A DNA stretch of 64,000 nt, taken from positions 2,914,001 through 2,978,000 of the forward strand of contig NZ_CP119145.1 of NCBI RefSeq assembly GCF_029167625.1, read 5' to 3'. The notes beneath the pieces are model-generated. The model searched no databases. It was not told where the DNA came from and saw only the letters and a program-made list of their open reading frames with translations. A program made the position numbers and the translations under genes. The stretch comes from Streptomyces sp. AM 4-1-1 (lineage in GTDB: Bacteria; Actinomycetota; Actinomycetes; Streptomycetales; Streptomycetaceae). This document shows positions 1 through 64,000 of this stretch, one piece after another. Positions within the stretch are counted from its first letter, which is position 1. Every line of letters starts with the position of its first letter.

Positions 1-2
1 CC

Positions 3-446
3 ACCGCGCCCGAACAGCCGCTGCATCTTCCCGAGCCCCACGACGACCGGCTCCGGGCCGTTGTCGCTCTTGTGAAGGAGGGGATGTCAACCCCTCTCAC
101 GCTCAGCCATCTGGGACATCGGGTGGGCGCCAGCGAACGCACACTCAGCAGGCTCTTCCAGCAGGAGACCGGAATGAGCTTCCCCCAGTGGCGCACACAG
201 CTTCGCGTCCACCACGCACTCCTCCTGCTCACCGCCGAGGTCTCGGTGACCAACACGGCGATCGCCTGCGGATGGGCGAATCCGAGCGCCTTCATCGACG
301 CGTTCACGACACTTGTCGGACAGACACCCGGTCAGTACCAGCGCTCGCTCCGGGAAGACGCGAAGACGGCTCGACCCGGGGACAACCTCCCCACCGGACC
401 CACCGGACTTCGGGGCACACCGCAGGCACCCTGCCCCGAGACGTGA
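3..446 (+). CDS. AraC-family transcriptional regulator, C-terminal part (5' truncated by window edge)
   Basis: This is the DNA-binding end of an AraC/XylS-type regulator. The frame is open to the left edge of the window, so the true start and the ligand-binding domain lie outside. The visible part holds both helix-turn-helix units: LGHRVGASERTLSRLFQQET is the first, and the segment TNTAIACGWANPSAFIDAF followed by GQTPGQYQRS is the classical second AraC HTH. A GTG at 72 and an ATG at 84 also lie in frame but sit just inside the HTH domain, so neither is a credible start. The last ~35 residues are a Pro/Thr-rich tail. The target is unknown. The convergent VOC gene ends 13 bases downstream. Confidence 0.85.
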   Translation, partial: TAPEQPLHLPEPHDDRLRAVVALVKEGMSTPLTLSHLGHRVGASERTLSRLFQQETGMSFPQWRTQLRVHHALLLLTAEVSVTNTAIACGWANPSAFIDAFTTLVGQTPGQYQRSLREDAKTARPGDNLPTGPTGLRGTPQAPCPET

Positions 447-459
447 CCCCTGGCCGGTG

Positions 460-840
460 TCAGAGTGGGTTGAGACGGGCCTTGAGCAGGCAGAACACAT
501 TGCCTTCGGGGTCGGTCAGGACGTGCCACTGCTCCTCCCCCGTCTGGCCGATGTCCGCCGGGCGCGCACCGAGCTTCAGCAGGCGTTCGAGTTCGGCGCC
601 CTGATCGCGGTCGGTGGCGTTGACGTCGATGTGCAGCCGGGACTTCCCCGGCTCCGGCTCATCCCTGCGACTGAGGATGATCGTCGGCTGCGGACCGCCG
701 AACCCCCCGCGCGGCCCGATCTCCAGCGTGCCGTCGTCCTCGCGATCGAGCACGACGAAGTCCAGGACCTCGCACCAGAACCGCGCCAGCACCTCGGGGT
801 CGCGGCAACCGAGCACGAGTTCACTGATACGACATGCCAT
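460..840 (-). CDS. VOC-superfamily (glyoxalase/bleomycin-resistance-like) protein
   Basis: A 126-residue single-domain VOC protein of the usual family length. The N-terminus (ISELVLGCRDPEVLARFWCEVL) is the typical opening beta-alpha unit, and the end (HVLTDPEGNVFCLL) is the conserved VOC closing motif with the metal-ligand Glu position replaced. A His at HIDVNATDRD is a likely second ligand position. Such proteins in Streptomyces are often uncharacterised and may bind or isomerise small molecules; the substrate cannot be read from sequence. It is convergent with the AraC-type regulator and has no obvious operon partner. Confidence 0.8.
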   Translation of the reverse strand: MACRISELVLGCRDPEVLARFWCEVLDFVVLDREDDGTLEIGPRGGFGGPQPTIILSRRDEPEPGKSRLHIDVNATDRDQGAELERLLKLGARPADIGQTGEEQWHVLTDPEGNVFCLLKARLNPL

Positions 841-1371
841 GGACGGAACCTGCTCTCAGCCGGGGAACTGTCGGGAAACCGCCGGGAAGACCACACGCGA
901 ACCTCAAGGGCTCCCATGCGGTGAAAACGATCCCGCGACCGTACCGAACGAGGCGAGCACGGGCGAACCGTTTTCCGGGCCGGCCCTGTCCGGGCAGCCG
1001 GGCAGCCGGGCAGCCGGGCAGCCGCGCAGGGCCGTCGGCCAGGCGGCGGGGAAGCCGACTTCGGGAGGACCGCCCCATCGAGGAGTGCCGTGCCCGCAGC
1101 GCGGGCCGCCATCCGTGCCCGCAGCGGCACTCGTACGGCCCGGTTCTCGATTTACGGACGAATACGCACACCGTCCCGAACGGCCGAATCGTTACATCCG
1201 CAACGCCTGACCAGGGCATCCGGGCAGGATCGCGCGGCGAACGCGCAGGACGTTGGCCGGTCGGCCCCCGTACGGCGGAAGAATGATGGCCAATTGCACC
1301 CTTGGTCCGAACCACGGCGGGACGGAAGTATGTCCGGCGTTGACAGACCGTCCACAAGACAGGGGTCATCC
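841..1371. other. Intergenic region, 530 bases
   Basis: No convincing gene is seen here. It holds the upstream regions of the VOC gene (minus strand) and of the secreted protein (plus strand). The only structure noticed is four perfect copies of an 8-bp unit (GGGCAGCC) at 992-1023. Reading frames that cross this region have no family resemblance. Confidence 0.6.
992..1023. repeat. Short tandem repeat, 4 x 8 bp
   Basis: Four contiguous exact copies of GGGCAGCC. It is intergenic and GC-rich, a likely slippage-prone tract. Confidence 0.85.
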
Positions 1372-1917
1372 GTGTTGTCACGCATCGCCATCGCAACTGC
1401 AACCATCCTGACGGCGGCCGTCGCCGGAACCGCCACCGCCAATGCCGCACCGGCACATCCCGCCGGCAACTGCGTCGTCAACGTCGAGACCGGGAAGTCC
1501 CAGTGTTTCGGGACGTTCCGTGAGGCCATCGCGTCCACCACGCACGGCCGCATAACCGACGCCCCGCTGTCCGCCAAGGACATCGACCAGAACCTGGTCG
1601 CGCGGCTCAAGGCGTCGTCCAACGCCCTGGGCCCGCAGGACGTCCAGTTCGGCATCGTCTACAAGGACTCGAACTACGGCGGCACGTCCGTCACGTACAG
1701 CGCCAGTGTCGGCTGCCAGAGCGGAAACGGCCGGGATTACCAGGCCAACATCGGCGGCAGCATGGACAACGCGGTCAGCTCGCTCACCACGGTGAGCTGC
1801 TGGCTGGAGCTGTGGGACTCCCCGAACACGGGCGGCACGCACCAGGAGTACCAGCAGTCGACCTCGTACGTCGGGGACGCGATGAACGACCGGGCGTCCT
1901 CGATCGCCTTCCTGTAG
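1372..1917 (+). CDS. Secreted beta/gamma-crystallin-like (peptidase-inhibitor I36-type) protein
   Basis: Predicted exported protein of 181 residues. I chose the GTG at 1372 because an AGGGG ribosome site sits 6 bases upstream and the protein then begins with a clean signal peptide (LSRIAIATATILTAAVAGTATANA, cleavage after ANA). An in-frame ATG at 1330 gives an awkward N-terminal extension. The mature C-terminal ~85 residues show two crystallin-type half motifs: YKDSNYGGTSVTY, and a later LWDSPNTGGTHQEYQ followed by MNDRASSIAF, the signature of Streptomyces I36 inhibitor and killer-toxin-like folds. Cysteines at QSGC/VSCW positions could pair. The role is probably extracellular (protease inhibition or surface binding), but this is family inference. 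A perfect hairpin follows the stop codon. Confidence 0.75.
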   Translation: MLSRIAIATATILTAAVAGTATANAAPAHPAGNCVVNVETGKSQCFGTFREAIASTTHGRITDAPLSAKDIDQNLVARLKASSNALGPQDVQFGIVYKDSNYGGTSVTYSASVGCQSGNGRDYQANIGGSMDNAVSSLTTVSCWLELWDSPNTGGTHQEYQQSTSYVGDAMNDRASSIAFL

Positions 1918-1958
1918 GAACCGCCGTCCGGCACATGCGGCCGTGAACGGAACACCAG

Positions 1959-1988
1959 GCGCTCGGCCGGGACTTCCCGGCCGAGCGC
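1959..1988 (+). terminator. Hairpin terminator after the secreted crystallin-like gene
   Basis: Perfect 14-bp inverted repeat with a 2-base loop (arm GCGCTCGGCCGGGA), 41 bases after the stop. There is no U-tract, as is usual in Streptomyces. Confidence 0.7.
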
Positions 1989-2189
1989 TTCACGTGGACG
2001 GTCCCTCGCACCGCGTGTCCGCTCCGGCAGGCCGTGCCGACCGTCCGCTCCGTCCGCTCCGTCCGGCAAGGAAGACATCAGCGCGGTCGCAGACATCACC
2101 GTGGCCGCAGACATCACCCCGGCCGGTTCGGCCACGCGGCCGTACGCCCGCCGGAGACGCCCCCCACGCAACCCCGCCGCCCCCGGATG

Positions 2190-2381
2190 TCAGCCCTTGG
2201 GCCCCTTGGTCACGACTGTGGAACCACTGTCCTGGTCGACGGGAGTGACGACCGCCGCCAGACCACGCGCCTTCTCCTCCGGCGACGCATCGGCGAGGTG
2301 GACCACGGACCCGCCCAGAGCGAGCACCGCCGCTCCCAGCAGTACGGCTGCCGGCACCCGGCCTGAAGATCTCCGCCTCAT
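2190..2381 (-). CDS. Small membrane or secreted peptide, 63 aa
   Basis: Unrecognised small protein. The ATG at 2381 is favoured by a strong GAGGGG site 6 bases upstream; the longer reading frame starting at 2444 lacks one. The sequence opens with an Arg-rich head (MRRRSSGRVP), then one hydrophobic segment (AAVLLGAAVLALGGSVVHLA), then a short polar tail (~35 residues) ending TVVTKGPKG. It could be a membrane-anchored peptide or a cleaved secreted one. No partner gene suggests a function. Confidence 0.6.
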   Translation of the reverse strand: MRRRSSGRVPAAVLLGAAVLALGGSVVHLADASPEEKARGLAAVVTPVDQDSGSTVVTKGPKG

Positions 2382-2577
2382 CGCAATCCCCTCGTGTTCG
2401 GCCCTGTTGCTCTTCCCGCCGCCCGAGGACCGTCCGAAAGGCATCCCGGGCGCCTCCCGAGCGTAACCCCCGCTCCCGCCAACTCACCCCCGTCGGTGGC
2501 GAATTGGTCCGCTCCGGCGGGTCACTCCGAAGGATCGGTGAGTCACCCGGGCGCGGCTCGGCCGCCGCACCCGCCGA

Positions 2578-3369
2578 TCATCCGAAGCCGACCTGCTCCA
2601 GCCAGGAGTCGAGCAGCCGCTCGTCGCCGAGGACTTCGACGCCCTCGCCGCGGACGGGTCGTCGGCGGTAGACGGCCAGCAGCAGGTCGGTCAGCGGGCC
2701 GCGCACGGCCACGGCGGCCTTCTCGTGCGCGCGGCGCCAGGTGATGGTGTCGCCCGTGAGGTCGACCAGCCACTCCGCTGCCGCTTCCGGCGCGGTGTCG
2801 GTGGCGTGGAGGTGCACGGTCCGTCCGGGGCCGAGCAGTTCGCGCAGCCCGGAACGGATGTCGAGCATCACGGGCAGCGAACCCAGCTCCATCCACTCGT
2901 CGAGGGCGTCGAGGGCGACCTCCTCGGCGACGGTGAACTCCGCGCCGAGCGCCAGGAACGCGTCGGCCCGGTGGATCACCGTCTCGTGCGTGAAGCGCCG
3001 GGCGAGGAACGCCGTCGTTCCCCCGGGGACCGGGGACCACACCTCCGCGTCGGGCCCGGCGGCGCTCAGCGTGTCCGCCAGGCGCTCGGCGCCCTCGGTG
3101 AGCCAGGGGCCGAGCAGGGCGGGGTCCTCGTCGGTGTAGGCGGACAGGTCACGGAAGTGGTCGTCGGGGGGAGGCTGGGTCGCGCGGGTCCGCGCGATCT
3201 CCTCGGCCCAGCGCTGGGCACCACCGAGGTGCCGCAGCAACTGGCCGACGTTCCAGCCGGGACAGGAGGGCACCGGAAGCGTCAGGTCCGCGTCCTCGAC
3301 GCGGGACGCCAACAACCCGGTCTGCGCGACGATTTCGGCACAGTGGCGGCCGTAACTCAGGTTGGTCAT
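2578..3369 (-). CDS. Maleylpyruvate isomerase family mycothiol-dependent enzyme (DinB-like fold)
   Basis: 263-residue protein of the MDMPI/DinB-2 family, which uses mycothiol, the actinobacterial thiol, as cofactor or substrate. The N-terminal domain contains the family hallmark VPSCPGWNVGQLLRHLGGA, and TFTHETVIHRADA-type metal-binding His residues (here ARRFTHETVIHRADA); with the His in LLRHL they form the expected His triad. The C-terminal ~85 residues form the usual small MDMPI C-domain. The ATG at 3369 is chosen over the longer frame because the protein then begins directly at the family N-terminus. The exact reaction is unknown. Confidence 0.8.
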   Translation of the reverse strand: MTNLSYGRHCAEIVAQTGLLASRVEDADLTLPVPSCPGWNVGQLLRHLGGAQRWAEEIARTRATQPPPDDHFRDLSAYTDEDPALLGPWLTEGAERLADTLSAAGPDAEVWSPVPGGTTAFLARRFTHETVIHRADAFLALGAEFTVAEEVALDALDEWMELGSLPVMLDIRSGLRELLGPGRTVHLHATDTAPEAAAEWLVDLTGDTITWRRAHEKAAVAVRGPLTDLLLAVYRRRPVRGEGVEVLGDERLLDSWLEQVGFG

Positions 3370-3577
3370 GACGCCACGGTAGACGGCACCACCGACAGGG
3401 CGGGCGGACACGGGCCTCACGCCCGAGGGCCGCCGCGCTCCGGCACGGCCACGGAATCCGCCGATCGGTCACATGCTCACCGGTGGCGGCCCGCCCTCCC
3501 CACCGGCCCCGATCCCCACCGGCCCCGCTCACCGAAGCGAACCGGACCGCCCGGCCCCCGCCCGGCAGAATCCCGGC

Positions 3578-4573
3578 TCAGCGCCCCAGCCGCAGCGCGA
3601 CCTCCGTCGCCCAGTACGTCAGGATCATCCGCGCACCCGCCCGCCGGATGCCCGTCAGGCTCTCCATGATCGCCGCGTCCCGGTCGATCCAGCCCTTCTC
3701 GGCGGCGGCCTCGATCATCGCGTACTCGCCACTGATCTGGTACGCGGCGACCGGCACGTCCACCGCGTCCGCGACCTTCGCGAGGATGTCGAGGTACGGC
3801 CCGGCCGGCTTGACCATGACCATGTCGGCGCCCTCGGCGAGGTCCAGGGCCAGTTCGCGCAGCGACTCGCGGCTGTTCGCCGGGTCCTGCTGGTACGTCT
3901 TGCGGTCGCCCCTGAGCGACGAGCCGACCGCCTCGCGGAACGGGCCGTAGAAGGCGGAGGAGTACTTCGCGGTGTACGCGAGGACCGACACGTCCTCGTG
4001 GCCCGTCTGGTCCAGCGCGTCGCGGACCACGCCGACCTGGCCGTCCATCATGCCGCTCGGGCCGACCACATGGGCGCCCGCGTCGGCCTGCACCTGGGCC
4101 ATCTCGGCGTACCGCTCCAGCGTGGCGTCGTTGTCGACGCGGCCGTCCTCGGTCAGGACACCGCAGTGGCCGTGGTCCGTGTACTCGTCCAGACAGAGGT
4201 CGGACATCACCACCAGATCGTCGCCGACCTCCTCGCGCACCGCCCGCAGCGCGACCTGGAGGATGCCGTCCGGGTCGGTGCCCGCCGTGCCCAGGGCGTC
4301 CTTCTTCTCGTCCAGCGGGACACCGAAGACCATCAGCCCGGAGACCCCGGCCGACACCGCGTCCACGGCTGCCTTCCGCAGGGTGTCCAGGGTGTGCTGC
4401 TGGACGCCGGGCATCGCCGAGATGCCGACGGGCGCGTCGATCCCCTCACGGACGAACGCGGGAAGGATCAGGTCCGCCGGGGAGAGGCGGGTCTCCGCGA
4501 CCATCCGCCGCATCGCGGGCGTGGTCCGCAGCCGCCGGGGGCGGGCGCCGGGGAAGTTTCCGTACTCAGTCAT
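3578..4573 (-). CDS. hemB: Delta-aminolevulinic acid dehydratase (porphobilinogen synthase)
   Basis: Condenses two 5-aminolevulinate molecules to porphobilinogen, the second common step of haem, sirohaem and cobalamin synthesis, in the cytoplasm. About 331 residues, normal length. The two Schiff-base lysines are visible in [19 protein letters not shown] and in [12 protein letters not shown]. The metal site reads [15 protein letters not shown], keeping two of the three cysteines of zinc-type enzymes. The ATG at 4573 puts the protein at the family N-terminus ([15 protein letters not shown]); a GTG 36 bases upstream is in frame. It is the last gene of the rex-hem cluster but is separated from hemD by 275 bases and a hairpin, so it may be partly independently transcribed. 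Confidence 0.97.
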
Positions 4574-4790
4574 CTCTTCAGTCGCCTCTTGGGTGGTCCG
4601 TAGCGGCACGAGCGTCGCCTCCCGCGTGGTCCGCGTTCAGCCGCACGATCGTCACGACTCGCGTGGGCCGTGGCGGCGCCACCGTCACGGCGAGGCCCGG
4701 CCGGTCCGTCGGGCCACCCCCGACGATAAACCCGGCCACGCGAACGCCTTACCGACACCCGGACCGGGAAACGAGAACCCGTGTACGGCG

Positions 4791-4828
4791 ACGGGCGGCC
4801 CGGCCGCCGAAGCAGCCGGACCGCCCGT
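4791..4828 (-). terminator. Hairpin between hemD and hemB
   Basis: 14-bp arms with one mismatch (ACGGGCGGCCCGGC and its partner at 4815-4828), 20 bases after the hemD stop on the transcribed strand. It suggests partial termination inside the hem cluster. Confidence 0.55.
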
Positions 4829-4848
4829 GATCACCTCGGTGACATCCG

Positions 4849-6519
4849 TCAGGTCGTCGTACGCCGTCTGCGCGCCCCCGGGCGCCGCTCGCTCGGCCGG
4901 GTGACCGGGTCACCGGCCTCCTTCGCGGCGTCCCTGCGCTGCGCGCCGAACGCGGCGAGCGCCTCGGCCAGCCTGTGCACCGACGGCTCCGGGGAGAGGA
5001 CGTCGACGCGCAGCCCGTGCTCCTCGGCGGTCTTCGCCGTGGCGGGGCCGATGCACGCGATGACGGTCACGTTGTGCGGCTTGCCCGCGATGCCGACGAG
5101 GTTCCGTACCGTCGACGACGAGGTGAACAGCACCGCGTCGAACCCGCCGCCCTTGATCGCCTCCCGGGTCTCGGCGGGCGGCGGCGAGGCGCGGACCGTG
5201 CGGTACGCGGTGACGTCGTCGACCTCCCAGCCCAGCTCGATGAGCCCGGCGACCAGGGTCTCCGTGGCGATGTCGGCGCGCGGCAGGAACACCCGGTCGA
5301 TCGGGTCGAAGACCGGGTCGTACGGCGGCCAGTCCTCCAGCAGCCCGGCGGCGGACTGCTCACCGGAGGGCACCAGATCCGGCTTCACACCGAAGTCGAT
5401 CAGCGCGGCGGCGGTCTGCTCGCCGACCGCGGCGACCTTGATCCCGGCGAAGGCACGGGCGTCGAGCCCGTACTCCTCGAACTTCTCCCGGACCGCCTTG
5501 ACCGCGTTGACACTCGTGAAGGCGATCCACTCGTACCGGCCCGTGACCAGGCCCTTGACCGCGCGCTCCATCTGCTGAGGGGTACGCGGCGGCTCGACGG
5601 CGATCGTCGGGACCTCGTGCGGCACGGCGCCGTACGAACGCAACTGGTCGGAGAGCGACGCCGCCTGCTCCTTCGTACGCGGCACGAGCACCTTCCAGCC
5701 GAACAGCGGCTTGGACTCGAACCACGCGAGCTGGTCGCGCTGGGCGGCGGAGCTGCGCTCACCGACCACGGCTATGACGGGCTGGTGCCCGTCCGGCGAC
5801 GGGAGGACCTTGGCCTGCTTGAGGACCTGGGCGATCGTCCCGAGGGTCGCCGTCCAGGTGCGCTGGCGGGTCGTCGTACCACCGATGGTGACGGTGAGCG
5901 GGGTGTCGGGCTTACGGCCCGAGGAGACCAGCTCACCGGCCGCGGCGGCGACCGAGTCGAGCGTCGTCGAGACGACGGCGGTCGCGTCGCTCGCGCCGAC
6001 CTCGGACCAACAGCGCTCGGAGGCGGTACGGGCGTCGACGAAACGCACATCGGCGCCCTGCGCGTCCCGCAGCGGCACACCGGCGTACGCGGGCACGCCC
6101 ACGGCGTTCGCGACTCCGGGAACCACCTCGAAGGGGATGCCCTGAGCTGCGCACGCGAGCATCTCGGCGCCCGCGTCACCGTCCAGGCCCGGATCGCCCG
6201 AGACGGCACGTACCACCCGCCTGCCGCCCTTCGCTGCCTCCATGACAAGATTGGCGGCGTCCCTGAGAACGGGCACCCCGGCGGCTGTTGACAGATCGTC
6301 AACAACCGCCAGCTCAGGCGTGCTTACGCCTGCCCGCGCATGGCAGCGGACGACGTCGAGCACGTGCTGCTCGGCGACAAGGACGTCCGCGCTCGCCAGC
6401 GCCTCGACGGCGCGCAGGGTCAGCAGTCCCGGGTCGCCGGGACCGGCGCCGAGGAAGGTGACGTGCCCGTGTGCGGACGGGACAGGAAAGTCGGACGCGG
6501 CGTGGCCGGTGGGGCTCAA
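4849..6519 (-). CDS. hemD: Bifunctional uroporphyrinogen-III methyltransferase-like / uroporphyrinogen-III synthase
   Basis: 556-residue fusion. Residues ~18-250 are a tetrapyrrole-methylase (CobA/SUMT) fold: GAGPGDPGLLTLRA and VVPGVANAVGVPAYAG are canonical. Residues ~265-530 are HemD, which closes and inverts ring D to give uroporphyrinogen III (FTSVNAVKAV and LFTSSSTVRNL are HemD landmarks). The methylase half looks eroded at its other signatures: the usual DRLV segment reads AEQHV and the GGDPFxFGRG segment reads AVSGDPGLDGDAGAE. HemD activity is therefore secure and methylation is doubtful. The start is a TTG at 6519 overlapping the hemC stop (TTGA), so translation is coupled; no ATG/GTG fits the methylase N-terminus. 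Confidence 0.93.
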   Translation of the reverse strand: MSPTGHAASDFPVPSAHGHVTFLGAGPGDPGLLTLRAVEALASADVLVAEQHVLDVVRCHARAGVSTPELAVVDDLSTAAGVPVLRDAANLVMEAAKGGRRVVRAVSGDPGLDGDAGAEMLACAAQGIPFEVVPGVANAVGVPAYAGVPLRDAQGADVRFVDARTASERCWSEVGASDATAVVSTTLDSVAAAAGELVSSGRKPDTPLTVTIGGTTTRQRTWTATLGTIAQVLKQAKVLPSPDGHQPVIAVVGERSSAAQRDQLAWFESKPLFGWKVLVPRTKEQAASLSDQLRSYGAVPHEVPTIAVEPPRTPQQMERAVKGLVTGRYEWIAFTSVNAVKAVREKFEEYGLDARAFAGIKVAAVGEQTAAALIDFGVKPDLVPSGEQSAAGLLEDWPPYDPVFDPIDRVFLPRADIATETLVAGLIELGWEVDDVTAYRTVRASPPPAETREAIKGGGFDAVLFTSSSTVRNLVGIAGKPHNVTVIACIGPATAKTAEEHGLRVDVLSPEPSVHRLAEALAAFGAQRRDAAKEAGDPVTRPSERRPGARRRRTTT

Positions 6520-7517
6520 AGTGCTCGCTCCCCCATAAGACCGGCCGCACCCTTGGCAAGCATCTCGTCCGCGAGTTCGCGACCGAGCGCCGCCGCGTCG
6601 TCGTGCGACGTGGGAACGGGACCGGTGGTGGACATCTGCACCAGCGAGGCACCGTCGGTGGACCCGACGACTCCGCGCAGGCGCAGTTCATTGACAGCCT
6701 GCCCGTCGGCCTGCAGGTCGGCCAGCGCACCCACGGGTGCGGAGCAGCCGGCCTCCAGGGCGGCGAGCAGGGCACGCTCGGCGGTCACGGCGGCCCGGGT
6801 GTGCGGGTCGTCGAGCGCGGCGAGCGCGGTGGCGAGGTCGGCGCTGGACGCAGCGCACTCGATCGCCAGTGCTCCCTGACCGGGAGCGGGCAGCACGGTG
6901 TCCACCGACAGGAAATCGGTCACCTCACCGAGCCGGCCCAGGCGGCTGAGCCCGGCCGCGGCGAGAACCACCGCGTCCAGCTCGCCGCTTCGTACAAAAC
7001 CGATGCGCGTATCGACGTTGCCCCGGATCGGGACCGTCTCGATGTCGAGACCGCGGCCCCGCGCGTACGCGTTGAGCTGCGCCATCCGGCGCGGCGAACC
7101 GGTGCCGACGCGGGCGCCGGACGGCAGCCCCTCCAGGGTCAGCCCGTCCCGTGCGACCAGCACGTCACGCGGGTCCTCGCGGCGCGGCACGGCGGCCAGC
7201 AGCAGGCTCTCGGGCTGTGTGGTCGGCAGGTCCTTGAGCGAGTGGACGGCGAAGTCCACCTCGCCGCGCAGCAGCGCCTCGCGCAGCGCGGCGACGAACA
7301 CGCCGGTCCCGCCGATCTGCGCCAGGTGCTCCCGGGAGACGTCGCCGTACGTGGTGATCTCGACGAGCTCGACGGCGCGCCCGGTCACCTCGCCGACCGC
7401 GTCGGCGACGAGCCCGGACTGTGCCATGGCGAGTTTGCTGCGCCGGGTGCCCAGCCGGAGCGGACGTCGGTCGCCGGAAGCGGTGGCCCCCACGCCCAGG
7501 GGTGAGTTGTCGGTCAT
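6516..7517 (-). CDS. hemC: Hydroxymethylbilane synthase (porphobilinogen deaminase)
   Basis: Polymerises four porphobilinogens to hydroxymethylbilane. 333 residues, slightly long for the family because of a ~17-residue N-terminal lead before RLGTRRSKLAMAQS. Visible landmarks are the substrate-binding HSLKDLPT motif, GTGSPRRMAQL, and the dipyrromethane-cofactor cysteine in LEAGCSAPVGA. The start overlaps the hemA stop by four bases (ATGA), and its own stop overlaps the hemD TTG, so hemA-hemC-hemD form a translationally coupled run under Rex control. Confidence 0.97.
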   Translation of the reverse strand: MTDNSPLGVGATASGDRRPLRLGTRRSKLAMAQSGLVADAVGEVTGRAVELVEITTYGDVSREHLAQIGGTGVFVAALREALLRGEVDFAVHSLKDLPTTQPESLLLAAVPRREDPRDVLVARDGLTLEGLPSGARVGTGSPRRMAQLNAYARGRGLDIETVPIRGNVDTRIGFVRSGELDAVVLAAAGLSRLGRLGEVTDFLSVDTVLPAPGQGALAIECAASSADLATALAALDDPHTRAAVTAERALLAALEAGCSAPVGALADLQADGQAVNELRLRGVVGSTDGASLVQMSTTGPVPTSHDDAAALGRELADEMLAKGAAGLMGERAL

Positions 7518-9004
7518 GACCGCCCTCTATTCGGGTCGTTCAGGTCTGCCCGGGAGACGGCGGCCACCGTCTGCGGGTCCAGGTCGAAGAGTTCACGCAG
7601 AGCGTCGGCGTACCCGGCGCCGCCGGGCTCGCTGGCGAGCTGCTTGACCCGCACGGTGGGCGCGTGCAGGAGCTTGTCGACGACGCGGCGCACGGTCTGC
7701 GAGATCTCGGCGCGCTGCTTCTCGTCCAGGTCGGGGAGTCGTCCGTCGAGCCGCGCGATCTCGCCGGCCACCACACCGGCGGCCATGGTGCGCAGGGCGA
7801 CGACGGTCGGGGTGATGTGGGCGGCGCGCTGGGCGGCGCCGAAGGCGTCGACCTCGTCGGCGACGATGGTGCGCACCCGGTCGACGTCGGCGGCCATCGG
7901 CGCGTCGGCGGACGCGTCGGCGAGCGACTCGATGTCGACGAGGCGTACCCCGGCGAGCCGCTGCACGGCTCCGTCGATGTCGCGCGGCATGGCGAGGTCG
8001 AGCAGGGCGAGCTTGGCGGGGCCGGAACCCTGCGCGGGCACGGTGGCCCGGCGTACGGCCTGGGCCTGCGCGGTCGCGGCGGCGGCGCCGTTCTCCACCC
8101 AGGCCGCGTGCTGGTCGAGCCCGGCGGGTGCGGAGAGCTGTCCGGCGGGCGCGTCGACGGCGGCGTCGAGGGCGGTGCCGAGCGCGTCGGCGACGGTCTC
8201 GGCGGTCAGCACGAGCCCGGTGGCTCCGGTGCAGGACACCACGACGTCGGCACGTGTCAGTTCTTCGGGCACGGCGTTCATCGCGACCACTCGGGCGGCG
8301 GTGTCACCGGTCGCGGTCAGGATCTCGACGAGGCGGTCGGCGCGGGCCCGGGTGCGGTTGGCGACGGCGATCTCGGCGACGCCCGCACGGGCCAGGGTGG
8401 CGGCGGCGAGCGAGGACATCGAGCCCGCGCCGATCACCAGGGCGCGCTTGTCCCTGGCCCAGTCGCCCACGTCGGCGCCGTCGGCCAGCTGCTCCAGGCC
8501 GAAGGTGACGAGCGACTGCCCGGCCCGGTCGATCCCGGTCTCGCTGTGGGCGCGCTTGCCGACCCGCAGGGCCTGCTGGAACAGGTCGTTGAGCAGCCGG
8601 CCCGCGGTGTGCAGCTCCTGCCCCAGGGCGAGCGCGTCCTTGATCTGGCCGAGGATCTGGCCCTCGCCGACGACCATCGAGTCCAGCCCGCAGGCCACCG
8701 AGAAGAGGTGGTGGACGGCCCGGTCCTCGTAGTGCACATAGAGATAGGGGGTGAGCTCGTCGAGGCCGACCCCGCTGTGCTGGGCGAGCAGCGTGGACAG
8801 CTCGGCGACGCCCGCGTGGAACTTGTCCACGTCGGCGTACAGCTCGATGCGGTTGCAGGTGGCGAGGACGGTGGCCTCGACCGCGGGCTGCGCGGCGAGG
8901 GTGTCCTGGAGGAGCTTGGCCTGGGCGTCGGACGCCAGCGAGGCCCGCTCCAGTACGGAGACGGGGGCGCTGCGGTGGCTCAGGCCCACGACGAGGAGAC
9001 TCAT
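7514..9004 (-). CDS. hemA: Glutamyl-tRNA reductase
   Basis: Reduces glutamyl-tRNA to glutamate-1-semialdehyde with NADPH, the committed C5-pathway step. The N-terminal catalytic domain has LSHRSAPVSVLERA and the nucleophilic cysteine in ATCNRIELYA; GEGQILGQIKDA follows. The NADPH Rossmann motif is VIGAGSMSS. The C-terminal dimerisation helix region is RRVVDKLLHAPTVRVKQLA. At 496 residues it is longer than most bacterial HemA because of an Ala/Gln-rich insert of about 50 residues after the Rossmann domain, as usual in Streptomyces. The start lies four bases from the rex stop (ATGA overlap), so it is co-transcribed with rex. Confidence 0.97.
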   Translation of the reverse strand: MSLLVVGLSHRSAPVSVLERASLASDAQAKLLQDTLAAQPAVEATVLATCNRIELYADVDKFHAGVAELSTLLAQHSGVGLDELTPYLYVHYEDRAVHHLFSVACGLDSMVVGEGQILGQIKDALALGQELHTAGRLLNDLFQQALRVGKRAHSETGIDRAGQSLVTFGLEQLADGADVGDWARDKRALVIGAGSMSSLAAATLARAGVAEIAVANRTRARADRLVEILTATGDTAARVVAMNAVPEELTRADVVVSCTGATGLVLTAETVADALGTALDAAVDAPAGQLSAPAGLDQHAAWVENGAAAATAQAQAVRRATVPAQGSGPAKLALLDLAMPRDIDGAVQRLAGVRLVDIESLADASADAPMAADVDRVRTIVADEVDAFGAAQRAAHITPTVVALRTMAAGVVAGEIARLDGRLPDLDEKQRAEISQTVRRVVDKLLHAPTVRVKQLASEPGGAGYADALRELFDLDPQTVAAVSRADLNDPNRGRS

Positions 9005-9774
9005 GCCGGCATCACGGCGGGCAGATCGCCGTCGGGTCCCTTCCTGCTGGTCCCGGCCGTGCTGCGGACGGGGGGCACGACCACGTCGGCGTCGGGCCCG
9101 GCGGCGGCTTCCTCGCCGGCCTTGCGCTGCTCGTGGAAGGCGAGGATCTGGAGTTCGATGGAGAGGTCGACCTTGCGGACGTCGACGCCGTCCGGCACCG
9201 ACAGCACGGTCGGCGCGAAGTTCAGGATGGAGGTGACGCCCGCGGCGACCAGCCGCTCGCAGACCTGCTGGGCCGCGCCGGCGGGGGTGGAGATGACGCC
9301 GATGGAGACGCCGTTCTCGCTGACGATGCGTTCCAGCTCGTCGGAGTGCTGGACGGGGATACCGGCGACGGGCGTCCCGGCCATGGCGGGGTCGGCGTCG
9401 ATGAGCGCGGCGACCCGGAAGCCGCGGGAGGCGAACCCGCCGTAGTTGGCGAGCGCGGCGCCGAGGTTACCGATGCCGACGATGACGACCGGCCAGTCCT
9501 GGGTGAGCCCGAGTTCGCGGGAGATCTGGTAGACGAGGTATTCGACGTCGTAGCCCACGCCGCGCGTCCCGTAGGACCCGAGGTAGCTGAAGTCCTTACG
9601 GAGCTTCGCCGAGTTGACCCCCGCCGCCGCGGCCAGTTCCTCGGACGAGACCGTGGGGACCGAGCGTTCGGAGAGCGCCGTCAATGCGCGTAGGTACAAC
9701 GGAAGTCGGGCGACAGTGGCCTCGGGAATTCCTCGGCTACGGGTCGCCGGTCGGTGAGTTCGGCCAGTTGCCAC
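9001..9774 (-). CDS. rex: Redox-sensing transcriptional repressor Rex
   Basis: Senses the NADH/NAD+ ratio: it binds DNA when NADH is low and releases it when NADH rises. 257 residues from the GTG at 9774, chosen because AGGAG lies 4 bases upstream and because the N-terminus (ATGRTHRPATRSRGIPEATV) matches the family; the longer frame from 9987 would run across the operator. The winged-helix domain includes RLPLYLRAL and SSEELAAAAGVNSAKLRKDFSYLG. The Rossmann domain has VGIGNLGAALANY and ends in the domain-swapped C-terminal helix. It is the first gene of the rex-hemACD operon and is expected to repress its own operon through the operator upstream. Confidence 0.97.
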   Translation of the reverse strand: MATGRTHRPATRSRGIPEATVARLPLYLRALTALSERSVPTVSSEELAAAAGVNSAKLRKDFSYLGSYGTRGVGYDVEYLVYQISRELGLTQDWPVVIVGIGNLGAALANYGGFASRGFRVAALIDADPAMAGTPVAGIPVQHSDELERIVSENGVSIGVISTPAGAAQQVCERLVAAGVTSILNFAPTVLSVPDGVDVRKVDLSIELQILAFHEQRKAGEEAAAGPDADVVVPPVRSTAGTSRKGPDGDLPAVMPA

Positions 9775-9850
9775 GGTGCTCCTGCGGGATGAGCGGGGCT
9801 CTAGGCGGCCGTATGTCCCTGGACCGCCCCGTCGGATGCAGGCTATGTCT

Positions 9851-9868
9851 TTGTGAACGCGTGCACAA
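9851..9868 (-). promoter_or_regulatory. Rex operator (ROP)
   Basis: TTGTGAACGCGTGCACAA, matching the published S. coelicolor ROP consensus (TTGTGAA-N2-TTCACAA type) at all but one position. It lies 76 bases upstream of the rex GTG, where autoregulation of rex-hemACD is expected. Confidence 0.92.
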
Positions 9869-10046
9869 AGATGGTGTCCGTTTTGTCCGGTCAAAGTGAC
9901 CGGGGTCACGCGCATTCGTCGCGCGATCCCGGAACCATGGACCGCATCAGCCCGTTGCGGGCCCGAAGGGGGCAAAGCCGCACACACTCCTCACGTCCAC
10001 GCCCCCGAGAACACCCAAAACGCCCATGATGGTAACCGGCTTTCGC

Positions 10047-10322
10047 TCAGGCACCCAGCGCCTTGCGCAACCGGACCGGATCGACCCGCCAGAACGTGTG
10101 CTGTTCCCCGTCCACGAGGACCACCGGGATCTGCTCCCAGTACATCCGGTACAGCTCCTGGTCCTGACCGATGTCCTTCTCCTCCCAGGACGCACCGGTC
10201 TCCTCACAGACCTCCCGCACCACCCGCCTCGCGTCATCGCAGAGATGACACCCGGGCTTCCCGACCAGGGTCACCTTCCGGTCCGCGGGCTTCTTCCTCG
10301 TACGACGCAACAGGGCACTCAT
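10047..10322 (-). CDS. Glutaredoxin-family protein (DUF836-like thioredoxin fold)
   Basis: 91-residue thioredoxin-fold protein with the redox pair in GKPGCHLCDDARR (CxxC) and the cis-Pro in EQIPVVLVDGEQH. It resembles the short glutaredoxin-like proteins of actinobacteria, which lack glutathione; the reductant is probably mycothiol or thioredoxin reductase. The ATG at 10322 gives the family N-terminus. A much longer minus-strand frame runs upstream through the HAD gene and is an antisense artefact. It is divergent from the HAD hydrolase gene and next to the rex operon, which fits a redox role, though that is inference. Confidence 0.85.
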   Translation of the reverse strand: MSALLRRTRKKPADRKVTLVGKPGCHLCDDARRVVREVCEETGASWEEKDIGQDQELYRMYWEQIPVVLVDGEQHTFWRVDPVRLRKALGA

Positions 10323-10457
10323 GCCCTCATTCTGCGCCCGCCCGTCACCTCCGGCGGAGACCGGACGGCCGCGGGACCGTCCGCCGTCCGTACGGAGTTC
10401 ACCCCCCGGCGGCCCGACGGTTCGGGAATGGCCGAACACAATGGCTATGCTCGCGAC

Positions 10458-11435
10458 ATGGCCGCTCTTGGATGGCTCACCCCGCGTAGGCGCTCCGCGA
10501 CAGCACGGAGCGTGCTCGCGGGCGAGGCGGCGGCGGAGGCGGCACGCAAGTCCTCGCACCCCGCCGGACCGGAGACCGAACAGGCCGGAACGGAAGACGC
10601 CGCGCACCCGGCCGGGACGGAAGAGGCACCCGACCGGGCCGCGCCCGCCTTCCCCGTCGTCGGCGACGACCGCGCCGCCGCCTTCTTCGACCTCGACAAC
10701 ACCGTGATGCAGGGCGCGGCCCTCTTCCACTTCGGCAGGGGCCTCTACAAGCGCAAGTTCTTCGAGCGCCGCGAGCTGACCCGGTTCGCCTGGCAGCAGG
10801 CGTGGTTCCGGCTGGCCGGCGTCGAGGACCCGGAACACATGCAGGACGCCCGCGACAGCGCGCTCTCCATCGTCAAGGGACACCTCGTCTCCGAGCTGAT
10901 GTCCATCGGCGAGGAGATCTACGACGAGTACATGGCCGACCGCATCTGGCCCGGCACCCGCGCCCTGGCCCAGGCCCACCTCGACGCCGGGCAGAAGGTC
11001 TGGCTGGTCACCGCGGCCCCGGTGGAGACGGCCACGATCATCGCCCGCCGCCTCGGCCTGACCGGCGCCCTCGGCACGGTCGCGGAATCGGTCGACGGCG
11101 TCTACACGGGCCGCCTGGTCGGCGAGCCCCTGCACGGCCCCGCGAAGGCCGAAGCGGTCCGCGCACTGGCCGCCGCGGAGGGCCTGGACCTCGACCGCTG
11201 CGCCGCGTACAGCGACTCGCACAACGACATCCCGATGCTCTCCCTCGTCGGCCACCCGTACGCGATCAACCCGGACGCCAAGCTCCGCCGGCACGCCCGC
11301 GCCCACGAGTGGCGGCTGCGCGACTACCGCACGGGCCGCAAGGCGGCCAAGGTAGGTATCCCGGCCGCCGCCGGGGTCGGCGCGCTCGCGGGCGGCACGG
11401 CGGCCGCCGTCGCCCTGCACCGCCGCCGGCGCTGA
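10458..11435 (+). CDS. HAD-superfamily (subfamily IB, SerB-like) hydrolase
   Basis: 325-residue phosphatase-like protein. The HAD motifs are in order: motif I FFDLDNTVMQGA (nucleophile and acid Asp), motif II VWLVTAAP, a Lys in the GPAKAEAV segment, and motif III/IV YSDSHNDIPML. This is the HAD-IB type (phosphoserine-phosphatase-like, CicA-like). A ~70-residue Ala/Glu-rich N-terminal extension precedes the domain. The last ~25 residues are a hydrophobic Ala/Gly stretch ending RRRR that could touch the membrane. I chose the ATG at 10458; an ATG at 10428 is also in frame. The substrate is unknown. It is followed by the long bldN upstream region. Confidence 0.85.
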   Translation: MAALGWLTPRRRSATARSVLAGEAAAEAARKSSHPAGPETEQAGTEDAAHPAGTEEAPDRAAPAFPVVGDDRAAAFFDLDNTVMQGAALFHFGRGLYKRKFFERRELTRFAWQQAWFRLAGVEDPEHMQDARDSALSIVKGHLVSELMSIGEEIYDEYMADRIWPGTRALAQAHLDAGQKVWLVTAAPVETATIIARRLGLTGALGTVAESVDGVYTGRLVGEPLHGPAKAEAVRALAAAEGLDLDRCAAYSDSHNDIPMLSLVGHPYAINPDAKLRRHARAHEWRLRDYRTGRKAAKVGIPAAAGVGALAGGTAAAVALHRRRR

Positions 11436-11898
11436 CCACCGCCCCACTCCCACCACCGCCCCGCGCCGGCCATCACCTCCGGCCGGACCCGCGCCGGCTC
11501 CCCCGCCCCGCCCGACGCGTCCACCCGCCCTCCGGCGGCAGTCCCGCGACCGATCACGACCGGTCACGACCGGCCACGTCGAGCCACAGCCAAACGCAAC
11601 CAATCGCGCACCTCGCCCGGTCCGCCGCTCCGGCCGGTCGGCCTCTATCAGTACGGCCACAACCCGTCACGGCGATAGGCAGAATGCGAAGGAATTCGAT
11701 CAATAACCGATCACGACGTGTCGCCTGAACCGTCACTTAGTCGCAAGAGAAGCGACGGAAGCGATGATTTGAGCAACTGGGTGTAGCAACGCCTGTACGA
11801 AGCGTTATTCTCCTCAGACGCATTCCGGAACCCGAACTCACCACGACGAGTAACGGTTCCGCACTGCACGTGATGGAAGCTCTGCCTCTGGGAGTCCC
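11436..11898 (+). other. Long bldN upstream region
   Basis: 463 bases without a supported gene. Around 11548-11577 it has a short imperfect 10-bp repeat (CACGACCGG type). The AT-richer part from ~11690 to 11870 is where the bldN promoter should lie. In S. coelicolor bldN is a BldD target and needs BldG and BldH; I could not place a BldD box here by eye. Confidence 0.45.
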
Positions 11899-12708
11899 GT
11901 GTACCCACACGTCGGGGTTGACGCCTCGGGCCTGGCTACGCTGCGCGCATCGGTCCTCGACCGCTTGCGCGGCTTCGTCCCCACCGCGTACGCCGTCCCC
12001 GCCTTCGCCACCCCTACGCCTGCCGCCGTCCCCGCTTTCGCCTCCCCTGCGCCTGCCGGCCCCTGCTACGCCCTGGCCGAACGCGGTGCGGCGGTCGGGA
12101 GACGCAGCAGCCGCGGGGCCGCAACCACCTCGACCGTCCGCCGACCCACCGCCGACAGCGACAGCGCGCGCATGATGGACCTCGTCGAGCGCGCGCAAGC
12201 CGGCGAGGCCGATGCCTTCGGCCGCCTCTACGACCAGTACAGCGACACCGTCTACCGCTACATCTACTACCGCGTCGGTTCCAAGGCGACGGCGGAGGAC
12301 CTCACCAGTGAGACCTTCCTGCGCGCCCTGCGCCGCATCTCCACCTTCACCTGGCAGGGCCGCGACTTCGGCGCCTGGCTGGTCACCATCGCCCGCAACC
12401 TCGTCGCCGACCACTTCAAGTCCAGCCGGTTCCGGCTGGAGGTCACCACCGGCGAGATGCTCGACGCGAACGAGGTCGAGCGCAGCCCCGAGGACTCCGT
12501 CCTGGAGGCCCTGTCCAACGCCGCGCTGCTCCAGGCCGTGCGCAAACTCAACCCCCAGCAGCAGGAGTGTGTGACGCTGCGCTTCCTGCAAGGACTGTCG
12601 GTCGCCGAGACCGCCCGGGTGATGGGCAAGAACGAGGGCGCGATCAAGACCCTCCAGTACCGTGCCGTCCGCACCCTGGCCCGGCTCCTGCCGGACGATG
12701 CCCGCTGA
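11899..12708 (+). CDS. bldN: ECF RNA polymerase sigma factor BldN with N-terminal pro-region
   Basis: Developmental sigma factor needed for aerial mycelium formation (chaplin and rodlin genes, bldM). 269 residues from a GTG preceded by GGGAG. Residues 1-~91 are a Pro/Ala-rich pro-sequence (with AVPAFATPTP and AVPAFASPAP in tandem), comparable to the pro-region cleaved from S. coelicolor sigma-BldN. Sigma region 2 begins at MMDLVERAQAGEADAF and includes YRVGSKATAEDLTSETFLRA and WLVTIARNLVADHF. Region 4 is QQQECVTLRFLQGLSVAETA...GAIKTLQYRAVRTL. The next gene encodes its membrane anti-sigma factor. Identification is strong because the sigma domain, pro-region and rsbN neighbour all agree. Confidence 0.96.
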   Translation: MYPHVGVDASGLATLRASVLDRLRGFVPTAYAVPAFATPTPAAVPAFASPAPAGPCYALAERGAAVGRRSSRGAATTSTVRRPTADSDSARMMDLVERAQAGEADAFGRLYDQYSDTVYRYIYYRVGSKATAEDLTSETFLRALRRISTFTWQGRDFGAWLVTIARNLVADHFKSSRFRLEVTTGEMLDANEVERSPEDSVLEALSNAALLQAVRKLNPQQQECVTLRFLQGLSVAETARVMGKNEGAIKTLQYRAVRTLARLLPDDAR

Positions 12709-12903
12709 CCGCCCCCGCCACGATCCGTCCGATCATCTTTCGTCCGTAACCCAACTGCCGCGCCACTCGTTGTGCCGGATGCAGGCCCCCTGTCGTCACA
12801 TCATGTCCGCAGCCACTCACTCGATCGGGTGGATGCGAGCAGGGTGTGCAACCTTCCGGACCGCCAGGGGAGTCGACCGTCATGACGAGAGGAGGTGCCG
12901 CCA

Positions 12904-14106
12904 GTGATCGCAAACGTATCGGCGAACCGGCGGGCGAACGCCTTCGCCCAGGCCCTGGAGGAGCAGCAGCCCCAGGGTGCGGCGGCCGTACAGCCCGAGG
13001 AACCGGCCGAAGCGGCCGACCGAGGACCGCTGTTGGCCCTGGCGAACGGCCTCGGTGAGCTGCCGAGGCCGGAGATGGATACCGAGGTCAAAGTGGTGCA
13101 GCGAGCCCAGCTCGTCGCGGCCATGGAGACCATGTTCGCCGAGGGCGGCGCGTCCACGGGCCCTACGGTGCCCGAACAGCGGAGCAAAGGCGCCCACCGG
13201 GCGTCCCCGCTGGGAAAGCTGCGCCCCCGCTCCCGCTGGTCGAAGGGGCTCGCCGCCGGCGGTCTCACGGTCGGTGTGGCCGCGGGCGCTTTCGGCGGAG
13301 TGGCCGCTGCCAGCTCCGACGCCCTGCCCGGTGATTCGCTGTACGGGCTGAAGCGCGGCATGGAGGACATCCACCTCGGTCTGGCCAACGGGGACGCCGA
13401 CCGCGGCGAGGTCTACCTCGACCAGGCGTCGACCCGGCTCAGCGAGGCCCGACGACTGATGGAGCGGGGCCGCGCGGGAGAGATGGACCACGAAGCACTC
13501 GGCGAGATCAGGCGCGCGCTCAACGGCATGATGCACGACGCCAGCGAGGGCCACCGGCTGCTGCACTCCGCCTACGAGCGGGACGGCGGCATCGGCCCGA
13601 TCCGGACCCTGGACTCCTTCACCCGCTCCCACCGCAAGAGCTGGAGCAGCCTCCGCGACCGGCTGCCCGTCCAGCTCACCGATGTCGGCGACAAGGTCAA
13701 CTCCGTCTTCGACGCCATGGACGAAGAGGTCGAACCACTCCAGGCCCTGCTGCCGCGCCCCCCGGGCGCCCCCGACCGGCACCAGCCGTCCGGCTCCTCC
13801 CGCGACGTCACCGGCGGCGCCGAGGACCGCACGACCCCTTCGGCCCCCGACACCTCGCAGGACCGCAAGGGCGGCCCCGACGCCACCACCCCGCACCCCT
13901 CGGGCAGCGGCGCCACCACCGACGGCGGCCTGCTCGGCGGCCGTACCGGTGGCAACCTCCTGGACCCACCGGAATCGGACAACACCGCCCCGTCGGCCCC
14001 CGACGGCCGCCCCACCACTCCGCCCACCCCGGACGTCACGCTGCCCCCGCTGCTCCCCGGCCTGCTCCCGGGCCTGGGCATCAACGGCGAGGACGTCAAG
14101 CCGTAG
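12904..14106 (+). CDS. rsbN: Anti-sigma factor RsbN, single-pass membrane protein
   Basis: Sequesters sigma-BldN at the membrane. 400 residues from a GTG at 12904 with GGAGGT 7 bases upstream. An N-terminal cytoplasmic domain of ~110 residues has no zinc-binding motif, as known for RsbN. One membrane segment follows (residues ~114-137, GLAAGGLTVGVAAGAFGGVAAA), then an extracytoplasmic helical DUF5667-like domain (GDSLYGLKRGMEDIHLGLA, DQASTRLSEARRLMERG) and a long Pro/Thr/Gly-rich tail ending PPLLPGLLPGLGING. It is separated from bldN by 195 bases; in S. coelicolor rsbN is read from bldN-dependent transcripts. Confidence 0.93.
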   Translation: MIANVSANRRANAFAQALEEQQPQGAAAVQPEEPAEAADRGPLLALANGLGELPRPEMDTEVKVVQRAQLVAAMETMFAEGGASTGPTVPEQRSKGAHRASPLGKLRPRSRWSKGLAAGGLTVGVAAGAFGGVAAASSDALPGDSLYGLKRGMEDIHLGLANGDADRGEVYLDQASTRLSEARRLMERGRAGEMDHEALGEIRRALNGMMHDASEGHRLLHSAYERDGGIGPIRTLDSFTRSHRKSWSSLRDRLPVQLTDVGDKVNSVFDAMDEEVEPLQALLPRPPGAPDRHQPSGSSRDVTGGAEDRTTPSAPDTSQDRKGGPDATTPHPSGSGATTDGGLLGGRTGGNLLDPPESDNTAPSAPDGRPTTPPTPDVTLPPLLPGLLPGLGINGEDVKP

Positions 14107-14163
14107 CCATACACGGCTCAGGCCGCAGACAGCCGTACACACAGCTCAAGCCACAGCCGTACG

Positions 14164-14202
14164 CAGGTGGGGCGCACTCGATTTACGAGTGCGCCCCACC
14201 TG
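14164..14202. terminator. Bidirectional terminator between rsbN and the acyltransferase gene
   Basis: Perfect 17-bp stem (arm CAGGTGGGGCGCACTCG) with a 5-base loop ATTTA between two convergent genes. Confidence 0.85.
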
Positions 14203-14254
14203 TGCGTCCCCGCCGTCCACGCGCGAGGGGACCGGGCCCCAGAAGCTGCCCGCG

Positions 14255-15292
14255 TCAGAAGAACACCGACCTGCGCTGCACCAGCAGCCGGTACAGCGTG
14301 TGCTGGATCTGCTCCCGCACCTGATCGGTCAGATTGAACATCAGCATCGGGTCCTCGGCCGCCTCCGCCGCGTACCCGTCCGTCGGGATCGGCTCACCGA
14401 ACTGGATCGTCCACTTCGTCGGCAACGGCACCGCGCCCAGCGGCCCCAGCAGCGGAAACGTCGGCGTGATCGGGAAGTACGGAATCCCCAGCACCCGCGC
14501 CAGCGTCCTGGCGTTCCCGATCATCGGATAGATCTCCTCCGCGCCCACGATCGAGCACGGCACGATCGGCACCCCCGCACGCAGCGCCGTCGAGACGAAA
14601 CCGCCCCGGCCGAACCGCTGGAGCTTGTACCGCTCGCCGAACGGCTTGCCGATGCCCTTGAACCCCTCCGGCATCACCCCGACCAGCTCGCCGCGCTGCA
14701 ACAGACGCTCCGCGTCCTCCGCGCAGGCCAGCGTGTGACCCGCCTTGCGGGCCAGCTCGTTGACGACCGGCAGCATGAAGACCAGATCGGCGGCCAGCAG
14801 CCGCAGATACCGGTCCGCCGGGTGATGGTCGTGGACGGCGACCTGGAGCATCAGCCCGTCCAGCGGCAACGTCCCGGAGTGGTTGGCCACGATCAGCGCC
14901 CCGCCTTCGGACGGGATGTTCTCGATGCCCTTCACCTCGACCCTGAAGTACTTCTCGTACAACGGCCGCAGCAACGACATCAGGACCTGGTCGGTGAGTT
15001 CCTTGTCGTACCCGAACTCGTCGACGTCGTACTCACCGGTCACCCTGCGCCGCAGGAACGCCAGCCCGCCCGCGATCCGCCGCTCCCAGACGCCGTCGCC
15101 GCCCCCCGCCGCCTCCGGTGCCTCCGCGCCCGCCGAGGTGCCCTCCGGGCCCTCCGTCGCGTCCGGGCGCCCCGGGAGCGCGCTGACGGGCGCCGTACCG
15201 ACCTCGCCCGGACCCGAACGGCGGCGCGCCGAGCGCGGGGTGCCCGACCGTGAACGGTCGTCGTCGAACGGAATGACCTTGGCATCCGTCAT
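14255..15292 (-). CDS. PlsC-like lysophospholipid acyltransferase family protein
   Basis: 345-residue predicted acyltransferase. Residues 1-~75 are an acidic, Ser/Gly-rich lead. The catalytic HX4D motif variant is NHSGTLPLDGLML, followed by the substrate-binding VMPEGFKGIGKPFGERY block and PIVPCSIVGAEE. It could acylate lysophosphatidate or other glycerolipids; the substrate is inferred from family only. The ATG overlaps the stop of the upstream epimerase gene (ATGA), so the two are translationally coupled. Confidence 0.85.
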   Translation of the reverse strand: MTDAKVIPFDDDRSRSGTPRSARRRSGPGEVGTAPVSALPGRPDATEGPEGTSAGAEAPEAAGGGDGVWERRIAGGLAFLRRRVTGEYDVDEFGYDKELTDQVLMSLLRPLYEKYFRVEVKGIENIPSEGGALIVANHSGTLPLDGLMLQVAVHDHHPADRYLRLLAADLVFMLPVVNELARKAGHTLACAEDAERLLQRGELVGVMPEGFKGIGKPFGERYKLQRFGRGGFVSTALRAGVPIVPCSIVGAEEIYPMIGNARTLARVLGIPYFPITPTFPLLGPLGAVPLPTKWTIQFGEPIPTDGYAAEAAEDPMLMFNLTDQVREQIQHTLYRLLVQRRSVFF

Positions 15293-16398
15293 CGTCGGTG
15301 CGCTCCTCTGCCTGGCGCTGTACGGGTGGTCCCTGCCGTGCCGCCGGGGCGGGGGCGGGGGCGGGGGCGGGACGCGAACGACGCCGCGGCCAGCCGGTCC
15401 ACGGCCGCGCCCGTCCGCTCCGGCGGCAGCAGCCCCGGCCCCCGGCTGCGCGCGAAGTCCCCGAAGGTCTCCGCGGTGGTGAACGCGGGGTGGAAGCCCA
15501 GGGTCTCGCGCATCTCGACGGTGGAGACCACCCTGCCATGGGTGAGCAGCCGGATCTGTTCCGGGGAGAAGTCCGTCATACCGACCGTGCGCAGCGCCTG
15601 GCCGATCCAGGTCACGGCGGGCAGCGGCACCGGCACGGTCGGCCGCCCCAGCCGTCGCGAGCACTGCGAGAGCAACAGCACGCCGTCGCCCGCGATGTTG
15701 AACGTGCCGCTGTTGAGGGTGCCGCGGCGGGGTTCGCGCGAGGCGATCGCCAGCACGTCGATGACATCGTCCTCGTGGACGAACTGGAGTCTGGGGTCGT
15801 ACCCGAAGACGGTCGGCAGGACCGGCAACGACAGGTAGTCGGCGAGCGGGGTCTCCGCGTCCGGTCCGAGGATGTTCGCGAAGCGCAGCACACAGACGGC
15901 GACGTCCGGTCTGCGGCGGGCGAAGCCCCGTACGTATCCCTCGACCTCCACCGCGTCCTTGGCGAAACCCCCGCTGGACAGGGACTTGGGCGCGGTGGCC
16001 TCGGTGAGGACCGCGGGGTCGCGGGGCGCGGAGCCGTACACGCTCGTACTGGACTTCACGACGAGCCGCCGTACGGTCGGCGACTTCTGGCAGGCGCCGA
16101 GGAGCTGCATGGTGCCGATGACGTTGGTCTCCTTGACCGTCGCCCGGCCGCCGGTGCCGAACGCCATGCCGGTGACGTTCAGATGGACCACCGTGTCCAC
16201 GGCGTGCTCGGCGAGGACCCGCGCGATGGCGGGCTGCCGGATGTCCGCCTGTACGAAGTGGGCGCCCGCCGGCGGCTGCTCGGGCGCGACCGCGTCGACG
16301 GCGATCACCCGGTCCACCTCCGGATCGCGCAGGACGCGCCGGACGAAGCGATCGCCGAGCTGCCGGGCCGCTCCTGTGACGAGCACGACCTTGCCCAA
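15289..16398 (-). CDS. NAD-dependent epimerase/dehydratase (extended SDR)
   Basis: About 369 residues. The Rossmann glycine motif VLVTGAARQLGDRFV is at the N-terminus and an LRFANILGP segment typical of sugar epimerases follows. The usual catalytic YxxxK is not obvious: the place after KSSTSVYGSA shows FAKDAVEVEGYV, so activity is uncertain. I place the start at a TTG (16398), because GGAAGG sits 8 bases upstream and the protein then begins right at the Rossmann strand; upstream codons read as low-complexity. It is coupled to the acyltransferase by a 4-base overlap, suggesting a shared envelope or lipid task. Confidence 0.8.
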   Translation of the reverse strand: MGKVVLVTGAARQLGDRFVRRVLRDPEVDRVIAVDAVAPEQPPAGAHFVQADIRQPAIARVLAEHAVDTVVHLNVTGMAFGTGGRATVKETNVIGTMQLLGACQKSPTVRRLVVKSSTSVYGSAPRDPAVLTEATAPKSLSSGGFAKDAVEVEGYVRGFARRRPDVAVCVLRFANILGPDAETPLADYLSLPVLPTVFGYDPRLQFVHEDDVIDVLAIASREPRRGTLNSGTFNIAGDGVLLLSQCSRRLGRPTVPVPLPAVTWIGQALRTVGMTDFSPEQIRLLTHGRVVSTVEMRETLGFHPAFTTAETFGDFARSRGPGLLPPERTGAAVDRLAAASFASRPRPRPRPGGTAGTTRTAPGRGAHRR

Positions 16399-16585
16399 GA
16401 TCCGCGCCTTCCGTCGGTCTCCCGCGGCGGGTGTTCTCCCCCCGGAAGAGGGTTTTCCCCTGTCCGTCACCGTAGCGGGTGGAGCGGACACCGCACCCGC
16501 CCCGTCACGCCGTTTCGCCGACCGTGCGCCGCCCACCGGCCGGCGGCGGCCCCGCGGGGCCCCGGACCACCACCCGGTGAACGTG

Positions 16586-16622
16586 CCGCAGCCCTCCCGC
16601 CGTGACGGCGGGAGGGCTGCGG
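16586..16622 (-). terminator. Terminator after the bS22 gene
   Basis: Perfect 17-bp stem (arm CCGCAGCCCTCCCGCCG), 3-base loop, 20 bases past the bS22 stop codon. Confidence 0.85.
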
Positions 16623-16641
16623 TTGCACGGACTGCGCTCGC

Positions 16642-16740
16642 TTACTTCTTGTTGCGACGCTGAATACGCGTGCGCTTGAGCAGCTTGCGGTGCTTCTTCT
16701 TGGCCATCCGCTTGCGCCGCTTCTTAATGACAGAGCCCAC
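16642..16740 (-). CDS. Small ribosomal protein bS22 (AURKAIP1/COX24-domain protein), 32 aa
   Basis: A 32-residue extremely basic protein beginning [20 protein letters not shown] and ending TRIQRRNKK. It matches the tiny actinobacterial bS22 seen in mycobacterial 30S cryo-EM structures, a relative of the mitochondrial AURKAIP1/mS38 tail; it probably binds 16S rRNA near the decoding region. GTG start at 16740 with GAGGG 6 bases upstream. It is too short for usual ORF cut-offs. Single-gene unit with its own terminator, just downstream of the excisionase-like gene. Confidence 0.92.
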
Positions 16741-16851
16741 GACTACCCTCGCTCACTTCTTCTTCACTGGTGCGGGGCGTCTGGGCCCACACGACCTACG
16801 TCGGCCTAGCCTACCCGCCACCGGGTGAGGGACGTAATCCGAGGGGAAACG

Positions 16852-17064
16852 TCAGGCCGACTCCACCCCCACAAAGGACTCGCGGAGATACTCGTGAACC
16901 GCTTGCTCCGGAACCCGGAAGGACCTGCCCACCCGGATCGCCGGCAGATGACCGCTGTGCACCAAGCGGTACACGGTCATCTTCGACACTCGCATGACCG
17001 AGGCGACTTCCGCCACGGTCAGAAACTTGACCTCGTTGAGAGGCCTCTCGCTGCCAGCAGCCAT
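16852..17064 (-). CDS. Excisionase/MerR-like helix-turn-helix protein (BdtA-like)
   Basis: 70-residue DNA-binding protein consisting almost wholly of one HTH_17 (excisionase-type) domain: FLTVAEVASVMRVSKMTVYRLVHSGHLPAIRVGRSFRVPEQAVHEYL. The ATG at 17064 has AGGTGGG two bases upstream; a longer frame to 17097 is unlikely. Position, near bldN and beside bS22, agrees with the gene I remember as bdtA, reported as a BldD target in S. coelicolor; this identification is by recall of gene order. It probably acts as a small developmental regulator. It is not BldC, whose sequence differs. Confidence 0.85.
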   Translation of the reverse strand: MAAGSERPLNEVKFLTVAEVASVMRVSKMTVYRLVHSGHLPAIRVGRSFRVPEQAVHEYLRESFVGVESA

Positions 17065-17193
17065 GACCCACCTGTACCTTCCGCACCCGACGCACACCGG
17101 CTTCCCCTCCGGTGACTCTTCGTCGTTGTGCGCTCACTCACCAGACTAGGGGCGGGTGATACGAGTGGGGAAGAGGAGGGGGTCCCCGGCCCG

Positions 17194-18009
17194 TTACCGG
17201 GACAGAAACGCCCGATTGAGCACATAGCGCGTGAGTGGTCGGTAGTAATCGGAGCGCACGCCGTCATCAAGCGGAACCACCACCGACACCCGCCCCTCGG
17301 CCTCCCCGACGAACAGCGCGGGGTCGTCCGTGTCCGCCAGGCCGATGGCCTCGATGCCCAGTTGACCTGCCCCGCAGACCCATCCGTGATCGCCGATCAC
17401 CAACTCGGGCAGCGGGTCCCCGGCCTCCGCGATCCCCTCCAGGGCGACACGAACCGGGAGTGGTGAATGCGTGTGCGCGCCGGTGCCACTGCCCGGAACT
17501 CGCGCGCCGGGTTCGCGCACCAGCGCGACTCCCCGTACGTGGTCGAGGTTGTACGTACGTACGCCGAACCGGGTCGTCATGTCGACACTTCTCCCCCGCG
17601 CGGGGGTGAGTACACGACACCCCGCCGCCGACATGGCGTCCGCCAGTCCGGCGTAGAAGCCCAGCAGCCGATGCGGATGACCGGTCCCGAACAGCACGGG
17701 CACCCGGTGGTACGCGGCGGCGGACAGCCGTACGGCGAACGCGTCCAGGGCCGCCAACGTCCGTTCGGGGTCGATGACATCGGGCCCCGCCGTGTGCCCG
17801 GGATCGTCCGACACCCCGCACCGGTCGGCCATCAGACGCAGCAGGTCGCGCTCCTCCCAGCACCGGGCGGAGGCGAGCCCGAGCGTCACCCTCGGGTCCC
17901 TGGCCGCGAACAGACGATAGCTCCGCAGGCTCTCCTCCCGCAGGGTGGCGACGGGTCCGGCCAGCCGGGCCGCCAGCAGATGCGCGCGCAGCGCTCCGGT
18001 ACTCAACAC
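17194..18009 (-). CDS. Conserved actinobacterial phosphatase-like protein
   Basis: 271-residue protein annotated as 'phosphatase' in streptomycetes; I recognise the family but no biochemically proven function. Visible features are LFGTGHPHRLLGFYAGLADA, a possible His/Asp active site (GTGHPHR), and late motifs ELVIGDHGWVCGAGQLGIEAIGLADTDDPALF with acidic and His residues suited to metal binding. The GTG at 18009 matches the start I expect (LSTGALRAHLLAARLAG); the frame stays open upstream to 18105. It lies downstream of acuC, probably co-transcribed. Confidence 0.7.
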   Translation of the reverse strand: MLSTGALRAHLLAARLAGPVATLREESLRSYRLFAARDPRVTLGLASARCWEERDLLRLMADRCGVSDDPGHTAGPDVIDPERTLAALDAFAVRLSAAAYHRVPVLFGTGHPHRLLGFYAGLADAMSAAGCRVLTPARGRSVDMTTRFGVRTYNLDHVRGVALVREPGARVPGSGTGAHTHSPLPVRVALEGIAEAGDPLPELVIGDHGWVCGAGQLGIEAIGLADTDDPALFVGEAEGRVSVVVPLDDGVRSDYYRPLTRYVLNRAFLSR

Positions 18010-18114
18010 CCTGCCGATGGTGACGCACCCGGGACGGCCGGGAGCGGAAAGACGGATTCCGACCACCGTTGGCGTAACCGGAACACCCGCGCACACCACC
18101 GGCACCCCGTCGGA

Positions 18115-19287
18115 TCACATCAGCAGCCCGCGCAGCGGGAACGCCGCCCGCCTGGTCGCGATCACCGCCTGGTCCAGCCGGTCGGCGGGGTCGTACCCCT
18201 CGTCCCACGACCGCCAGCTCGGGGTACGCCCGTCGGTCATCCGGCCCGGACCCAACTGCCGTGTCCTGGCGTACACCTCGTCCCGCCACGACGACGGGAT
18301 CACCGACTCCGGATCGACCGGGGCGTGCGCGGCGATCCCCACGAGATGCGTCCAGGACCTCGGCACCACGTCGACGACCGCGTAACCGCCCCCGCCGAGC
18401 GCCACCCAGCGCCCACCGTCCGCGTACGTGTGGGCCAGCTCGTGGCAGGAGGCCATCACCGCCCGCTGCGCGTCCAGCGACACCGCCAGATGGGCCAGCG
18501 GGTCCTCGAAGTGCGTATCGGCGCCGTGCTGCGTCACCAGCACCTGCGGCCGGAAGTCCGCCAGCAGCTCGGGGACCACCGCGTGGAACGCCCGCAGCCA
18601 CCCCGCGTCACCGGTACCGGCCGGCAGCGCCAGGTTCACCGCCCCGCCCGCACCGTCCCCGGCCCCCGTCTCCTCCGGCCAGCCGGTCTGCGGGAACAGC
18701 GTCCGTGGATGCTCGTGCAGCGACACCGTCAGCACCCTGGGGTCCTCCCAGAACGCCGCCTGCACCCCGTCCCCGTGATGCACGTCCACGTCGACGTACG
18801 CGACCCGCTCCGCGCCCAGCTCCAGCAGCCGGGCGATGGCCAGCGCCGGATCGTTGTAGACGCAGAACCCGGACGCGGCGCCGGGCATCGCGTGGTGCAG
18901 CCCCCCGGTGAAGTTCACGGCGTGCGCGGTGTCACCGCGCCACACGGCCTCGGCGGCCCCCACCGACTGCCCGGCGATCAGCGCGGACACCTCGTGCATC
19001 CCGGCGAACGCCGGATCGTCGACCGTGCCGAGCCCGTACGCCTGATCGGCCGCCTTCGGGTCCGCGGACGCCGCCCGCACGGCCGCCACATAGTCCTCAC
19101 GGTGCACCAGCCGCAGGGTGGACTCCCCCGCGGGCCTGGCCGCCACCACGTCGACCGCCCCGTCCAGCCCGAACGCCCGCACCAGCCCCATCGTCAGGGC
19201 CAGCCTGACCGGGTCCATGGGATGGCTGTCCCCGAAGTCGTATCCCGTTACCGCGTCATCCCACATCAGCTGTGCGCGCCCGCTCAT
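18115..19287 (-). CDS. acuC: AcuC-like acetoin utilization protein / class I histone-deacetylase-fold protein
   Basis: 390-residue zinc deacetylase-fold protein. The HDAC catalytic elements are clear: GGLHHAMPGAASGFCVYND (His-His charge relay), VDVDVHHGDGVQAAF (zinc Asp and His), VTQHGADTHFEDPLAHL (zinc Asp) and the Tyr region GGGGYAV. In Bacillus AcuC deacetylates acetyl-CoA synthetase; here the substrate is probably an acetylated lysine of a metabolic enzyme. The ATG at 19287 (SGRAQLMWDD) is preferred over the frame reaching 19476, which runs into the MFS gene. It overlaps the end of the MFS gene by 32 bases. Confidence 0.9.
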   Translation of the reverse strand: MSGRAQLMWDDAVTGYDFGDSHPMDPVRLALTMGLVRAFGLDGAVDVVAARPAGESTLRLVHREDYVAAVRAASADPKAADQAYGLGTVDDPAFAGMHEVSALIAGQSVGAAEAVWRGDTAHAVNFTGGLHHAMPGAASGFCVYNDPALAIARLLELGAERVAYVDVDVHHGDGVQAAFWEDPRVLTVSLHEHPRTLFPQTGWPEETGAGDGAGGAVNLALPAGTGDAGWLRAFHAVVPELLADFRPQVLVTQHGADTHFEDPLAHLAVSLDAQRAVMASCHELAHTYADGGRWVALGGGGYAVVDVVPRSWTHLVGIAAHAPVDPESVIPSSWRDEVYARTRQLGPGRMTDGRTPSWRSWDEGYDPADRLDQAVIATRRAAFPLRGLLM

Positions 19288-20461
19288 GCCCGCCACCGTA
19301 CCGGTCGGTATCCGGGGCGAACGAGCGGGCGTACACCAGCGTCGCGAGCACCAGCACCATCGGCACCAGCATCGCCCCCCGATAGCTCCACGCGTCCCCG
19401 AGCGCCCCGACAAGCGGCGACCCCACCAGGAAGCCCACGTAGTTGAAGACGTTGAGCCGGGCGACAGCCGTGTCACTCGCCCCGGGGAACATCCGCCCCG
19501 CCGCCGCGAACGTCTGCGGCACGATCACACAGAGCCCGAACCCCAGCATCGTGAACCCTGCCATCCCGATCCACGCCCCGGACGCCAGCGCCACCACCGC
19601 GAACCCGCCGGCCGCCACGACACTCCCGCACCGCACGACGGCCACGGCCCCGAACCGCCGCACCCCGAAGTCCCCCACGGCACGCCCCAGCAGCGTGGTC
19701 ACCATGTAGACGTTGTACGGGACCGTCGACAGCTGCTCCGAACTCCCCAGCACGTCCTGGAGGTACTTCGCGCTCCAGTTGGAGACCGTCGAGTCCCCGA
19801 TGTACGCGAAGCTCATCACCAGACACAGCGGCAGCAGCACCCGGAACGAGACCCCGGCCCCCTGCACCGCCGCCGCCGTCCCCGGTCCCTCCACCGCCTC
19901 CACGCCCTCGGCGTACCAACGACTCCCGATCAGCGCGGCGGGCAGCAGCAGGACGACCACCGGAAGGTAAGAGGCCAACAGCGACAGATCCCAGTGCGCC
20001 CCCGCCCACGCCATCGACGCCCCGGCGATCCCGCCCAGGCTGTACGCGGCGTGGAAACCCAGCATGATGCTGCGCCCGTACGCCCGTTGCAGGCTGACGC
20101 CCATCATGTTCATCGACGCGTCGAGCGCCCCGACCGCGAGCCCGAAGGAACCGAGCGCGAGCGCGACGGCCCACAGCCCGTGCCCGGCCCCGGTGGCGAG
20201 CAACGCGAGCAGCACGACGGGCTGCGCCCACCTCAGCACGACACGGGGCCGCACCCGCGCGACCACCTTCTCGGTGACCACACTGCCCACACCGGCCAGG
20301 ATCGGCACGGCGGCGAGGAAGACGGGCAGCAGCCCGTCGGATATCCCGTACCGGTCCTGGACGGCCGGGATACGTGTCACGAGCAGAGCGAAGGTCACTC
20401 CCTGCACGAAGAAGCTGAACACCAGGGAGGTTCTGCCGTGCCGCACGCGTGCGTCTGTCAT
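19256..20461 (-). CDS. MFS transporter (YbjJ-like, 12 predicted membrane segments)
   Basis: 401-residue polytopic membrane protein with the MFS pattern: first helix SLVFSFFVQGVTFALLVTRIPAVQDRYGIS, a GALDASMNMMGVSLQ segment typical of the YbjJ/fucose-permease-like subgroup, and a second-half DFGVRRFG loop between helices. The cytoplasmic C-tail is short and polar. The substrate is not evident. The 3' end overlaps acuC, suggesting co-transcription. Confidence 0.88.
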   Translation of the reverse strand: MTDARVRHGRTSLVFSFFVQGVTFALLVTRIPAVQDRYGISDGLLPVFLAAVPILAGVGSVVTEKVVARVRPRVVLRWAQPVVLLALLATGAGHGLWAVALALGSFGLAVGALDASMNMMGVSLQRAYGRSIMLGFHAAYSLGGIAGASMAWAGAHWDLSLLASYLPVVVLLLPAALIGSRWYAEGVEAVEGPGTAAAVQGAGVSFRVLLPLCLVMSFAYIGDSTVSNWSAKYLQDVLGSSEQLSTVPYNVYMVTTLLGRAVGDFGVRRFGAVAVVRCGSVVAAGGFAVVALASGAWIGMAGFTMLGFGLCVIVPQTFAAAGRMFPGASDTAVARLNVFNYVGFLVGSPLVGALGDAWSYRGAMLVPMVLVLATLVYARSFAPDTDRYGGGHERARTADVG

Positions 20462-20504
20462 GGCCGCTCAGCGTAGAGCCCCGGCCTACCCGTGGGTAGA
20501 TGGA

Positions 20505-21149
20505 TCAGGCAAGCAATTCCGGCAGCTGCGTCATGTCGGAGAAGTACGCGGTCACCCCGGTCAGCCGGTCCGCGGGCATCATCGACGTGAATCCGTACAC
20601 GTCCATCCCCGCGGCCCTGGCGGCCTCCACTCCGAGGGGGCTGTCCTCGATCACCACACAGCGCTCGGGTGCGACACCCATCCGCTCGGCGGCGTACAGG
20701 AAGAGGTCGGGGGCCGGCTTGCCGCGCCCGACGTCCTCCGCGCTGAAGATCCACTCGTCCTCGAACCACTGGTCGAGGCCGGTCTTGAGGTGTCCGACCC
20801 TGATCCGCTCATGGCTGCCGGAGGAGGCGACGCAGTACGGCACGCCCTCGGCGACGAGCTTCCCGAGCACATCGGCGACCCCGTCCACCGGCTCAAGTCC
20901 CTGCTGGAACGCGGCGAAGATCCGCGCGTGCAGCATCTCGTCGAAGTCCATGGGCAGCTTCTGCCCGGTCCGCTCCTGTACGAGGTCGTGCACCCGGTGC
21001 ACGGCGGCCCCCATGAAGTCACGGAGCGATTCCTCGTACGTGGTCGGGTGTCCCAGCTCCGTCAGGTAGGTGGAGAGGATGGTGTTGGAGAGCGGCTCGC
21101 TGTCGACGAGCACACCGTCATTGTCGAAGATGACCAGTTCGTAGCGCAT
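20505..21149 (-). CDS. HAD-superfamily phosphatase (beta-phosphoglucomutase/GS1-like)
   Basis: 214-residue HAD protein of subfamily IA. Motif I is FDNDGVLVDSEPLS, motif II VASSGSHERI, motif III Lys in GRGKPAPDLFLYAAERMG, motif IV VIEDSPLGVEAARAAGM. The cap domain is the alpha-helical type, as in beta-phosphoglucomutase and small sugar-phosphate phosphatases. Probable role: dephosphorylation or isomerisation of a phosphosugar. It is a single gene between the MFS gene and the rRNA operon terminator, transcribed in the same direction as the rRNA. Confidence 0.88.
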   Translation of the reverse strand: MRYELVIFDNDGVLVDSEPLSNTILSTYLTELGHPTTYEESLRDFMGAAVHRVHDLVQERTGQKLPMDFDEMLHARIFAAFQQGLEPVDGVADVLGKLVAEGVPYCVASSGSHERIRVGHLKTGLDQWFEDEWIFSAEDVGRGKPAPDLFLYAAERMGVAPERCVVIEDSPLGVEAARAAGMDVYGFTSMMPADRLTGVTAYFSDMTQLPELLA

Positions 21150-21174
21150 GGGTCGACCCTAAAGGTTCGGAACG

Positions 21175-21212
21175 CAGAAAAGCCCCGTGCCACAAGGACA
21201 CGGGGCTTTCCC
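21175..21212 (-). terminator. rRNA operon terminator
   Basis: Strong hairpin with arms AAAGCCCCGTG / CACGGGGCTTT just beyond the 5S rRNA 3' end on the minus strand; the arm ends in a T-run on that strand. Confidence 0.85.
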
Positions 21213-21222
21213 GTCACAAATA

Positions 21223-21341
21223 GTTCGGCGGCGACCTACTCTCCCACAGGGTCCCCCCTGCAGTACCATCGGCGCTGAAAGGCTTAGCTTCCGGGTTCGG
21301 AATGTAACCGGGCGTTTCCCTAACGCAATGACCACCGAAAC
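21223..21341 (-). rRNA. rrf: 5S ribosomal RNA
   Basis: About 119 nt. The reverse complement starts GTTTCGGTGGTCATTGCG and ends CTACTCTCCC-complement/GCCGCCGAAC, the expected actinobacterial 5S ends. It lies downstream of 23S in the normal order. Confidence 0.96.
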
Positions 21342-21399
21342 ACTATGAAAATGTGAACCAACCGGACAACAACACAGCCGTTCATTATTTCAGAACCAA

Positions 21400-21416
21400 C
21401 ACAGTGGACGCGAGCA
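21400..21416 (-). other. 3' arm of the 23S processing stem
   Basis: 17 bases exactly complementary to 24552-24568 on the other side of 23S rRNA. Together they form the long stem that RNase III-type enzymes cut to release pre-23S. Confidence 0.8.
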
Positions 21417-21420
21417 ACTG

Positions 21421-26369
<4,949 letters not shown>

Positions 26370-26652
26370 ATGTTTTCCCGTAATCGGGACACACATCACG
26401 AGAGCGGAACAACCGGTCGGAATAAGACCGGTCATCCACAGCGTCCTCGCTGTGTCATTGCCTGCCCCCAGCCACAAGGACCGGTGAACAGGACTTTCAA
26501 AGGAACCACCAACCTGCCGAAACAGGCCGGGGTATCAACATATCTGGCGTTGACTTTTGGCACGCTGTTGAGTTCTCAAGGAACGGACGCTTCCTTCGTA
26601 CTCACCCTCTCAGGCTTTCCTCCGGGCGCTTCCTTCCGGTCTTGCGTTTCCG

Positions 26653-26681
26653 ACTCTATCAGACTCTTTCGCGTCCGATTC
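26653..26681 (-). promoter_or_regulatory. Putative rrn promoter, proximal repeat
   Basis: Revcomp contains the extended -10 TGATAGAGT at the end of a block repeated at 26742. The -35 (GAATCG, 17-18 bp away) is weak. Confidence 0.4.
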
Positions 26682-26741
26682 CCGGCCGGCCGGGCTGCTT
26701 TCCAGCTCCTCGCTTTCGCGTTTCCCTTTCCAGCGGTTCCG

Positions 26742-26770
26742 ACTCTATCAGATCCTTTCGGGCCTGATTC
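26742..26770 (-). promoter_or_regulatory. Putative rrn promoter, middle repeat
   Basis: Second copy of the TGATAGAGT module, 89 bp upstream of the first, with the same flanks (GATTCCC, CTTTCG). This suggests promoter duplication. Confidence 0.4.
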
Positions 26771-27002
26771 CCAGTCAGCGGGCCTCGTCTTCCCGGCCGT
26801 TGAGCCGTTCCGACGAGTGAGACTTTAGCGGATTCCTCGGCCCCGAAGCCAATCGGGGCCGCGTTCCTTCGAACGCGGATTCCTCATTTCGCATAGGCGC
26901 ACAGAAAGCCGCACGACTGACGTCGTTCGCTTGATGTGGTCACTGCGGAATGGCTGTCCGGGGACCGACCGGGGTCGGCGCTCACGTCGGACAACTCGGA
27001 GC

Positions 27003-27031
27003 ACACTACGGACCCAGGGGGAGGGTGTCAA
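27003..27031 (-). promoter_or_regulatory. Distal rrn promoter, near-consensus
   Basis: On the minus strand: TTGACA (27031-27026), an exact 17-bp spacer, then TAGTGT (27008-27003). This is an excellent HrdB-type promoter driving the rRNA operon from ~630 bases upstream. Confidence 0.8.
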
Positions 27032-27049
27032 CCCCGGGGTTGACCGGGT

Positions 27050-27365
27050 GATCAGCCGGCGATGGGCGTCGTGCCGGTGGTGGCCTGGAGCCGGCGGGCG
27101 ACGGTGCGGGGGGACATGCCCGCTCGGGCGGCCGGCCCGGCGATCGTGTGAGGTTCCGCCGGTCGGGCCAACGCGTGCGCCCGGATTTCCGCCAGGGTGT
27201 CCGCGTCCCGGTCGGCTTGGCGTGGGGTGCTCGACGAACTGGGCCTGGGTGCCCGTGCGGAACGGGGCCGTCACCATCGAGCGGGCGATCGTCGCCGCGG
27301 CCTCCGCACCGTGGAACGTACGGACGAGGTGGAGGCAGAGGTCGACGCAAGGGTGGCGGGGCGGA
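27050..27365 (-). pseudogene. GlxA-type AraC-family regulator fragment, frameshifted and truncated
   Basis: Only the middle and HTH part of a GlxA regulator (DJ-1/PfpI domain plus AraC HTH) remain. In one frame the minus strand reads CVDLCLHLVRTFHGAEAAA...RTGTQAQFVEHP, the characteristic end of the amidase-like domain. The homology then continues in another frame: DRDADTLAEIRAHAL, then HTIAGPAARAGMSPRTVARR and LQATTGTTPIAG followed by a stop, in the middle of the first HTH. The N-terminal ~150 residues and the last ~60 are missing. It is divergent from a hydrolase fragment with which such regulators are often paired, so both are relics of one lost locus. Confidence 0.75.
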
Positions 27366-27366
27366 G

Positions 27367-27679
27367 CTGTTACTGACGAAGGCCGTGAATTCGGCCTTCT
27401 ACGGGACGCCCGATCTCGATGTCTGGCTGTGCGAGGCCGGGATCGTGGGGGCCGGGCCGGGCCGGCATGTGCGCGGAGACGACGGCGCGAACGGGTGGGG
27501 ACCTCGGGTACGGGGTGTTCTTCGCGCTCGACGCGACGTACACGTTCGACGGGGCCGGGCCGTGGGGTGGGAGCTGGGCGCGGACGGGCTGGTGGCACGA
27601 GCCCACCGCCGTGTCGCTGCACGGCGGTGGGTTCGCGGAGGTGGTGACGAGCGCGGAGCTGAGCGCGGCCGTGGGGTGA
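27367..27679 (+). pseudogene. Isochorismatase-like cysteine hydrolase fragment, frameshifted
   Basis: C-terminal half of a cysteine hydrolase. One frame gives KAVNSAFYGTPDLDVWLCEAGI; after a frameshift with small deletion another gives CAETTARTGGDLGYGVFFALDATYTFDGAG and ends ...FAEVVTSAELSAAVG. The expected segment around the catalytic cysteine (VCGITTNHCCETTAR in relatives) is partly deleted. The N-terminal Asp/Lys region is absent. The fragment cannot be functional. It stands head-to-head with the decayed GlxA regulator. Confidence 0.75.
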
Positions 27680-27695
27680 CGGGGCCGGGTCGGGG

Positions 27696-28505
27696 TCAGC
27701 CGTTGCCCGAGGCCAGTTCGCGGCTGCGGTCGCGGGCGGCTTCGAGGGCGGCGATGAGTGCGGCCCGTACGCCGTGGTTCTCCAGTTCGCGGATGGCGCT
27801 GATGGTCGTGCCGGCCGGGCTGGTGACCGCCTCGCGGAGCTTGACCGGGTGTTCGCCGCTGTCGCGGAGCATCACGGACGCGCCGACGGCGGCCTGGACG
27901 ATGAGGTCGTGGGCCTGGGCGCGGGGCAGGCCGAGGAGGATGCCCGCGTCGGTCATCGCCTCGACGAGGAAGTAGAAGTACGCGGGCCCGGAACCGGAGA
28001 GCGCGGTCGCCGCGTCCTGCTGTGACTCGGGGACGCGGAGGGTCTTGCCGACGCCGCCGAAGATGTTCTCGGCGTGCACCAGGTGCTCGGTGGTGGCGTG
28101 GCTGCCCGCGGAGATGACGGACATGCCCTCGTCCACGAGGACGGGGGTGTTCGGCATGACCCGTACGACCGGGGTGTCCGCGGTGAGGCGGTCCTCGATG
28201 AAGGCGGTCGTGATGCCGGCGGCGGCGCTGATGATGAGGCGGTCGGCGGTGACGTGCGGGGCGAGTTCGTCGAGGAGCCTGCCCATGTCCTGCGGCTTGA
28301 CCGCGAGGATGAGGATGTCGGCGCGCTCGGCCGCCTCGGCGTTGTCGACGGATTCGACGCCGTAGCGGGTGAGGAGTTCGTCGGCGCGCTCGGTGCGGCG
28401 GGTGGTGACCAGCAGGTCGGTGGGGCGCCAGCCGGCTCGGATCATTCCGCTGAGCAGGGCCTCGCCGATCTTTCCTGTGCCGAGGACTGCGACTGTCTGG
28501 GTCAT
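27696..28505 (-). CDS. proC: Pyrroline-5-carboxylate reductase
   Basis: Last step of proline synthesis (P5C to proline with NAD(P)H). 269 residues. The Rossmann motif VAVLGTGKIGEALLSG is at the N-terminus, and the family signatures AVKPQDM, SAAAGITT, VRVMPNTPVLVDEG, LSGSGPAYFYFLVEAMTDAG and TSPAGTTISAIRELE follow in order. I favour the ATG at 28505: GGAGG is 9 bases upstream of it but touches the ATG at 28514. It stands alone, convergent with the hydrolase pseudogene. Confidence 0.96.
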   Translation of the reverse strand: MTQTVAVLGTGKIGEALLSGMIRAGWRPTDLLVTTRRTERADELLTRYGVESVDNAEAAERADILILAVKPQDMGRLLDELAPHVTADRLIISAAAGITTAFIEDRLTADTPVVRVMPNTPVLVDEGMSVISAGSHATTEHLVHAENIFGGVGKTLRVPESQQDAATALSGSGPAYFYFLVEAMTDAGILLGLPRAQAHDLIVQAAVGASVMLRDSGEHPVKLREAVTSPAGTTISAIRELENHGVRAALIAALEAARDRSRELASGNG

Positions 28506-28691
28506 GCGGTTCATCCTCCGGGGCGGGGCTCGGTGCGCTGCGTCGCGAGCGAGCCGGGTGCGCTGTCTCGCGTGTTCAGCATTCTCTCGATACTCGTACT
28601 TCTCGCGGATTTCGGGGGCCGTCGTCCGCGCACCGGTCGGCCGGGGAAGGGCGGGCAGGTGGATCGGTGGGTGGGCGCGAGGTTTCCGGGG

Positions 28692-29213
28692 TCAGCCGCG
28701 CTTCCTGCGCTTGGCGGCCTTGCGGCTCGCGGGGTTTCCGGTGCGGGTCGAGCGGCGCTTCTCGTACTGGGCGACGGCCGACTCGTACTCCGTGCGTCGC
28801 AGCTTTTCGCCCGGGGCCTCGACGAGCGAGCGGCAGAAGTACGCGAGCAGCGAGCCGATGAAGCCGATCGTCTTGAGGCCGCGCAGCGACTCCTCGCGGC
28901 CCGGGTCGGCGGGGCGGCGGCCGAACCCCTCCCAGGTCTTGCGGAAGGCGATGGCACTGGCGCCGGCGAACACCACGATGACCAGGACACCGACGAAGCC
29001 GCCGACGTCGGCGATCTGAAGGCCCTCGAAGGCGAAGCGGAGGACGAAGCAGGAGGCTGCCGCGGCGACGAGCGAGCCGACGGCGGCTCCGATGCGGCGG
29101 AGGACGTATCCGCCGTCGTGGTCGACCCAGGTCGTGCCGAAGAAGCGCAGGGGTTCGGGGCGGGGGCCGGGCGGGGTGCCGCCGTTGTCGGGGGCTTCGC
29201 TGTTCTCGCTCAC
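28692..29213 (-). CDS. Hypothetical two-helix membrane protein
   Basis: 173 residues from a GTG at 29213 (the frame extends farther upstream through low-complexity sequence without a site). Two membrane segments at ~residues 39-60 (AAVGSLVAAAASCFVLRFAF) and ~67-88 (GFVGVLVIVVFAGASAIAF) form a hairpin, followed by a basic cytoplasmic tail ending KAAKRRKRG. It looks like a conserved Streptomyces protein of unknown function. Upstream, on the same strand, is the SapA-like gene. Confidence 0.65.
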   Translation of the reverse strand: MSENSEAPDNGGTPPGPRPEPLRFFGTTWVDHDGGYVLRRIGAAVGSLVAAAASCFVLRFAFEGLQIADVGGFVGVLVIVVFAGASAIAFRKTWEGFGRRPADPGREESLRGLKTIGFIGSLLAYFCRSLVEAPGEKLRRTEYESAVAQYEKRRSTRTGNPASRKAAKRRKRG

Positions 29214-29325
29214 GGAGTCGATTATCCCCGGGATGCCCGTGGCGGCTTCGCGCGCTGCCCCCGCAACCGGTCCGGGCGGCGGGGGCAGCGGCGGGCGGCG
29301 CTGTGGAGCGGCGCCGGTGCGGGGT

Positions 29326-29880
29326 TCAGCCGCAGTGTTCCCACGGGCTCGTGTACGTGTACGTACCGACACCCGCCTCGATCATGCCGCCCCATCGCAC
29401 ACACCGGCCGGCCGCGGCCAGGCGTACGGGGCCCGCGTAGGACGCGTAGTCCTTCTGGTCCTTCACCTGCCCCTTGCCGTCGCCCCGCACGTTTAGCCAG
29501 GCGCCGGTGGGCAGTGAGAAGCCGGCGGTGGCGGGGGCGTGCTGGGTGACCACGCAGTTGGTCCGGGTGCGGGCGTTGTAGAGGAGGTGGACGCGGGCCA
29601 GTTCGGTCGAGGAGTTGCGGAAGGGGTGCGAGTCGATCTCGGTGTAGCCGGGGCCGCACAGGGCGGCCGGGGTGGTGGTGACCGAGAGGCCCCTCGTCGG
29701 GACGGGGTCGGCCGGGGTGGTGCGGGTGGTGGCGGACGGAGTGGGTGCTGTCGTGGTGACCGTCGCTGTGTCGATGGTGGTGGTGGCGGCGGTCGTGGCC
29801 GTTGCCGGGATCGCCGCCAGGGTCGTCAGTGCGGCCAGGGTGGCGGCCAGAACTGCTGGACGACGTACTGATGTGCGCAT
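29326..29880 (-). CDS. Secreted SapA-like (spore-associated protein A-like) protein
   Basis: 184-residue exported protein. Signal peptide MRTSVRRPAVLAATLAALTT...ATA, then a ~40-residue Thr-rich linker, then a ~115-residue domain with ALCGPGYTEIDSHPF, VHLLYNARTRTNCVVTQHA, KDYASYAGPVRLAAAGRCVRWGG and a final Cys. This domain resembles SapA, a protein found on S. coelicolor spores. The four cysteines probably form two disulfides. The start has GGGGGAAT immediately upstream. Its role in the spore coat or mycelial surface is by resemblance only. Confidence 0.75.
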   Translation of the reverse strand: MRTSVRRPAVLAATLAALTTLAAIPATATTAATTTIDTATVTTTAPTPSATTRTTPADPVPTRGLSVTTTPAALCGPGYTEIDSHPFRNSSTELARVHLLYNARTRTNCVVTQHAPATAGFSLPTGAWLNVRGDGKGQVKDQKDYASYAGPVRLAAAGRCVRWGGMIEAGVGTYTYTSPWEHCG

Positions 29881-29975
29881 ATTCCCCCAATCATGAGCAA
29901 AGCATGACGGGCATGGAGCTTAGCGCATCGGGTCGAACACGGTGTGTGATGCGTGCGGGCGGGGGGACATGCGCA

Positions 29976-30005
29976 ACGCCGCCCCGGGCAGGACCGGGGC
30001 GGCGT
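29976..30005 (-). terminator. ilvD terminator
   Basis: 12-bp perfect stem (arm ACGCCGCCCCGG) with a 6-base loop, 27 bases past the ilvD stop. Confidence 0.75.
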
Positions 30006-30031
30006 CATGGCGTGCGGTGACGCGGGTCGGG

Positions 30032-31882
30032 TCAGCCGATCCTGGAGACGTCGCGCACGGCGCCCCGGTCGGCGCTCGTCGCCATCGCCGCGTACGCGCG
30101 CAGGGCCGCGGAGACCTTGCGCTCGCGGGCCTTCGGCGCGTACACACCGTTCAGCGCGGCGCGGCGGGTGGCCAGTTCGCCGTCGCCGACGAGGAGTTCG
30201 ATCGAGCGGTTCGGGATGTCGATCCTGATCCTGTCCCCGTCCTCGACGAGCGCGATCGCGCCGCCGGACGCCGCCTCCGGGGAGGCGTGGCCGATGGACA
30301 GACCCGAGGTGCCGCCGGAGAAGCGGCCGTCGGTGACCAGGGCGCAGCTCTTGCCGAGGCCGCGGCCCTTCAGGAACGACGTGGGGTACAGCATCTCCTG
30401 CATGCCGGGGCCGCCGCGCGGGCCCTCGTAACGGATGACGACGACGTCACCCTCCTTGATCTCCTTGCGGAGGATCTTGTCGACGGCCTCCTCCTGCGAT
30501 TCGCAGACGACCGCCGGGCCCTCGAAGGTCCAGATCGACTCGTCGACCCCGGCCGTCTTCACGACACAGCCGTCCTCGGCGAGGTTGCCCTTCAGGACCG
30601 CGAGGCCGCCGTCCTTGGAGTAGGCGTGCGCCAGGTCGCGGATGCAGCCGCCCTCCGCGTCCAGGTCGAGGGTGTCCCAGCGCTCGGACTGGGAGAAGGC
30701 GGTCGCGGAGCGGACGCAGCCGGGCGCCGCGTGCCACAGCTCGACGGCCTCCGGGGACGGCGAGCCGCCGCGCACGTCCCAGGTCTTCAGCCAGTCGGCG
30801 AGGGTGTCGGAGTGGACCGCGTGCACGTCCTCGTCGAGCAGGCCCGCGCGGTACAGCTCGCCGAGAAGGGCGGGGATGCCGCCCGCGCGGTGCACGTCCT
30901 CCATGTAGTACGTGCCGCCCGGGGCCACGTTGGGCGCGACCTTCGACAGGCAGGGGACGCGGCGCGAGACCTCGTTGATGTCGTCGAGGTCGTAGTCCAG
31001 CTCGGCCTCCTGCGCGGCGGCGAGCAGGTGCAGGATCGTGTTCGTCGAGCCGCCCATGGCGATGTCGAGGGCCATGGCGTTGTCGAAGGCGGCGCGGGTG
31101 CCGATGGCGCGCGGCAGGACCGTCTCGTCGCCCTGCCCGTAGTAGCGCTCGGTGATCTCGACGACCGTCCGGCCCGCGTTCTCGTACAGCGCCCTGCGGG
31201 CGGTGTGGGTGGCGAGGACCGAGCCGTTGCCGGGGAGGGAGAGTCCGAGGACCTCGGTCAGGCAGTTCATCGAGTTGGCGGTGAACATGCCGGAACAGCT
31301 GCCGCAGGTGGGGCAGGCGTTCTCCTCGATCCGGAGGATGTCCTCGTCGGAGACCGACTCGTCGACCGCGTCGCTGATCGCGTTGACCAGGTCGAGCTTG
31401 CGGACCGTACCGTCCACGAGGGTCGCCTTGCCGGCCTCCATCGGGCCGCCGGAGACGAAGACTGTCGGGATGTTGAGGCGCATCGCGGCCATCAGCATGC
31501 CGGGCGTGATCTTGTCGCAGTTGGAGATGCAGATCAGCGCGTCCGCGCAGTGGGCCTCGACCATGTACTCGACCGAGTCGGCGATCAGGTCGCGCGAGGG
31601 GAGGGAGTACAGCATCCCGCCGTGGCCCATCGCGATGCCGTCGTCGACCGCGATGGTGTTGAACTCGCGGGGCACGGCGCCCGCCGCCTTGATCGCTTCG
31701 GAGACGATCCGGCCGACCGGGGCGAGGTGGGTGTGGCCCGGGACGAACTCGGTGAAGGAGTTGGCGACCGCGATGATCGGCTTGCCGATGTCCTCGCTCG
31801 CTACGCCCGACGCACGCATAAGGGCGCGTGCGCCCGCCATGTTGCGTCCGTGGGTGACCGTGCGGGACCTCAGCTCGGGCAT
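30032..31882 (-). CDS. ilvD: Dihydroxy-acid dehydratase
   Basis: Fe-S enzyme of valine, isoleucine and leucine synthesis. 616 residues, full length. Cluster ligands are visible in [13 protein letters not shown] and [19 protein letters not shown]; other signatures are [40 protein letters not shown] and the C-terminal [20 protein letters not shown]. The ATG at 31882 has a GGAGC-type site. Single-gene unit, terminator downstream. Confidence 0.97.
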
Positions 31883-32093
31883 CGTCGCTCGCTCCTTAGT
31901 GCGGGAAGGACTGTCTCCGGTGCTGTCTCCCGTGCTGTCCCGGGTGCGGAATCCTGGGCGGAATCCGGTACGGGACCGGGTGCGGGGAGACTGCCTCCGA
32001 GCGTACGCCTCGAATCCAAGATCTGGACACGGTGTCCGGATCGCGGGACGGACGGCGGGACGGGGGTGGGTGGATCGGGCGGGGTCACCCGGG

Positions 32094-32918
32094 TCATGGG
32101 CGGGGGCGTCGCGCCGGGGCGGACGTCAGATGGAGACGGGTGAAGGCGAGCGCTTCGGCGAGGTCGCTCTCGCGTTCCGCGGTGGACATCGCGCGGCGGG
32201 TGTTGACCTCGATGACGACATGGCCGTCGAAGCCGCTGCCGGCCAGCCGCCCCAGCAGCTCCGCGCAGGGCTGGTCGCCGCGGCCGGGCACCAGGTGCTC
32301 GTCCTTGTTGGAGCCCTTGCCGTCCGCGAGGTGGACGTGGGCGAGCCGGTCACCCATCCGGTCGACCATCGCCATGCCGTCGGTACGCGCGGTCGCGGTG
32401 TGCGAGAGGTCCACGGTGAAGTGGCGGTAGTCGTCGTGCGTGACGTCCCAGTCGGGGGCGTACGCAAGCATTTCGCGGTCCCGGTAGCGCCACGGGTACA
32501 TGTTCTCGACGGCGAACCGTACGTCGGTCTCGTCCGCCATCCGCCAGATCCCGGACACGAAGTCGCGGGCGTACTGCCGCTGCCAGCGGAACGGCGGATG
32601 GACGACGACGGTCGACGCGCCCAGCTTCTCGGCGGCGGCGCGGGCCCGCTGGAGCTTCACCCACGGGTCGGTGGACCAGACCCGCTGGGTGATCAGCAGG
32701 CAGGGGGCGTGGATGGCGAGGATCGGCACCTGGTGGTAGTCGGAGAGCCGTCGCAGGGCCTCGATGTCCTGGCTGACCGGGTCGGTCCAGACCATCACCT
32801 CGACGCCGTCGTAGCCCAGGCGCGCGGCGATCTCGAAGGCCGTCGCCGTCGACTCCGGGTACACGGAGGCCGTCGACAGGGCGACCTTCGCATCCGGAAC
32901 GCGCACGGGCTCTGCCAC
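32094..32918 (-). CDS. Sugar-phosphate isomerase/epimerase family (xylose-isomerase-like TIM barrel)
   Basis: 274-residue AP-endonuclease-2/xylose-isomerase-like barrel. Landmarks are [58 protein letters not shown] and [24 protein letters not shown], with the Glu/Asp/His metal ligands expected for the family. The GTG at 32918 gives the conserved N-terminus ([13 protein letters not shown]). The upstream frame is a continuation into a GC-rich repeat and is rejected. Substrate unknown. It shares a strand with ppx upstream. Confidence 0.85.
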
Positions 32919-33245
32919 GCGAACAGGGTACGGGGCGGGGGTGCGCGGCGCGGAGGCCACGGCGGGAAAGTGAGAAGGGCCGTGGAGGCCGGGGGGCTGA
33001 TTCGGGAAGCGGGGGCTGATCCGGGGGGCTGATCCGGAGAGCGGGGGCTGATCCGGGACGCGGGGGCTGATCCGGAGAGCGGGGGCTGATCCGGAGAGCG
33101 GGGGCTGATCCGGAGAGCGGGGGCCACGGACGGTGAGCGGCCGGCGTCGGCGCGGGGGCTCGGTCGGTCCGGGGCCGTGGTCGGTGCGGGGCCGTGGTCG
33201 GTGCGGGGCGGGCCGCCTGACCCGCACGGGACGCCGGGGCCGTGA
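32919..33245. other. Repeat-rich spacer between ppx and the isomerase gene
   Basis: 327 bases without a gene. It contains the 19-bp minisatellite (32997-33123) and the first copy of a 34-bp duplication (33211-33244). Confidence 0.75.
32997..33123. repeat. Minisatellite, ~19-bp unit (CTGATCCGGAGAGCGGGGG)
   Basis: Seven units; the last five are exact 19-mers in period (starts 33029, 33048, 33067, 33086, 33105), with the two first ones shorter or diverged. Confidence 0.9.
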
Positions 33246-33288
33246 TCAGTGCAGGGCCGCCTGACCCGCACGGGACGCCGGGGCCGTG
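33211..33288. repeat. 34-bp direct duplication spanning the ppx stop
   Basis: 33211-33244 and 33255-33288 are identical for 34 bases (start GGCCGCCTGACCCGCACGGG). The second copy encodes the last residues of Ppx. Confidence 0.9.
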
Positions 33289-34250
33289 TCCGGCGGGGGC
33301 GTTCCCTCGACGCGGGCGGCTCCGGGCGGCAGATGGTCCAGGCGGCGGAGGATGACGCCCTCGCGCAGCGCCCACGGACAGATCTCCAGCTCGTCCACGC
33401 CGAAGAGGTCCATCGCGCCCTCGGCGACCAGCGCCCCGGCGAGCAGCTGGGCGGCGCGTCCCTCGGTCACGCCGGGGAGGCCGCCGCGCTCGGCGACGGT
33501 CATCGACGTCAGCCTCGGCACCCACTCCTCCAGGGCCTTGCGGCTCAGTGAGCGCTGCACGTACAGGCCCTCGGTGGAGCGGGCGGCGCCCGCGATCCTG
33601 GCCAGTTGCTTGAAGGTCTTCGAGGTGGCGACCACGTGGTCGGGGCTGCCGAGGCGGGAGAAGTCGCCGACGGTACGGGCGATGCTCGTACGGACATGTC
33701 GGCGCAGCGCCTTCACCTCCGCCGGGTCCGGCGGGTCGCCCGGCAGCCAGCCCGCGGTGAGCCGTCCGGCGCCGAGCGGCAGGGACACCGCGGCGTCGGG
33801 CTCCTCGTCCAGTCCGTACGCGATCTCCAGCGAACCGCCGCCGATGTCCAGGACCAGCAGCTTCCCCGCCGACCAGCCGAACCAGCGGCGGGCGGCCAGG
33901 AAGGTCAGCCGGGCCTCCTCCTCGCCGCTGAGGACGGCGAGGTCGATGCCCGTCTCGGTGCGTACCCGGGTCAGCACCTCATCGGCGTTGCTCGCCTCCC
34001 GTACCGCTGAGGTGGCGAACGGCAGGACGTCCTCGCAGCCCTTGTCCTCGGCGGCCTGGAGCGCTTCGGCGATGGTCGACACCAGTCGGTCGATGCCGAC
34101 GGCGCCGATCGCGCCGTCCGCGTCGAGGAGTTCGGCCAGCCGCAGCTCCGCCTTGTGGGAGTGGGCGGGCAGGGGGCGGGCACCGGGGTGCGCGTCCACC
34201 ACCAGCAGGTGCACCGTGTTCGAACCGACGTCGAGGACTCCGAGTCTCAT
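33246..34250 (-). CDS. ppx: Ppx/GppA-family exopolyphosphatase-like protein
   Basis: Hydrolyses polyphosphate ends or pppGpp, by family. 334 residues with the ASKHA phosphate motifs: [18 protein letters not shown] (P-loop 1), [28 protein letters not shown] (phosphate 2) and a C-terminal [13 protein letters not shown]. Short type: the C-terminal HD domain of long Ppx/GppA is missing, as is usual in actinobacteria. The last ~14 residues ([14 protein letters not shown]) are encoded inside a 34-bp duplicated sequence, so the C-terminus is probably recently altered and unimportant. Confidence 0.9.
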
Positions 34251-34289
34251 ACCGGAACGCTACTGCGACCACGGACATACTCTTGGCCT

Positions 34290-35240
34290 GTGCCAAAGAC
34301 GAAAAAGGCGAAGCCGGGCAAAGCCACGAACAATGCGAAGAACTCGAAGGCCATGAACGTGACGAAGGACGCGGGGAACGCGGAGAACGCGAAGACGCAG
34401 CGGTCCGGGCGGGGCACGCACAGGTCCGGGTCGGACGGATCGGTCGGTGGGGCGGTCGTGCCGGGCGGGCCGGGCGGGCCGGGCGGTGCCGACGAGGTGG
34501 GGCTGGACTTCGCGCGGGCCTGGGTGGAGTTCCCGGACCCGGCCGACGACGAGCAGGTGTTCCGCTGCGACCTGACCTGGCTGACCTCCCGGTGGACCTG
34601 TGTCTTCGGCAGCGGCTGCCAGGGCATCGAGGCGGGGCGCGCGGACGACGGCTGCTGCACGCTCGGGGCGCACTTCTCGGACGAGGACGACGAGAAGCGG
34701 GTGGCGGAGCACGTGGCCCGGCTGACACCGGAACTGTGGCAGTTCCACGATGTCGGTACGGGGTCGGGCTGGGCCGAGGTCGACGACGACGGCGACCGCA
34801 AGACGCGCCGCTGGCAGGGTTCGTGCGTCTTCCAGAACCGGCCCGGGTTCGCGGCGGGCGCGGGCTGCTCGCTGCACATCCTGGCGCTGCGCGAGGGCAA
34901 GGAGCCGCTGGAGACGAAGCCGGACGTCTGCTGGCAGCTGCCGGTCCGCCGTACGTACGACTGGATCGACCGGCCCGACGACACCCGGGTGCTCCAGGTG
35001 TCGATCGGTGAGTACGACCGCAGGGGCTGGGGCGCGGGCGGACACGATCTCCACTGGTGGTGCACGTCGGCGACGTCCGCGCACGGGGCCGGGGAGCCGG
35101 TCTACGTGACGTACCGGCCCGAGCTGACGGAGCTGATGGGCTCGCCGGCGTACGACCGGCTGGTCGAGCTGTGCGAGGAGCGGCTGTCGTCGCTGCTGCC
35201 GATGGCACCGCACCCGGCCGATCCGGTACGAGGGGCCTGA
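34290..35240 (+). CDS. Cysteine-rich conserved hypothetical protein
   Basis: 316 residues from a GTG at 34290. Residues 1-~65 are a Lys/Asn/Gly-rich low-complexity lead. The body has a cluster of Cys, [37 protein letters not shown], reminiscent of YkgJ/DUF3109-type iron- or zinc-chelating proteins, followed by [18 protein letters not shown] and [40 protein letters not shown]. Function unknown; a metal-binding role is inference. It is divergent from ppx, and the next stretch is a large repeat block. Confidence 0.7.
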
Positions 35241-35692
35241 GGTCCGGCGCGGGGCGCCGGGGCTCGGTTCGGGGTGCGGGGGTTGCGGGGCGTCCGGCCG
35301 GTTGCCTGAGGTCCGGCGCGGGGACGCCCCGGTGCTTGAGGTCGGGGTGCGGGGCCAGTGCGGGGGTGCCGGGGTGCGGGGCGTCCGGCGGGTGCCTGAG
35401 GTCCGGCGCGGGGTGCCCCCGCACTTGAGGTCCGGGCGCGGGGGCCGGTGCGGAGCGCTGGAACGCGGGGGCGTCCGGCAGGGTGCCTGAGGTCCGGCGC
35501 GGGGACGCCCCGATGCTTGAGGTCCGGGTGCGGGGACGCCCCCGTGCCTGAGGTCCCGGTGCGGGGACGCCCCCGTGCCTGAGGTCCCGGTGCGGGGACG
35601 CCCCCGTGCCTGAGGTCCCGGTGCGGGGACGCCCCGATGCTTGAAGTCCGGACTCGGGGACGCCCCCGTGCCTGAGGTCCCGGTGCGGGGAC
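35239..35692. repeat. Large GC-rich minisatellite block, ~31-bp core unit
   Basis: About twelve degenerate units starting CTGAGGTCC and continuing GGTGCGGGGACGCCCCCGTG. Two consecutive units at 35548-35578 and 35579-35609 are identical 31-mers; others vary in length by insertion. It fills nearly the whole 500-base space between the Cys-rich gene and the BACON protein gene (35241-35739). All long frames here on both strands encode repeated, family-less peptide and are rejected as genes. Confidence 0.9.
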
Positions 35693-35739
35693 TGTCGGAC
35701 CAGGGCTTTCCCGGGGCGTGTCGGGCTCGTGGGGGTCGG

Positions 35740-37626
35740 TCAGCGGCGTCGGTGGCGGCCTCCGGCCGGTTGTTCCCGGGGGGCCGGATTCGCCGTGGGT
35801 GTGCCGGGGTCCGCGGTCGGGGTCGGAGTCGGAGTCGTGGGGTCGGGGGGCGTGGGGCCGGTCGGGTCCGGGTCCGTGGAGCCGCCCGGTTCCGGGGGCG
35901 TCGTGGGGTGGCCGGGCGGGTCGGACGGTCCGGTGGACGGCCGTGGCCCGGGGTCGGACGGGGACGGGCCGGCCGAGCCGGGCGGGTCCTCGGGTTCGCC
36001 GGGCGCCGACGGGTCCACGATGACGCCGCGCCCGTGGATCGCCACCACCGCACCGGACGGGCCGATCCCGACCCGGGCGCTCCACGGTCCCCTCGGTTCG
36101 TGCCGGTGGTCCACCGTCACCCCGATCCGGACGCTCTCCCCGATCGCGAGGGTGCCCGAGGAACGGCTGAGCCGCAGCCATGGCGCGTCCGCCCATGCCG
36201 ACCAGAGGACGGGAGCGCTCCCGTACGCGGTGAGGACGATCGTCGTACGGTCCCGGGACGACCGGGCCACCACCGTGAGTCCGTCCGCGCCCTGCGGGGG
36301 CGCGCCCGCGCTGATCACCTCGGCCGAGATGTCGGAGGCCGAGGCCGGGCCGGTGAGGCCGTCGTCGTGGTCCCGGCCGGGGCCGCCGCCGTTTCCGTCA
36401 CGCCCGTGCGGGCCGCCGTCGGTCTCCGGGGTGCCGACGCGTTCGGTGGCGACGACCGAGGAGCCGCCATGGCCCTCGCCCGTCACCGGTGCGCCACGGT
36501 AGGCCGCCCACAGCGCGATCACGGGGGCGGCGACGACCGTCGCGACCACCGTCGTCGTCACGACCCGGGTGCGCACCCGGGTCCGGCGGGCCGCGTGGTC
36601 CCTGGCGGCCAGCGGAAAGCCGGTGCGGGCGAAACGGGGGGTGGCGGAACGGTTCCGCAGGGCGTGCGCCATCGCCACGTACGCCGAGGGGCGGGGCGCC
36701 TCGACGAGCGGCAGGCTGGCGGCCGGACCTGCCGGGGTCCCCGGCCAGGGGCCCGCGGCGCCCGCCCGTTCGGCGGCGCGGCGGCAGTGGGGGCAGTCGT
36801 CGACGTGCCGGACGAGTTCGCGGCGCAGGGCCGCGGAGAGCAGCATGCGGTGGCCGCCCGCGAGAAGGGCGACGGTGGGGCAGGCGCCGCTCTCGACCAC
36901 GGCCAGGGCGGCCCGGGTGCGCTCGACCTCGCACGCGGCGGCGGCCAGGAGTTCCCTGGCGGCGGGGGGTTCGAGGCCGAGGACGGCGGCGACGGAGTGC
37001 GGAGGGAGGCCGTGGCGCACGGCGAGTTCGAGTGCTTCGCGCTGTTCGGGGGTGGTGCCGGCCGCTTCGGGCCAGGCCAGCCGGGCCAGTTCGCGACGGC
37101 GCGCCTCGGTGGCGGGGGCGGTGCTGGGACCGGTGCCGGTGCCGGGGCTGGTTACGGGGCCGTGGCCGGGGCTCGTGGCGGGCGGGTGTGGGGACCCGGG
37201 GGCTCGTACGAGGGCCGCCGCCGTCTCCGGGCCGTCCACGGTCGCGGCAGGGGGCGTACGGCCTCCGGTGCGCGCGCCCCCGGGCGTACGGCGGTTCGGC
37301 CGGTGGCCGTGCGGGGGGTGACCGGGTCTGCGCTCGGTGAGCGTCCGCAGACAGGTCCAGCGCGCCAGCGCGTACAGCCAGGCTTTACGTTCCTGCTCGT
37401 CGGCCGGACATCGGCCGCTCTGTCGCTGAGCGACGGCGAGGACGGCGCCGAGCGCGTCGGTGGCCGTCTCGTGGTCGCAGAGCACCGAGAGGCAGTAGGT
37501 GAACAGGCCGTCGAGATAGGGCTCGTAACGGGTGGGTGGTCGCTTCACCGACGAGAGGGGTGCGCGGTCGTGCGTCCGGTGTGTGCCGGTGTTCTGCCGG
37601 GGGGTCTCCAGTCTGCTGCTCGTCAC
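35740..37626 (-). CDS. Transmembrane protein: sigma-like N-domain, zinc finger, one TM, BACON-like ectodomain
   Basis: About 628 residues. Residues ~30-105 read like a decayed sigma-70 region 2 (YEPYLDGLFTYCLSVLCDHETATDAL and WLYALARWTCLRTL). After a Pro/Gly linker, residues ~165-230 look like region 4 (ALELAVRHGLPPHSVAAVLGLEPPAARELL). Next is HVDDCPHCRRAAE, the HxxxCxxC zinc anti-sigma (ZAS) motif. One membrane segment follows at ~residues 335-355 (VVTTTVVATVVAAPVIALWAAY), then an extracellular BACON-like beta domain (WADAPWLRLSRSSGTLAIGESVRIGVTVD) and a Pro/Thr tail. The start is a GTG at 37626; an ATG at 37677 is also possible. It looks like a cell-surface sensor built from sigma and anti-sigma parts. 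Confidence 0.7.
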   Translation of the reverse strand: MTSSRLETPRQNTGTHRTHDRAPLSSVKRPPTRYEPYLDGLFTYCLSVLCDHETATDALGAVLAVAQRQSGRCPADEQERKAWLYALARWTCLRTLTERRPGHPPHGHRPNRRTPGGARTGGRTPPAATVDGPETAAALVRAPGSPHPPATSPGHGPVTSPGTGTGPSTAPATEARRRELARLAWPEAAGTTPEQREALELAVRHGLPPHSVAAVLGLEPPAARELLAAAACEVERTRAALAVVESGACPTVALLAGGHRMLLSAALRRELVRHVDDCPHCRRAAERAGAAGPWPGTPAGPAASLPLVEAPRPSAYVAMAHALRNRSATPRFARTGFPLAARDHAARRTRVRTRVVTTTVVATVVAAPVIALWAAYRGAPVTGEGHGGSSVVATERVGTPETDGGPHGRDGNGGGPGRDHDDGLTGPASASDISAEVISAGAPPQGADGLTVVARSSRDRTTIVLTAYGSAPVLWSAWADAPWLRLSRSSGTLAIGESVRIGVTVDHRHEPRGPWSARVGIGPSGAVVAIHGRGVIVDPSAPGEPEDPPGSAGPSPSDPGPRPSTGPSDPPGHPTTPPEPGGSTDPDPTGPTPPDPTTPTPTPTADPGTPTANPAPREQPAGGRHRRR

Positions 37627-37943
37627 CTCGCGACCGTAGGCAGAACGCAGCACACGTTTGGCGGGCCTTCGCCGCATTCAACCCTTACGGGTGAACGTAT
37701 CGCTCGAAAGGGGACAGAGAATCCCCGGTTCGGCCGTAGGCTCGTTCGGCCGAGCAGCGGCACGGCCACATGGTGGCGGGCCACGCGGCCACCTGGCCAC
37801 CCGGAGGCACAGCGGCACAGCGGTACGGAGGTACGGCGGCACCGGCCGGTCCGCTCGCCGCCCTACCGGCCGCCCCCGCCCTCCCGGCCGCTCCCCGCCG
37901 GACGCCGGGCCGGTCTGTCAGTGGGGACCTATACGGTGGCGCC

Positions 37944-39356
37944 ATGGCTGCCCGTACCAAATCCGCGAAGGACCGACCGTCCTACCGCTGCACCGAGTGC
38001 GGCTGGACGACCGCCAAATGGCTCGGCCGCTGCTTCGAGTGCCAGGCGTGGGGGACGGTCGAGGAGTTCGGCGGCGCCCCCGCCGTGCGGACGACGGCGG
38101 CCGGCCGGGTCAGTTCCGCCGCCGTGCCGATCGGCCAGGTCGACAGCCGTACGGCCACCGCGCGCTCGACCGGGGTCGCCGAGCTGGACCGAGTCCTCGG
38201 CGGCGGGCTCGTGCCCGGCGCCGTGGTGCTGCTGGCCGGCGAGCCCGGTGTCGGCAAGTCGACACTGCTCCTGGACGTGGCCGCCAAGGCGGCGAGCGAG
38301 GACCACCGCACCCTCTACGTCACCGCCGAGGAGTCCGCGAGCCAGGTCCGGCTGCGGGCCGACCGCATCCACGCCCTGAACGACCACCTCTATCTGGCCG
38401 CCGAGACCGATCTCTCCGCGGTCCTCGGCCATCTGGACGCCGTCAAGCCCTCCCTGCTCGTCCTCGACTCCGTACAGACCGTCGCCTCCCCCGAGATCGA
38501 CGGCGCGCCCGGCGGCATGGCGCAGGTCCGCGAGGTGGCCGGGGCGCTCATCCGGGCGTCCAAGGAGCGCGGCATGTCGACCCTGCTGGTCGGCCATGTC
38601 ACCAAGGACGGCGCCATCGCGGGGCCCCGGCTGCTGGAACACCTCGTGGACGTGGTGCTGTCGTTCGAGGGTGACCGCCATGCCCGTCTGCGGCTCGTGC
38701 GGGGCGTGAAGAACCGTTACGGGGCAACCGACGAGGTCGGCTGCTTCGAGCTGCACGACGAGGGCATCACCGGGCTCACTGATCCGTCCGGGCTCTTCCT
38801 CACCCGGCGTGACGAGCCCGTGCCCGGCACCTGTCTGACCGTCACGCTGGAGGGGCGACGGCCGCTCGTCGCCGAGGTGCAGGCGCTGACCGTCGATTCG
38901 CAGATCCCCTCGCCCCGGCGGACCACCTCCGGGCTGGAGACGTCACGGGTCTCGATGATGCTCGCGGTTCTGGAGCAGCGTGGCCGGATCAGTTCACTCG
39001 GCAAGCGGGACATCTACAGCGCGACGGTCGGCGGGGTGAAGCTCTCCGAGCCCGCCGCGGACCTCGCCATCGCGTTGGCGCTGGCCAGCGCGGCGATCGA
39101 CACCCCGCTCCCGAAGAACCTGGTCGCGATCGGCGAGGTGGGGCTCGCCGGGGAGGTCCGGCGGGTCACCGGGGTCCAGCGGAGATTGGCCGAAGCGCAC
39201 CGGCTGGGGTTCACCCACGCCCTCGTTCCGAGCGACCCGGGGAAGGTCCCGGCCGGTATGAAAGTCACAGAAGTCGCCGACATGGGTGATGCACTGAGAA
39301 TGCTTCCGCGCCGGGCTCGGACGGAGCCCCCGCGGGAGGAGAGCGCACGCCGGTAG
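37944..39356 (+). CDS. radA: DNA repair protein RadA
   Basis: RecA-related helicase-like ATPase that drives branch migration in recombination. 470 residues from the ATG at 37944. Zinc finger [18 protein letters not shown] (C4), Walker [12 protein letters not shown], Walker B LLVLDSVQ, the RadA-specific motif [11 protein letters not shown] (KNRFG type), and the C-terminal Lon-protease-like domain ([31 protein letters not shown]). The longer frame upstream is low-complexity. It lies 80 bases before disA in the same orientation, the conserved pairing in actinobacteria and Bacillus. Confidence 0.96.
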
Positions 39357-39436
39357 ACTTTGCCCTGGTCTCGCCCGCCCGTACGAACGGTATGAAAGAC
39401 GCAAGGGCACCGCAAACCTGTGACCGGAGGAGTGCA

Positions 39437-40561
39437 GTGGCAGCCAACGACCGGGCAGCATCGCCCGGAAAGTCCGGCCAAGGCACCGGTAACGAAGCGC
39501 TGATCCGCGCCTCGTTGAGCGCGGTCGCGCCCGGAATGGCCCTGCGGGACGGCCTGGAGCGCATTCTCCGCGGCAACACCGGAGGACTGATCGTCCTCGG
39601 TATGGACAGGACCGTCGAGTCGATGTGCACGGGTGGTTTCGTGCTGGACGTCGAGTTCACCGCGACCCGGCTGCGCGAGCTGTGCAAGCTCGACGGCGCG
39701 CTGATCCTCGACAAAGACATGACCAAGATCCTGCGGGCCGGGGTGCAGCTGGTCCCGGACGCGTCCATCCCCACCGAGGAGACCGGCACCCGGCACCGCA
39801 CCGCGGACCGGGTCTCCAAGCAGTGCAACTTCCCGGTCGTCTCGGTCTCCCAGTCGATGCGCCTCATCGCGCTGTACGTGAACGGGGAGCGCCGGGTCCT
39901 GGAGGAGTCCGCCGCGATCCTCTCGCGCGCCAATCAGGCGCTCGCCACCCTGGAGCGGTACAAGCTCCGGCTGGACGAGGTGGCGGGCACGCTCTCCGCG
40001 CTGGAGATCGAGGACCTGGTGACCGTCCGGGACGTGACGGCCGTCGCGCAGCGCCTGGAGATGGTCCGCCGCATCGCGACCGAGATCGCCGAGTACGTGG
40101 TGGAGCTGGGCACCGACGGCCGCCTCCTCTCGCTCCAGCTGGACGAGTTGATCGCGGGCGTCGAGCCGGAGCGCGAGCTGGTGGTGCGTGACTACGTGCC
40201 GGAGCCGACCGCGAAGCGGTCCCGTACGGTCGCCGAGGCGCTGACCGAACTGGACGCGCTCTCCCACACCGAACTGCTCGAACTCGCCGTGGTGGCACGT
40301 GCGCTGGGCTACAGCGGCTCTCCGGAGACGCTGGACTCGGCGGTCTCGCCGCGCGGTTTCCGGCTGCTGGCGAAGGTGCCCCGGCTGCCCGGGGCGATCA
40401 TCGAGCGACTGGTGGAGCACTTCGGCGGTCTCCAGAAGCTGCTCGCCGCGAGCGTCGACGACCTCCAGGCGGTGGACGGGGTCGGCGAGGCGCGGGCGCG
40501 GAGCGTGCGCGAGGGGCTGTCGCGACTGGCCGAGTCGTCGATCCTTGAGCGGTACGTGTAG
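39437..40561 (+). CDS. disA: DNA integrity scanning protein, diadenylate cyclase
   Basis: Makes cyclic di-AMP from two ATP and scans DNA for branches. 374 residues from a GTG with GGAGG 6 bases upstream; an earlier in-frame start at 39392 lies within untranslated sequence. The DAC domain has the catalytic DGALILD and [11 protein letters not shown] (RHR) motifs; a central helical linker and a C-terminal helix-hairpin-helix ([30 protein letters not shown]) follow. The product is the main c-di-AMP source in Streptomyces and controls osmotic balance and cell-wall hydrolase riboswitches. Confidence 0.97.
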
Positions 40562-40622
40562 CGGTCGTCGCGCGGTGGCACGTGGCACGTGGAAGTACGG
40601 GGAGGTACGAGACGTACGCGCA

Positions 40623-40660
40623 CGAGGGAGGGGGCCCGGAATTCCGGGCCCCCTCCCTCG
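40623..40660. terminator. Terminator, perfect 38-bp palindrome
   Basis: Two 19-base arms without loop around a central GGAATTCC, between the convergent disA and the next minus-strand gene; bidirectional. Confidence 0.85.
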
Positions 40661-40680
40661 TACCCCTCGTACCGCGGCCG

Positions 40681-41493
40681 TCAGTCCTTGGCGAGCACGA
40701 AGGACGCGCGCTGGACCGGTACGCCGGGCGCGTTCACCTCGACCAGGTACGTGCCGGGCCCGGCCGTGCCCGTGGGCGGTGTGGCGCACTGCGGGGAACT
40801 CTTCGTGCGGTCCCACTCCACGATGTGGACGGCGGTCTCGCCCGCCGGGATGCTCAGCAGTACGCCGCCCGCCGCCCGCGGGCAGTCCTTGGACGACCAC
40901 ACCAGCTTGTCGGCGCCGCCCGCCTCGGTGACGGTGAGGACCGCGTTCCTCGGGCCGAAGTCGGCCTTGCAGGTGCTCTTCGAGACATTCTTGGCGATGA
41001 GCTGGAACGTCGGCTTCTGGTCGGGGCTGTACGACACCTTGGTCCGCAACGTCAGTTGGAGCGCGGCGGGGACGCAGGTGGGGATCGGGGAGTCGGCGGG
41101 CACCTGGCGTCCGGCGCCCGTACCGGCGTTGCCGGCACCGTCCGCACCGCCACCGCCGCCCGGGGCGGTGTCGCCGTTGGCCCCGTCGCTGCCGCCGCCC
41201 GGACCCGTGCCCGTACCGCCGTTGCCGCTGTCGCCCGAGCCGCCCGACTCGTCGCGTCCGCCCGGCTGCGCGCTGATGGCGGGGCCCGAGCCCGAGGGGC
41301 CGGGGGTGATCGAGGAGGGCGTGGGGGACGAACCACCCGGCGAGGCGCCGGTCTTCTTCCCGTTCCCGCCACCGGAGATGACGGCCCATAGGGCGAGCGC
41401 CGCCAGAAGCGCGATCAGCGACGCCGCCACTGCCCTCCGACGCCAGTAGATGGTGGAGGGAAGCGGCCCGACCGGATTGCGCAAAGATCCCAC
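40681..41493 (-). CDS. Hypothetical membrane-anchored protein with Gly/Ser linker
   Basis: 270 residues. A cytoplasmic N-terminus (~28 residues) precedes one membrane helix (AVAASLIALLAALALWAVISG). A ~90-residue Gly/Ser/Pro/Thr-rich linker follows, then a C-terminal extracytoplasmic beta-type domain of ~130 residues with cysteines at PTCVPAAL, STCKADFGP, SSKDCP and SPQCATP. The folded domain may be a ligand or wall-binding module; no family recognised. I take the GTG at 41493 as start; no good ribosome site is seen, so this is uncertain. Confidence 0.65.
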   Translation of the reverse strand: MGSLRNPVGPLPSTIYWRRRAVAASLIALLAALALWAVISGGGNGKKTGASPGGSSPTPSSITPGPSGSGPAISAQPGGRDESGGSGDSGNGGTGTGPGGGSDGANGDTAPGGGGGADGAGNAGTGAGRQVPADSPIPTCVPAALQLTLRTKVSYSPDQKPTFQLIAKNVSKSTCKADFGPRNAVLTVTEAGGADKLVWSSKDCPRAAGGVLLSIPAGETAVHIVEWDRTKSSPQCATPPTGTAGPGTYLVEVNAPGVPVQRASFVLAKD

Positions 41494-41736
41494 GTCGCAA
41501 ACTCTACGAGAGATCCGCGTCAACTCCCGCCCCACCCGCCGCTGTGAGCGACAAGTTTTACGGATCATCATCACGGAAGTGTCCGATTCCAGTCCCTTGC
41601 CCTGTCGGACACCCGCGCGGGTGCGCACGCGGAGACGTACGCGCAAGCGGAGGAGACGCACACGCATGCGGAGATGAACACGCATAAGACCCTGGTCGGA
41701 TGTGACGAGTCGACTTCATTACCTACTCTCTGTCAC

Positions 41737-42372
41737 ATGGATAGTTCGATCACCGCTCCGCTCTACAGAGACATCACCGACTTCGCCCATGAGATGCCCA
41801 CGTGGGTCCAGCACGTGGCCGAGATATGGACAGAACTCGGTCTGATCGTCTTCGGCGTGCTGTTCCTCTCCGGTTGGTGGTGGGCACGGCGCTCGCACGC
41901 GGACGTGCTGGCCCTCGCCGTGCTGGCGCCGTTGGCGACGGCCGTCGCGTACGTCGGCAGCGAAGTCCTCAAGTCCGTGGTGGACGAGGACCGTCCGTGC
42001 CGGACCGTGGCCGGAGCGGCCGCCTCGCTGGTGACGTGCCCGGCGGTGGGCGACTGGTCGTTCCCCAGCAACCACTCGGCGATCGCGGGGGCGGCGGCCG
42101 TCGCCCTGGCCTTCGCCCGGCCCCGCAGCGCCTGGTTCACCTTCCCGATGGCACTGCTGATGGCCTTCTCGCGGGTCTTCGTCGGGGTCCACTACCCGCA
42201 CGACGTGGCGGTGGGTCTGCTGATGGGCGGGGCGGTGTCGGCCCTGGTGATCGTGGCGCTGATCCGTCCGGCGCGGGCCCTGGCCAAGACCGTGCGGGGC
42301 AGCGCGTCACCCCTCGCCGCGTGGGTGTCGGGACCGGGGGCGGGCAGCCACGCCATGGACCGCGGACGCTGA
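41737..42372 (+). CDS. PAP2-family phosphatase (membrane)
   Basis: 211-residue membrane phosphatase. The three acid-phosphatase motifs are present: KSVVDEDRPCR (KX6RP type), PSNHSA (SGH type) and SRVFVGVHYPHDV (SRX5HX3D), with about five membrane helices. Such proteins act on undecaprenyl pyrophosphate or phosphatidate. The ATG at 41737 is preferred; the frame extends 21 codons upstream. It is divergent from the Gly/Ser-linker membrane protein gene. Confidence 0.88.
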   Translation: MDSSITAPLYRDITDFAHEMPTWVQHVAEIWTELGLIVFGVLFLSGWWWARRSHADVLALAVLAPLATAVAYVGSEVLKSVVDEDRPCRTVAGAAASLVTCPAVGDWSFPSNHSAIAGAAAVALAFARPRSAWFTFPMALLMAFSRVFVGVHYPHDVAVGLLMGGAVSALVIVALIRPARALAKTVRGSASPLAAWVSGPGAGSHAMDRGR

Positions 42373-42575
42373 GGCGTTCCCCGCGGTCGCTCGGGCCGTC
42401 CCCTCCGGCACCGTCCACCACCGACCGGCTGTCCCCTCTCCCCCGCCGCCCCCACCGAGGGACCGCGGCGAGGGGACAGAACGGGTGGCATTGCACCCCC
42501 GTCGGCGCTCCCGAGCGGCCGACACCCCCGCGCCCCGGACCATCGTCCGGCCTTCCATGCCAGGATCGATGTGCG

Positions 42576-43478
42576 ATGACTGCCACGACTGCGACACAGA
42601 CGCCCCCCTCCGCCCTCCACACCCCCGTCATCGGGTGGTTCGACCAGCACGCCCGCGATCTGCCCTGGCGCCGCCCCGAAGCGGGTGCCTGGGGTGTGAT
42701 GGTGAGCGAGTTCATGCTCCAGCAGACGCCCGTGAGCCGGGTCCTCCCGGTGTACGAGCAGTGGCTGGCCCGCTGGCCCCGCCCCGCCGACCTGGCCGCC
42801 GACGCGCCCGGTGAGGCCGTCCGCGCCTGGGGCCGGCTCGGCTACCCCCGGCGCGCGCTGCGCCTGCACGGGGCCGCGCAGGCGATAACGGAACGGCACG
42901 GCGGCGACGTACCGAGGGAGCACGGCCAGCTCCTCGCCCTGCCCGGGATCGGCGAGTACACGGCGGCGGCCGTGGCCTCGTTCGCGTACGGGCAGCGGTA
43001 CGCGGTGCTCGACACGAACGTCCGCCGGGTGTTCGCCCGCGCCGCCACCGGCATCCAGTACCCGCCGAACGCCACCACGGCCGCCGAACGCAAGCTCGCC
43101 CGCACACTGCTCCCCGACGAGGACGAGCGGGCCGCCCGCTGGGCGGCGGCGACGATGGAGCTGGGCGCGCTGGTCTGCACGGCGAAGAACGAGGACTGCT
43201 CGCGGTGCCCGATCGCGGAGCAGTGCGCCTGGCGGCTGGCCGGGAAGCCCGCGCACCAGGGGCCGCCGCGTCGCGGCCAGACGTACGCGGGCACCGACCG
43301 GCAGGTCAGGGGCCGGCTGCTCGCCGTGCTCCGCGAGGCGGTGGCCCCGGTTCCGCAGATGGCGCTGGACGCCGTGTGGGAGGAACCGGTGCAGCGGGCT
43401 CGGGCACTGGACGGGCTGGTCGCCGACGGGCTGGTGGAGCCGCTGGCGAACGGTCACTACCGGCTGCCGCTGACCTGA
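42576..43478 (+). CDS. mutY: A/G-specific adenine DNA glycosylase (MutY)
   Basis: Removes adenine opposite 8-oxoguanine. 300 residues. Catalytic Glu in SEFMLQQTPV, HhH LPGIGEYTAAAVASFAYG with the catalytic Asp in VLDTNVRRVF, and a [4Fe-4S] cluster with spacing C-x6-C-x2-C-x5-C (CTAKNEDCSRCPIAEQC). The NUDIX-like C-terminal domain that recognises 8-oxoG in E. coli MutY is missing; the last ~75 residues form a short actinobacterial C-domain. The ATG at 42576 follows a GC-rich spacer. It is downstream of the PAP2 gene. Confidence 0.93.
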   Translation: MTATTATQTPPSALHTPVIGWFDQHARDLPWRRPEAGAWGVMVSEFMLQQTPVSRVLPVYEQWLARWPRPADLAADAPGEAVRAWGRLGYPRRALRLHGAAQAITERHGGDVPREHGQLLALPGIGEYTAAAVASFAYGQRYAVLDTNVRRVFARAATGIQYPPNATTAAERKLARTLLPDEDERAARWAAATMELGALVCTAKNEDCSRCPIAEQCAWRLAGKPAHQGPPRRGQTYAGTDRQVRGRLLAVLREAVAPVPQMALDAVWEEPVQRARALDGLVADGLVEPLANGHYRLPLT

Positions 43479-43978
43479 CACCACCGGGGCGCCGGGTCCG
43501 GCGGACCCGGGAGGCCCGGTGTACGACGGCGGTCCGTGAGGGGCTGGTGTGCGACGGTCCGACGGCCTGTCCGTGACGACTGGTGCGGGACGGCCGTCCG
43601 TGGCCGGCGGACGGCGCGGCTGGCCCGTGACGGACCGGCCCGTCACGAACTGGTCCGTGGCCGGTGCGGAACGAGCGGTCCGGGACGAGCGGTGCGGGGC
43701 GGCTGGGTCCACGACGGCCGGTCCGTGACGGCGGGGGCGTCCCTGTCACGGTCACGCCGTCGTGACCGCCGCCGTGGCGGCCGTACCAACTACCCCATCA
43801 ACGGCCGTACCGCCCATTGTCACGAGTGTTGTTACACAACCGATGGACAGCCGTGCGTCGGCCTATGGCTGCTCCGCACAGCCCCGTGACAACCCCTCCG
43901 TAGCGTCGACGACGTCAGCGAACGACCAGTACCGCTGACGGTGGTCTACGGGGTTTCACGGGGACGGAGGCGGTTGGA
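43479..43978 (+). other. sigE upstream region with degenerate repeat
   Basis: 500 bases without a supported gene. From about 43520 to 43760 it is a degenerate array of GGTCCGTGAC-like units in both orientations. From 43790 to 43970 it is AT-richer and is the likely sigE promoter; it contains the dyad GTTGTTACACAAC (arms GTTGT/ACAAC) near 43830, a possible regulator site such as for CseB, unproven. Confidence 0.5.
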
Positions 43979-45082
43979 ATGGCGCACGGCGAGGTGCTTG
44001 AGTTCGAGGAGTACGTACGCACGCGGCAGGAGGCTCTGCTGCGCAGCGCACGTCGGCTCGTCCCCGACCCGGTGGACGCGCAGGACCTGCTCCAGACCGC
44101 CCTCGTCCGCACGTTCGGCCGCTGGGACGGCATCGAGGACAAGTCCCTCGCCGACGCCTACCTCCGCCGCGTCATGATCAACACCCGTACGGAGTGGTGG
44201 CGCGCCCGCAAGCTCGAAGAGGTGCCCACCGAACAGCTGCCGGACGCGAGCGTCGACGACGGCACCGAGCAGCGCGCCGACCGCGCCCTGCTGATGGACG
44301 TCCTCGGAGTGCTGGCTCCCAAGCAGCGCAGTGTCGTCGTGCTGCGACACTGGGAGCAGATGAGCACGGAAGAGACGGCCGCCGCCCTGGGGATGTCGGC
44401 CGGTACGGTCAAGAGCACGCTGCACCGGGCGCTGGCGCGGCTGCGCCAGGAGCTGGAGAGCCGGGAAGCGATGAGCCGCGAGGCGACGGAGCGCGAGTCC
44501 CAGGGCGGCGTGACCGCGCCGGGCCGCAGGGCCGCGGTGGACCGCACGACCGCCGAGCGCACGGCTGCGGCGGACCGCGTGGCGGCCGAGCGCAAGGCCG
44601 CCGAGCGCCGGATCGGTGAACGCCGGGCCGCGGCGGATCGCGCCCTCGCGGACCGCCGGGCCGCAGCGCGCAGGACCGCCGCCGAGCTGGCCGCCGCCAA
44701 TCGTGAGGCCGCCGAACGCCGGGCCGCCGAACGCGCCGTCGCGGACCGCGAAGCCGCCGAGCGGAAGGCCATGGAGCGCGCCGCCGCCGAACGCCGGGCC
44801 GCCGAACGCGCCGTCGCGGACCGCCAGGCCGCCGAGCACCGGGCCGCCGGCCTCAGGGCCGCGAACCGCGTCGCCGTGGGTCACAATGCTGACAGCCGCA
44901 CGCCTGCGGACCGTACGCCCGCGAACCACGCCACTCCGGTTCGCACGGCGGCGCAGCACGCTCCCGCAGCCGTGTCCGCGCCGCCCGTGCCCGCACCCGT
45001 GCTGGCGCGCGTCCCGGCGCAGGCGCAGGCACGGGCGGTCAAGCGGTACGACGAACGGGGGCGGGAGCGGTGCGCGGCCTGA
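43979..45082 (+). CDS. sigE: ECF sigma factor SigE with a long repetitive C-terminal tail
   Basis: Sigma factor of the cell-envelope stress response, part of sigE-cseABC. Residues 1-~163 are the normal sigma protein: region 2 (LEFEEYVRTRQEALLRSARRLV, LLQTALVRTFGRW, YLRRVMINTRTEWWRARK) and region 4 (PKQRSVVVLRHWEQMSTEETAAALGMSAGTVKSTLHRALARLR). Residues ~164-367 are a ~200-residue extension unlike the ~20-kDa SigE of S. coelicolor: Ala/Arg/Glu-rich with 7-residue spacing (AAERRAAERAVADREAAERK), including a 42-bp exact direct repeat 75 bp apart, then a Pro/Ala stretch. It ends YDERGRERCAA. GGAGG lies 8 bases before the ATG. The stop overlaps the cseA start by 13 bases, so the tail has not broken operon coupling. 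Confidence 0.92.
   Translation: MAHGEVLEFEEYVRTRQEALLRSARRLVPDPVDAQDLLQTALVRTFGRWDGIEDKSLADAYLRRVMINTRTEWWRARKLEEVPTEQLPDASVDDGTEQRADRALLMDVLGVLAPKQRSVVVLRHWEQMSTEETAAALGMSAGTVKSTLHRALARLRQELESREAMSREATERESQGGVTAPGRRAAVDRTTAERTAAADRVAAERKAAERRIGERRAAADRALADRRAAARRTAAELAAANREAAERRAAERAVADREAAERKAMERAAAERRAAERAVADRQAAEHRAAGLRAANRVAVGHNADSRTPADRTPANHATPVRTAAQHAPAAVSAPPVPAPVLARVPAQAQARAVKRYDERGRERCAA
44708..44824 (+). repeat. 42-bp direct repeat inside the sigE tail
   Basis: 44708-44749 and 44783-44824 are identical (start GCCGCCGAACGCCGG), 75 bases apart (25 codons), in frame. This indicates tail growth by in-frame duplication. Confidence 0.9.
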
Positions 45083-45831
45083 CAGACACGGGCGACGACG
45101 GGAGCGGCCACGCCGGGGACGGTGAGGGCGGCAACGCCGGGGACGGTGGACTTCGCGGGCCGGGTGGGACCTCCGGGTCCCGTCCGGGCACCCGCTGGGC
45201 GGCGAGCGGAACGGCGGCGGCCGGGCTCGTCGCCTTCGGGCTGCTCCTGGTGAGCTGTTCGACCGGCGGCACGGGCACCCGGGACGAGGGGCCGGCGGGT
45301 GCCCAGGTGGTGACCCGCGTGACCCCGTCGCCCAGTACGCCGTCCACGGTGAAGCCTCCCCGGCGCGTGGACGTCGTACGGCTCGTCAAGAAGGACCCCA
45401 AGGTGAGCGGGCCGGTGCGCGAGGAGCTGAAGCCCTGCACCGGGGACGAGTACCCCGTCGACACCTCGTACGGGACGCTGACCGGCGGCTCCGCGGCGGA
45501 TGTCGTGGTCAACGTGATGACCTGCGGGGACGCCGTCGGCATCGGGACGTACGTCTACCGCGCGCGCGCCGACGGGACGTACGAGAACGTCTTCACCACC
45601 GAGACCCCGACCGTCTACGGCACCATCGACCGGGGCGATCTGGTGGTGACGACGCAGGTGTACGGCAGGAAGGACGCGATCGCGTACCCCTCGGGCGAGG
45701 AAGTGATCACGTACCGCTGGGCCAAGACCGTGTTCGCCGAGTACGACCGGGTGCACAACGACTTCAACCGGGCGGCCGGCAACGGCGAGGGCGTGATGCC
45801 CGACCCCGTCCCGGAACCCACGAGGAACTGA
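45070..45831 (+). CDS. cseA: CseA, extracytoplasmic lipoprotein of the SigE system
   Basis: Negative modulator of SigE induction, anchored outside the membrane. 253 residues from a GTG overlapping the sigE stop. A Gly/Asp-rich lead of ~40 residues precedes the lipoprotein signal TRWAASGTAAAGLVAFGLLLVSC, with lipobox LVSC. The mature domain (KPCTGDEYPVDTSYGTLTGGSAADVVVNVMTC..., YDRVHNDFNRAAG) follows. The long lead before the signal is unusual; an internal start just before the hydrophobic stretch is possible. Confidence 0.9.
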   Translation: MRGLTDTGDDGSGHAGDGEGGNAGDGGLRGPGGTSGSRPGTRWAASGTAAAGLVAFGLLLVSCSTGGTGTRDEGPAGAQVVTRVTPSPSTPSTVKPPRRVDVVRLVKKDPKVSGPVREELKPCTGDEYPVDTSYGTLTGGSAADVVVNVMTCGDAVGIGTYVYRARADGTYENVFTTETPTVYGTIDRGDLVVTTQVYGRKDAIAYPSGEEVITYRWAKTVFAEYDRVHNDFNRAAGNGEGVMPDPVPEPTRN

Positions 45832-46023
45832 CGCCGTGACCGCCGTGCACCGCGAGGCGGCGGAGGGAATCACGGCGGGGCCGTGCCGGTCGACGACGAC
45901 GCGGCGGGGTGCGGCACCAGGGCACGCGGGCCCGGCCCGATCCGGGCGGGAGGCCCTGGCGCATCGAGCAGCGGTGGCGGCGACAGGCCGACCGCGTACC
46001 GACGGAGAGTGAGAAGCAGTCCG

Positions 46024-46728
46024 ATGGCCGAGACCCACGTGCTGTTCGTCGAGGACGACGACGTCATCCGCGAGGCCACCCAGCTCGCGCTCGAACGGGA
46101 CGGCTTCGCGGTCACGGCGATGCCCGACGGGCTCTCCGGGCTCGACGCGTTCCGCGCCCACCGGCCGGACATCGCCCTGCTCGACGTGATGGTGCCGGGT
46201 CTGGACGGGGTCAGCCTCTGCCGCCGCATCCGGGACGAGTCGACGGTGCCCGTGATCATGCTGTCGGCGCGGGCCGACTCGATCGACGTGGTGCTCGGTC
46301 TGGAGGCCGGGGCGGACGACTACGTCACCAAGCCGTTCGACGGCGCGGTGCTGGTCGCCCGGATACGCGCCGTGCTGCGCCGCTTCGGGCACGCGGGCGG
46401 TGGCCGGCCCGGTGGCCCGGGGACGGACGCCACGGCGGACGAGGGGCCGCTCGCCTTCGGTGACGTGGAGATCGACACCGAGGGCATGGAGGTCCGCAAG
46501 GGGGGAGAGCCGGTGTCGCTGACCCCGACCGAGATGCGGCTGCTGCTGGAGTTCTCCGCCGCGCCCGGCACGGTCCTCTCGCGTGACAAGCTCCTCGAAC
46601 GGGTCTGGGACTACGGCTGGGGCGGTGACACCCGGGTCGTCGACGTCCATGTGCAGCGGCTGCGCACCAAGATCGGGCAGGACCGGATCGAGACAGTCCG
46701 CGGCTTCGGCTACAAACTCAAGGCATGA
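46024..46728 (+). CDS. cseB: CseB, OmpR-family response regulator
   Basis: Activates the sigE promoter when phosphorylated by CseC. 234 residues: receiver domain with acidic pocket EDDD, phospho-acceptor Asp54 in IALLDVMVPGLDG, and Lys103 in GADDYVTKPFD; then a winged-helix output domain (LTPTEMRLLLEFSAAPG, RVWDYGWGGDTRVVDVHVQRLRTKIG). The ATG at 46024 is chosen, although the frame continues upstream to 45883. 192 bases separate it from cseA. Its stop overlaps the cseC start (ATGA). Confidence 0.95.
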   Translation: MAETHVLFVEDDDVIREATQLALERDGFAVTAMPDGLSGLDAFRAHRPDIALLDVMVPGLDGVSLCRRIRDESTVPVIMLSARADSIDVVLGLEAGADDYVTKPFDGAVLVARIRAVLRRFGHAGGGRPGGPGTDATADEGPLAFGDVEIDTEGMEVRKGGEPVSLTPTEMRLLLEFSAAPGTVLSRDKLLERVWDYGWGGDTRVVDVHVQRLRTKIGQDRIETVRGFGYKLKA

Positions 46729-48302
46729 GGCTCGCCCTGCGGACCGGGGTCCGCTGGAAGATCAGCATCGCCATCGCGGCGGTCGGCGCGCTGATCGCCG
46801 TCGCGCTGAGCCTCGTCGTGCACAACGCGGCCCGGGTCTCGATGATCGAGAACGCCCGCGAGGTGCAGTTGGACCGGCTGACGCTCGCGCAACGGATGTA
46901 CGAGGCGACGAAGCCGAAGAAGATCGACCGGAAGTTCGGCGCCAAGCTCAACGATCCGCTGATGCCGCAGAGCCTGCGCCAGGAGGTCCGCAGGAACCGC
47001 CGCGCCACGCACGTCGACGAGAACGCGGGCGGGGTCCCCGACGTGTGGGCGGCCCTCCCGCTGCCGAACGGGGACGTGTTGTCGCTGCACACCCGGTACA
47101 CCGACCGCTCGTCCACCATGAAGGACCTGGACCGGGCGTTGCTCATCGGCTCGGTCTCGGTGGTCTTCGGCGGCTGCGCGCTGGGCGTGCTGATCGGTGG
47201 ACAGCTGTCGCGCCGGCTCCGCAAGGCGGCGACGGCGGCCGGAAAGGTCGCGCAGGGCAACACGGACGTACGGGTCAGGGAGGCCGTCGGCGGGGTGGTG
47301 CGGGACGAGACCGACGAGCTGGCACGGGCCGTGGACGCGCTGACCGACGCGCTGAACGAGCGTATCGAGGCGGAGCGCCGGGTCACCGCCGACATCGCGC
47401 ACGAGCTGCGGACGCCGGTGACGGGGCTGCTGACGGCGGCCGAGCTGCTGCCGCCGGGCCGCCCCACCGAGCTGGTACGGGACCGGGCGCAGGCGCTGCG
47501 CACGCTGGTCGAGGACGTCCTGGAGGTGGCCCGGCTGGACAGTGCGTCGGAGCGGGCCGAGTTGCAGGAGCTGGCGCTGGGCGAGTTCGTCAGCCGGCGG
47601 ATCGGGCTGCTGGACCCGGCGGTCTCGGTACGGGTGGTCCACGAGTCGTGGGTCAACACGGACCCGCGCCGCCTGGAGCGCATCCTGGGGAATCTGCTGG
47701 GGAACGCCGCGAAGCACGGGGGCGGCCCGGTGGAGGTGACGGTCGAGGGCCGGGTGGTGCGCATCCGCGATCACGGTCCGGGGTTCCCGGAGGCGCTGCT
47801 CCAGGAGGGGCCGAGCCGGTTCCGTACCGGAAGCAGCGACCGGGCCGGGCACGGGCACGGGCTCGGGCTGACGATCGCGTCGGGGCAGGCGCGGGTGCTC
47901 GGGGCGCGGCTGACCTTCCGGAACGCGGCTCCGGAGGGCGCGGCGGAGGGGACCGGCGGCGCGATCGCGGTGCTGTGGCTGCCGGAGCACGCGCCGACGA
48001 GCACGGGCAGCTTCCCGATCCTCAGGGCCGCCGGACAGCGCGACGGCCACGGGACGGGCGACGACCACCGGGACTCCGGGACGCCGGGAGCTCCGGGGGC
48101 GGCCGGAAAGGGCGGGGCGTCTCGACCGGTCGGGGCTGCCGGAAAGGGCGGGGCGGCCGGAAGGGACGGGGCAGCCGGAACGGTCGGGGGCGGGGACGTG
48201 TCCCGTACCTCGTTCATCGGTACGGACTTCTCGTGGCGGCGGGCCGCGCGCCGGAGGTCGGCAACCACGGGGCGGGACGCCGCCACGGAGCACAGCCCCT
48301 GA
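46725..48302 (+). CDS. cseC: CseC, envelope-sensing histidine kinase
   Basis: Membrane histidine kinase that senses cell-wall damage and phosphorylates CseB. 525 residues: TM1 at ~13-32, a ~105-residue extracellular sensor loop, TM2 at ~138-158, HAMP, dimerisation domain with His226 in TADIAHELRTPVTGLL, then ATPase motifs NLLGNAAKHGG (N box), RIRDHGPGFPE (G1) and GHGHGLGLTIASG (G2). A Gly/Ala-rich tail of ~100 residues follows, including the repeated AAGKGGA and similar. The start is translationally coupled to cseB. Confidence 0.95.
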   Translation: MRLALRTGVRWKISIAIAAVGALIAVALSLVVHNAARVSMIENAREVQLDRLTLAQRMYEATKPKKIDRKFGAKLNDPLMPQSLRQEVRRNRRATHVDENAGGVPDVWAALPLPNGDVLSLHTRYTDRSSTMKDLDRALLIGSVSVVFGGCALGVLIGGQLSRRLRKAATAAGKVAQGNTDVRVREAVGGVVRDETDELARAVDALTDALNERIEAERRVTADIAHELRTPVTGLLTAAELLPPGRPTELVRDRAQALRTLVEDVLEVARLDSASERAELQELALGEFVSRRIGLLDPAVSVRVVHESWVNTDPRRLERILGNLLGNAAKHGGGPVEVTVEGRVVRIRDHGPGFPEALLQEGPSRFRTGSSDRAGHGHGLGLTIASGQARVLGARLTFRNAAPEGAAEGTGGAIAVLWLPEHAPTSTGSFPILRAAGQRDGHGTGDDHRDSGTPGAPGAAGKGGASRPVGAAGKGGAAGRDGAAGTVGGGDVSRTSFIGTDFSWRRAARRRSATTGRDAATEHSP

Positions 48303-48792
48303 TCGCCGTAGGGCGCGTACGGCCGAGCCGCCGTTCCTGCGGCCGGTCCACCGTCGCGTACGGCCGAGCCGCTATTCGTACGGCTGACCGCCGCGCGGGG
48401 ACCACCACCGGCCCGCGCGCCGGGGCGTACGGGCCGGTCCCCTTCCCGGGGGCGTACGGGCCGACTCCTCTTCCCCGGGGTGTACAGGCCGATTCCCGTC
48501 CCCGGGGGTGTACGGGCTGAGCCCTGCCCGAACGCACGGGCCGCCCCTCCCGGGAACATGCGCGGGACGCGCCCCGTCCCGCCCGGGAACCGTACGGTCC
48601 GCGCCGTGCACGGTGCGTACGGCCCCGGGACACAGGGGGAGGCCGCTGGGGGCGCACGCTTCGGTGCGGCGCCCCCAGGGGCCTCTCAGGTGACCTCCGG
48701 GTCGGTACTGCCCCGACCCGGCGCTTCCGTGCTCCGGCCCTCCCGTGCCCCGGTGCGTCCCCCGTTCCGGTGCACCGGCGCGGGAATCCCGC
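48303..48792. other. Spacer with tandem repeat and terminator
   Basis: 490 bases without a supported gene. From ~48423 to 48540 there are four degenerate ~29-30-bp units (GCGTACGGGCCGn..CCCGGG), and a CGTACGGCCGAGCCG motif repeats at 48310-48370. The hairpin at 48639-48685 is the probable terminator for the MFS gene and cseC. Confidence 0.65.
48639..48685. terminator. Terminator between cseC and the MFS gene
   Basis: Long imperfect hairpin with arms GAGGCCGCTGGGGGCGC and GCGCCCCCAGGGGCCTC, loop ~10, in the convergent gap. Confidence 0.75.
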
Positions 48793-50388
48793 CTACACGG
48801 TCTCCGACGCCAGGCTCGCGGCCGCGGGCTCCGGACCGTCGCTCTTCTTGGCCTCGGGCCCCGCCCCCCGCAGCGGCACCTCCTTGACGAACAGCGCCGC
48901 GACCAGGGCGATCACCGCGACGGACGCGCCCAGCACGAACGCCGCGTGCGTCCCGGACGCCACCGCGTACTGGTACGCCTCGCGCGCCGCCTGCGGCAGC
49001 TTCGCCAGGTGCGCCGCGTCCAGCTGTGCGGACTTCTGCACGACCCCGCCACCACCGCGCGCCACCATCTCGTCCTGCACCCGGCCGGTGAACAGGGCGC
49101 CCATGATGGCGACACCGAACGAGCTGCCGAGCGTACGGAAGAGGGTGGCCGTCGACGAGGCGACGCCCATGTCCTTCAGCTCGACGCTGTTCTGCGCGAC
49201 GAGCATGGTGATCTGCATCAGGAAGCCCATGCCCGCACCGAGCACCGCCATGTAGAGGCCGGAGGTCAGCCGGGTGGTGCCGGTGTCCATCTGCGCGAGC
49301 AGGAAGAGGCCGACGACCATCAGCGCGCCGCCCGCGATGGGGAAGATCTTGTACCGGCCGCTGCTGGTGGTGATCCGGCCCGCGACCAGGGAGACGACCA
49401 TCATCGACAGGAGCAGCGGCAGGAGCAGCAGCCCCGAGTTGGTCGCGGACGCGCCCTGGACCGACTGCTGGAACAGGGGCAGGAACAGCACCGCGCCGAA
49501 CATCGCGAACCCGGTGATGAAGCCGATCACGGACATCAGGGTGAAGTTCAGGTTGCGGAAGATGTGCAGCGGCATGATCGGTTCGGCGGCGCGCGTCTCT
49601 ACGAGGACGAAGCCGACCAGGGCGGCGACACCGAGGGCGATCAGCTCCATGATCACGGCGGAGTCCCAGGCGTACTCCGAACCGCCCCAGGTGGTGACGA
49701 GGACGATCGAGGTGATGCCGACGGTGAGCAGACCGGCGCCCAGGTAGTCGACCCGGGACTTCGGCCGTTCCTTCTTCGGGAGGTGCAGCACCGCGGTGAC
49801 CATGGCGAGGGCGACCGCGCCGAGCGGCAGGTTGATGTAGAAGCTCCAGCGCCAGCCCAGGTGGTCGGTTATCGTGCCGCCGACCAGCGGTCCGCCGATC
49901 ATCGCCACGGCCATGACACCGGCCATGAGGCCCTGGTACTTGCCGCGCTCGCGGGGCGGCACCAGGTCACCGATGATCGCCATGACGCCGACCATGAGCC
50001 CACCCGCGCCGAGGCCCTGGATCGCCCGGAAGCCGATCAGCTGTCCCATGTCCTGGGCCATTCCGCTGAGCACGGAGCCGATCAGGAACACCACGATGGA
50101 CGTGAGGAAGATGCCCTTGCGCCCGTACATGTCGCCGAGCTTGCCCCAGATGGGGGTGGAGGCGGCGGTGGCCAGGGTGTACGCGGTCACCACCCAGGAG
50201 AGGTGTTCCAGGCCCCCGAGGTCGCCCACGATCGTCGGCATCGCGGTGCCGACGATCAGGTTGTCGAGCATGGCCAGCAGCATCGCGATCATCAGGGCGA
50301 CGATCACCACCCTGACGCTGCGCTGCCGCGGCTCCGCCGCCGGTTGCCCACCGGCCTTCCCGCCCGCTGTCTTCTTCAGATCCGACAT
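48793..50388 (-). CDS. EmrB/QacA-type drug-efflux MFS transporter (DHA2, ~14 TM)
   Basis: 531 residues. Landmarks are the first helix VRVVIVALMIAMLLAMLDNLIVGTAMPTIV (DHA2 motif DxTIVNVALP-like), the loop GKLGDMYGRKGIF and RERGKYQGLMAGVMAV, and a C-terminal half with VAQNSVELKDMGVASSTATLFRTLGSSFGVAIMGA, typical of 14-TM drug exporters. The start is the ATG at 50388 (MSDLKK); a GTG nine bases upstream is in frame. Divergent from the TetR gene and sharing a palindromic operator, so probably repressed by it. Substrate: a hydrophobic drug or own metabolite, unknown. Confidence 0.9.
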   Translation of the reverse strand: MSDLKKTAGGKAGGQPAAEPRQRSVRVVIVALMIAMLLAMLDNLIVGTAMPTIVGDLGGLEHLSWVVTAYTLATAASTPIWGKLGDMYGRKGIFLTSIVVFLIGSVLSGMAQDMGQLIGFRAIQGLGAGGLMVGVMAIIGDLVPPRERGKYQGLMAGVMAVAMIGGPLVGGTITDHLGWRWSFYINLPLGAVALAMVTAVLHLPKKERPKSRVDYLGAGLLTVGITSIVLVTTWGGSEYAWDSAVIMELIALGVAALVGFVLVETRAAEPIMPLHIFRNLNFTLMSVIGFITGFAMFGAVLFLPLFQQSVQGASATNSGLLLLPLLLSMMVVSLVAGRITTSSGRYKIFPIAGGALMVVGLFLLAQMDTGTTRLTSGLYMAVLGAGMGFLMQITMLVAQNSVELKDMGVASSTATLFRTLGSSFGVAIMGALFTGRVQDEMVARGGGGVVQKSAQLDAAHLAKLPQAAREAYQYAVASGTHAAFVLGASVAVIALVAALFVKEVPLRGAGPEAKKSDGPEPAAASLASETV

Positions 50389-50442
50389 GGTCCCCACTCC
50401 CCTGATCCCCTGAAATCCTTGCTCACCGGGCCCCTTACCTGC

Positions 50443-50495
50443 CGCCCGGCTAGTTCATTAGACTGGGGCAAGTTAGTCCCGCAACTAGCCGGGCG
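50443..50495. promoter_or_regulatory. Palindromic operator in the MFS/TetR divergent promoter
   Basis: Perfect 13-bp inverted repeat: CGCCCGGCTAGTT (50443-50455) and AACTAGCCGGGCG (50483-50495). An inner GACT/AGTC pair is near-concentric. On the minus strand TTGACG (-35) and TAACTT (-10), ~18 bp apart, overlap it, so binding would block the MFS promoter. Confidence 0.75.
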
Positions 50496-50520
50496 TCAAG
50501 TAAGTTTCTGGGAGAGCATC

Positions 50521-51096
50521 ATGGGCACCACGCCACAGCCGCGCCGGGGCAACACCCGGCAGCGCATCCAGGACGTCGCCCTTGAACTCTTCGCCGAGCA
50601 CGGGTACGAGAAGACGTCACTGCGCGAGATCGCCGAGCACCTGAACGTCACCAAAGCGGCGTTGTACTACCACTTCAAGACGAAGGAAGACATCCTCGCC
50701 GGTATCTTCCAGGACCTCGCCAGGCCCATCGACGCACTGATCGAGTGGGCCGGGGAGCAGCCGCGCACCCTGGAGACCAAGAAGGAGATCCTGCGCCGCT
50801 ACAACGACGCGCTCCTCGGGGCGGCCCCGCTCTTCCGCTTCATGCAGGAGAACCAGGCCGCGATGCGTGATCTGAGCATCGGCGACATCTTCAAGGAGCG
50901 CATGCTCGCCATGCTGACGCTGCTCCGGGACGACGACGCCGCGATGGTCGACCAGGTCAGGTGCATCAGTGCCCTGTTCGCCATGCACGGCGGGCTCATG
51001 CTCCTCAAACACAACGGTGGCGACCCGGAGGAGAAGCGCAGGGCCGCCCTCCAGGTCGCCATCGAGTTGGTGAGTCAGGCTCACACGGAGACGTGA
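50521..51096 (+). CDS. TetR-family transcriptional regulator
   Basis: 191 residues. The HTH is textbook: RIQDVALELFAEHGYEKTSLREIAEHLNVTKAALYYHFKTKEDIL. The C-terminal ligand domain is alpha-helical (ETKKEILRRYNDALLGAAPLFRFMQENQAAM). It probably represses the divergent MFS efflux gene and itself. The ATG at 50521 lies 25 bases after the operator's right arm. Its 3' end overlaps the convergent M23 gene by 16 bases. Confidence 0.93.
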   Translation: MGTTPQPRRGNTRQRIQDVALELFAEHGYEKTSLREIAEHLNVTKAALYYHFKTKEDILAGIFQDLARPIDALIEWAGEQPRTLETKKEILRRYNDALLGAAPLFRFMQENQAAMRDLSIGDIFKERMLAMLTLLRDDDAAMVDQVRCISALFAMHGGLMLLKHNGGDPEEKRRAALQVAIELVSQAHTET

Positions 51097-51767
51097 ACCT
51101 TCTTGAGGTAGTTCACCGGGTTGATCGCCGAGCCGTAGTTCGGGGTGTTCCGGATCTCGAAGTGCAGGTGCGGGCCACTGGAGTTTCCGGTGCTGCCGGA
51201 CAGAGCGATCTTCTGGCCGGTCTTCACGTGCTGCCCGATGTGCACATCGATCTTGGAGAGGTGCGCGTACTGCGAGTACTTGCCGTTGGCGTGCTTGATC
51301 ACCACGGCGTTGCCGTACGCGGGACCGTCACCGGCGCCGTTGCCGCCCGCCTTGACGACGGTACCGCTGTGCGCGGCCTCGACCTTGGTGCCGGTCGGGA
51401 CGGCGAAGTCCTGACCCGAGTGGTTGTGGGCCCAGCGGTTGCCGCCGACGCCGTAGGTGGCGCTCAGCTTGTAGTGGGAGACAGGCTTCTCCCAGCCCGC
51501 CACCTTCTTCGCCGCGGCCTTCTTGGCCTGCGCCGCGTGCTTGGCGGCCTGGCTCTGGGCATCGGCCTGCTTGGCGACCGAGTCGGCGGTGGTCGTACCA
51601 CCGATGACGGCCGCGGTGGCGGTGGCGGGGGCGTCACCGGTGCCGGACGCGAACGCCGCGCCCGCGCCGGCCATCACCGTTACTCCCAGGCCGGCGGCGA
51701 CCACAGCGCCCCGTCCACGGAAGACGGACGGACGACGGGAGTGCTGGAACGTAGCGCGCTTCGACAT
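51081..51767 (-). CDS. M23 (LytM-type) zinc peptidase, secreted
   Basis: 228-residue cell-wall hydrolase, predicted to cleave peptide cross-links of peptidoglycan. The ATG at 51767 gives MSKRATFQHSRR and an export signal (VFRGRGAVVAAGLGVTVMAGAGAAFA). An Ala/Lys-rich coiled segment (~85-115) precedes the M23 domain: HNHSGQDFAVPTGTKV (zinc His and Asp), AYGNAVVIKHANGKYSQYAHLS, and the second zinc motif GPHLHFEIR. Zinc ligands and catalytic His are all present. A long structured leader lies upstream (51768-51960). Confidence 0.92.
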   Translation of the reverse strand: MSKRATFQHSRRPSVFRGRGAVVAAGLGVTVMAGAGAAFASGTGDAPATATAAVIGGTTTADSVAKQADAQSQAAKHAAQAKKAAAKKVAGWEKPVSHYKLSATYGVGGNRWAHNHSGQDFAVPTGTKVEAAHSGTVVKAGGNGAGDGPAYGNAVVIKHANGKYSQYAHLSKIDVHIGQHVKTGQKIALSGSTGNSSGPHLHFEIRNTPNYGSAINPVNYLKKVHVSV

Positions 51768-51960
51768 ATGAGGAAATCCTCCGGGGTGTCTGTTACCCGG
51801 CGCTTTGTCCGGGCTGGCCATCCCTTGGTAACCCGCGCCTCCGCCGGGGCTCAACCCCCCCTTCTACGAAGAAGAGCCGTAGCCGGAGCCGGGGGAATGC
51901 GCTGACGGCACCGCGCACCGGAGCCCGTACCGATCTACGGAATCTCTTCGGCGACACGCG
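51768..51960 (-). promoter_or_regulatory. Structured 5' leader of the M23 peptidase gene (candidate cis-regulatory RNA)
   Basis: The ~190-nt leader has visible pairing on the minus strand: GGGG-UUGAG-CCCC, a CCCGG/CCGGG hairpin, and GUUACC pairing with GGUAAC across it, ending at GGAGG just before the start. Streptomyces wall-hydrolase genes often carry c-di-AMP (ydaO) riboswitches. I could not align this one fully to that consensus, so it is only a candidate. Confidence 0.4.
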
Positions 51961-52230
51961 TTTAACCGCAGTTGAAACCGGGCCGGTCCGGACATGGCCC
52001 CGCGATCCGGGCATGCCCGCCGGACAGGACGAAGGTCCCGCCCGGTCCAGGGTCCGGAGTCCCGGCCGCGCTCGCGGTCCGGACTCCTACCTCGCGTAGT
52101 AGGCCCTGAACGGCCTGTGCGCCTTGTCACCGCCGGTGGGTCCGAAGACTGCCGGTTCCGGGACCTGTGGCCCTGCGGTGCCGAAGGGCTGTCCCGTCAT
52201 CCCAGGTGGAGGGGCGCGCGGCACCGGACG
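51961..52230. other. Intergenic spacer before the trypco2 locus
   Basis: No gene supported. With the M23 leader (51768-51960) and the dispersed repeat (52231-52347) it makes up the 618-base gap. Confidence 0.6.
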
Positions 52231-52347
52231 TGGTGCGTCGCAAGGCGGAGGGACGTCCGCGTACCGGATGTACGCGGATGTTCCGGCGACGCCGCGAGGT
52301 GCCGTAGCTGTCGTCGTACGCCCGCCAGGGAGTACGGGACAGCCCTT
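52231..52347 (+). repeat. Dispersed 117-bp repeat, copy 1
   Basis: Aligned by eye to 62062-62178: same length without gaps, about 100 of 117 positions identical. Conserved core runs from GGCGGAGGGACGTCCGCGTA to GACGCCGCGAGGTGCCGTAGC-like sequence (one arm within each). Intergenic, 38 bases before the trypco2 start. Confidence 0.85.
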
Positions 52348-52385
52348 ACGCTGATCCGCGGGAAAACAGTTCTCCGGGGGAGCCC

Positions 52386-52748
52386 ATGACCAATGACGAC
52401 GACGGCGTCCACGCGGCCGACGGCATCGAACTCGCCGACGCGGTCGAATCCGTGCGCAACCAGCTCATCGAGGCCGCCGCCCGCGCCACCGGGCACCCGG
52501 TGGCGTTCGAGGTCGGCGACATCCAGATGGAGTTCACCCTCGAACTCCGCCGGGAGGTCAAGGGCGGCGGCAAGGTCAAGGCATGGGTGGTGGAGGCGGG
52601 CGCCGACGTGGCCCGCGCCACCGGGCGGACCCACAAGGTCGCCTTCACCCTGAAGCCGCACAACGCCACGACCGGCGGCCCCTGGCTCATCGGCCACGAG
52701 GACCGGGGCAGCACGGAACACTTCGGCCACGGGCCGGACCACCCGTGA
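52386..52748 (+). CDS. Trypco2-domain protein (trypsin-co-occurring domain 2)
   Basis: 120 residues, almost all one domain: IELADAVESVRNQLIEAAARATGHPVAFEVGDIQMEFTLELRREV, then KVKAWVVEAGADVARATGRTHKVAFTLKPHN. This fits the trypco2 family, described by the Aravind group as a partner of trypsin-like proteases in NTP-dependent conflict systems. The start follows a GGGGGAG site. Its stop overlaps the start of the trypsin-NACHT gene (GTGA), so the two form a coupled pair and presumably the products interact; the domain may be an adaptor or substrate of the protease. Confidence 0.88.
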   Translation: MTNDDDGVHAADGIELADAVESVRNQLIEAAARATGHPVAFEVGDIQMEFTLELRREVKGGGKVKAWVVEAGADVARATGRTHKVAFTLKPHNATTGGPWLIGHEDRGSTEHFGHGPDHP

Positions 52749-55700
52749 GCGCGTCCGCGCCGGGCGGCCCCAGGGCGGACGATCCGGGCGCACACCCCAC
52801 GGACGGCACGGCCCCCGGCCCCCGCGCACGCCCCACGGACCGCACGGCCCCCGGCCCCCGCGCACACCCCACGGACCGCACGGCGGCCGGTCCCGGCACG
52901 CACCCCACGGACCGCGCAGTTCCCGAACCCGGCGCACGCCCCACGGCCCGTACCGCCCCCGGCCCAGGTGCACGCCCCACGGCCCGTACCGCCCCCGGCC
53001 CAGGTGCACGCCCCACGGACCGCACGACCTCCACCCCGGACGCACACCCCACGGACCACACCGCCCCCAGCCCCCGCGCACGCCCCACGGCCCGCATAGC
53101 GGCCCGGCCCGGCACGCGCCCCACGGACCGCACGGTCGTCGTCTCCGGTCTGCTCCAGGGCAGCGGTGTCCTCCTCACCGACCGGCTGGTGCTGACCTGC
53201 GCCCACGTCGTCAGGACGAGCGCCGCCGCCCTGATCGCACAGCCCTCCCGTGGGGGCGTCGTCCGTGGAACGGTGGCCTGGATCGACCACGATCTCGACG
53301 CGGCCCTGCTGTTCCTCGCCACCCCGGCCGCGCCGGTCCCGCCGGTACGGCTCGGGGCACTCGCCGACGGGCAGGTCCTCCCCGGCTGCGAGCTGACCGG
53401 CTTCCCCGACATCCAGCGCTACGGCTCCGACCGGCGGCTGGAGGCGGACCAGTACACCGCCACCGTCCTCCCGGCGGCGGGCCTGACCCGTGGGCTGCTG
53501 GTCTGCCAGCTGGACGGCCCGCCGCCCTTCGACGCCGCCGGCGCCAGGGTCCCGGCCCTGAGCGGACTGTCCGGCGGCCCGCTCTTCGCGGGTGACGTAC
53601 TGCTCGGCATCGCCCGGCAGGTCCCCCGGCAGCGCGGTGGCCGGCGGGTGGAGTGCGTACCGCTGCACGCGCTGCTCCGGTCCCGCACCTTCCGGACGGT
53701 CTGCGAACAGTCCGGCGCCAGGCCCCGCCTGGAGAAGGTCCACGGCCACCATCCCCAGGACCGGCGGTACGAGGAGGACTACGCCGCCTCGCTCGGCACC
53801 GCGTACCGCCGCACGAAGATCTTCGGCCTCGACGAACTCGCCAAGCACGATTCGGAGTGGGACCTCGACACCGCGTATCTGAGCCTGGAGGCCCAGCACC
53901 GCGGCGCCGCCCCGGGCCTGACACCGGAGGCGGCCCCGGCCCCCCAGCGGGTGGACGCCCTGCTCGCCGACCGGCCCCGGGTCCTGCTCCGGGGCGACGC
54001 GGGCGCCGGGAAGACCACCCTGGTGTGGTGGCTCGCCGCCCACGCGTCGGCGGGCACCCTCGGCCCCCGGCTGGCCGCGCTGAACGGGCTGGTCCCCTTC
54101 GTCGTACCGCTGCGCACCCTGCGCGCCCGGGGGGAGGCGTTCCCCACCCCGGCGCGGCTGCCGTCGGCGGCCCGGCTGGTGATCGACGACGCCCCGGACG
54201 GCTGGGCCGGCCGGGTCCTCGAATCCGGCCGGGGCCTGCTGCTCGTCGACGGCCTGGACGAGGTCCCGCCGGACGACCGCGAGGAGGCGCACGACTGGCT
54301 GTCACGGCTGCTGGAGCGCTACCCGGAGACCCGCTGCGTGGCGACCGTGCGCCCGCTCGCCGTGGAACCGGACTGGCTGCTGTCCCAGGGGTTCGAGGAG
54401 CTGCGGCTGCTGCCGATGCGCGACGACGACGTCCGGGCCTTCGTCGCCGCCTGGCACCGGGCCGCCCGGCTGGACGGCGACGCCCACGAGGACCTGGCCG
54501 AACTGGAACGCGACCTCGCCCAGCAGCTCGCCCGGAACACCACCCTGAGCGACCTCGCCCGCACTCCCCTGCTCTGCGCGGTCATCTGCGCCCTGCACCG
54601 CCGACGCCAGGGCTTCCTCCCGGAGACCCGCTGGCAGCTGTACGACTCGGCGCTGGCGATGCTGCTCGGCAACCGCGACAGACGCCGCCGGATCAAGAAT
54701 CCCGAGGGCGTCAGCGTGACCGTGGAGGAGCAGGCCCAGCTGCTCCAGCGGATCGCGGTCTGGCTGGTGCGGGAGGGCCAGACGGAGTTCTCACGCGACC
54801 AGGCTCTGCGCCGGATCGACCGGGCCCTGTCGGGGATGGAGCGGATACAGCAGCAGGGGCCGCCCGAGAAGATACTGACCCACCTGCTGAACCGGAGCGG
54901 GCTGCTCCTGGAACGGGCCGACGACACCTACCAGTTCGCCCACCGCACCTTCCAGGACTTCCTGGCGGCCAAGGAGTTCGTCGAGGACGACCACCTGGGC
55001 GAGCTGCTGCGGCACGCGGCGGAGGAGACCTGGCAGGACGTGATCCTGCTCGCGGCGGGCCACTGCGGTCGGCGTGAACTCCCGCTGCTTGTCAACGGGT
55101 TGCTGGACGTGGGCGAGGAGCGGACCGACGCGCCGGATCGCGCCGGAATCCACGTCCTGGCCGCGCTCTGCGCACGGCACGCGGCCTGGCTGGACGCGGC
55201 GACCCGGGAGCGCGTCAAGCGGTGCACGGCGGCGCTGTTTCCTCCGACCGCATTCCACGAGGTGCGGACGCTGGCCCGCCTCGGCGCGTCCGGACTGGCA
55301 CTGCTGCCGTCACCGGAGGAGTTCGAGGGAACCGCCGGCTCTGTCCACGCCGTCGCGGAACTGATCATCGCGGTCGGCGGTCATGAGGCCGTCCCCCATG
55401 CCCGGACCTGGGCACTCGCACATGAGCGTGCCGTCGAGGTCTTCGCACACCAGTGGTTCAATTTTCCGCCTCAGGCATTCGCCACGGAGGTCCTGGGCCT
55501 CGTCGACCTCGAAGAGCGCATGGTGGATGTGCACACGGCCGATCAGCTCGCCTCGCTGATCCGTCTGCCGAGGGCGAAGCACATCACCGTCTTCGGCGAC
55601 TTCACCGATGACGCCTTGGACACTTCGCTGTCGGCCCTGCGGCTGTATTCACTGGTAGTGGCACGCAACGCGGAGCTCACGAATATCACCTGGCTCCGCC

Positions 55701-56362
55701 GCCAGGGTGAGACGCTCACCGCTCTGCACCTCCTGGACTGTCCCCGGGTCCAGGACGCCTCCGTACTCGTCTCTCTCACGCAGCTCGTCACCCTGGGCCT
55801 CTCGACCAGGAACCTCGGCTGTCCCCGGGACTCCGCGTGCGCGTCGATCGCGGCGCTGGACAGCCTGCGGCATCTGACGGTGCACTCCGTCGACACCTCG
55901 ACGCTCGCGGAACTGCCTGCCCACCCGGGTCTGACCTCCCTGACAGCGGAGTGGACGGGACCGGCGCTGACCGTGACCGGTCTCGCCCGATGGCCGGCGC
56001 TCACGTGGCTCTGTCTGGCCGGCCGGGGACCGGTCGTCCACCTGGCCGACGCGTTGCGTGAAGCCCCTCACCTCACACACCTCCACGTACGTGGAGGCTC
56101 CCGGCTCGAACTCACCGGGGACCCCGTTCCGTCCGTACTCGATCTGTGCCTCCCCGTACGGACGGACGGCGACCTCATCGCGCTGGCCAAGCGCTTCCCC
56201 TCCCTCACGCATCTGGAGTTGTACGCGGGCCAAGGCGCGGTGTTCCCCCTCGACCTCAGCCCGCTCCGGGCACTGCCGGAACTCCGGATCGAGGTCGAAC
56301 TGAACACCGGCCATCTCTCGGACTTCAGCGGCACCGACGGCCTCGACCTCGCGTTCCGCTGA
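52745..56362 (+). CDS. Trypsin-NACHT-LRR protein, candidate conflict/antiphage effector
   Basis: 1205-residue multidomain protein. Residues 15-134: ten exact-length 12-residue units (PTDRTAPGPG-type). Residues ~135-335: trypsin-like protease with triad His154 (LTCAHVV), Asp185 (HDLDAALL) and Ser276 (GLSGGP). Residues ~400-750: NACHT NTPase with P-loop GDAGAGKTT (Lys423), Walker B LLLVDGLDEV (Asp502), VATVRP and the winged-helix segment YQFAHRTFQDFLAAKEF. About 820-925 is helical; ~925-1205 are leucine-rich-type repeats (LRHLTVHSVDTSTLAELPAHPGL, LTHLHVRGGSRLELTG). This is the classical sensor-switch-effector order: repeats to sense, NACHT to oligomerise, protease to act. The GTG is coupled to trypco2. 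The LRR part uses A/T third positions slightly more often (impression). Confidence 0.9.
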   Translation: MSASAPGGPRADDPGAHPTDGTAPGPRARPTDRTAPGPRAHPTDRTAAGPGTHPTDRAVPEPGARPTARTAPGPGARPTARTAPGPGARPTDRTTSTPDAHPTDHTAPSPRARPTARIAARPGTRPTDRTVVVSGLLQGSGVLLTDRLVLTCAHVVRTSAAALIAQPSRGGVVRGTVAWIDHDLDAALLFLATPAAPVPPVRLGALADGQVLPGCELTGFPDIQRYGSDRRLEADQYTATVLPAAGLTRGLLVCQLDGPPPFDAAGARVPALSGLSGGPLFAGDVLLGIARQVPRQRGGRRVECVPLHALLRSRTFRTVCEQSGARPRLEKVHGHHPQDRRYEEDYAASLGTAYRRTKIFGLDELAKHDSEWDLDTAYLSLEAQHRGAAPGLTPEAAPAPQRVDALLADRPRVLLRGDAGAGKTTLVWWLAAHASAGTLGPRLAALNGLVPFVVPLRTLRARGEAFPTPARLPSAARLVIDDAPDGWAGRVLESGRGLLLVDGLDEVPPDDREEAHDWLSRLLERYPETRCVATVRPLAVEPDWLLSQGFEELRLLPMRDDDVRAFVAAWHRAARLDGDAHEDLAELERDLAQQLARNTTLSDLARTPLLCAVICALHRRRQGFLPETRWQLYDSALAMLLGNRDRRRRIKNPEGVSVTVEEQAQLLQRIAVWLVREGQTEFSRDQALRRIDRALSGMERIQQQGPPEKILTHLLNRSGLLLERADDTYQFAHRTFQDFLAAKEFVEDDHLGELLRHAAEETWQDVILLAAGHCGRRELPLLVNGLLDVGEERTDAPDRAGIHVLAALCARHAAWLDAATRERVKRCTAALFPPTAFHEVRTLARLGASGLALLPSPEEFEGTAGSVHAVAELIIAVGGHEAVPHARTWALAHERAVEVFAHQWFNFPPQAFATEVLGLVDLEERMVDVHTADQLASLIRLPRAKHITVFGDFTDDALDTSLSALRLYSLVVARNAELTNITWLRRQGETLTALHLLDCPRVQDASVLVSLTQLVTLGLSTRNLGCPRDSACASIAALDSLRHLTVHSVDTSTLAELPAHPGLTSLTAEWTGPALTVTGLARWPALTWLCLAGRGPVVHLADALREAPHLTHLHVRGGSRLELTGDPVPSVLDLCLPVRTDGDLIALAKRFPSLTHLELYAGQGAVFPLDLSPLRALPELRIEVELNTGHLSDFSGTDGLDLAFR
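52787..53146 (+). repeat. Ten 36-bp tandem units at the start of the trypsin-NACHT gene
   Basis: Ten contiguous units, all exactly 36 bp, with invariant CCCCACGG in each; units 5 and 6 differ by one base in the first 36. They encode the 12-residue PT(D/A)RTAPGPGAR-like repeat without breaking frame. Confidence 0.95.
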
Positions 56363-56377
56363 CCCCGGGCAAGGAAA

Positions 56378-56422
56378 AAGGGGCTGCCCCGGAACCGGGA
56401 ATCCGGTCCGGGGCAGCCCCTT
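56378..56422. terminator. Bidirectional terminator between the NACHT gene and clpC
   Basis: 15-bp perfect stem (arm AAGGGGCTGCCCCGG) around a 15-base loop with an inner stem; A-run before and T-run after on both strands. Confidence 0.88.
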
Positions 56423-56449
56423 CGTCACGCTCAGGCGCTCAAGGCGTCC

Positions 56450-58978
<2,529 letters not shown>

Positions 58979-59422
58979 CGTTAATCGCTCCTCAGAGCGG
59001 TCAGGCAGTAAGGGGTCGGTCCCCTCCCTGTCCTTCCGCAGCTTAGTCCCGCAAGCGGGGACCGCTCATTTCAACTGCCGACACCCGTCGATGGCCTCCT
59101 GCCCCGAACGCCGACAACTGCTCCAACCCGATGGTGCGAGACGATGTTCCCGCAGGCCAGACAGATAGCTCTTTCGCCAGTACGCCGATGGCGAACGTGA
59201 GACGTTCCGGCCTGCGTGTCGCCCCTTCCCACCAGGAATGTCATACCCGCAACTACAGACAGTCCATGCGGGGCACGTGGGTTCCCTCCGCTACGGGCGA
59301 ACATCCTCGTACTCCCGAATGCATCCGTACGCCCCCATCACGGACACCGAACGTATTCGATCATGAACTCCGAGTGATCCGGCGGGCCGTAACCCCGCGC
59401 GCCGTTCGGCGGTTGCCCGCAC
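58979..59422. other. Divergent control region between clpC and the SCO3374-like gene
   Basis: 444 bases. Besides the ClgR-box candidate (59180-59196) I see no gene. Short frames here have no family resemblance. Confidence 0.55.
59180..59196 (-). promoter_or_regulatory. Putative ClgR box upstream of clpC
   Basis: Minus strand GTTCGCCATCGGCGTAC matches the actinobacterial ClgR pattern (CGCY-N4-GCG with A/T flanks) in all but one position. ClgR activates clp genes in Streptomyces and Corynebacterium. It lies ~200 bases upstream of the clpC ATG. Confidence 0.5.
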
Positions 59423-60163
59423 ATGGCACTCACCGTTCCGCCTCCCCGGTCACCGCTCGACGGCGGCGCCGGCACAGCGTCCCTGATGACCGTCCCGTCC
59501 GTGTCCGTCCCGTCCGTGTCCGTCCCGACCGTCACCCGCGCCGTGGCCGACGCCTGGGCGCGGTGGTACGAGGAGGAACTGGGGTGGAGCGCCGTGATCG
59601 GCTCTGCCGCGGGCTCGTCCGGCGGGACTCCCGCCGACTCTCCCGCCGACTTTCCCGGCCGGACTCACCGAGGCGCCCGCGTGTGGCTGCCGACCGGGCT
59701 TCGCTTCGACGTCCTGACGCTGCCCGACGCCGTCGGCCGGGCCGTGCTGCGGCGGGTGGGCCGCACCGGGCCGGTGGCGGTGGCGGGCGGACGCGTGCGG
59801 CTGTGGGTGGCCGCGGGGAGCGCCGACGAGCTGCCGGGGCTGCTCGACTGGCTGGAGTGGGGCGGGATCGCCCTCGATCTGACGGCGACGGGTGCGGGCG
59901 GCCGGATCACCGCTCCGCCGCCGCCGGGACGGGCGGCGGGCTCGCCGGGGGCCGCCGGATGGCTGCGACCCCCCGAGCCGCGGCGGGACGTGGAGCCGAC
60001 GCTCCCGGCCCTCGCCGCCCTCGGGAGCAGGCGTGGTACTGCTCCCGATTTCGTACGGCTGGTGGACGCGGCGGCGGCGGAATGCCACCGGGTCCGGTTG
60101 ACGCGCACCAAAAACCAACTGCCGGCCGATCGGCCGACGGATCAGCCGTTGGCCTTCTCGTAA
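59423..60163 (+). CDS. SCO3374-family protein (bifunctional-primase N-domain-like)
   Basis: 246 residues of a family known in streptomycetes only as 'SCO3374 family'; it resembles the N-terminal part of bifunctional DNA primase/polymerase regions (AVADAWARWYEEELGWSAVIG and RGARVWLPTGLRFDVLTLPDAVGRAVLRRVG), without the catalytic carboxylates I would expect. Ser/Val/Thr-rich repeats (SVSVPSVSVPT) sit near the start, and it ends in a Pro-rich tail. The ATG at 59423 lacks a clear ribosome site. Its end overlaps the convergent lsr2 by 22 bases. Confidence 0.7.
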   Translation: MALTVPPPRSPLDGGAGTASLMTVPSVSVPSVSVPTVTRAVADAWARWYEEELGWSAVIGSAAGSSGGTPADSPADFPGRTHRGARVWLPTGLRFDVLTLPDAVGRAVLRRVGRTGPVAVAGGRVRLWVAAGSADELPGLLDWLEWGGIALDLTATGAGGRITAPPPPGRAAGSPGAAGWLRPPEPRRDVEPTLPALAALGSRRGTAPDFVRLVDAAAAECHRVRLTRTKNQLPADRPTDQPLAFS

Positions 60164-60477
60164 GCCTCGCGGATCTCGGCGGGAACGCGACCGCGGTCAT
60201 TCACGTTGTGACCGTTCTCGCGCGCCCACTTACGGATCTCGGCGGTGTCCTTGTTCCCACCGGGAACGGCGCGGCCCTTGCCGCGGCCGGTCGCGGCGCG
60301 ACCCCCGGTGCGTCGGCCACCCTTGGTGTAGGGCTCAAGAAGACCACGGAGCTTGTCCGCGTTGCTCGTGGTGAGGTCGATCTCGTAGGTCTTGCCGTCG
60401 AGAGCGAACGTCACCGTCTCGTCCGCCTCGACACCGTCGAGGTCATCGACAAGAAGGACCTGAACCTTCTGTGCCAC
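60142..60477 (-). CDS. lsr2: Lsr2, nucleoid-associated xenogeneic silencer
   Basis: 111-residue histone-like protein. N-terminal oligomerisation domain (MAQKVQVLLVDDLDGVEADETVTFALDGKTYEIDLT), basic linker (GGRRTGGRAATGRGKGRAVPGG) and the C-terminal AT-hook-like DNA-binding domain with the essential RGR (NDRGRVPAEIREAYEKANG). It silences AT-rich genes, including secondary metabolism. Single gene; the position opposite the SCO3374-like gene is conserved. Confidence 0.96.
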   Translation of the reverse strand: MAQKVQVLLVDDLDGVEADETVTFALDGKTYEIDLTTSNADKLRGLLEPYTKGGRRTGGRAATGRGKGRAVPGGNKDTAEIRKWARENGHNVNDRGRVPAEIREAYEKANG

Positions 60478-60614
60478 CGGGATTTCCTTTCATCGAAAAT
60501 GTAGTACGCGGAAAGGAAACCGCTTTTCCCCGGAAAACACAAACCCCTGGGAGAGGTTCAGGAGCGCGAGAACGCGGGAAACGTGCGCGATTCGGACATA
60601 GGACTCTCCGGCGA

Positions 60615-61172
60615 TCACAGGTGCAGAAGCATCCGGCTGTTGCCCAAGGTGTTCGGCTTCACCCGTTCGAGACCCAGGAACTCCGCGACGCCCTCGTCAT
60701 AGGAACGCAGCAGCTCACTGTAGACATCTCCGTCGACCGGTGTCTCTCCGATCTCGACGAACCCGTGCTTCGCGAAGAAGTCGACTTCGAAGGTGAGACA
60801 GAAAACCCGGCGCACACCGAGCCACCGCGCGGTCCGCAGCAACTTGTCGAGCACGTGATGGCCCACTCCGGAGCCCTTGATCCCGGGGTCGACGGCAAGA
60901 GTGCGCACTTCGGCGAGGTCTTCCCACATCACGTGCAGTGCCCCGCAGCCGATGACCCCGGCGTCCTCGTCGCGTTCCGCCACCCAGAACTCCTGGATGT
61001 CCTCGTAAAGCGTCACGGTCGCTTTGTCGAGCAGGATGCCTTCCTGTACGTAGCCGTCGAGGAGACGGCGTACCGATGGGACATCGCTCGTCCTGGCCCG
61101 TCGGACAGTGACGGTCACGTTATTAACCGACGGTTCGGTATGGAAATCGGTATGCGGTAGCTCTGAGGACAT
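60615..61172 (-). CDS. Amino-acid N-acetyltransferase, short NAGS-type (ArgA-like GNAT)
   Basis: 185 residues: a GNAT fold without the kinase domain of classical ArgA, as in the short mycobacterial N-acetylglutamate synthase. Landmarks are DVPSVRRLLDGYVQEGILLDK, the acetyl-CoA loop VRTLAVDPGIKGSGVGHHVLDKLL, and RVFCLTFEVDFFAKHGF. It may supply N-acetylglutamate for arginine synthesis; not proven. The ATG at 61172 is nine bases from the stop of the upstream BlaI gene on the same strand, suggesting co-transcription. Confidence 0.85.
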   Translation of the reverse strand: MSSELPHTDFHTEPSVNNVTVTVRRARTSDVPSVRRLLDGYVQEGILLDKATVTLYEDIQEFWVAERDEDAGVIGCGALHVMWEDLAEVRTLAVDPGIKGSGVGHHVLDKLLRTARWLGVRRVFCLTFEVDFFAKHGFVEIGETPVDGDVYSELLRSYDEGVAEFLGLERVKPNTLGNSRMLLHL

Positions 61173-61181
61173 GCGCCGACG

Positions 61182-61700
61182 CTATCGCCCGTCCTCCGCG
61201 AACGCGTCATCGACCGTCTCATCACTCGTGTCAGTACCTGTCCGGGTACCCGGATCATCGGCCGTGACGTCATCGGCGGGCTCATCACTCTTCGGGGCGA
61301 TGGGCGTAGCGGGCTCGGTGGGTGCGGCACCTTGGGTCAACGCCGGCTGCACGACCCGCATGGCGTCCTGGAGGGCTTCCCGCTGTTCGGCGGACATCAT
61401 GCCGAAGAAGGCGACGAGGGCGGCCGCCGGGTTGTCACTGCGGGACCAGGCTTCGTTCATCAGTGCGGCCGCGTACGCGGCACGGGTGGAGACCGCCGTA
61501 TATCGATAGGCCCGGCCTTCGACTTCCCTGCGGACCCAGCCCTTCTGATGGAGATTGTCCATTACCGTCATGACGGTGGTGTAGGCGATGGAGCGTTCCT
61601 GTTGAAGGTCCTCCAGGACTTCCCGCACGGTGACCGGGCGGTTCCATTGCCAGACGCGGGTCATGACGGCGTCTTCCAGCTCTCCCAATTGGCGGGGCAC
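61182..61700 (-). CDS. BlaI/MecI/CopY-family winged-helix repressor
   Basis: 172 residues. The HTH region reads LGELEDAVMTRVWQWNRPVTVREVLEDLQQERSIAYTTVMTVMDNLHQKGWVRREVEGRAYRYTAV, and ALMNEAWSRSDNPAAALVAFFGMMSAEQREALQDAM is the dimerisation part. A ~45-residue acidic tail is added. No BlaR-type sensor is adjacent, so the signal is unknown. It is followed by the NAGS-like gene. Confidence 0.9.
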   Translation of the reverse strand: MPRQLGELEDAVMTRVWQWNRPVTVREVLEDLQQERSIAYTTVMTVMDNLHQKGWVRREVEGRAYRYTAVSTRAAYAAALMNEAWSRSDNPAAALVAFFGMMSAEQREALQDAMRVVQPALTQGAAPTEPATPIAPKSDEPADDVTADDPGTRTGTDTSDETVDDAFAEDGR

Positions 61701-61751
61701 AGCGCCACCTTAGTGCCAGATGTCCCGAATGACCGTTTATTCATACGGCAA

Positions 61752-61789
61752 AAGGGCGTACGGCTCCTCGGAGGGAGCCGTACGCCCTT
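61752..61789 (-). terminator. Terminator after the small membrane-protein gene
   Basis: 16-bp stem (arm AAGGGCGTACGGCTCC) with a 5-6-base loop, 36 bases beyond the 61825 stop. Confidence 0.85.
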
Positions 61790-61824
61790 CTCGGTGTACG
61801 GGGCGGGTCGCGCCGCCCGGCGGG

Positions 61825-62004
61825 TCAGACCCCGTCGGTCCGGGGGGTCGGCACCGACGCCTCGGACCGGAGGATCGCCGCGTCCACGGCGGCGTCCTCC
61901 TTGGCCTTGTTGGGGCCGCCCTGGCTCTTCACTATCGTCACGACGAGAGCGATGAAGAAGGCCGCCATCACGACGGGGGGCACGAGCGCGGATACGTAGT
62001 CCAT
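61825..62004 (-). CDS. Small single-pass membrane protein, 59 aa
   Basis: Conserved-looking small protein: MDYVSALVPPVVMAAFFIALVVTIVKSQGG is an exterior-to-membrane segment, then a ~27-residue charged tail with a Lys/Asp/Ala-rich helix (NKAKEDAAVDAAIL). It is too short for many ORF filters, has a terminator after it, and the ATG at 62004 has a GGACTC-type weak site. Function unknown; similar small proteins are frequent in streptomycetes. Confidence 0.7.
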   Translation of the reverse strand: MDYVSALVPPVVMAAFFIALVVTIVKSQGGPNKAKEDAAVDAAILRSEASVPTPRTDGV

Positions 62005-62061
62005 GAGTCCAGAGTAAGGGCTGTCCGCAGTCCGTGGTGGATCAGCGTGCGGCGTCGGATG

Positions 62062-62178
62062 CGGTGCATCGCCAGGCGGAGGGACGTCCGCGTACTGGAC
62101 GCACGGGGACGTTCCGACAACGCCGCGAGGTGCCGTAGCCGTCGTCGCACGCCCACCAGGGATCGCGGGACGGCCCTT
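62062..62178 (+). repeat. Dispersed 117-bp repeat, copy 2
   Basis: Ungapped partner of 52231-52347 (about 85% identical by eye) in the same orientation, intergenic between the small membrane protein and the hypothetical gene at 62181. See copy 1. Confidence 0.85.
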
Positions 62179-62180
62179 GG

Positions 62181-62801
62181 CTATCCGGCGGCGCGTTGTT
62201 CCGGTGGGGGGACCGGCCTGCGGCGTGGCGGAAAGACCTCGGAGGGCTTGGGCGCGGGGCGCTCGGACGGGTGGGGGCGGGCGGGGGCCGCGGGGGTCGT
62301 GGGCTCCTTGGGCCGCTCCGGACCGGCGGCCGAACGGCCACCGGTGAGCGCGAGCAGCCGGCCGCGCCGGGTGGGGGCGGGTACGGCCACGGTGACCGCG
62401 CGTCCGGCGAGCCGGGCACGCACCGCGCGCTCCGCGAGCGCCTGGCAGTGTTCGAGCAGGGCGGCGGCGACCGGCCGGTGGCGCAGGGCGCGCAGTGCCG
62501 CGAGGTCGTCGGGTCCGGGGTCGTAGCCGGCCGCCAGGGCGTCCTGGAGGAGTTCCAGATAGCCGCTGACGGCTCCGGGGAGGGCGTCGCGGTAGCGGGC
62601 GAGGTCGGCGAGGAGGAACGCGCGCAGCCGGCCCGCCTCGGCGACCACTTCGTCCACGGCGCCGGCGAGCCGCAGGCAGTCCCGGACGTCCTCGTCGGGC
62701 AGGGGCGTGGGGTGGAGGGCGATGGCGAGGGCGCGACGGAGCACACGCAGCTCGTCCGCACCGAACGCCATGCCACCGCGTGATCCGTAGGGCGTGGGCA
62801 T
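62181..62801 (-). CDS. Hypothetical protein, helical N-domain with Pro-rich tail
   Basis: 206 residues, unrecognised. Residues ~10-145 form an all-helical Ala/Leu/Arg-rich domain (AFGADELRVLRRALAIALHPTP, VRDCLRLAGAVDEVVAEAGRLRAFLLADLARYRDALPGAVSGYLELLQDALAAG). The final ~55 residues are Pro/Lys-rich. The start may be the ATG at 62801 or the ATG at 62771. It stands next to coaX and is conserved in streptomycetes in my recollection. No catalytic motif is visible. Confidence 0.65.
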   Translation of the reverse strand: MPTPYGSRGGMAFGADELRVLRRALAIALHPTPLPDEDVRDCLRLAGAVDEVVAEAGRLRAFLLADLARYRDALPGAVSGYLELLQDALAAGYDPGPDDLAALRALRHRPVAAALLEHCQALAERAVRARLAGRAVTVAVPAPTRRGRLLALTGGRSAAGPERPKEPTTPAAPARPHPSERPAPKPSEVFPPRRRPVPPPEQRAAG

Positions 62802-62931
62802 AGCGCGACAATACGTGCTAAATGGACAAAATCCGCTTAGTTGGCCTTCGACGCGCCCCGGACGGTCCCGGGCGGGCGGGGCCGGTGCCGCCAGGAGTGC
62901 CCGGGGCGCGTACCACGCCCGGCGCGGACGG

Positions 62932-63729
62932 TCACATCCGGGCCAGGTTCCGCTCGTACACCAGGCGCAGTCCGATGAGCGTCAGCCAGGGCTCGTGCTC
63001 GTCGATGACGGAGGACTCGCCCAGGACCATCGGCGCGAGGCCCCCCGTGGCGATGACGGTGACGTCCTCGGGGACGGCGGCCAGTTCCTTCTTCATGCGT
63101 GCCACGACCCCGTCGACCTGTCCGGCGAAGCCGTAGATGATGCCCGACTGCATGGCCTCGACGGTGTTCTTGCCGATCACGCTGCGCGGCCGGGCCAGCT
63201 CGATCTTGCGGAGCTGCGCCCCCTTGACGCCCAGCGCCTCGACCGAGATCTCGATGCCGGGGGCGATGACCCCGCCGGTGTACTCGCCCCGGGCGCTGAC
63301 CGCGTCGAAGGTGGTGGCGGTGCCGAAGTCGACGACGATGGCCGGACCCCCGTACAGCTCGACGGCGGCGACCGCGTTGATGATGCGGTCCGCGCCGACC
63401 TCCTTCGGGTTGTCCATGAGGATCGGGACGCCCGTCTTGATGCCCGGTTCGACGAGGACGGCCGGGACGTCGCCGTAGTAGCGGCGGGTCACCTCGCGCA
63501 GCTCGTGCAGCACCGCCGGGACGGTGGAGCAGATGGCGATGCCGTCGATGCCGTCGCCCAGCTCCTCGCCCAGCAGCGGGTGCGTGCCCATCAGGCCGTG
63601 CAGCAGCACGGCCAGCTCGTCGGCGGTGCGGCGGGCGTCGGTGGAGATCCGCCAGTGCTCGACGATCTCCTCGCCGTCGAACAGGCCGAGGACGGTGTGG
63701 GTGTTTCCGACGTCGATGGTGAGCAGCAT
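62932..63729 (-). CDS. coaX: Type III pantothenate kinase (CoaX)
   Basis: First step of coenzyme A synthesis, insensitive to CoA. 265 residues with the ASKHA motifs DVGNTHTVLGLFDG (phosphate-1) and VVDFGTATTFDAVSARGEYTGGVIAPG (phosphate-2 and ribose region), VEPGIKTGVPILMDNP, and IGKNTVEAMQSGIIYG. The start overlaps the nadC stop (TGATG), so it is co-transcribed with NAD biosynthesis genes, the usual actinobacterial arrangement. Confidence 0.95.
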   Translation of the reverse strand: MLLTIDVGNTHTVLGLFDGEEIVEHWRISTDARRTADELAVLLHGLMGTHPLLGEELGDGIDGIAICSTVPAVLHELREVTRRYYGDVPAVLVEPGIKTGVPILMDNPKEVGADRIINAVAAVELYGGPAIVVDFGTATTFDAVSARGEYTGGVIAPGIEISVEALGVKGAQLRKIELARPRSVIGKNTVEAMQSGIIYGFAGQVDGVVARMKKELAAVPEDVTVIATGGLAPMVLGESSVIDEHEPWLTLIGLRLVYERNLARM

Positions 63730-64000
63730 CAGGCGGTCGCCCCGCCGGGGATCGCGTCGGAGTCCGTGCCGGTGGTCGAGTCGGTCGTCGCGTCGGGGGC
63801 CGTGTCCCGGAAGTCCAGGCCGATGTCGAGGATCGGCGAGGAGTGGGTGAGGGCGCCCACCGCGAGGTAGTCGACGCCCGCATCGGCGTAGGCACGGGCG
63901 GTGGCGAGGGTGAGCCGGCCCGAGGACTCCAGGACGGCCCGGCCGCCGACGAGTGCGACTGCCTCCGCCGTCTCGGTGGGGGTGAAGTTGTCGAGCAGGA
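63729..64000 (-). CDS. nadC: Nicotinate-nucleotide pyrophosphorylase, C-terminal part (window edge)
   Basis: Quinolinate phosphoribosyltransferase of de novo NAD synthesis; only the last ~90 residues are in the window. LLDNFTPTETAEAV, GGRAVLESSGRLTLATARAYADAGVDYLAVGALTHSSPILDIGLDF is the standard NadC ending. A ~30-residue Asp/Thr-rich tail follows. The 5' end is outside the window. Confidence 0.93.
   Translation of the reverse strand, partial: LLDNFTPTETAEAVALVGGRAVLESSGRLTLATARAYADAGVDYLAVGALTHSSPILDIGLDFRDTAPDATTDSTTGTDSDAIPGGATA

Follow-up and report, generated by a model that had tools for sequence, protein, structure and literature searches.

The locus at positions 52386 to 56362 of the window, by which we mean the whole 64,000-nucleotide stretch of Streptomyces sp. 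AM 4-1-1 that was analyzed, raises the question of whether a gene pair lying beside the core gene clpC encodes an immune receptor. A preliminary description had proposed a conflict or antiphage system made of two genes with a four-base overlap. The overlap was found as described, between the Trypco2 gene (52386..52748, plus strand, 120 aa, ATG start and TGA stop) and the trypsin-NACHT-LRR gene (52745..56362, plus strand, 1205 aa, GTG start), the latter defined by its open reading frame and Pfam. The small protein was assigned to Trypco2, as before, from a Pfam match to PF19631 at residues 14-91 (E 5.1e-26).

The order of effector, NTPase switch and sensor given earlier for the large protein was recovered. 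The N-terminal effector domain is a trypsin-like protease (residues 131-310, 53135..53674, plus strand), with a Pfam Trypsin_2 match at residues 139-282 (E 2.4e-9), and is followed by a NACHT NTPase (residues 396-575, 53930..54469, plus strand), with a match to PF05729 at residues 413-573 (E 1.4e-21). The triad His154-Asp185-Ser276, the P-loop (Walker A) Lys423 and the Walker B residues Asp502, Asp505 and Glu506 had been called intact where named, and they were unchanged in 31 of 31 aligned proteins, the broken G082 row being left out of the alignment. Ahead of the protease, a tandem repeat found by TRF (36 bp x 9.7, 52787..53135, plus strand) encodes a Pro-rich linker of 12-aa units, to which the preliminary description did not refer; in the other 27 aligned Trypco2-linked proteins the protease motif lies at most 40 residues from the N terminus. 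Beyond the NACHT module are a helical region (residues 576-830, 54470..55234, plus strand), recognized from AlphaFold helices and placed in the conserved core by domain identities, and a hypervariable C-terminal region (residues 831-1205, 55235..56359, plus strand) with an LRR solenoid at approximately residues 946-1186, delimited by identities, profile and model.

The leucine-rich character of the C terminus was deduced from two lines of data. A Pfam scan of the window protein returned no LRR match; a five-sequence profile searched against solved structures matched a "Rab family protein" (7.8e-20), internalin A (5e-15 to 6e-14) and entry 7crb, "NAD+ hydrolase" (3.6e-5). The AlphaFold model, which is poor outside the solenoid, NACHT part included, places 11 consecutive strands in this region at a spacing of 21-27 residues, and its pLDDT, averaged in blocks of ten residues across query residues 801-1075, was 72-89 with two exceptions (52 and 64). 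The profile matches and the predicted strand solenoid together confirmed the assignment to leucine-rich repeats. Leucine occupies 38 of the 83 conserved LRR columns, so that the scaffold leucines are kept, and the strand x-positions are variable (1.91 versus 0.77 bits).

The module is flanked by clpC (56450..58978, minus strand; Pfam Clp_N, AAA_2, UVR and ClpB_D2-small), and the window gene at 48793-50397 is MFS by Pfam. An inverted repeat read in the sequence between the convergent module and clpC stop codons (56380..56421) is likely a terminator common to both, and inverse-strand matches were also seen at the corresponding position in the sequence comparison. The same tail-to-tail arrangement was found in 34 of the 46 best-matching Streptomyces genomes, the module lying elsewhere in 11 and being assigned to neither class in one; 91 of the 295 genomes searched gave no match at 1e-20. 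Partial matches of 91-93% had suggested that the module carries a second clpC with it; this was rejected, since 55 of 56 genomes had a single clpC at 1e-250. The preliminary description had the locus interrupting a conserved core region. This was not upheld, and a fresh insertion was ruled out, because clpC flanks without an intact module hold decayed remains of one in genomes G005 and G052, while locus L091 of Streptomyces sp. NBC_01669 retains most of Trypco2, pieces of the protease and the LRR end, with the NACHT gone. An intact orphan Trypco2 occupies the clpC site in G011. The module is a patchy, repeatedly decaying occupant of one fixed clpC-side site, which is a new observation. A putative regulatory element upstream of Trypco2 (52112-52131), without an Rfam match, was considered as a part of the module; it recurs in 13 of the 16 flanks that were classed as module-free and therefore belongs to the site.

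The pairing of Trypco2 with trypsin extends well beyond this site. Away from clpC the pair is also present on a 67.7-kb plasmid and at loci L022, L026 and L027, and of 11 further places located in the class, 8 have Trypco2 immediately 5' of trypsin, with downstream modules that differ. At loci L150-L160 it is followed by trypsin proteins with nSTAND5-like, NB-ARC or CHAT-AAA NTPases, most of these matches falling under the Pfam cut-offs, plus TPR or WD40. Because the trypsin behind Trypco2 can be fused to other NTPase and sensor modules, the protease is probably what Trypco2 serves, in line with the partnership predicted for it. Distance matrices did not distinguish the protease from the NTPase as the partner of Trypco2, the partial correlations being 0.20 with the protease, 0.32 with the NACHT, 0.38 with the helical part and 0.03 with the LRR. 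Such a pair could instead be a selfish module of the toxin-antitoxin kind, with the protease as toxin and Trypco2 as antitoxin, maintaining itself on chromosomes and plasmids. The plasmid copy is as expected for this, and the orphan in G011, a single case, fits a partner that can be lost and a Trypco2 that cannot be lost first. We nevertheless consider it unlikely: trypsin-NACHT genes without a Trypco2 of their own occur in G167 (an assembly with 6% contamination) and, as distal copies, in G094 and G186, and addiction needs neither a large NACHT-LRR sensor nor its extreme diversification.

In every one of the 34 close pairs, those with clpC less than 3.5% apart, the LRR, earlier called sensor-like, had diverged much further than the NACHT core, with median identities of 38% and 83%, respectively, and its conservation was below that of the core in all 325 pairs overall. 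In four profiled pairs the nucleotide identity dropped to 50-66% in the LRR and returned to 95-100% in clpC, the collapse being mainly limited to the LRR with the flanks conserved. The protease had diverged too in some pairs (67% identity in G019/G149 and 59% in G161/G269). Synonymous divergence in the LRR rose along with dN, and for G202/G286 dS was 0.04 in clpC, 0.18 in the NACHT and 0.78 in the LRR. The LRR and clpC trees disagreed, and in AU tests the grouping of G202 with G286 was rejected on the LRR (p 0.0029) and that of G286 with G126 was rejected on clpC. Because synonymous divergence jumps and the trees conflict, the LRRs have probably been exchanged rather than point-selected alone. 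Among seven close species the LRR, helical and NACHT distances alike showed no relation to clpC distance (Mantel rho -0.33, -0.33 and 0.21), and across all 25 species LRR distance tracked clpC distance (rho 0.58). Pairwise omega in the LRR was 0.41-0.89 in nine pairs, and as none exceeded 1, positive selection itself was not demonstrated; dN values of 1.8-2.4 from one comparison were discarded, gapped match segments having been read as frames. A near-identical LRR was not found in a second host, the nearest to that of G286 being 72% identical, and the LRR of G202 had no relative at 1e-30 among 392 genomes. Targeted hypermutation may also be a source of the variation.

From these data the locus is interpreted as a bacterial immune receptor of the NLR type that has a protease as effector and a swapped sensor, a reading to which we assign a probability of about 0.6. 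The ligand of the LRR would be foreign and changing, a phage product being most likely, and upon its binding the NACHT module would bind ATP and oligomerise. Clustering would turn on the N-terminal protease, which would cleave a cellular or phage target and halt the infection, probably through arrest or death of the cell or hyphal compartment. Trypco2 would act as a regulator dedicated to the protease, keeping it inactive or docking its substrate. Antiphage action is judged likely, although the searches tied the locus to no phage: among phage records only two, both of Vibrio phage, matched (20.5% over the NACHT part), and the best PADLOC profile match of the window protein was RT-Protease_XI at only 6.3e-4. 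New sensors would be acquired through homologous recombination, with the conserved NACHT/helical part on one side and clpC on the other, and DNA from a relative could in this way donate one. In the window the clpC stop codon is 87 bp past that of the module. That the clpC side is a syntenic polymorphic NLR locus in Streptomyces, its LRR cassette replaced between species by recombination anchored in NACHT and clpC, is proposed tentatively and at slightly less than even odds.

A polymorphic NLR might also serve kin or non-self recognition by responding to the products of other strains, as with fungal het-d/het-e, and a fixed locus with a hypervariable sensor in a filamentous bacterial genus would suit this. 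The idea is very improbable. To our knowledge, somatic fusion of the fungal type is not an established Streptomyces trait, no ligand or cell-contact component is known, and any match is missing from the 91 of 295 genomes noted above, even if fungal NACHT-WD genes are described as diversifying through repeat exchange and selection (PMC1805685). It is also very improbable that the protein is a protease for housekeeping or development whose C terminus is relaxed and unimportant. The LRR omega is high, though below 1, and syntenic copies in G240 and G060 lack the LRR, yet the scaffold positions are retained while surface positions vary, and the synonymous jump suggests exchange. Universal presence in streptomycetes with invariant LRRs had been named beforehand as telling against a defense role; the opposite was found, a patchy and decaying module with extreme LRR divergence. 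Least probable is a guard of ClpC or proteostasis monitoring the adjacent AAA+ unfoldase, for although adjacency to clpC is conserved and bNACHT25 offers a precedent in requiring the chaperone DnaJ, with guarding proposed (PMC12169576), 11 of the 46 homologue-bearing genomes have the module elsewhere, and a near-invariant clpC beside a hypervariable LRR is the reverse of what a fixed partner predicts.

As a bacterial NLR, the locus would provide a natural series of receptors, all from one site in closely related species, that are similar in effector and switch but differ greatly in their sensors, and LRR swaps between alleles in a laboratory strain could reveal the ligands of bacterial LRR receptors. 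It bears on whether bacteria, like plants and animals, maintain pools of recombining receptor alleles. If the interpretation is true, the site would have its equivalents in plant R-gene or MHC-like pools of alleles and would supply bacteria with a standing set of specificities for their receptors, and LRR replacement by recombination would require no mutator such as a retroelement. Trypco2 gains a testable role as a partner dedicated to the protease. The arrangement of constant cutting and switch parts with a probably exchanged sensing part resembles plant disease-resistance genes.

Among known systems, proteins combining NACHT and LRR are described as bona fide bacterial NLRs in PMC12169576, where bNACHT25 and bNACHT32 have a DNase effector. 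The window protein has the effector-NACHT-sensor order of the bNACHT proteins described there but differs in its trypsin effector, separate Trypco2 partner, clpC-side site and LRR exchange. In the vWA-MoxR-VMAP ternary systems, as outlined by Kaur et al. 2020 (PMC7159879), Trypco2 likewise adjoins a trypsin-like protease, while here NACHT-LRR stands in place of VMAP. MoxR, vWA and VMAP were not found in 10 neighboring window ORFs, of which 4 gave Pfam matches and the other 6 may be spurious frames. Lamassu requires an LmuA-type effector and the SMC protein LmuB; the LmuA profile of PADLOC gave a weak match to the G286 homologue, in its protease (E 4.2e-6), and none to the window protein. Of the Avs/AVAST profiles only Avs1b matched, at E 0.034 over residues 138-205 within the protease, and the protein is not assigned to Avs. 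Podospora het-d/het-e share the rapid sensor diversification, but these fungal genes, in the account of PMC1805685, shuffle WD repeats, whereas at the present locus it is the entire LRR end that differs from species to species. The trypsin proteins of L150-L160 share the upstream Trypco2 and the N-terminal trypsin and differ in NTPase families and sensor repeats. The NNH1-NACHT-LRR genes (L080 and others) occupy the same clpC site and also join a NACHT to a hypervariable LRR, but their N terminus, judged from the one NNH1 protein scanned, is an NNH1 helical domain where that of the module is a protease.

In the window, the Trypco2 gene (52386-52748; 120 aa; Pfam PF19631, E 5.1e-26) overlaps by 4 bases the gene of the large protein (52745-56362; 1205 aa, GTG start), for which the Pfam scan returned a trypsin-like protease (Trypsin_2, 2.4e-9), a NACHT NTPase (1.4e-21), and no LRR match. 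The gene order at the site is M23 peptidase (divergent), Trypco2, trypsin-NACHT-LRR, and clpC (convergent), with TetR and MFS genes (Pfam) beyond M23 in the window. A 36-bp tandem repeat (9.7 copies, 52787-53135) lies between Trypco2 and the protease and encodes a 12-aa proline-rich repeat linker, which was not seen in the 27 other aligned Trypco2-linked proteins, where the protease motif lies within 40 residues. The copy number of this repeat could vary from strain to strain. Other strong tandem-repeat arrays of the window are at 32992-33209, 35285-35692, and 44678-44869, and a complete rRNA operon (16S, 23S, and 5S; Rfam) occupies 21223-26370 on the minus strand.

The LRR was recognized with A1, a profile of the window protein and four named homologues, which matched the solved LRR proteins "Rab family protein" (7.8e-20), which we take to be a Roco protein, internalin A (5e-15 to 6e-14), and 7crb, "NAD+ hydrolase" (3.6e-5), presumably a plant NLR. 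AlphaFold2 on A1 gave a mean pLDDT of 55.5, with values below 50 for query residues 1-303 (protease and start of NACHT) and mostly below 60 in the NACHT part. Over residues 801-1075 the ten-residue means were 72-89, with two exceptions (52 and 64), and the 11 successive strands found there, at a spacing of 21-27 residues, form an LRR solenoid in the model.

Within the genus, 204 of 295 genomes matched the window protein at 1e-20. Among the matches listed, most of those weaker than ~1e-140 start near query residue 200 and are NACHT-LRR matches lacking the window-type protease. The sample consisted of the 46 genomes with a best E of ≤2.5e-156 plus 10 without any match; clpC, located at 1e-250, was single copy in 55 of these 56 and was not found at that threshold in the 79%-complete genome G001. 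Fifty-four flanks were fetched, and the adjacency to clpC in G177 was taken from locus L013. The module adjoins clpC in 34 of the 46 genomes, lies elsewhere in 11 (less surely in G219, where the clpC contig stops 3.3 kb past clpC), and is unplaced in 1. By content, 33 flanks held the module, 16 none, 4 NACHT genes only, and 1 a relic, counts that are not frequencies since the sample is enriched for carriers. At least 34 of the 295 searched genomes have the module beside clpC, broken copies counted, and clpC adjoins each of six named Streptomyces loci (L086 to L091; L090 is broken and L091 a relic). In 28 of the 33 module flanks the large frame is unbroken and preceded by Trypco2, and 24 of these pairs have the 4-base overlap under the start rule used; the remaining five are split (G057, G284, and G082), have a split proximal copy (G094), or are without Trypco2 (G167). 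The module's last codon lies 62-127 bp from the matched clpC end in 30 of 33 flanks, the exceptions being G094, G186, and G167. Allowing ≤4 mismatches, 46 of the 54 clpC flanks match the element GGCCTGTGCGCCTTGTCACC (52112-52131; no Rfam match) on their upstream side, among them 13 of the 16 classed as without module; the element had one match within the window and none in shuffles.

Apparent absence of the module is in part decay. Two Trypco2 parts and a NACHT scrap are left at the site in G005, protease and NACHT scraps with 71-81% identity to G053 are left in G052, and the NACHT part is missing from L091; in the remaining empty flanks, scraps were sought by a single flank search. Off-site copies (L022, L026, and L027) still have Trypco2 upstream, and a 67.7-kb plasmid of S. 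jietaisiensis carries both genes with one base in common. Like the six named loci, a plasmid relative is from Streptomyces, and the host is accordingly taken to belong to this genus. In G011 (L080), an intact orphan Trypco2 adjoins clpC (frame end ~144 bp from the clpC end), preceded by two protease-free NACHT-LRR genes and with no trypsin-NACHT gene beside it. Tandem trypsin-NACHT copies stand at the clpC site in G094 (L036) and G186 (L037), each with a single Trypco2 and a distal copy without its own, and constitute an NLR cluster in miniature. In several species the gap next to clpC also holds NNH1-NACHT-LRR genes (one identified by Pfam, the others by alignment). The window's own genome has further NACHT matches (L161 to L163: C1:11784-12839, C1:7156007-7157254, and C2:283704-284951) close to the two ends of the chromosome and on the second replicon. 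A pair of LRR matches with the same score at the two ends suggests terminal inverted repeats.

The divergence of the large protein is uneven. Median identity to the window in 31 other rows was 0.48 for the protease, 0.76 for NACHT, 0.64 for the helical part, 0.37 for residues 831-940, and 0.29 for the LRR. Pairs were compared among 26 intact LRR-bearing syntenic proteins, leaving out G082, G167, G240 and G060 (the latter two have no LRR), and the distal copies of G094 and G186. LRR identity was below core identity in all 325 pairs (medians 0.29 versus 0.67) and in all 34 with clpC <3.5% apart (0.38 versus 0.83); in G161/G269, clpC differs by 0.4%, with 24% identity in the LRR and 59% in the protease. 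Upstream of the LRR, nucleotide identity in four profiled pairs (G202/G286, G066/G115, G115/G126, and G019/G149) was mostly 85-100%, dipping to 69-79% in G115/G126 and G019/G149; it fell to 50-66% across the LRR and returned to 95-100% in clpC. The Trypco2-protease part of G019/G149 was also down (70-90%), and a fifth pair, G143/G269, showed the LRR drop and a large gap upstream.

For G202/G286, dS was 0.04 (clpC), 0.02 (M23), 0.18 (NACHT), and 0.78 (LRR, where dN was 0.69), the alignment at 36% identity inflating both LRR values. Amino-acid selection alone would not lift dS so far, and LRR replacement, or hypermutation, is therefore needed. Among seven close species neither the LRR nor the helical part (rho −0.33 each) nor NACHT (0.21) followed clpC distance, and the protease gave 0.54 (p 0.06); over 25 species, LRR distance did follow it (0.58, p 0.002). 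The trees also conflict. clpC groups G202 with G286 (SH-aLRT 92) and G066 with G115 (95); the LRR groups G286 with G126 and G056 (99) and G066 with G019 (89). In the AU test, the LRR data rejected a G202+G286 grouping (p 0.0029, for a pair selected because it was striking and with G202 on a long branch), and the clpC data rejected G286+G126. G202, G286, and G126 are united in the NACHT tree (91), which is thus also at odds with clpC, and exchange may therefore extend beyond the LRR. Among 392 genomes no direct donor was caught for either LRR: that of G202 had no match besides its own at 1e-30, and that of G286 matched 16 genomes including its own, the others at 31-72%. There is probably a donor pool at the locus, and we put the probability of LRR exchange at about 0.85.

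All 31 rows share the same protease triad and the same Walker A and Walker B residues. Among the seven close species, 83 LRR columns are conserved, of which 38 are leucine. In LxxLxLxx, variability is higher at the x positions (1.91 bits) than at the hydrophobic positions (0.77 bits), a comparison biased by choosing the motif on the consensus. In the two closest pairs of NNH1-NACHT-LRR neighbours, NACHT identity is 0.84-0.89 versus 0.40-0.46 for the LRR. Fold and core thus look constrained and exposed positions variable. The NNH1-type loci L077/L080, L058/L078, and L072 are likewise hypervariable in the LRR, a property that may thus hold for NACHT-LRR genes of Streptomyces in general.

Trypco2 was found in 11 of 197 genomes of the class, at 13 places. 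With the window and G056 left out, a trypsin-like protease, recognized with a profile of our own, lay directly downstream in 8 of 11 places; of the other three, one had a weak opposite-strand protease match only and two had none. By Pfam, six of the eight proteases have nSTAND5, NB-ARC, or AAA_16/CHAT matches (NB-ARC above, nSTAND5 and AAA_16 below the cut-offs), five have TPR or WD40, and one is a protease alone. The constant partner of Trypco2 is the protease. Trypco2 distances in the set did not separate protease from NACHT and did not track the LRR.

Beyond what was observed directly (composition, conservation, site, loss, uneven divergence, and tree conflict), we propose that the LRR would bind a changing ligand, that NACHT would act as an ATP switch with the protease as output, that Trypco2 may regulate the protease, and that new LRRs would arrive by recombination between the NACHT part and clpC. 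The module is probably an immune-type receptor; a role against phage in particular is predicted with somewhat less assurance. Among the open-licence literature matches listed, none was seen to report this locus beside clpC or an exchange of LRRs between bacterial NLRs. In earlier work, Trypco1 and Trypco2 are named beside trypsin in VMAP ternary systems, and NACHT clades are said to be sporadic (Kaur 2020, PMC7159879); bacterial AP-GTPase proteins have rapidly evolving LRRs, and STAND systems with trypsin effectors are described (PMC8195603); sensors are diversified by retroelements and Trypco2 is termed an adapter (PMC10907252); and bNACHT25 is described as guarding via DnaJ (PMC12169576).
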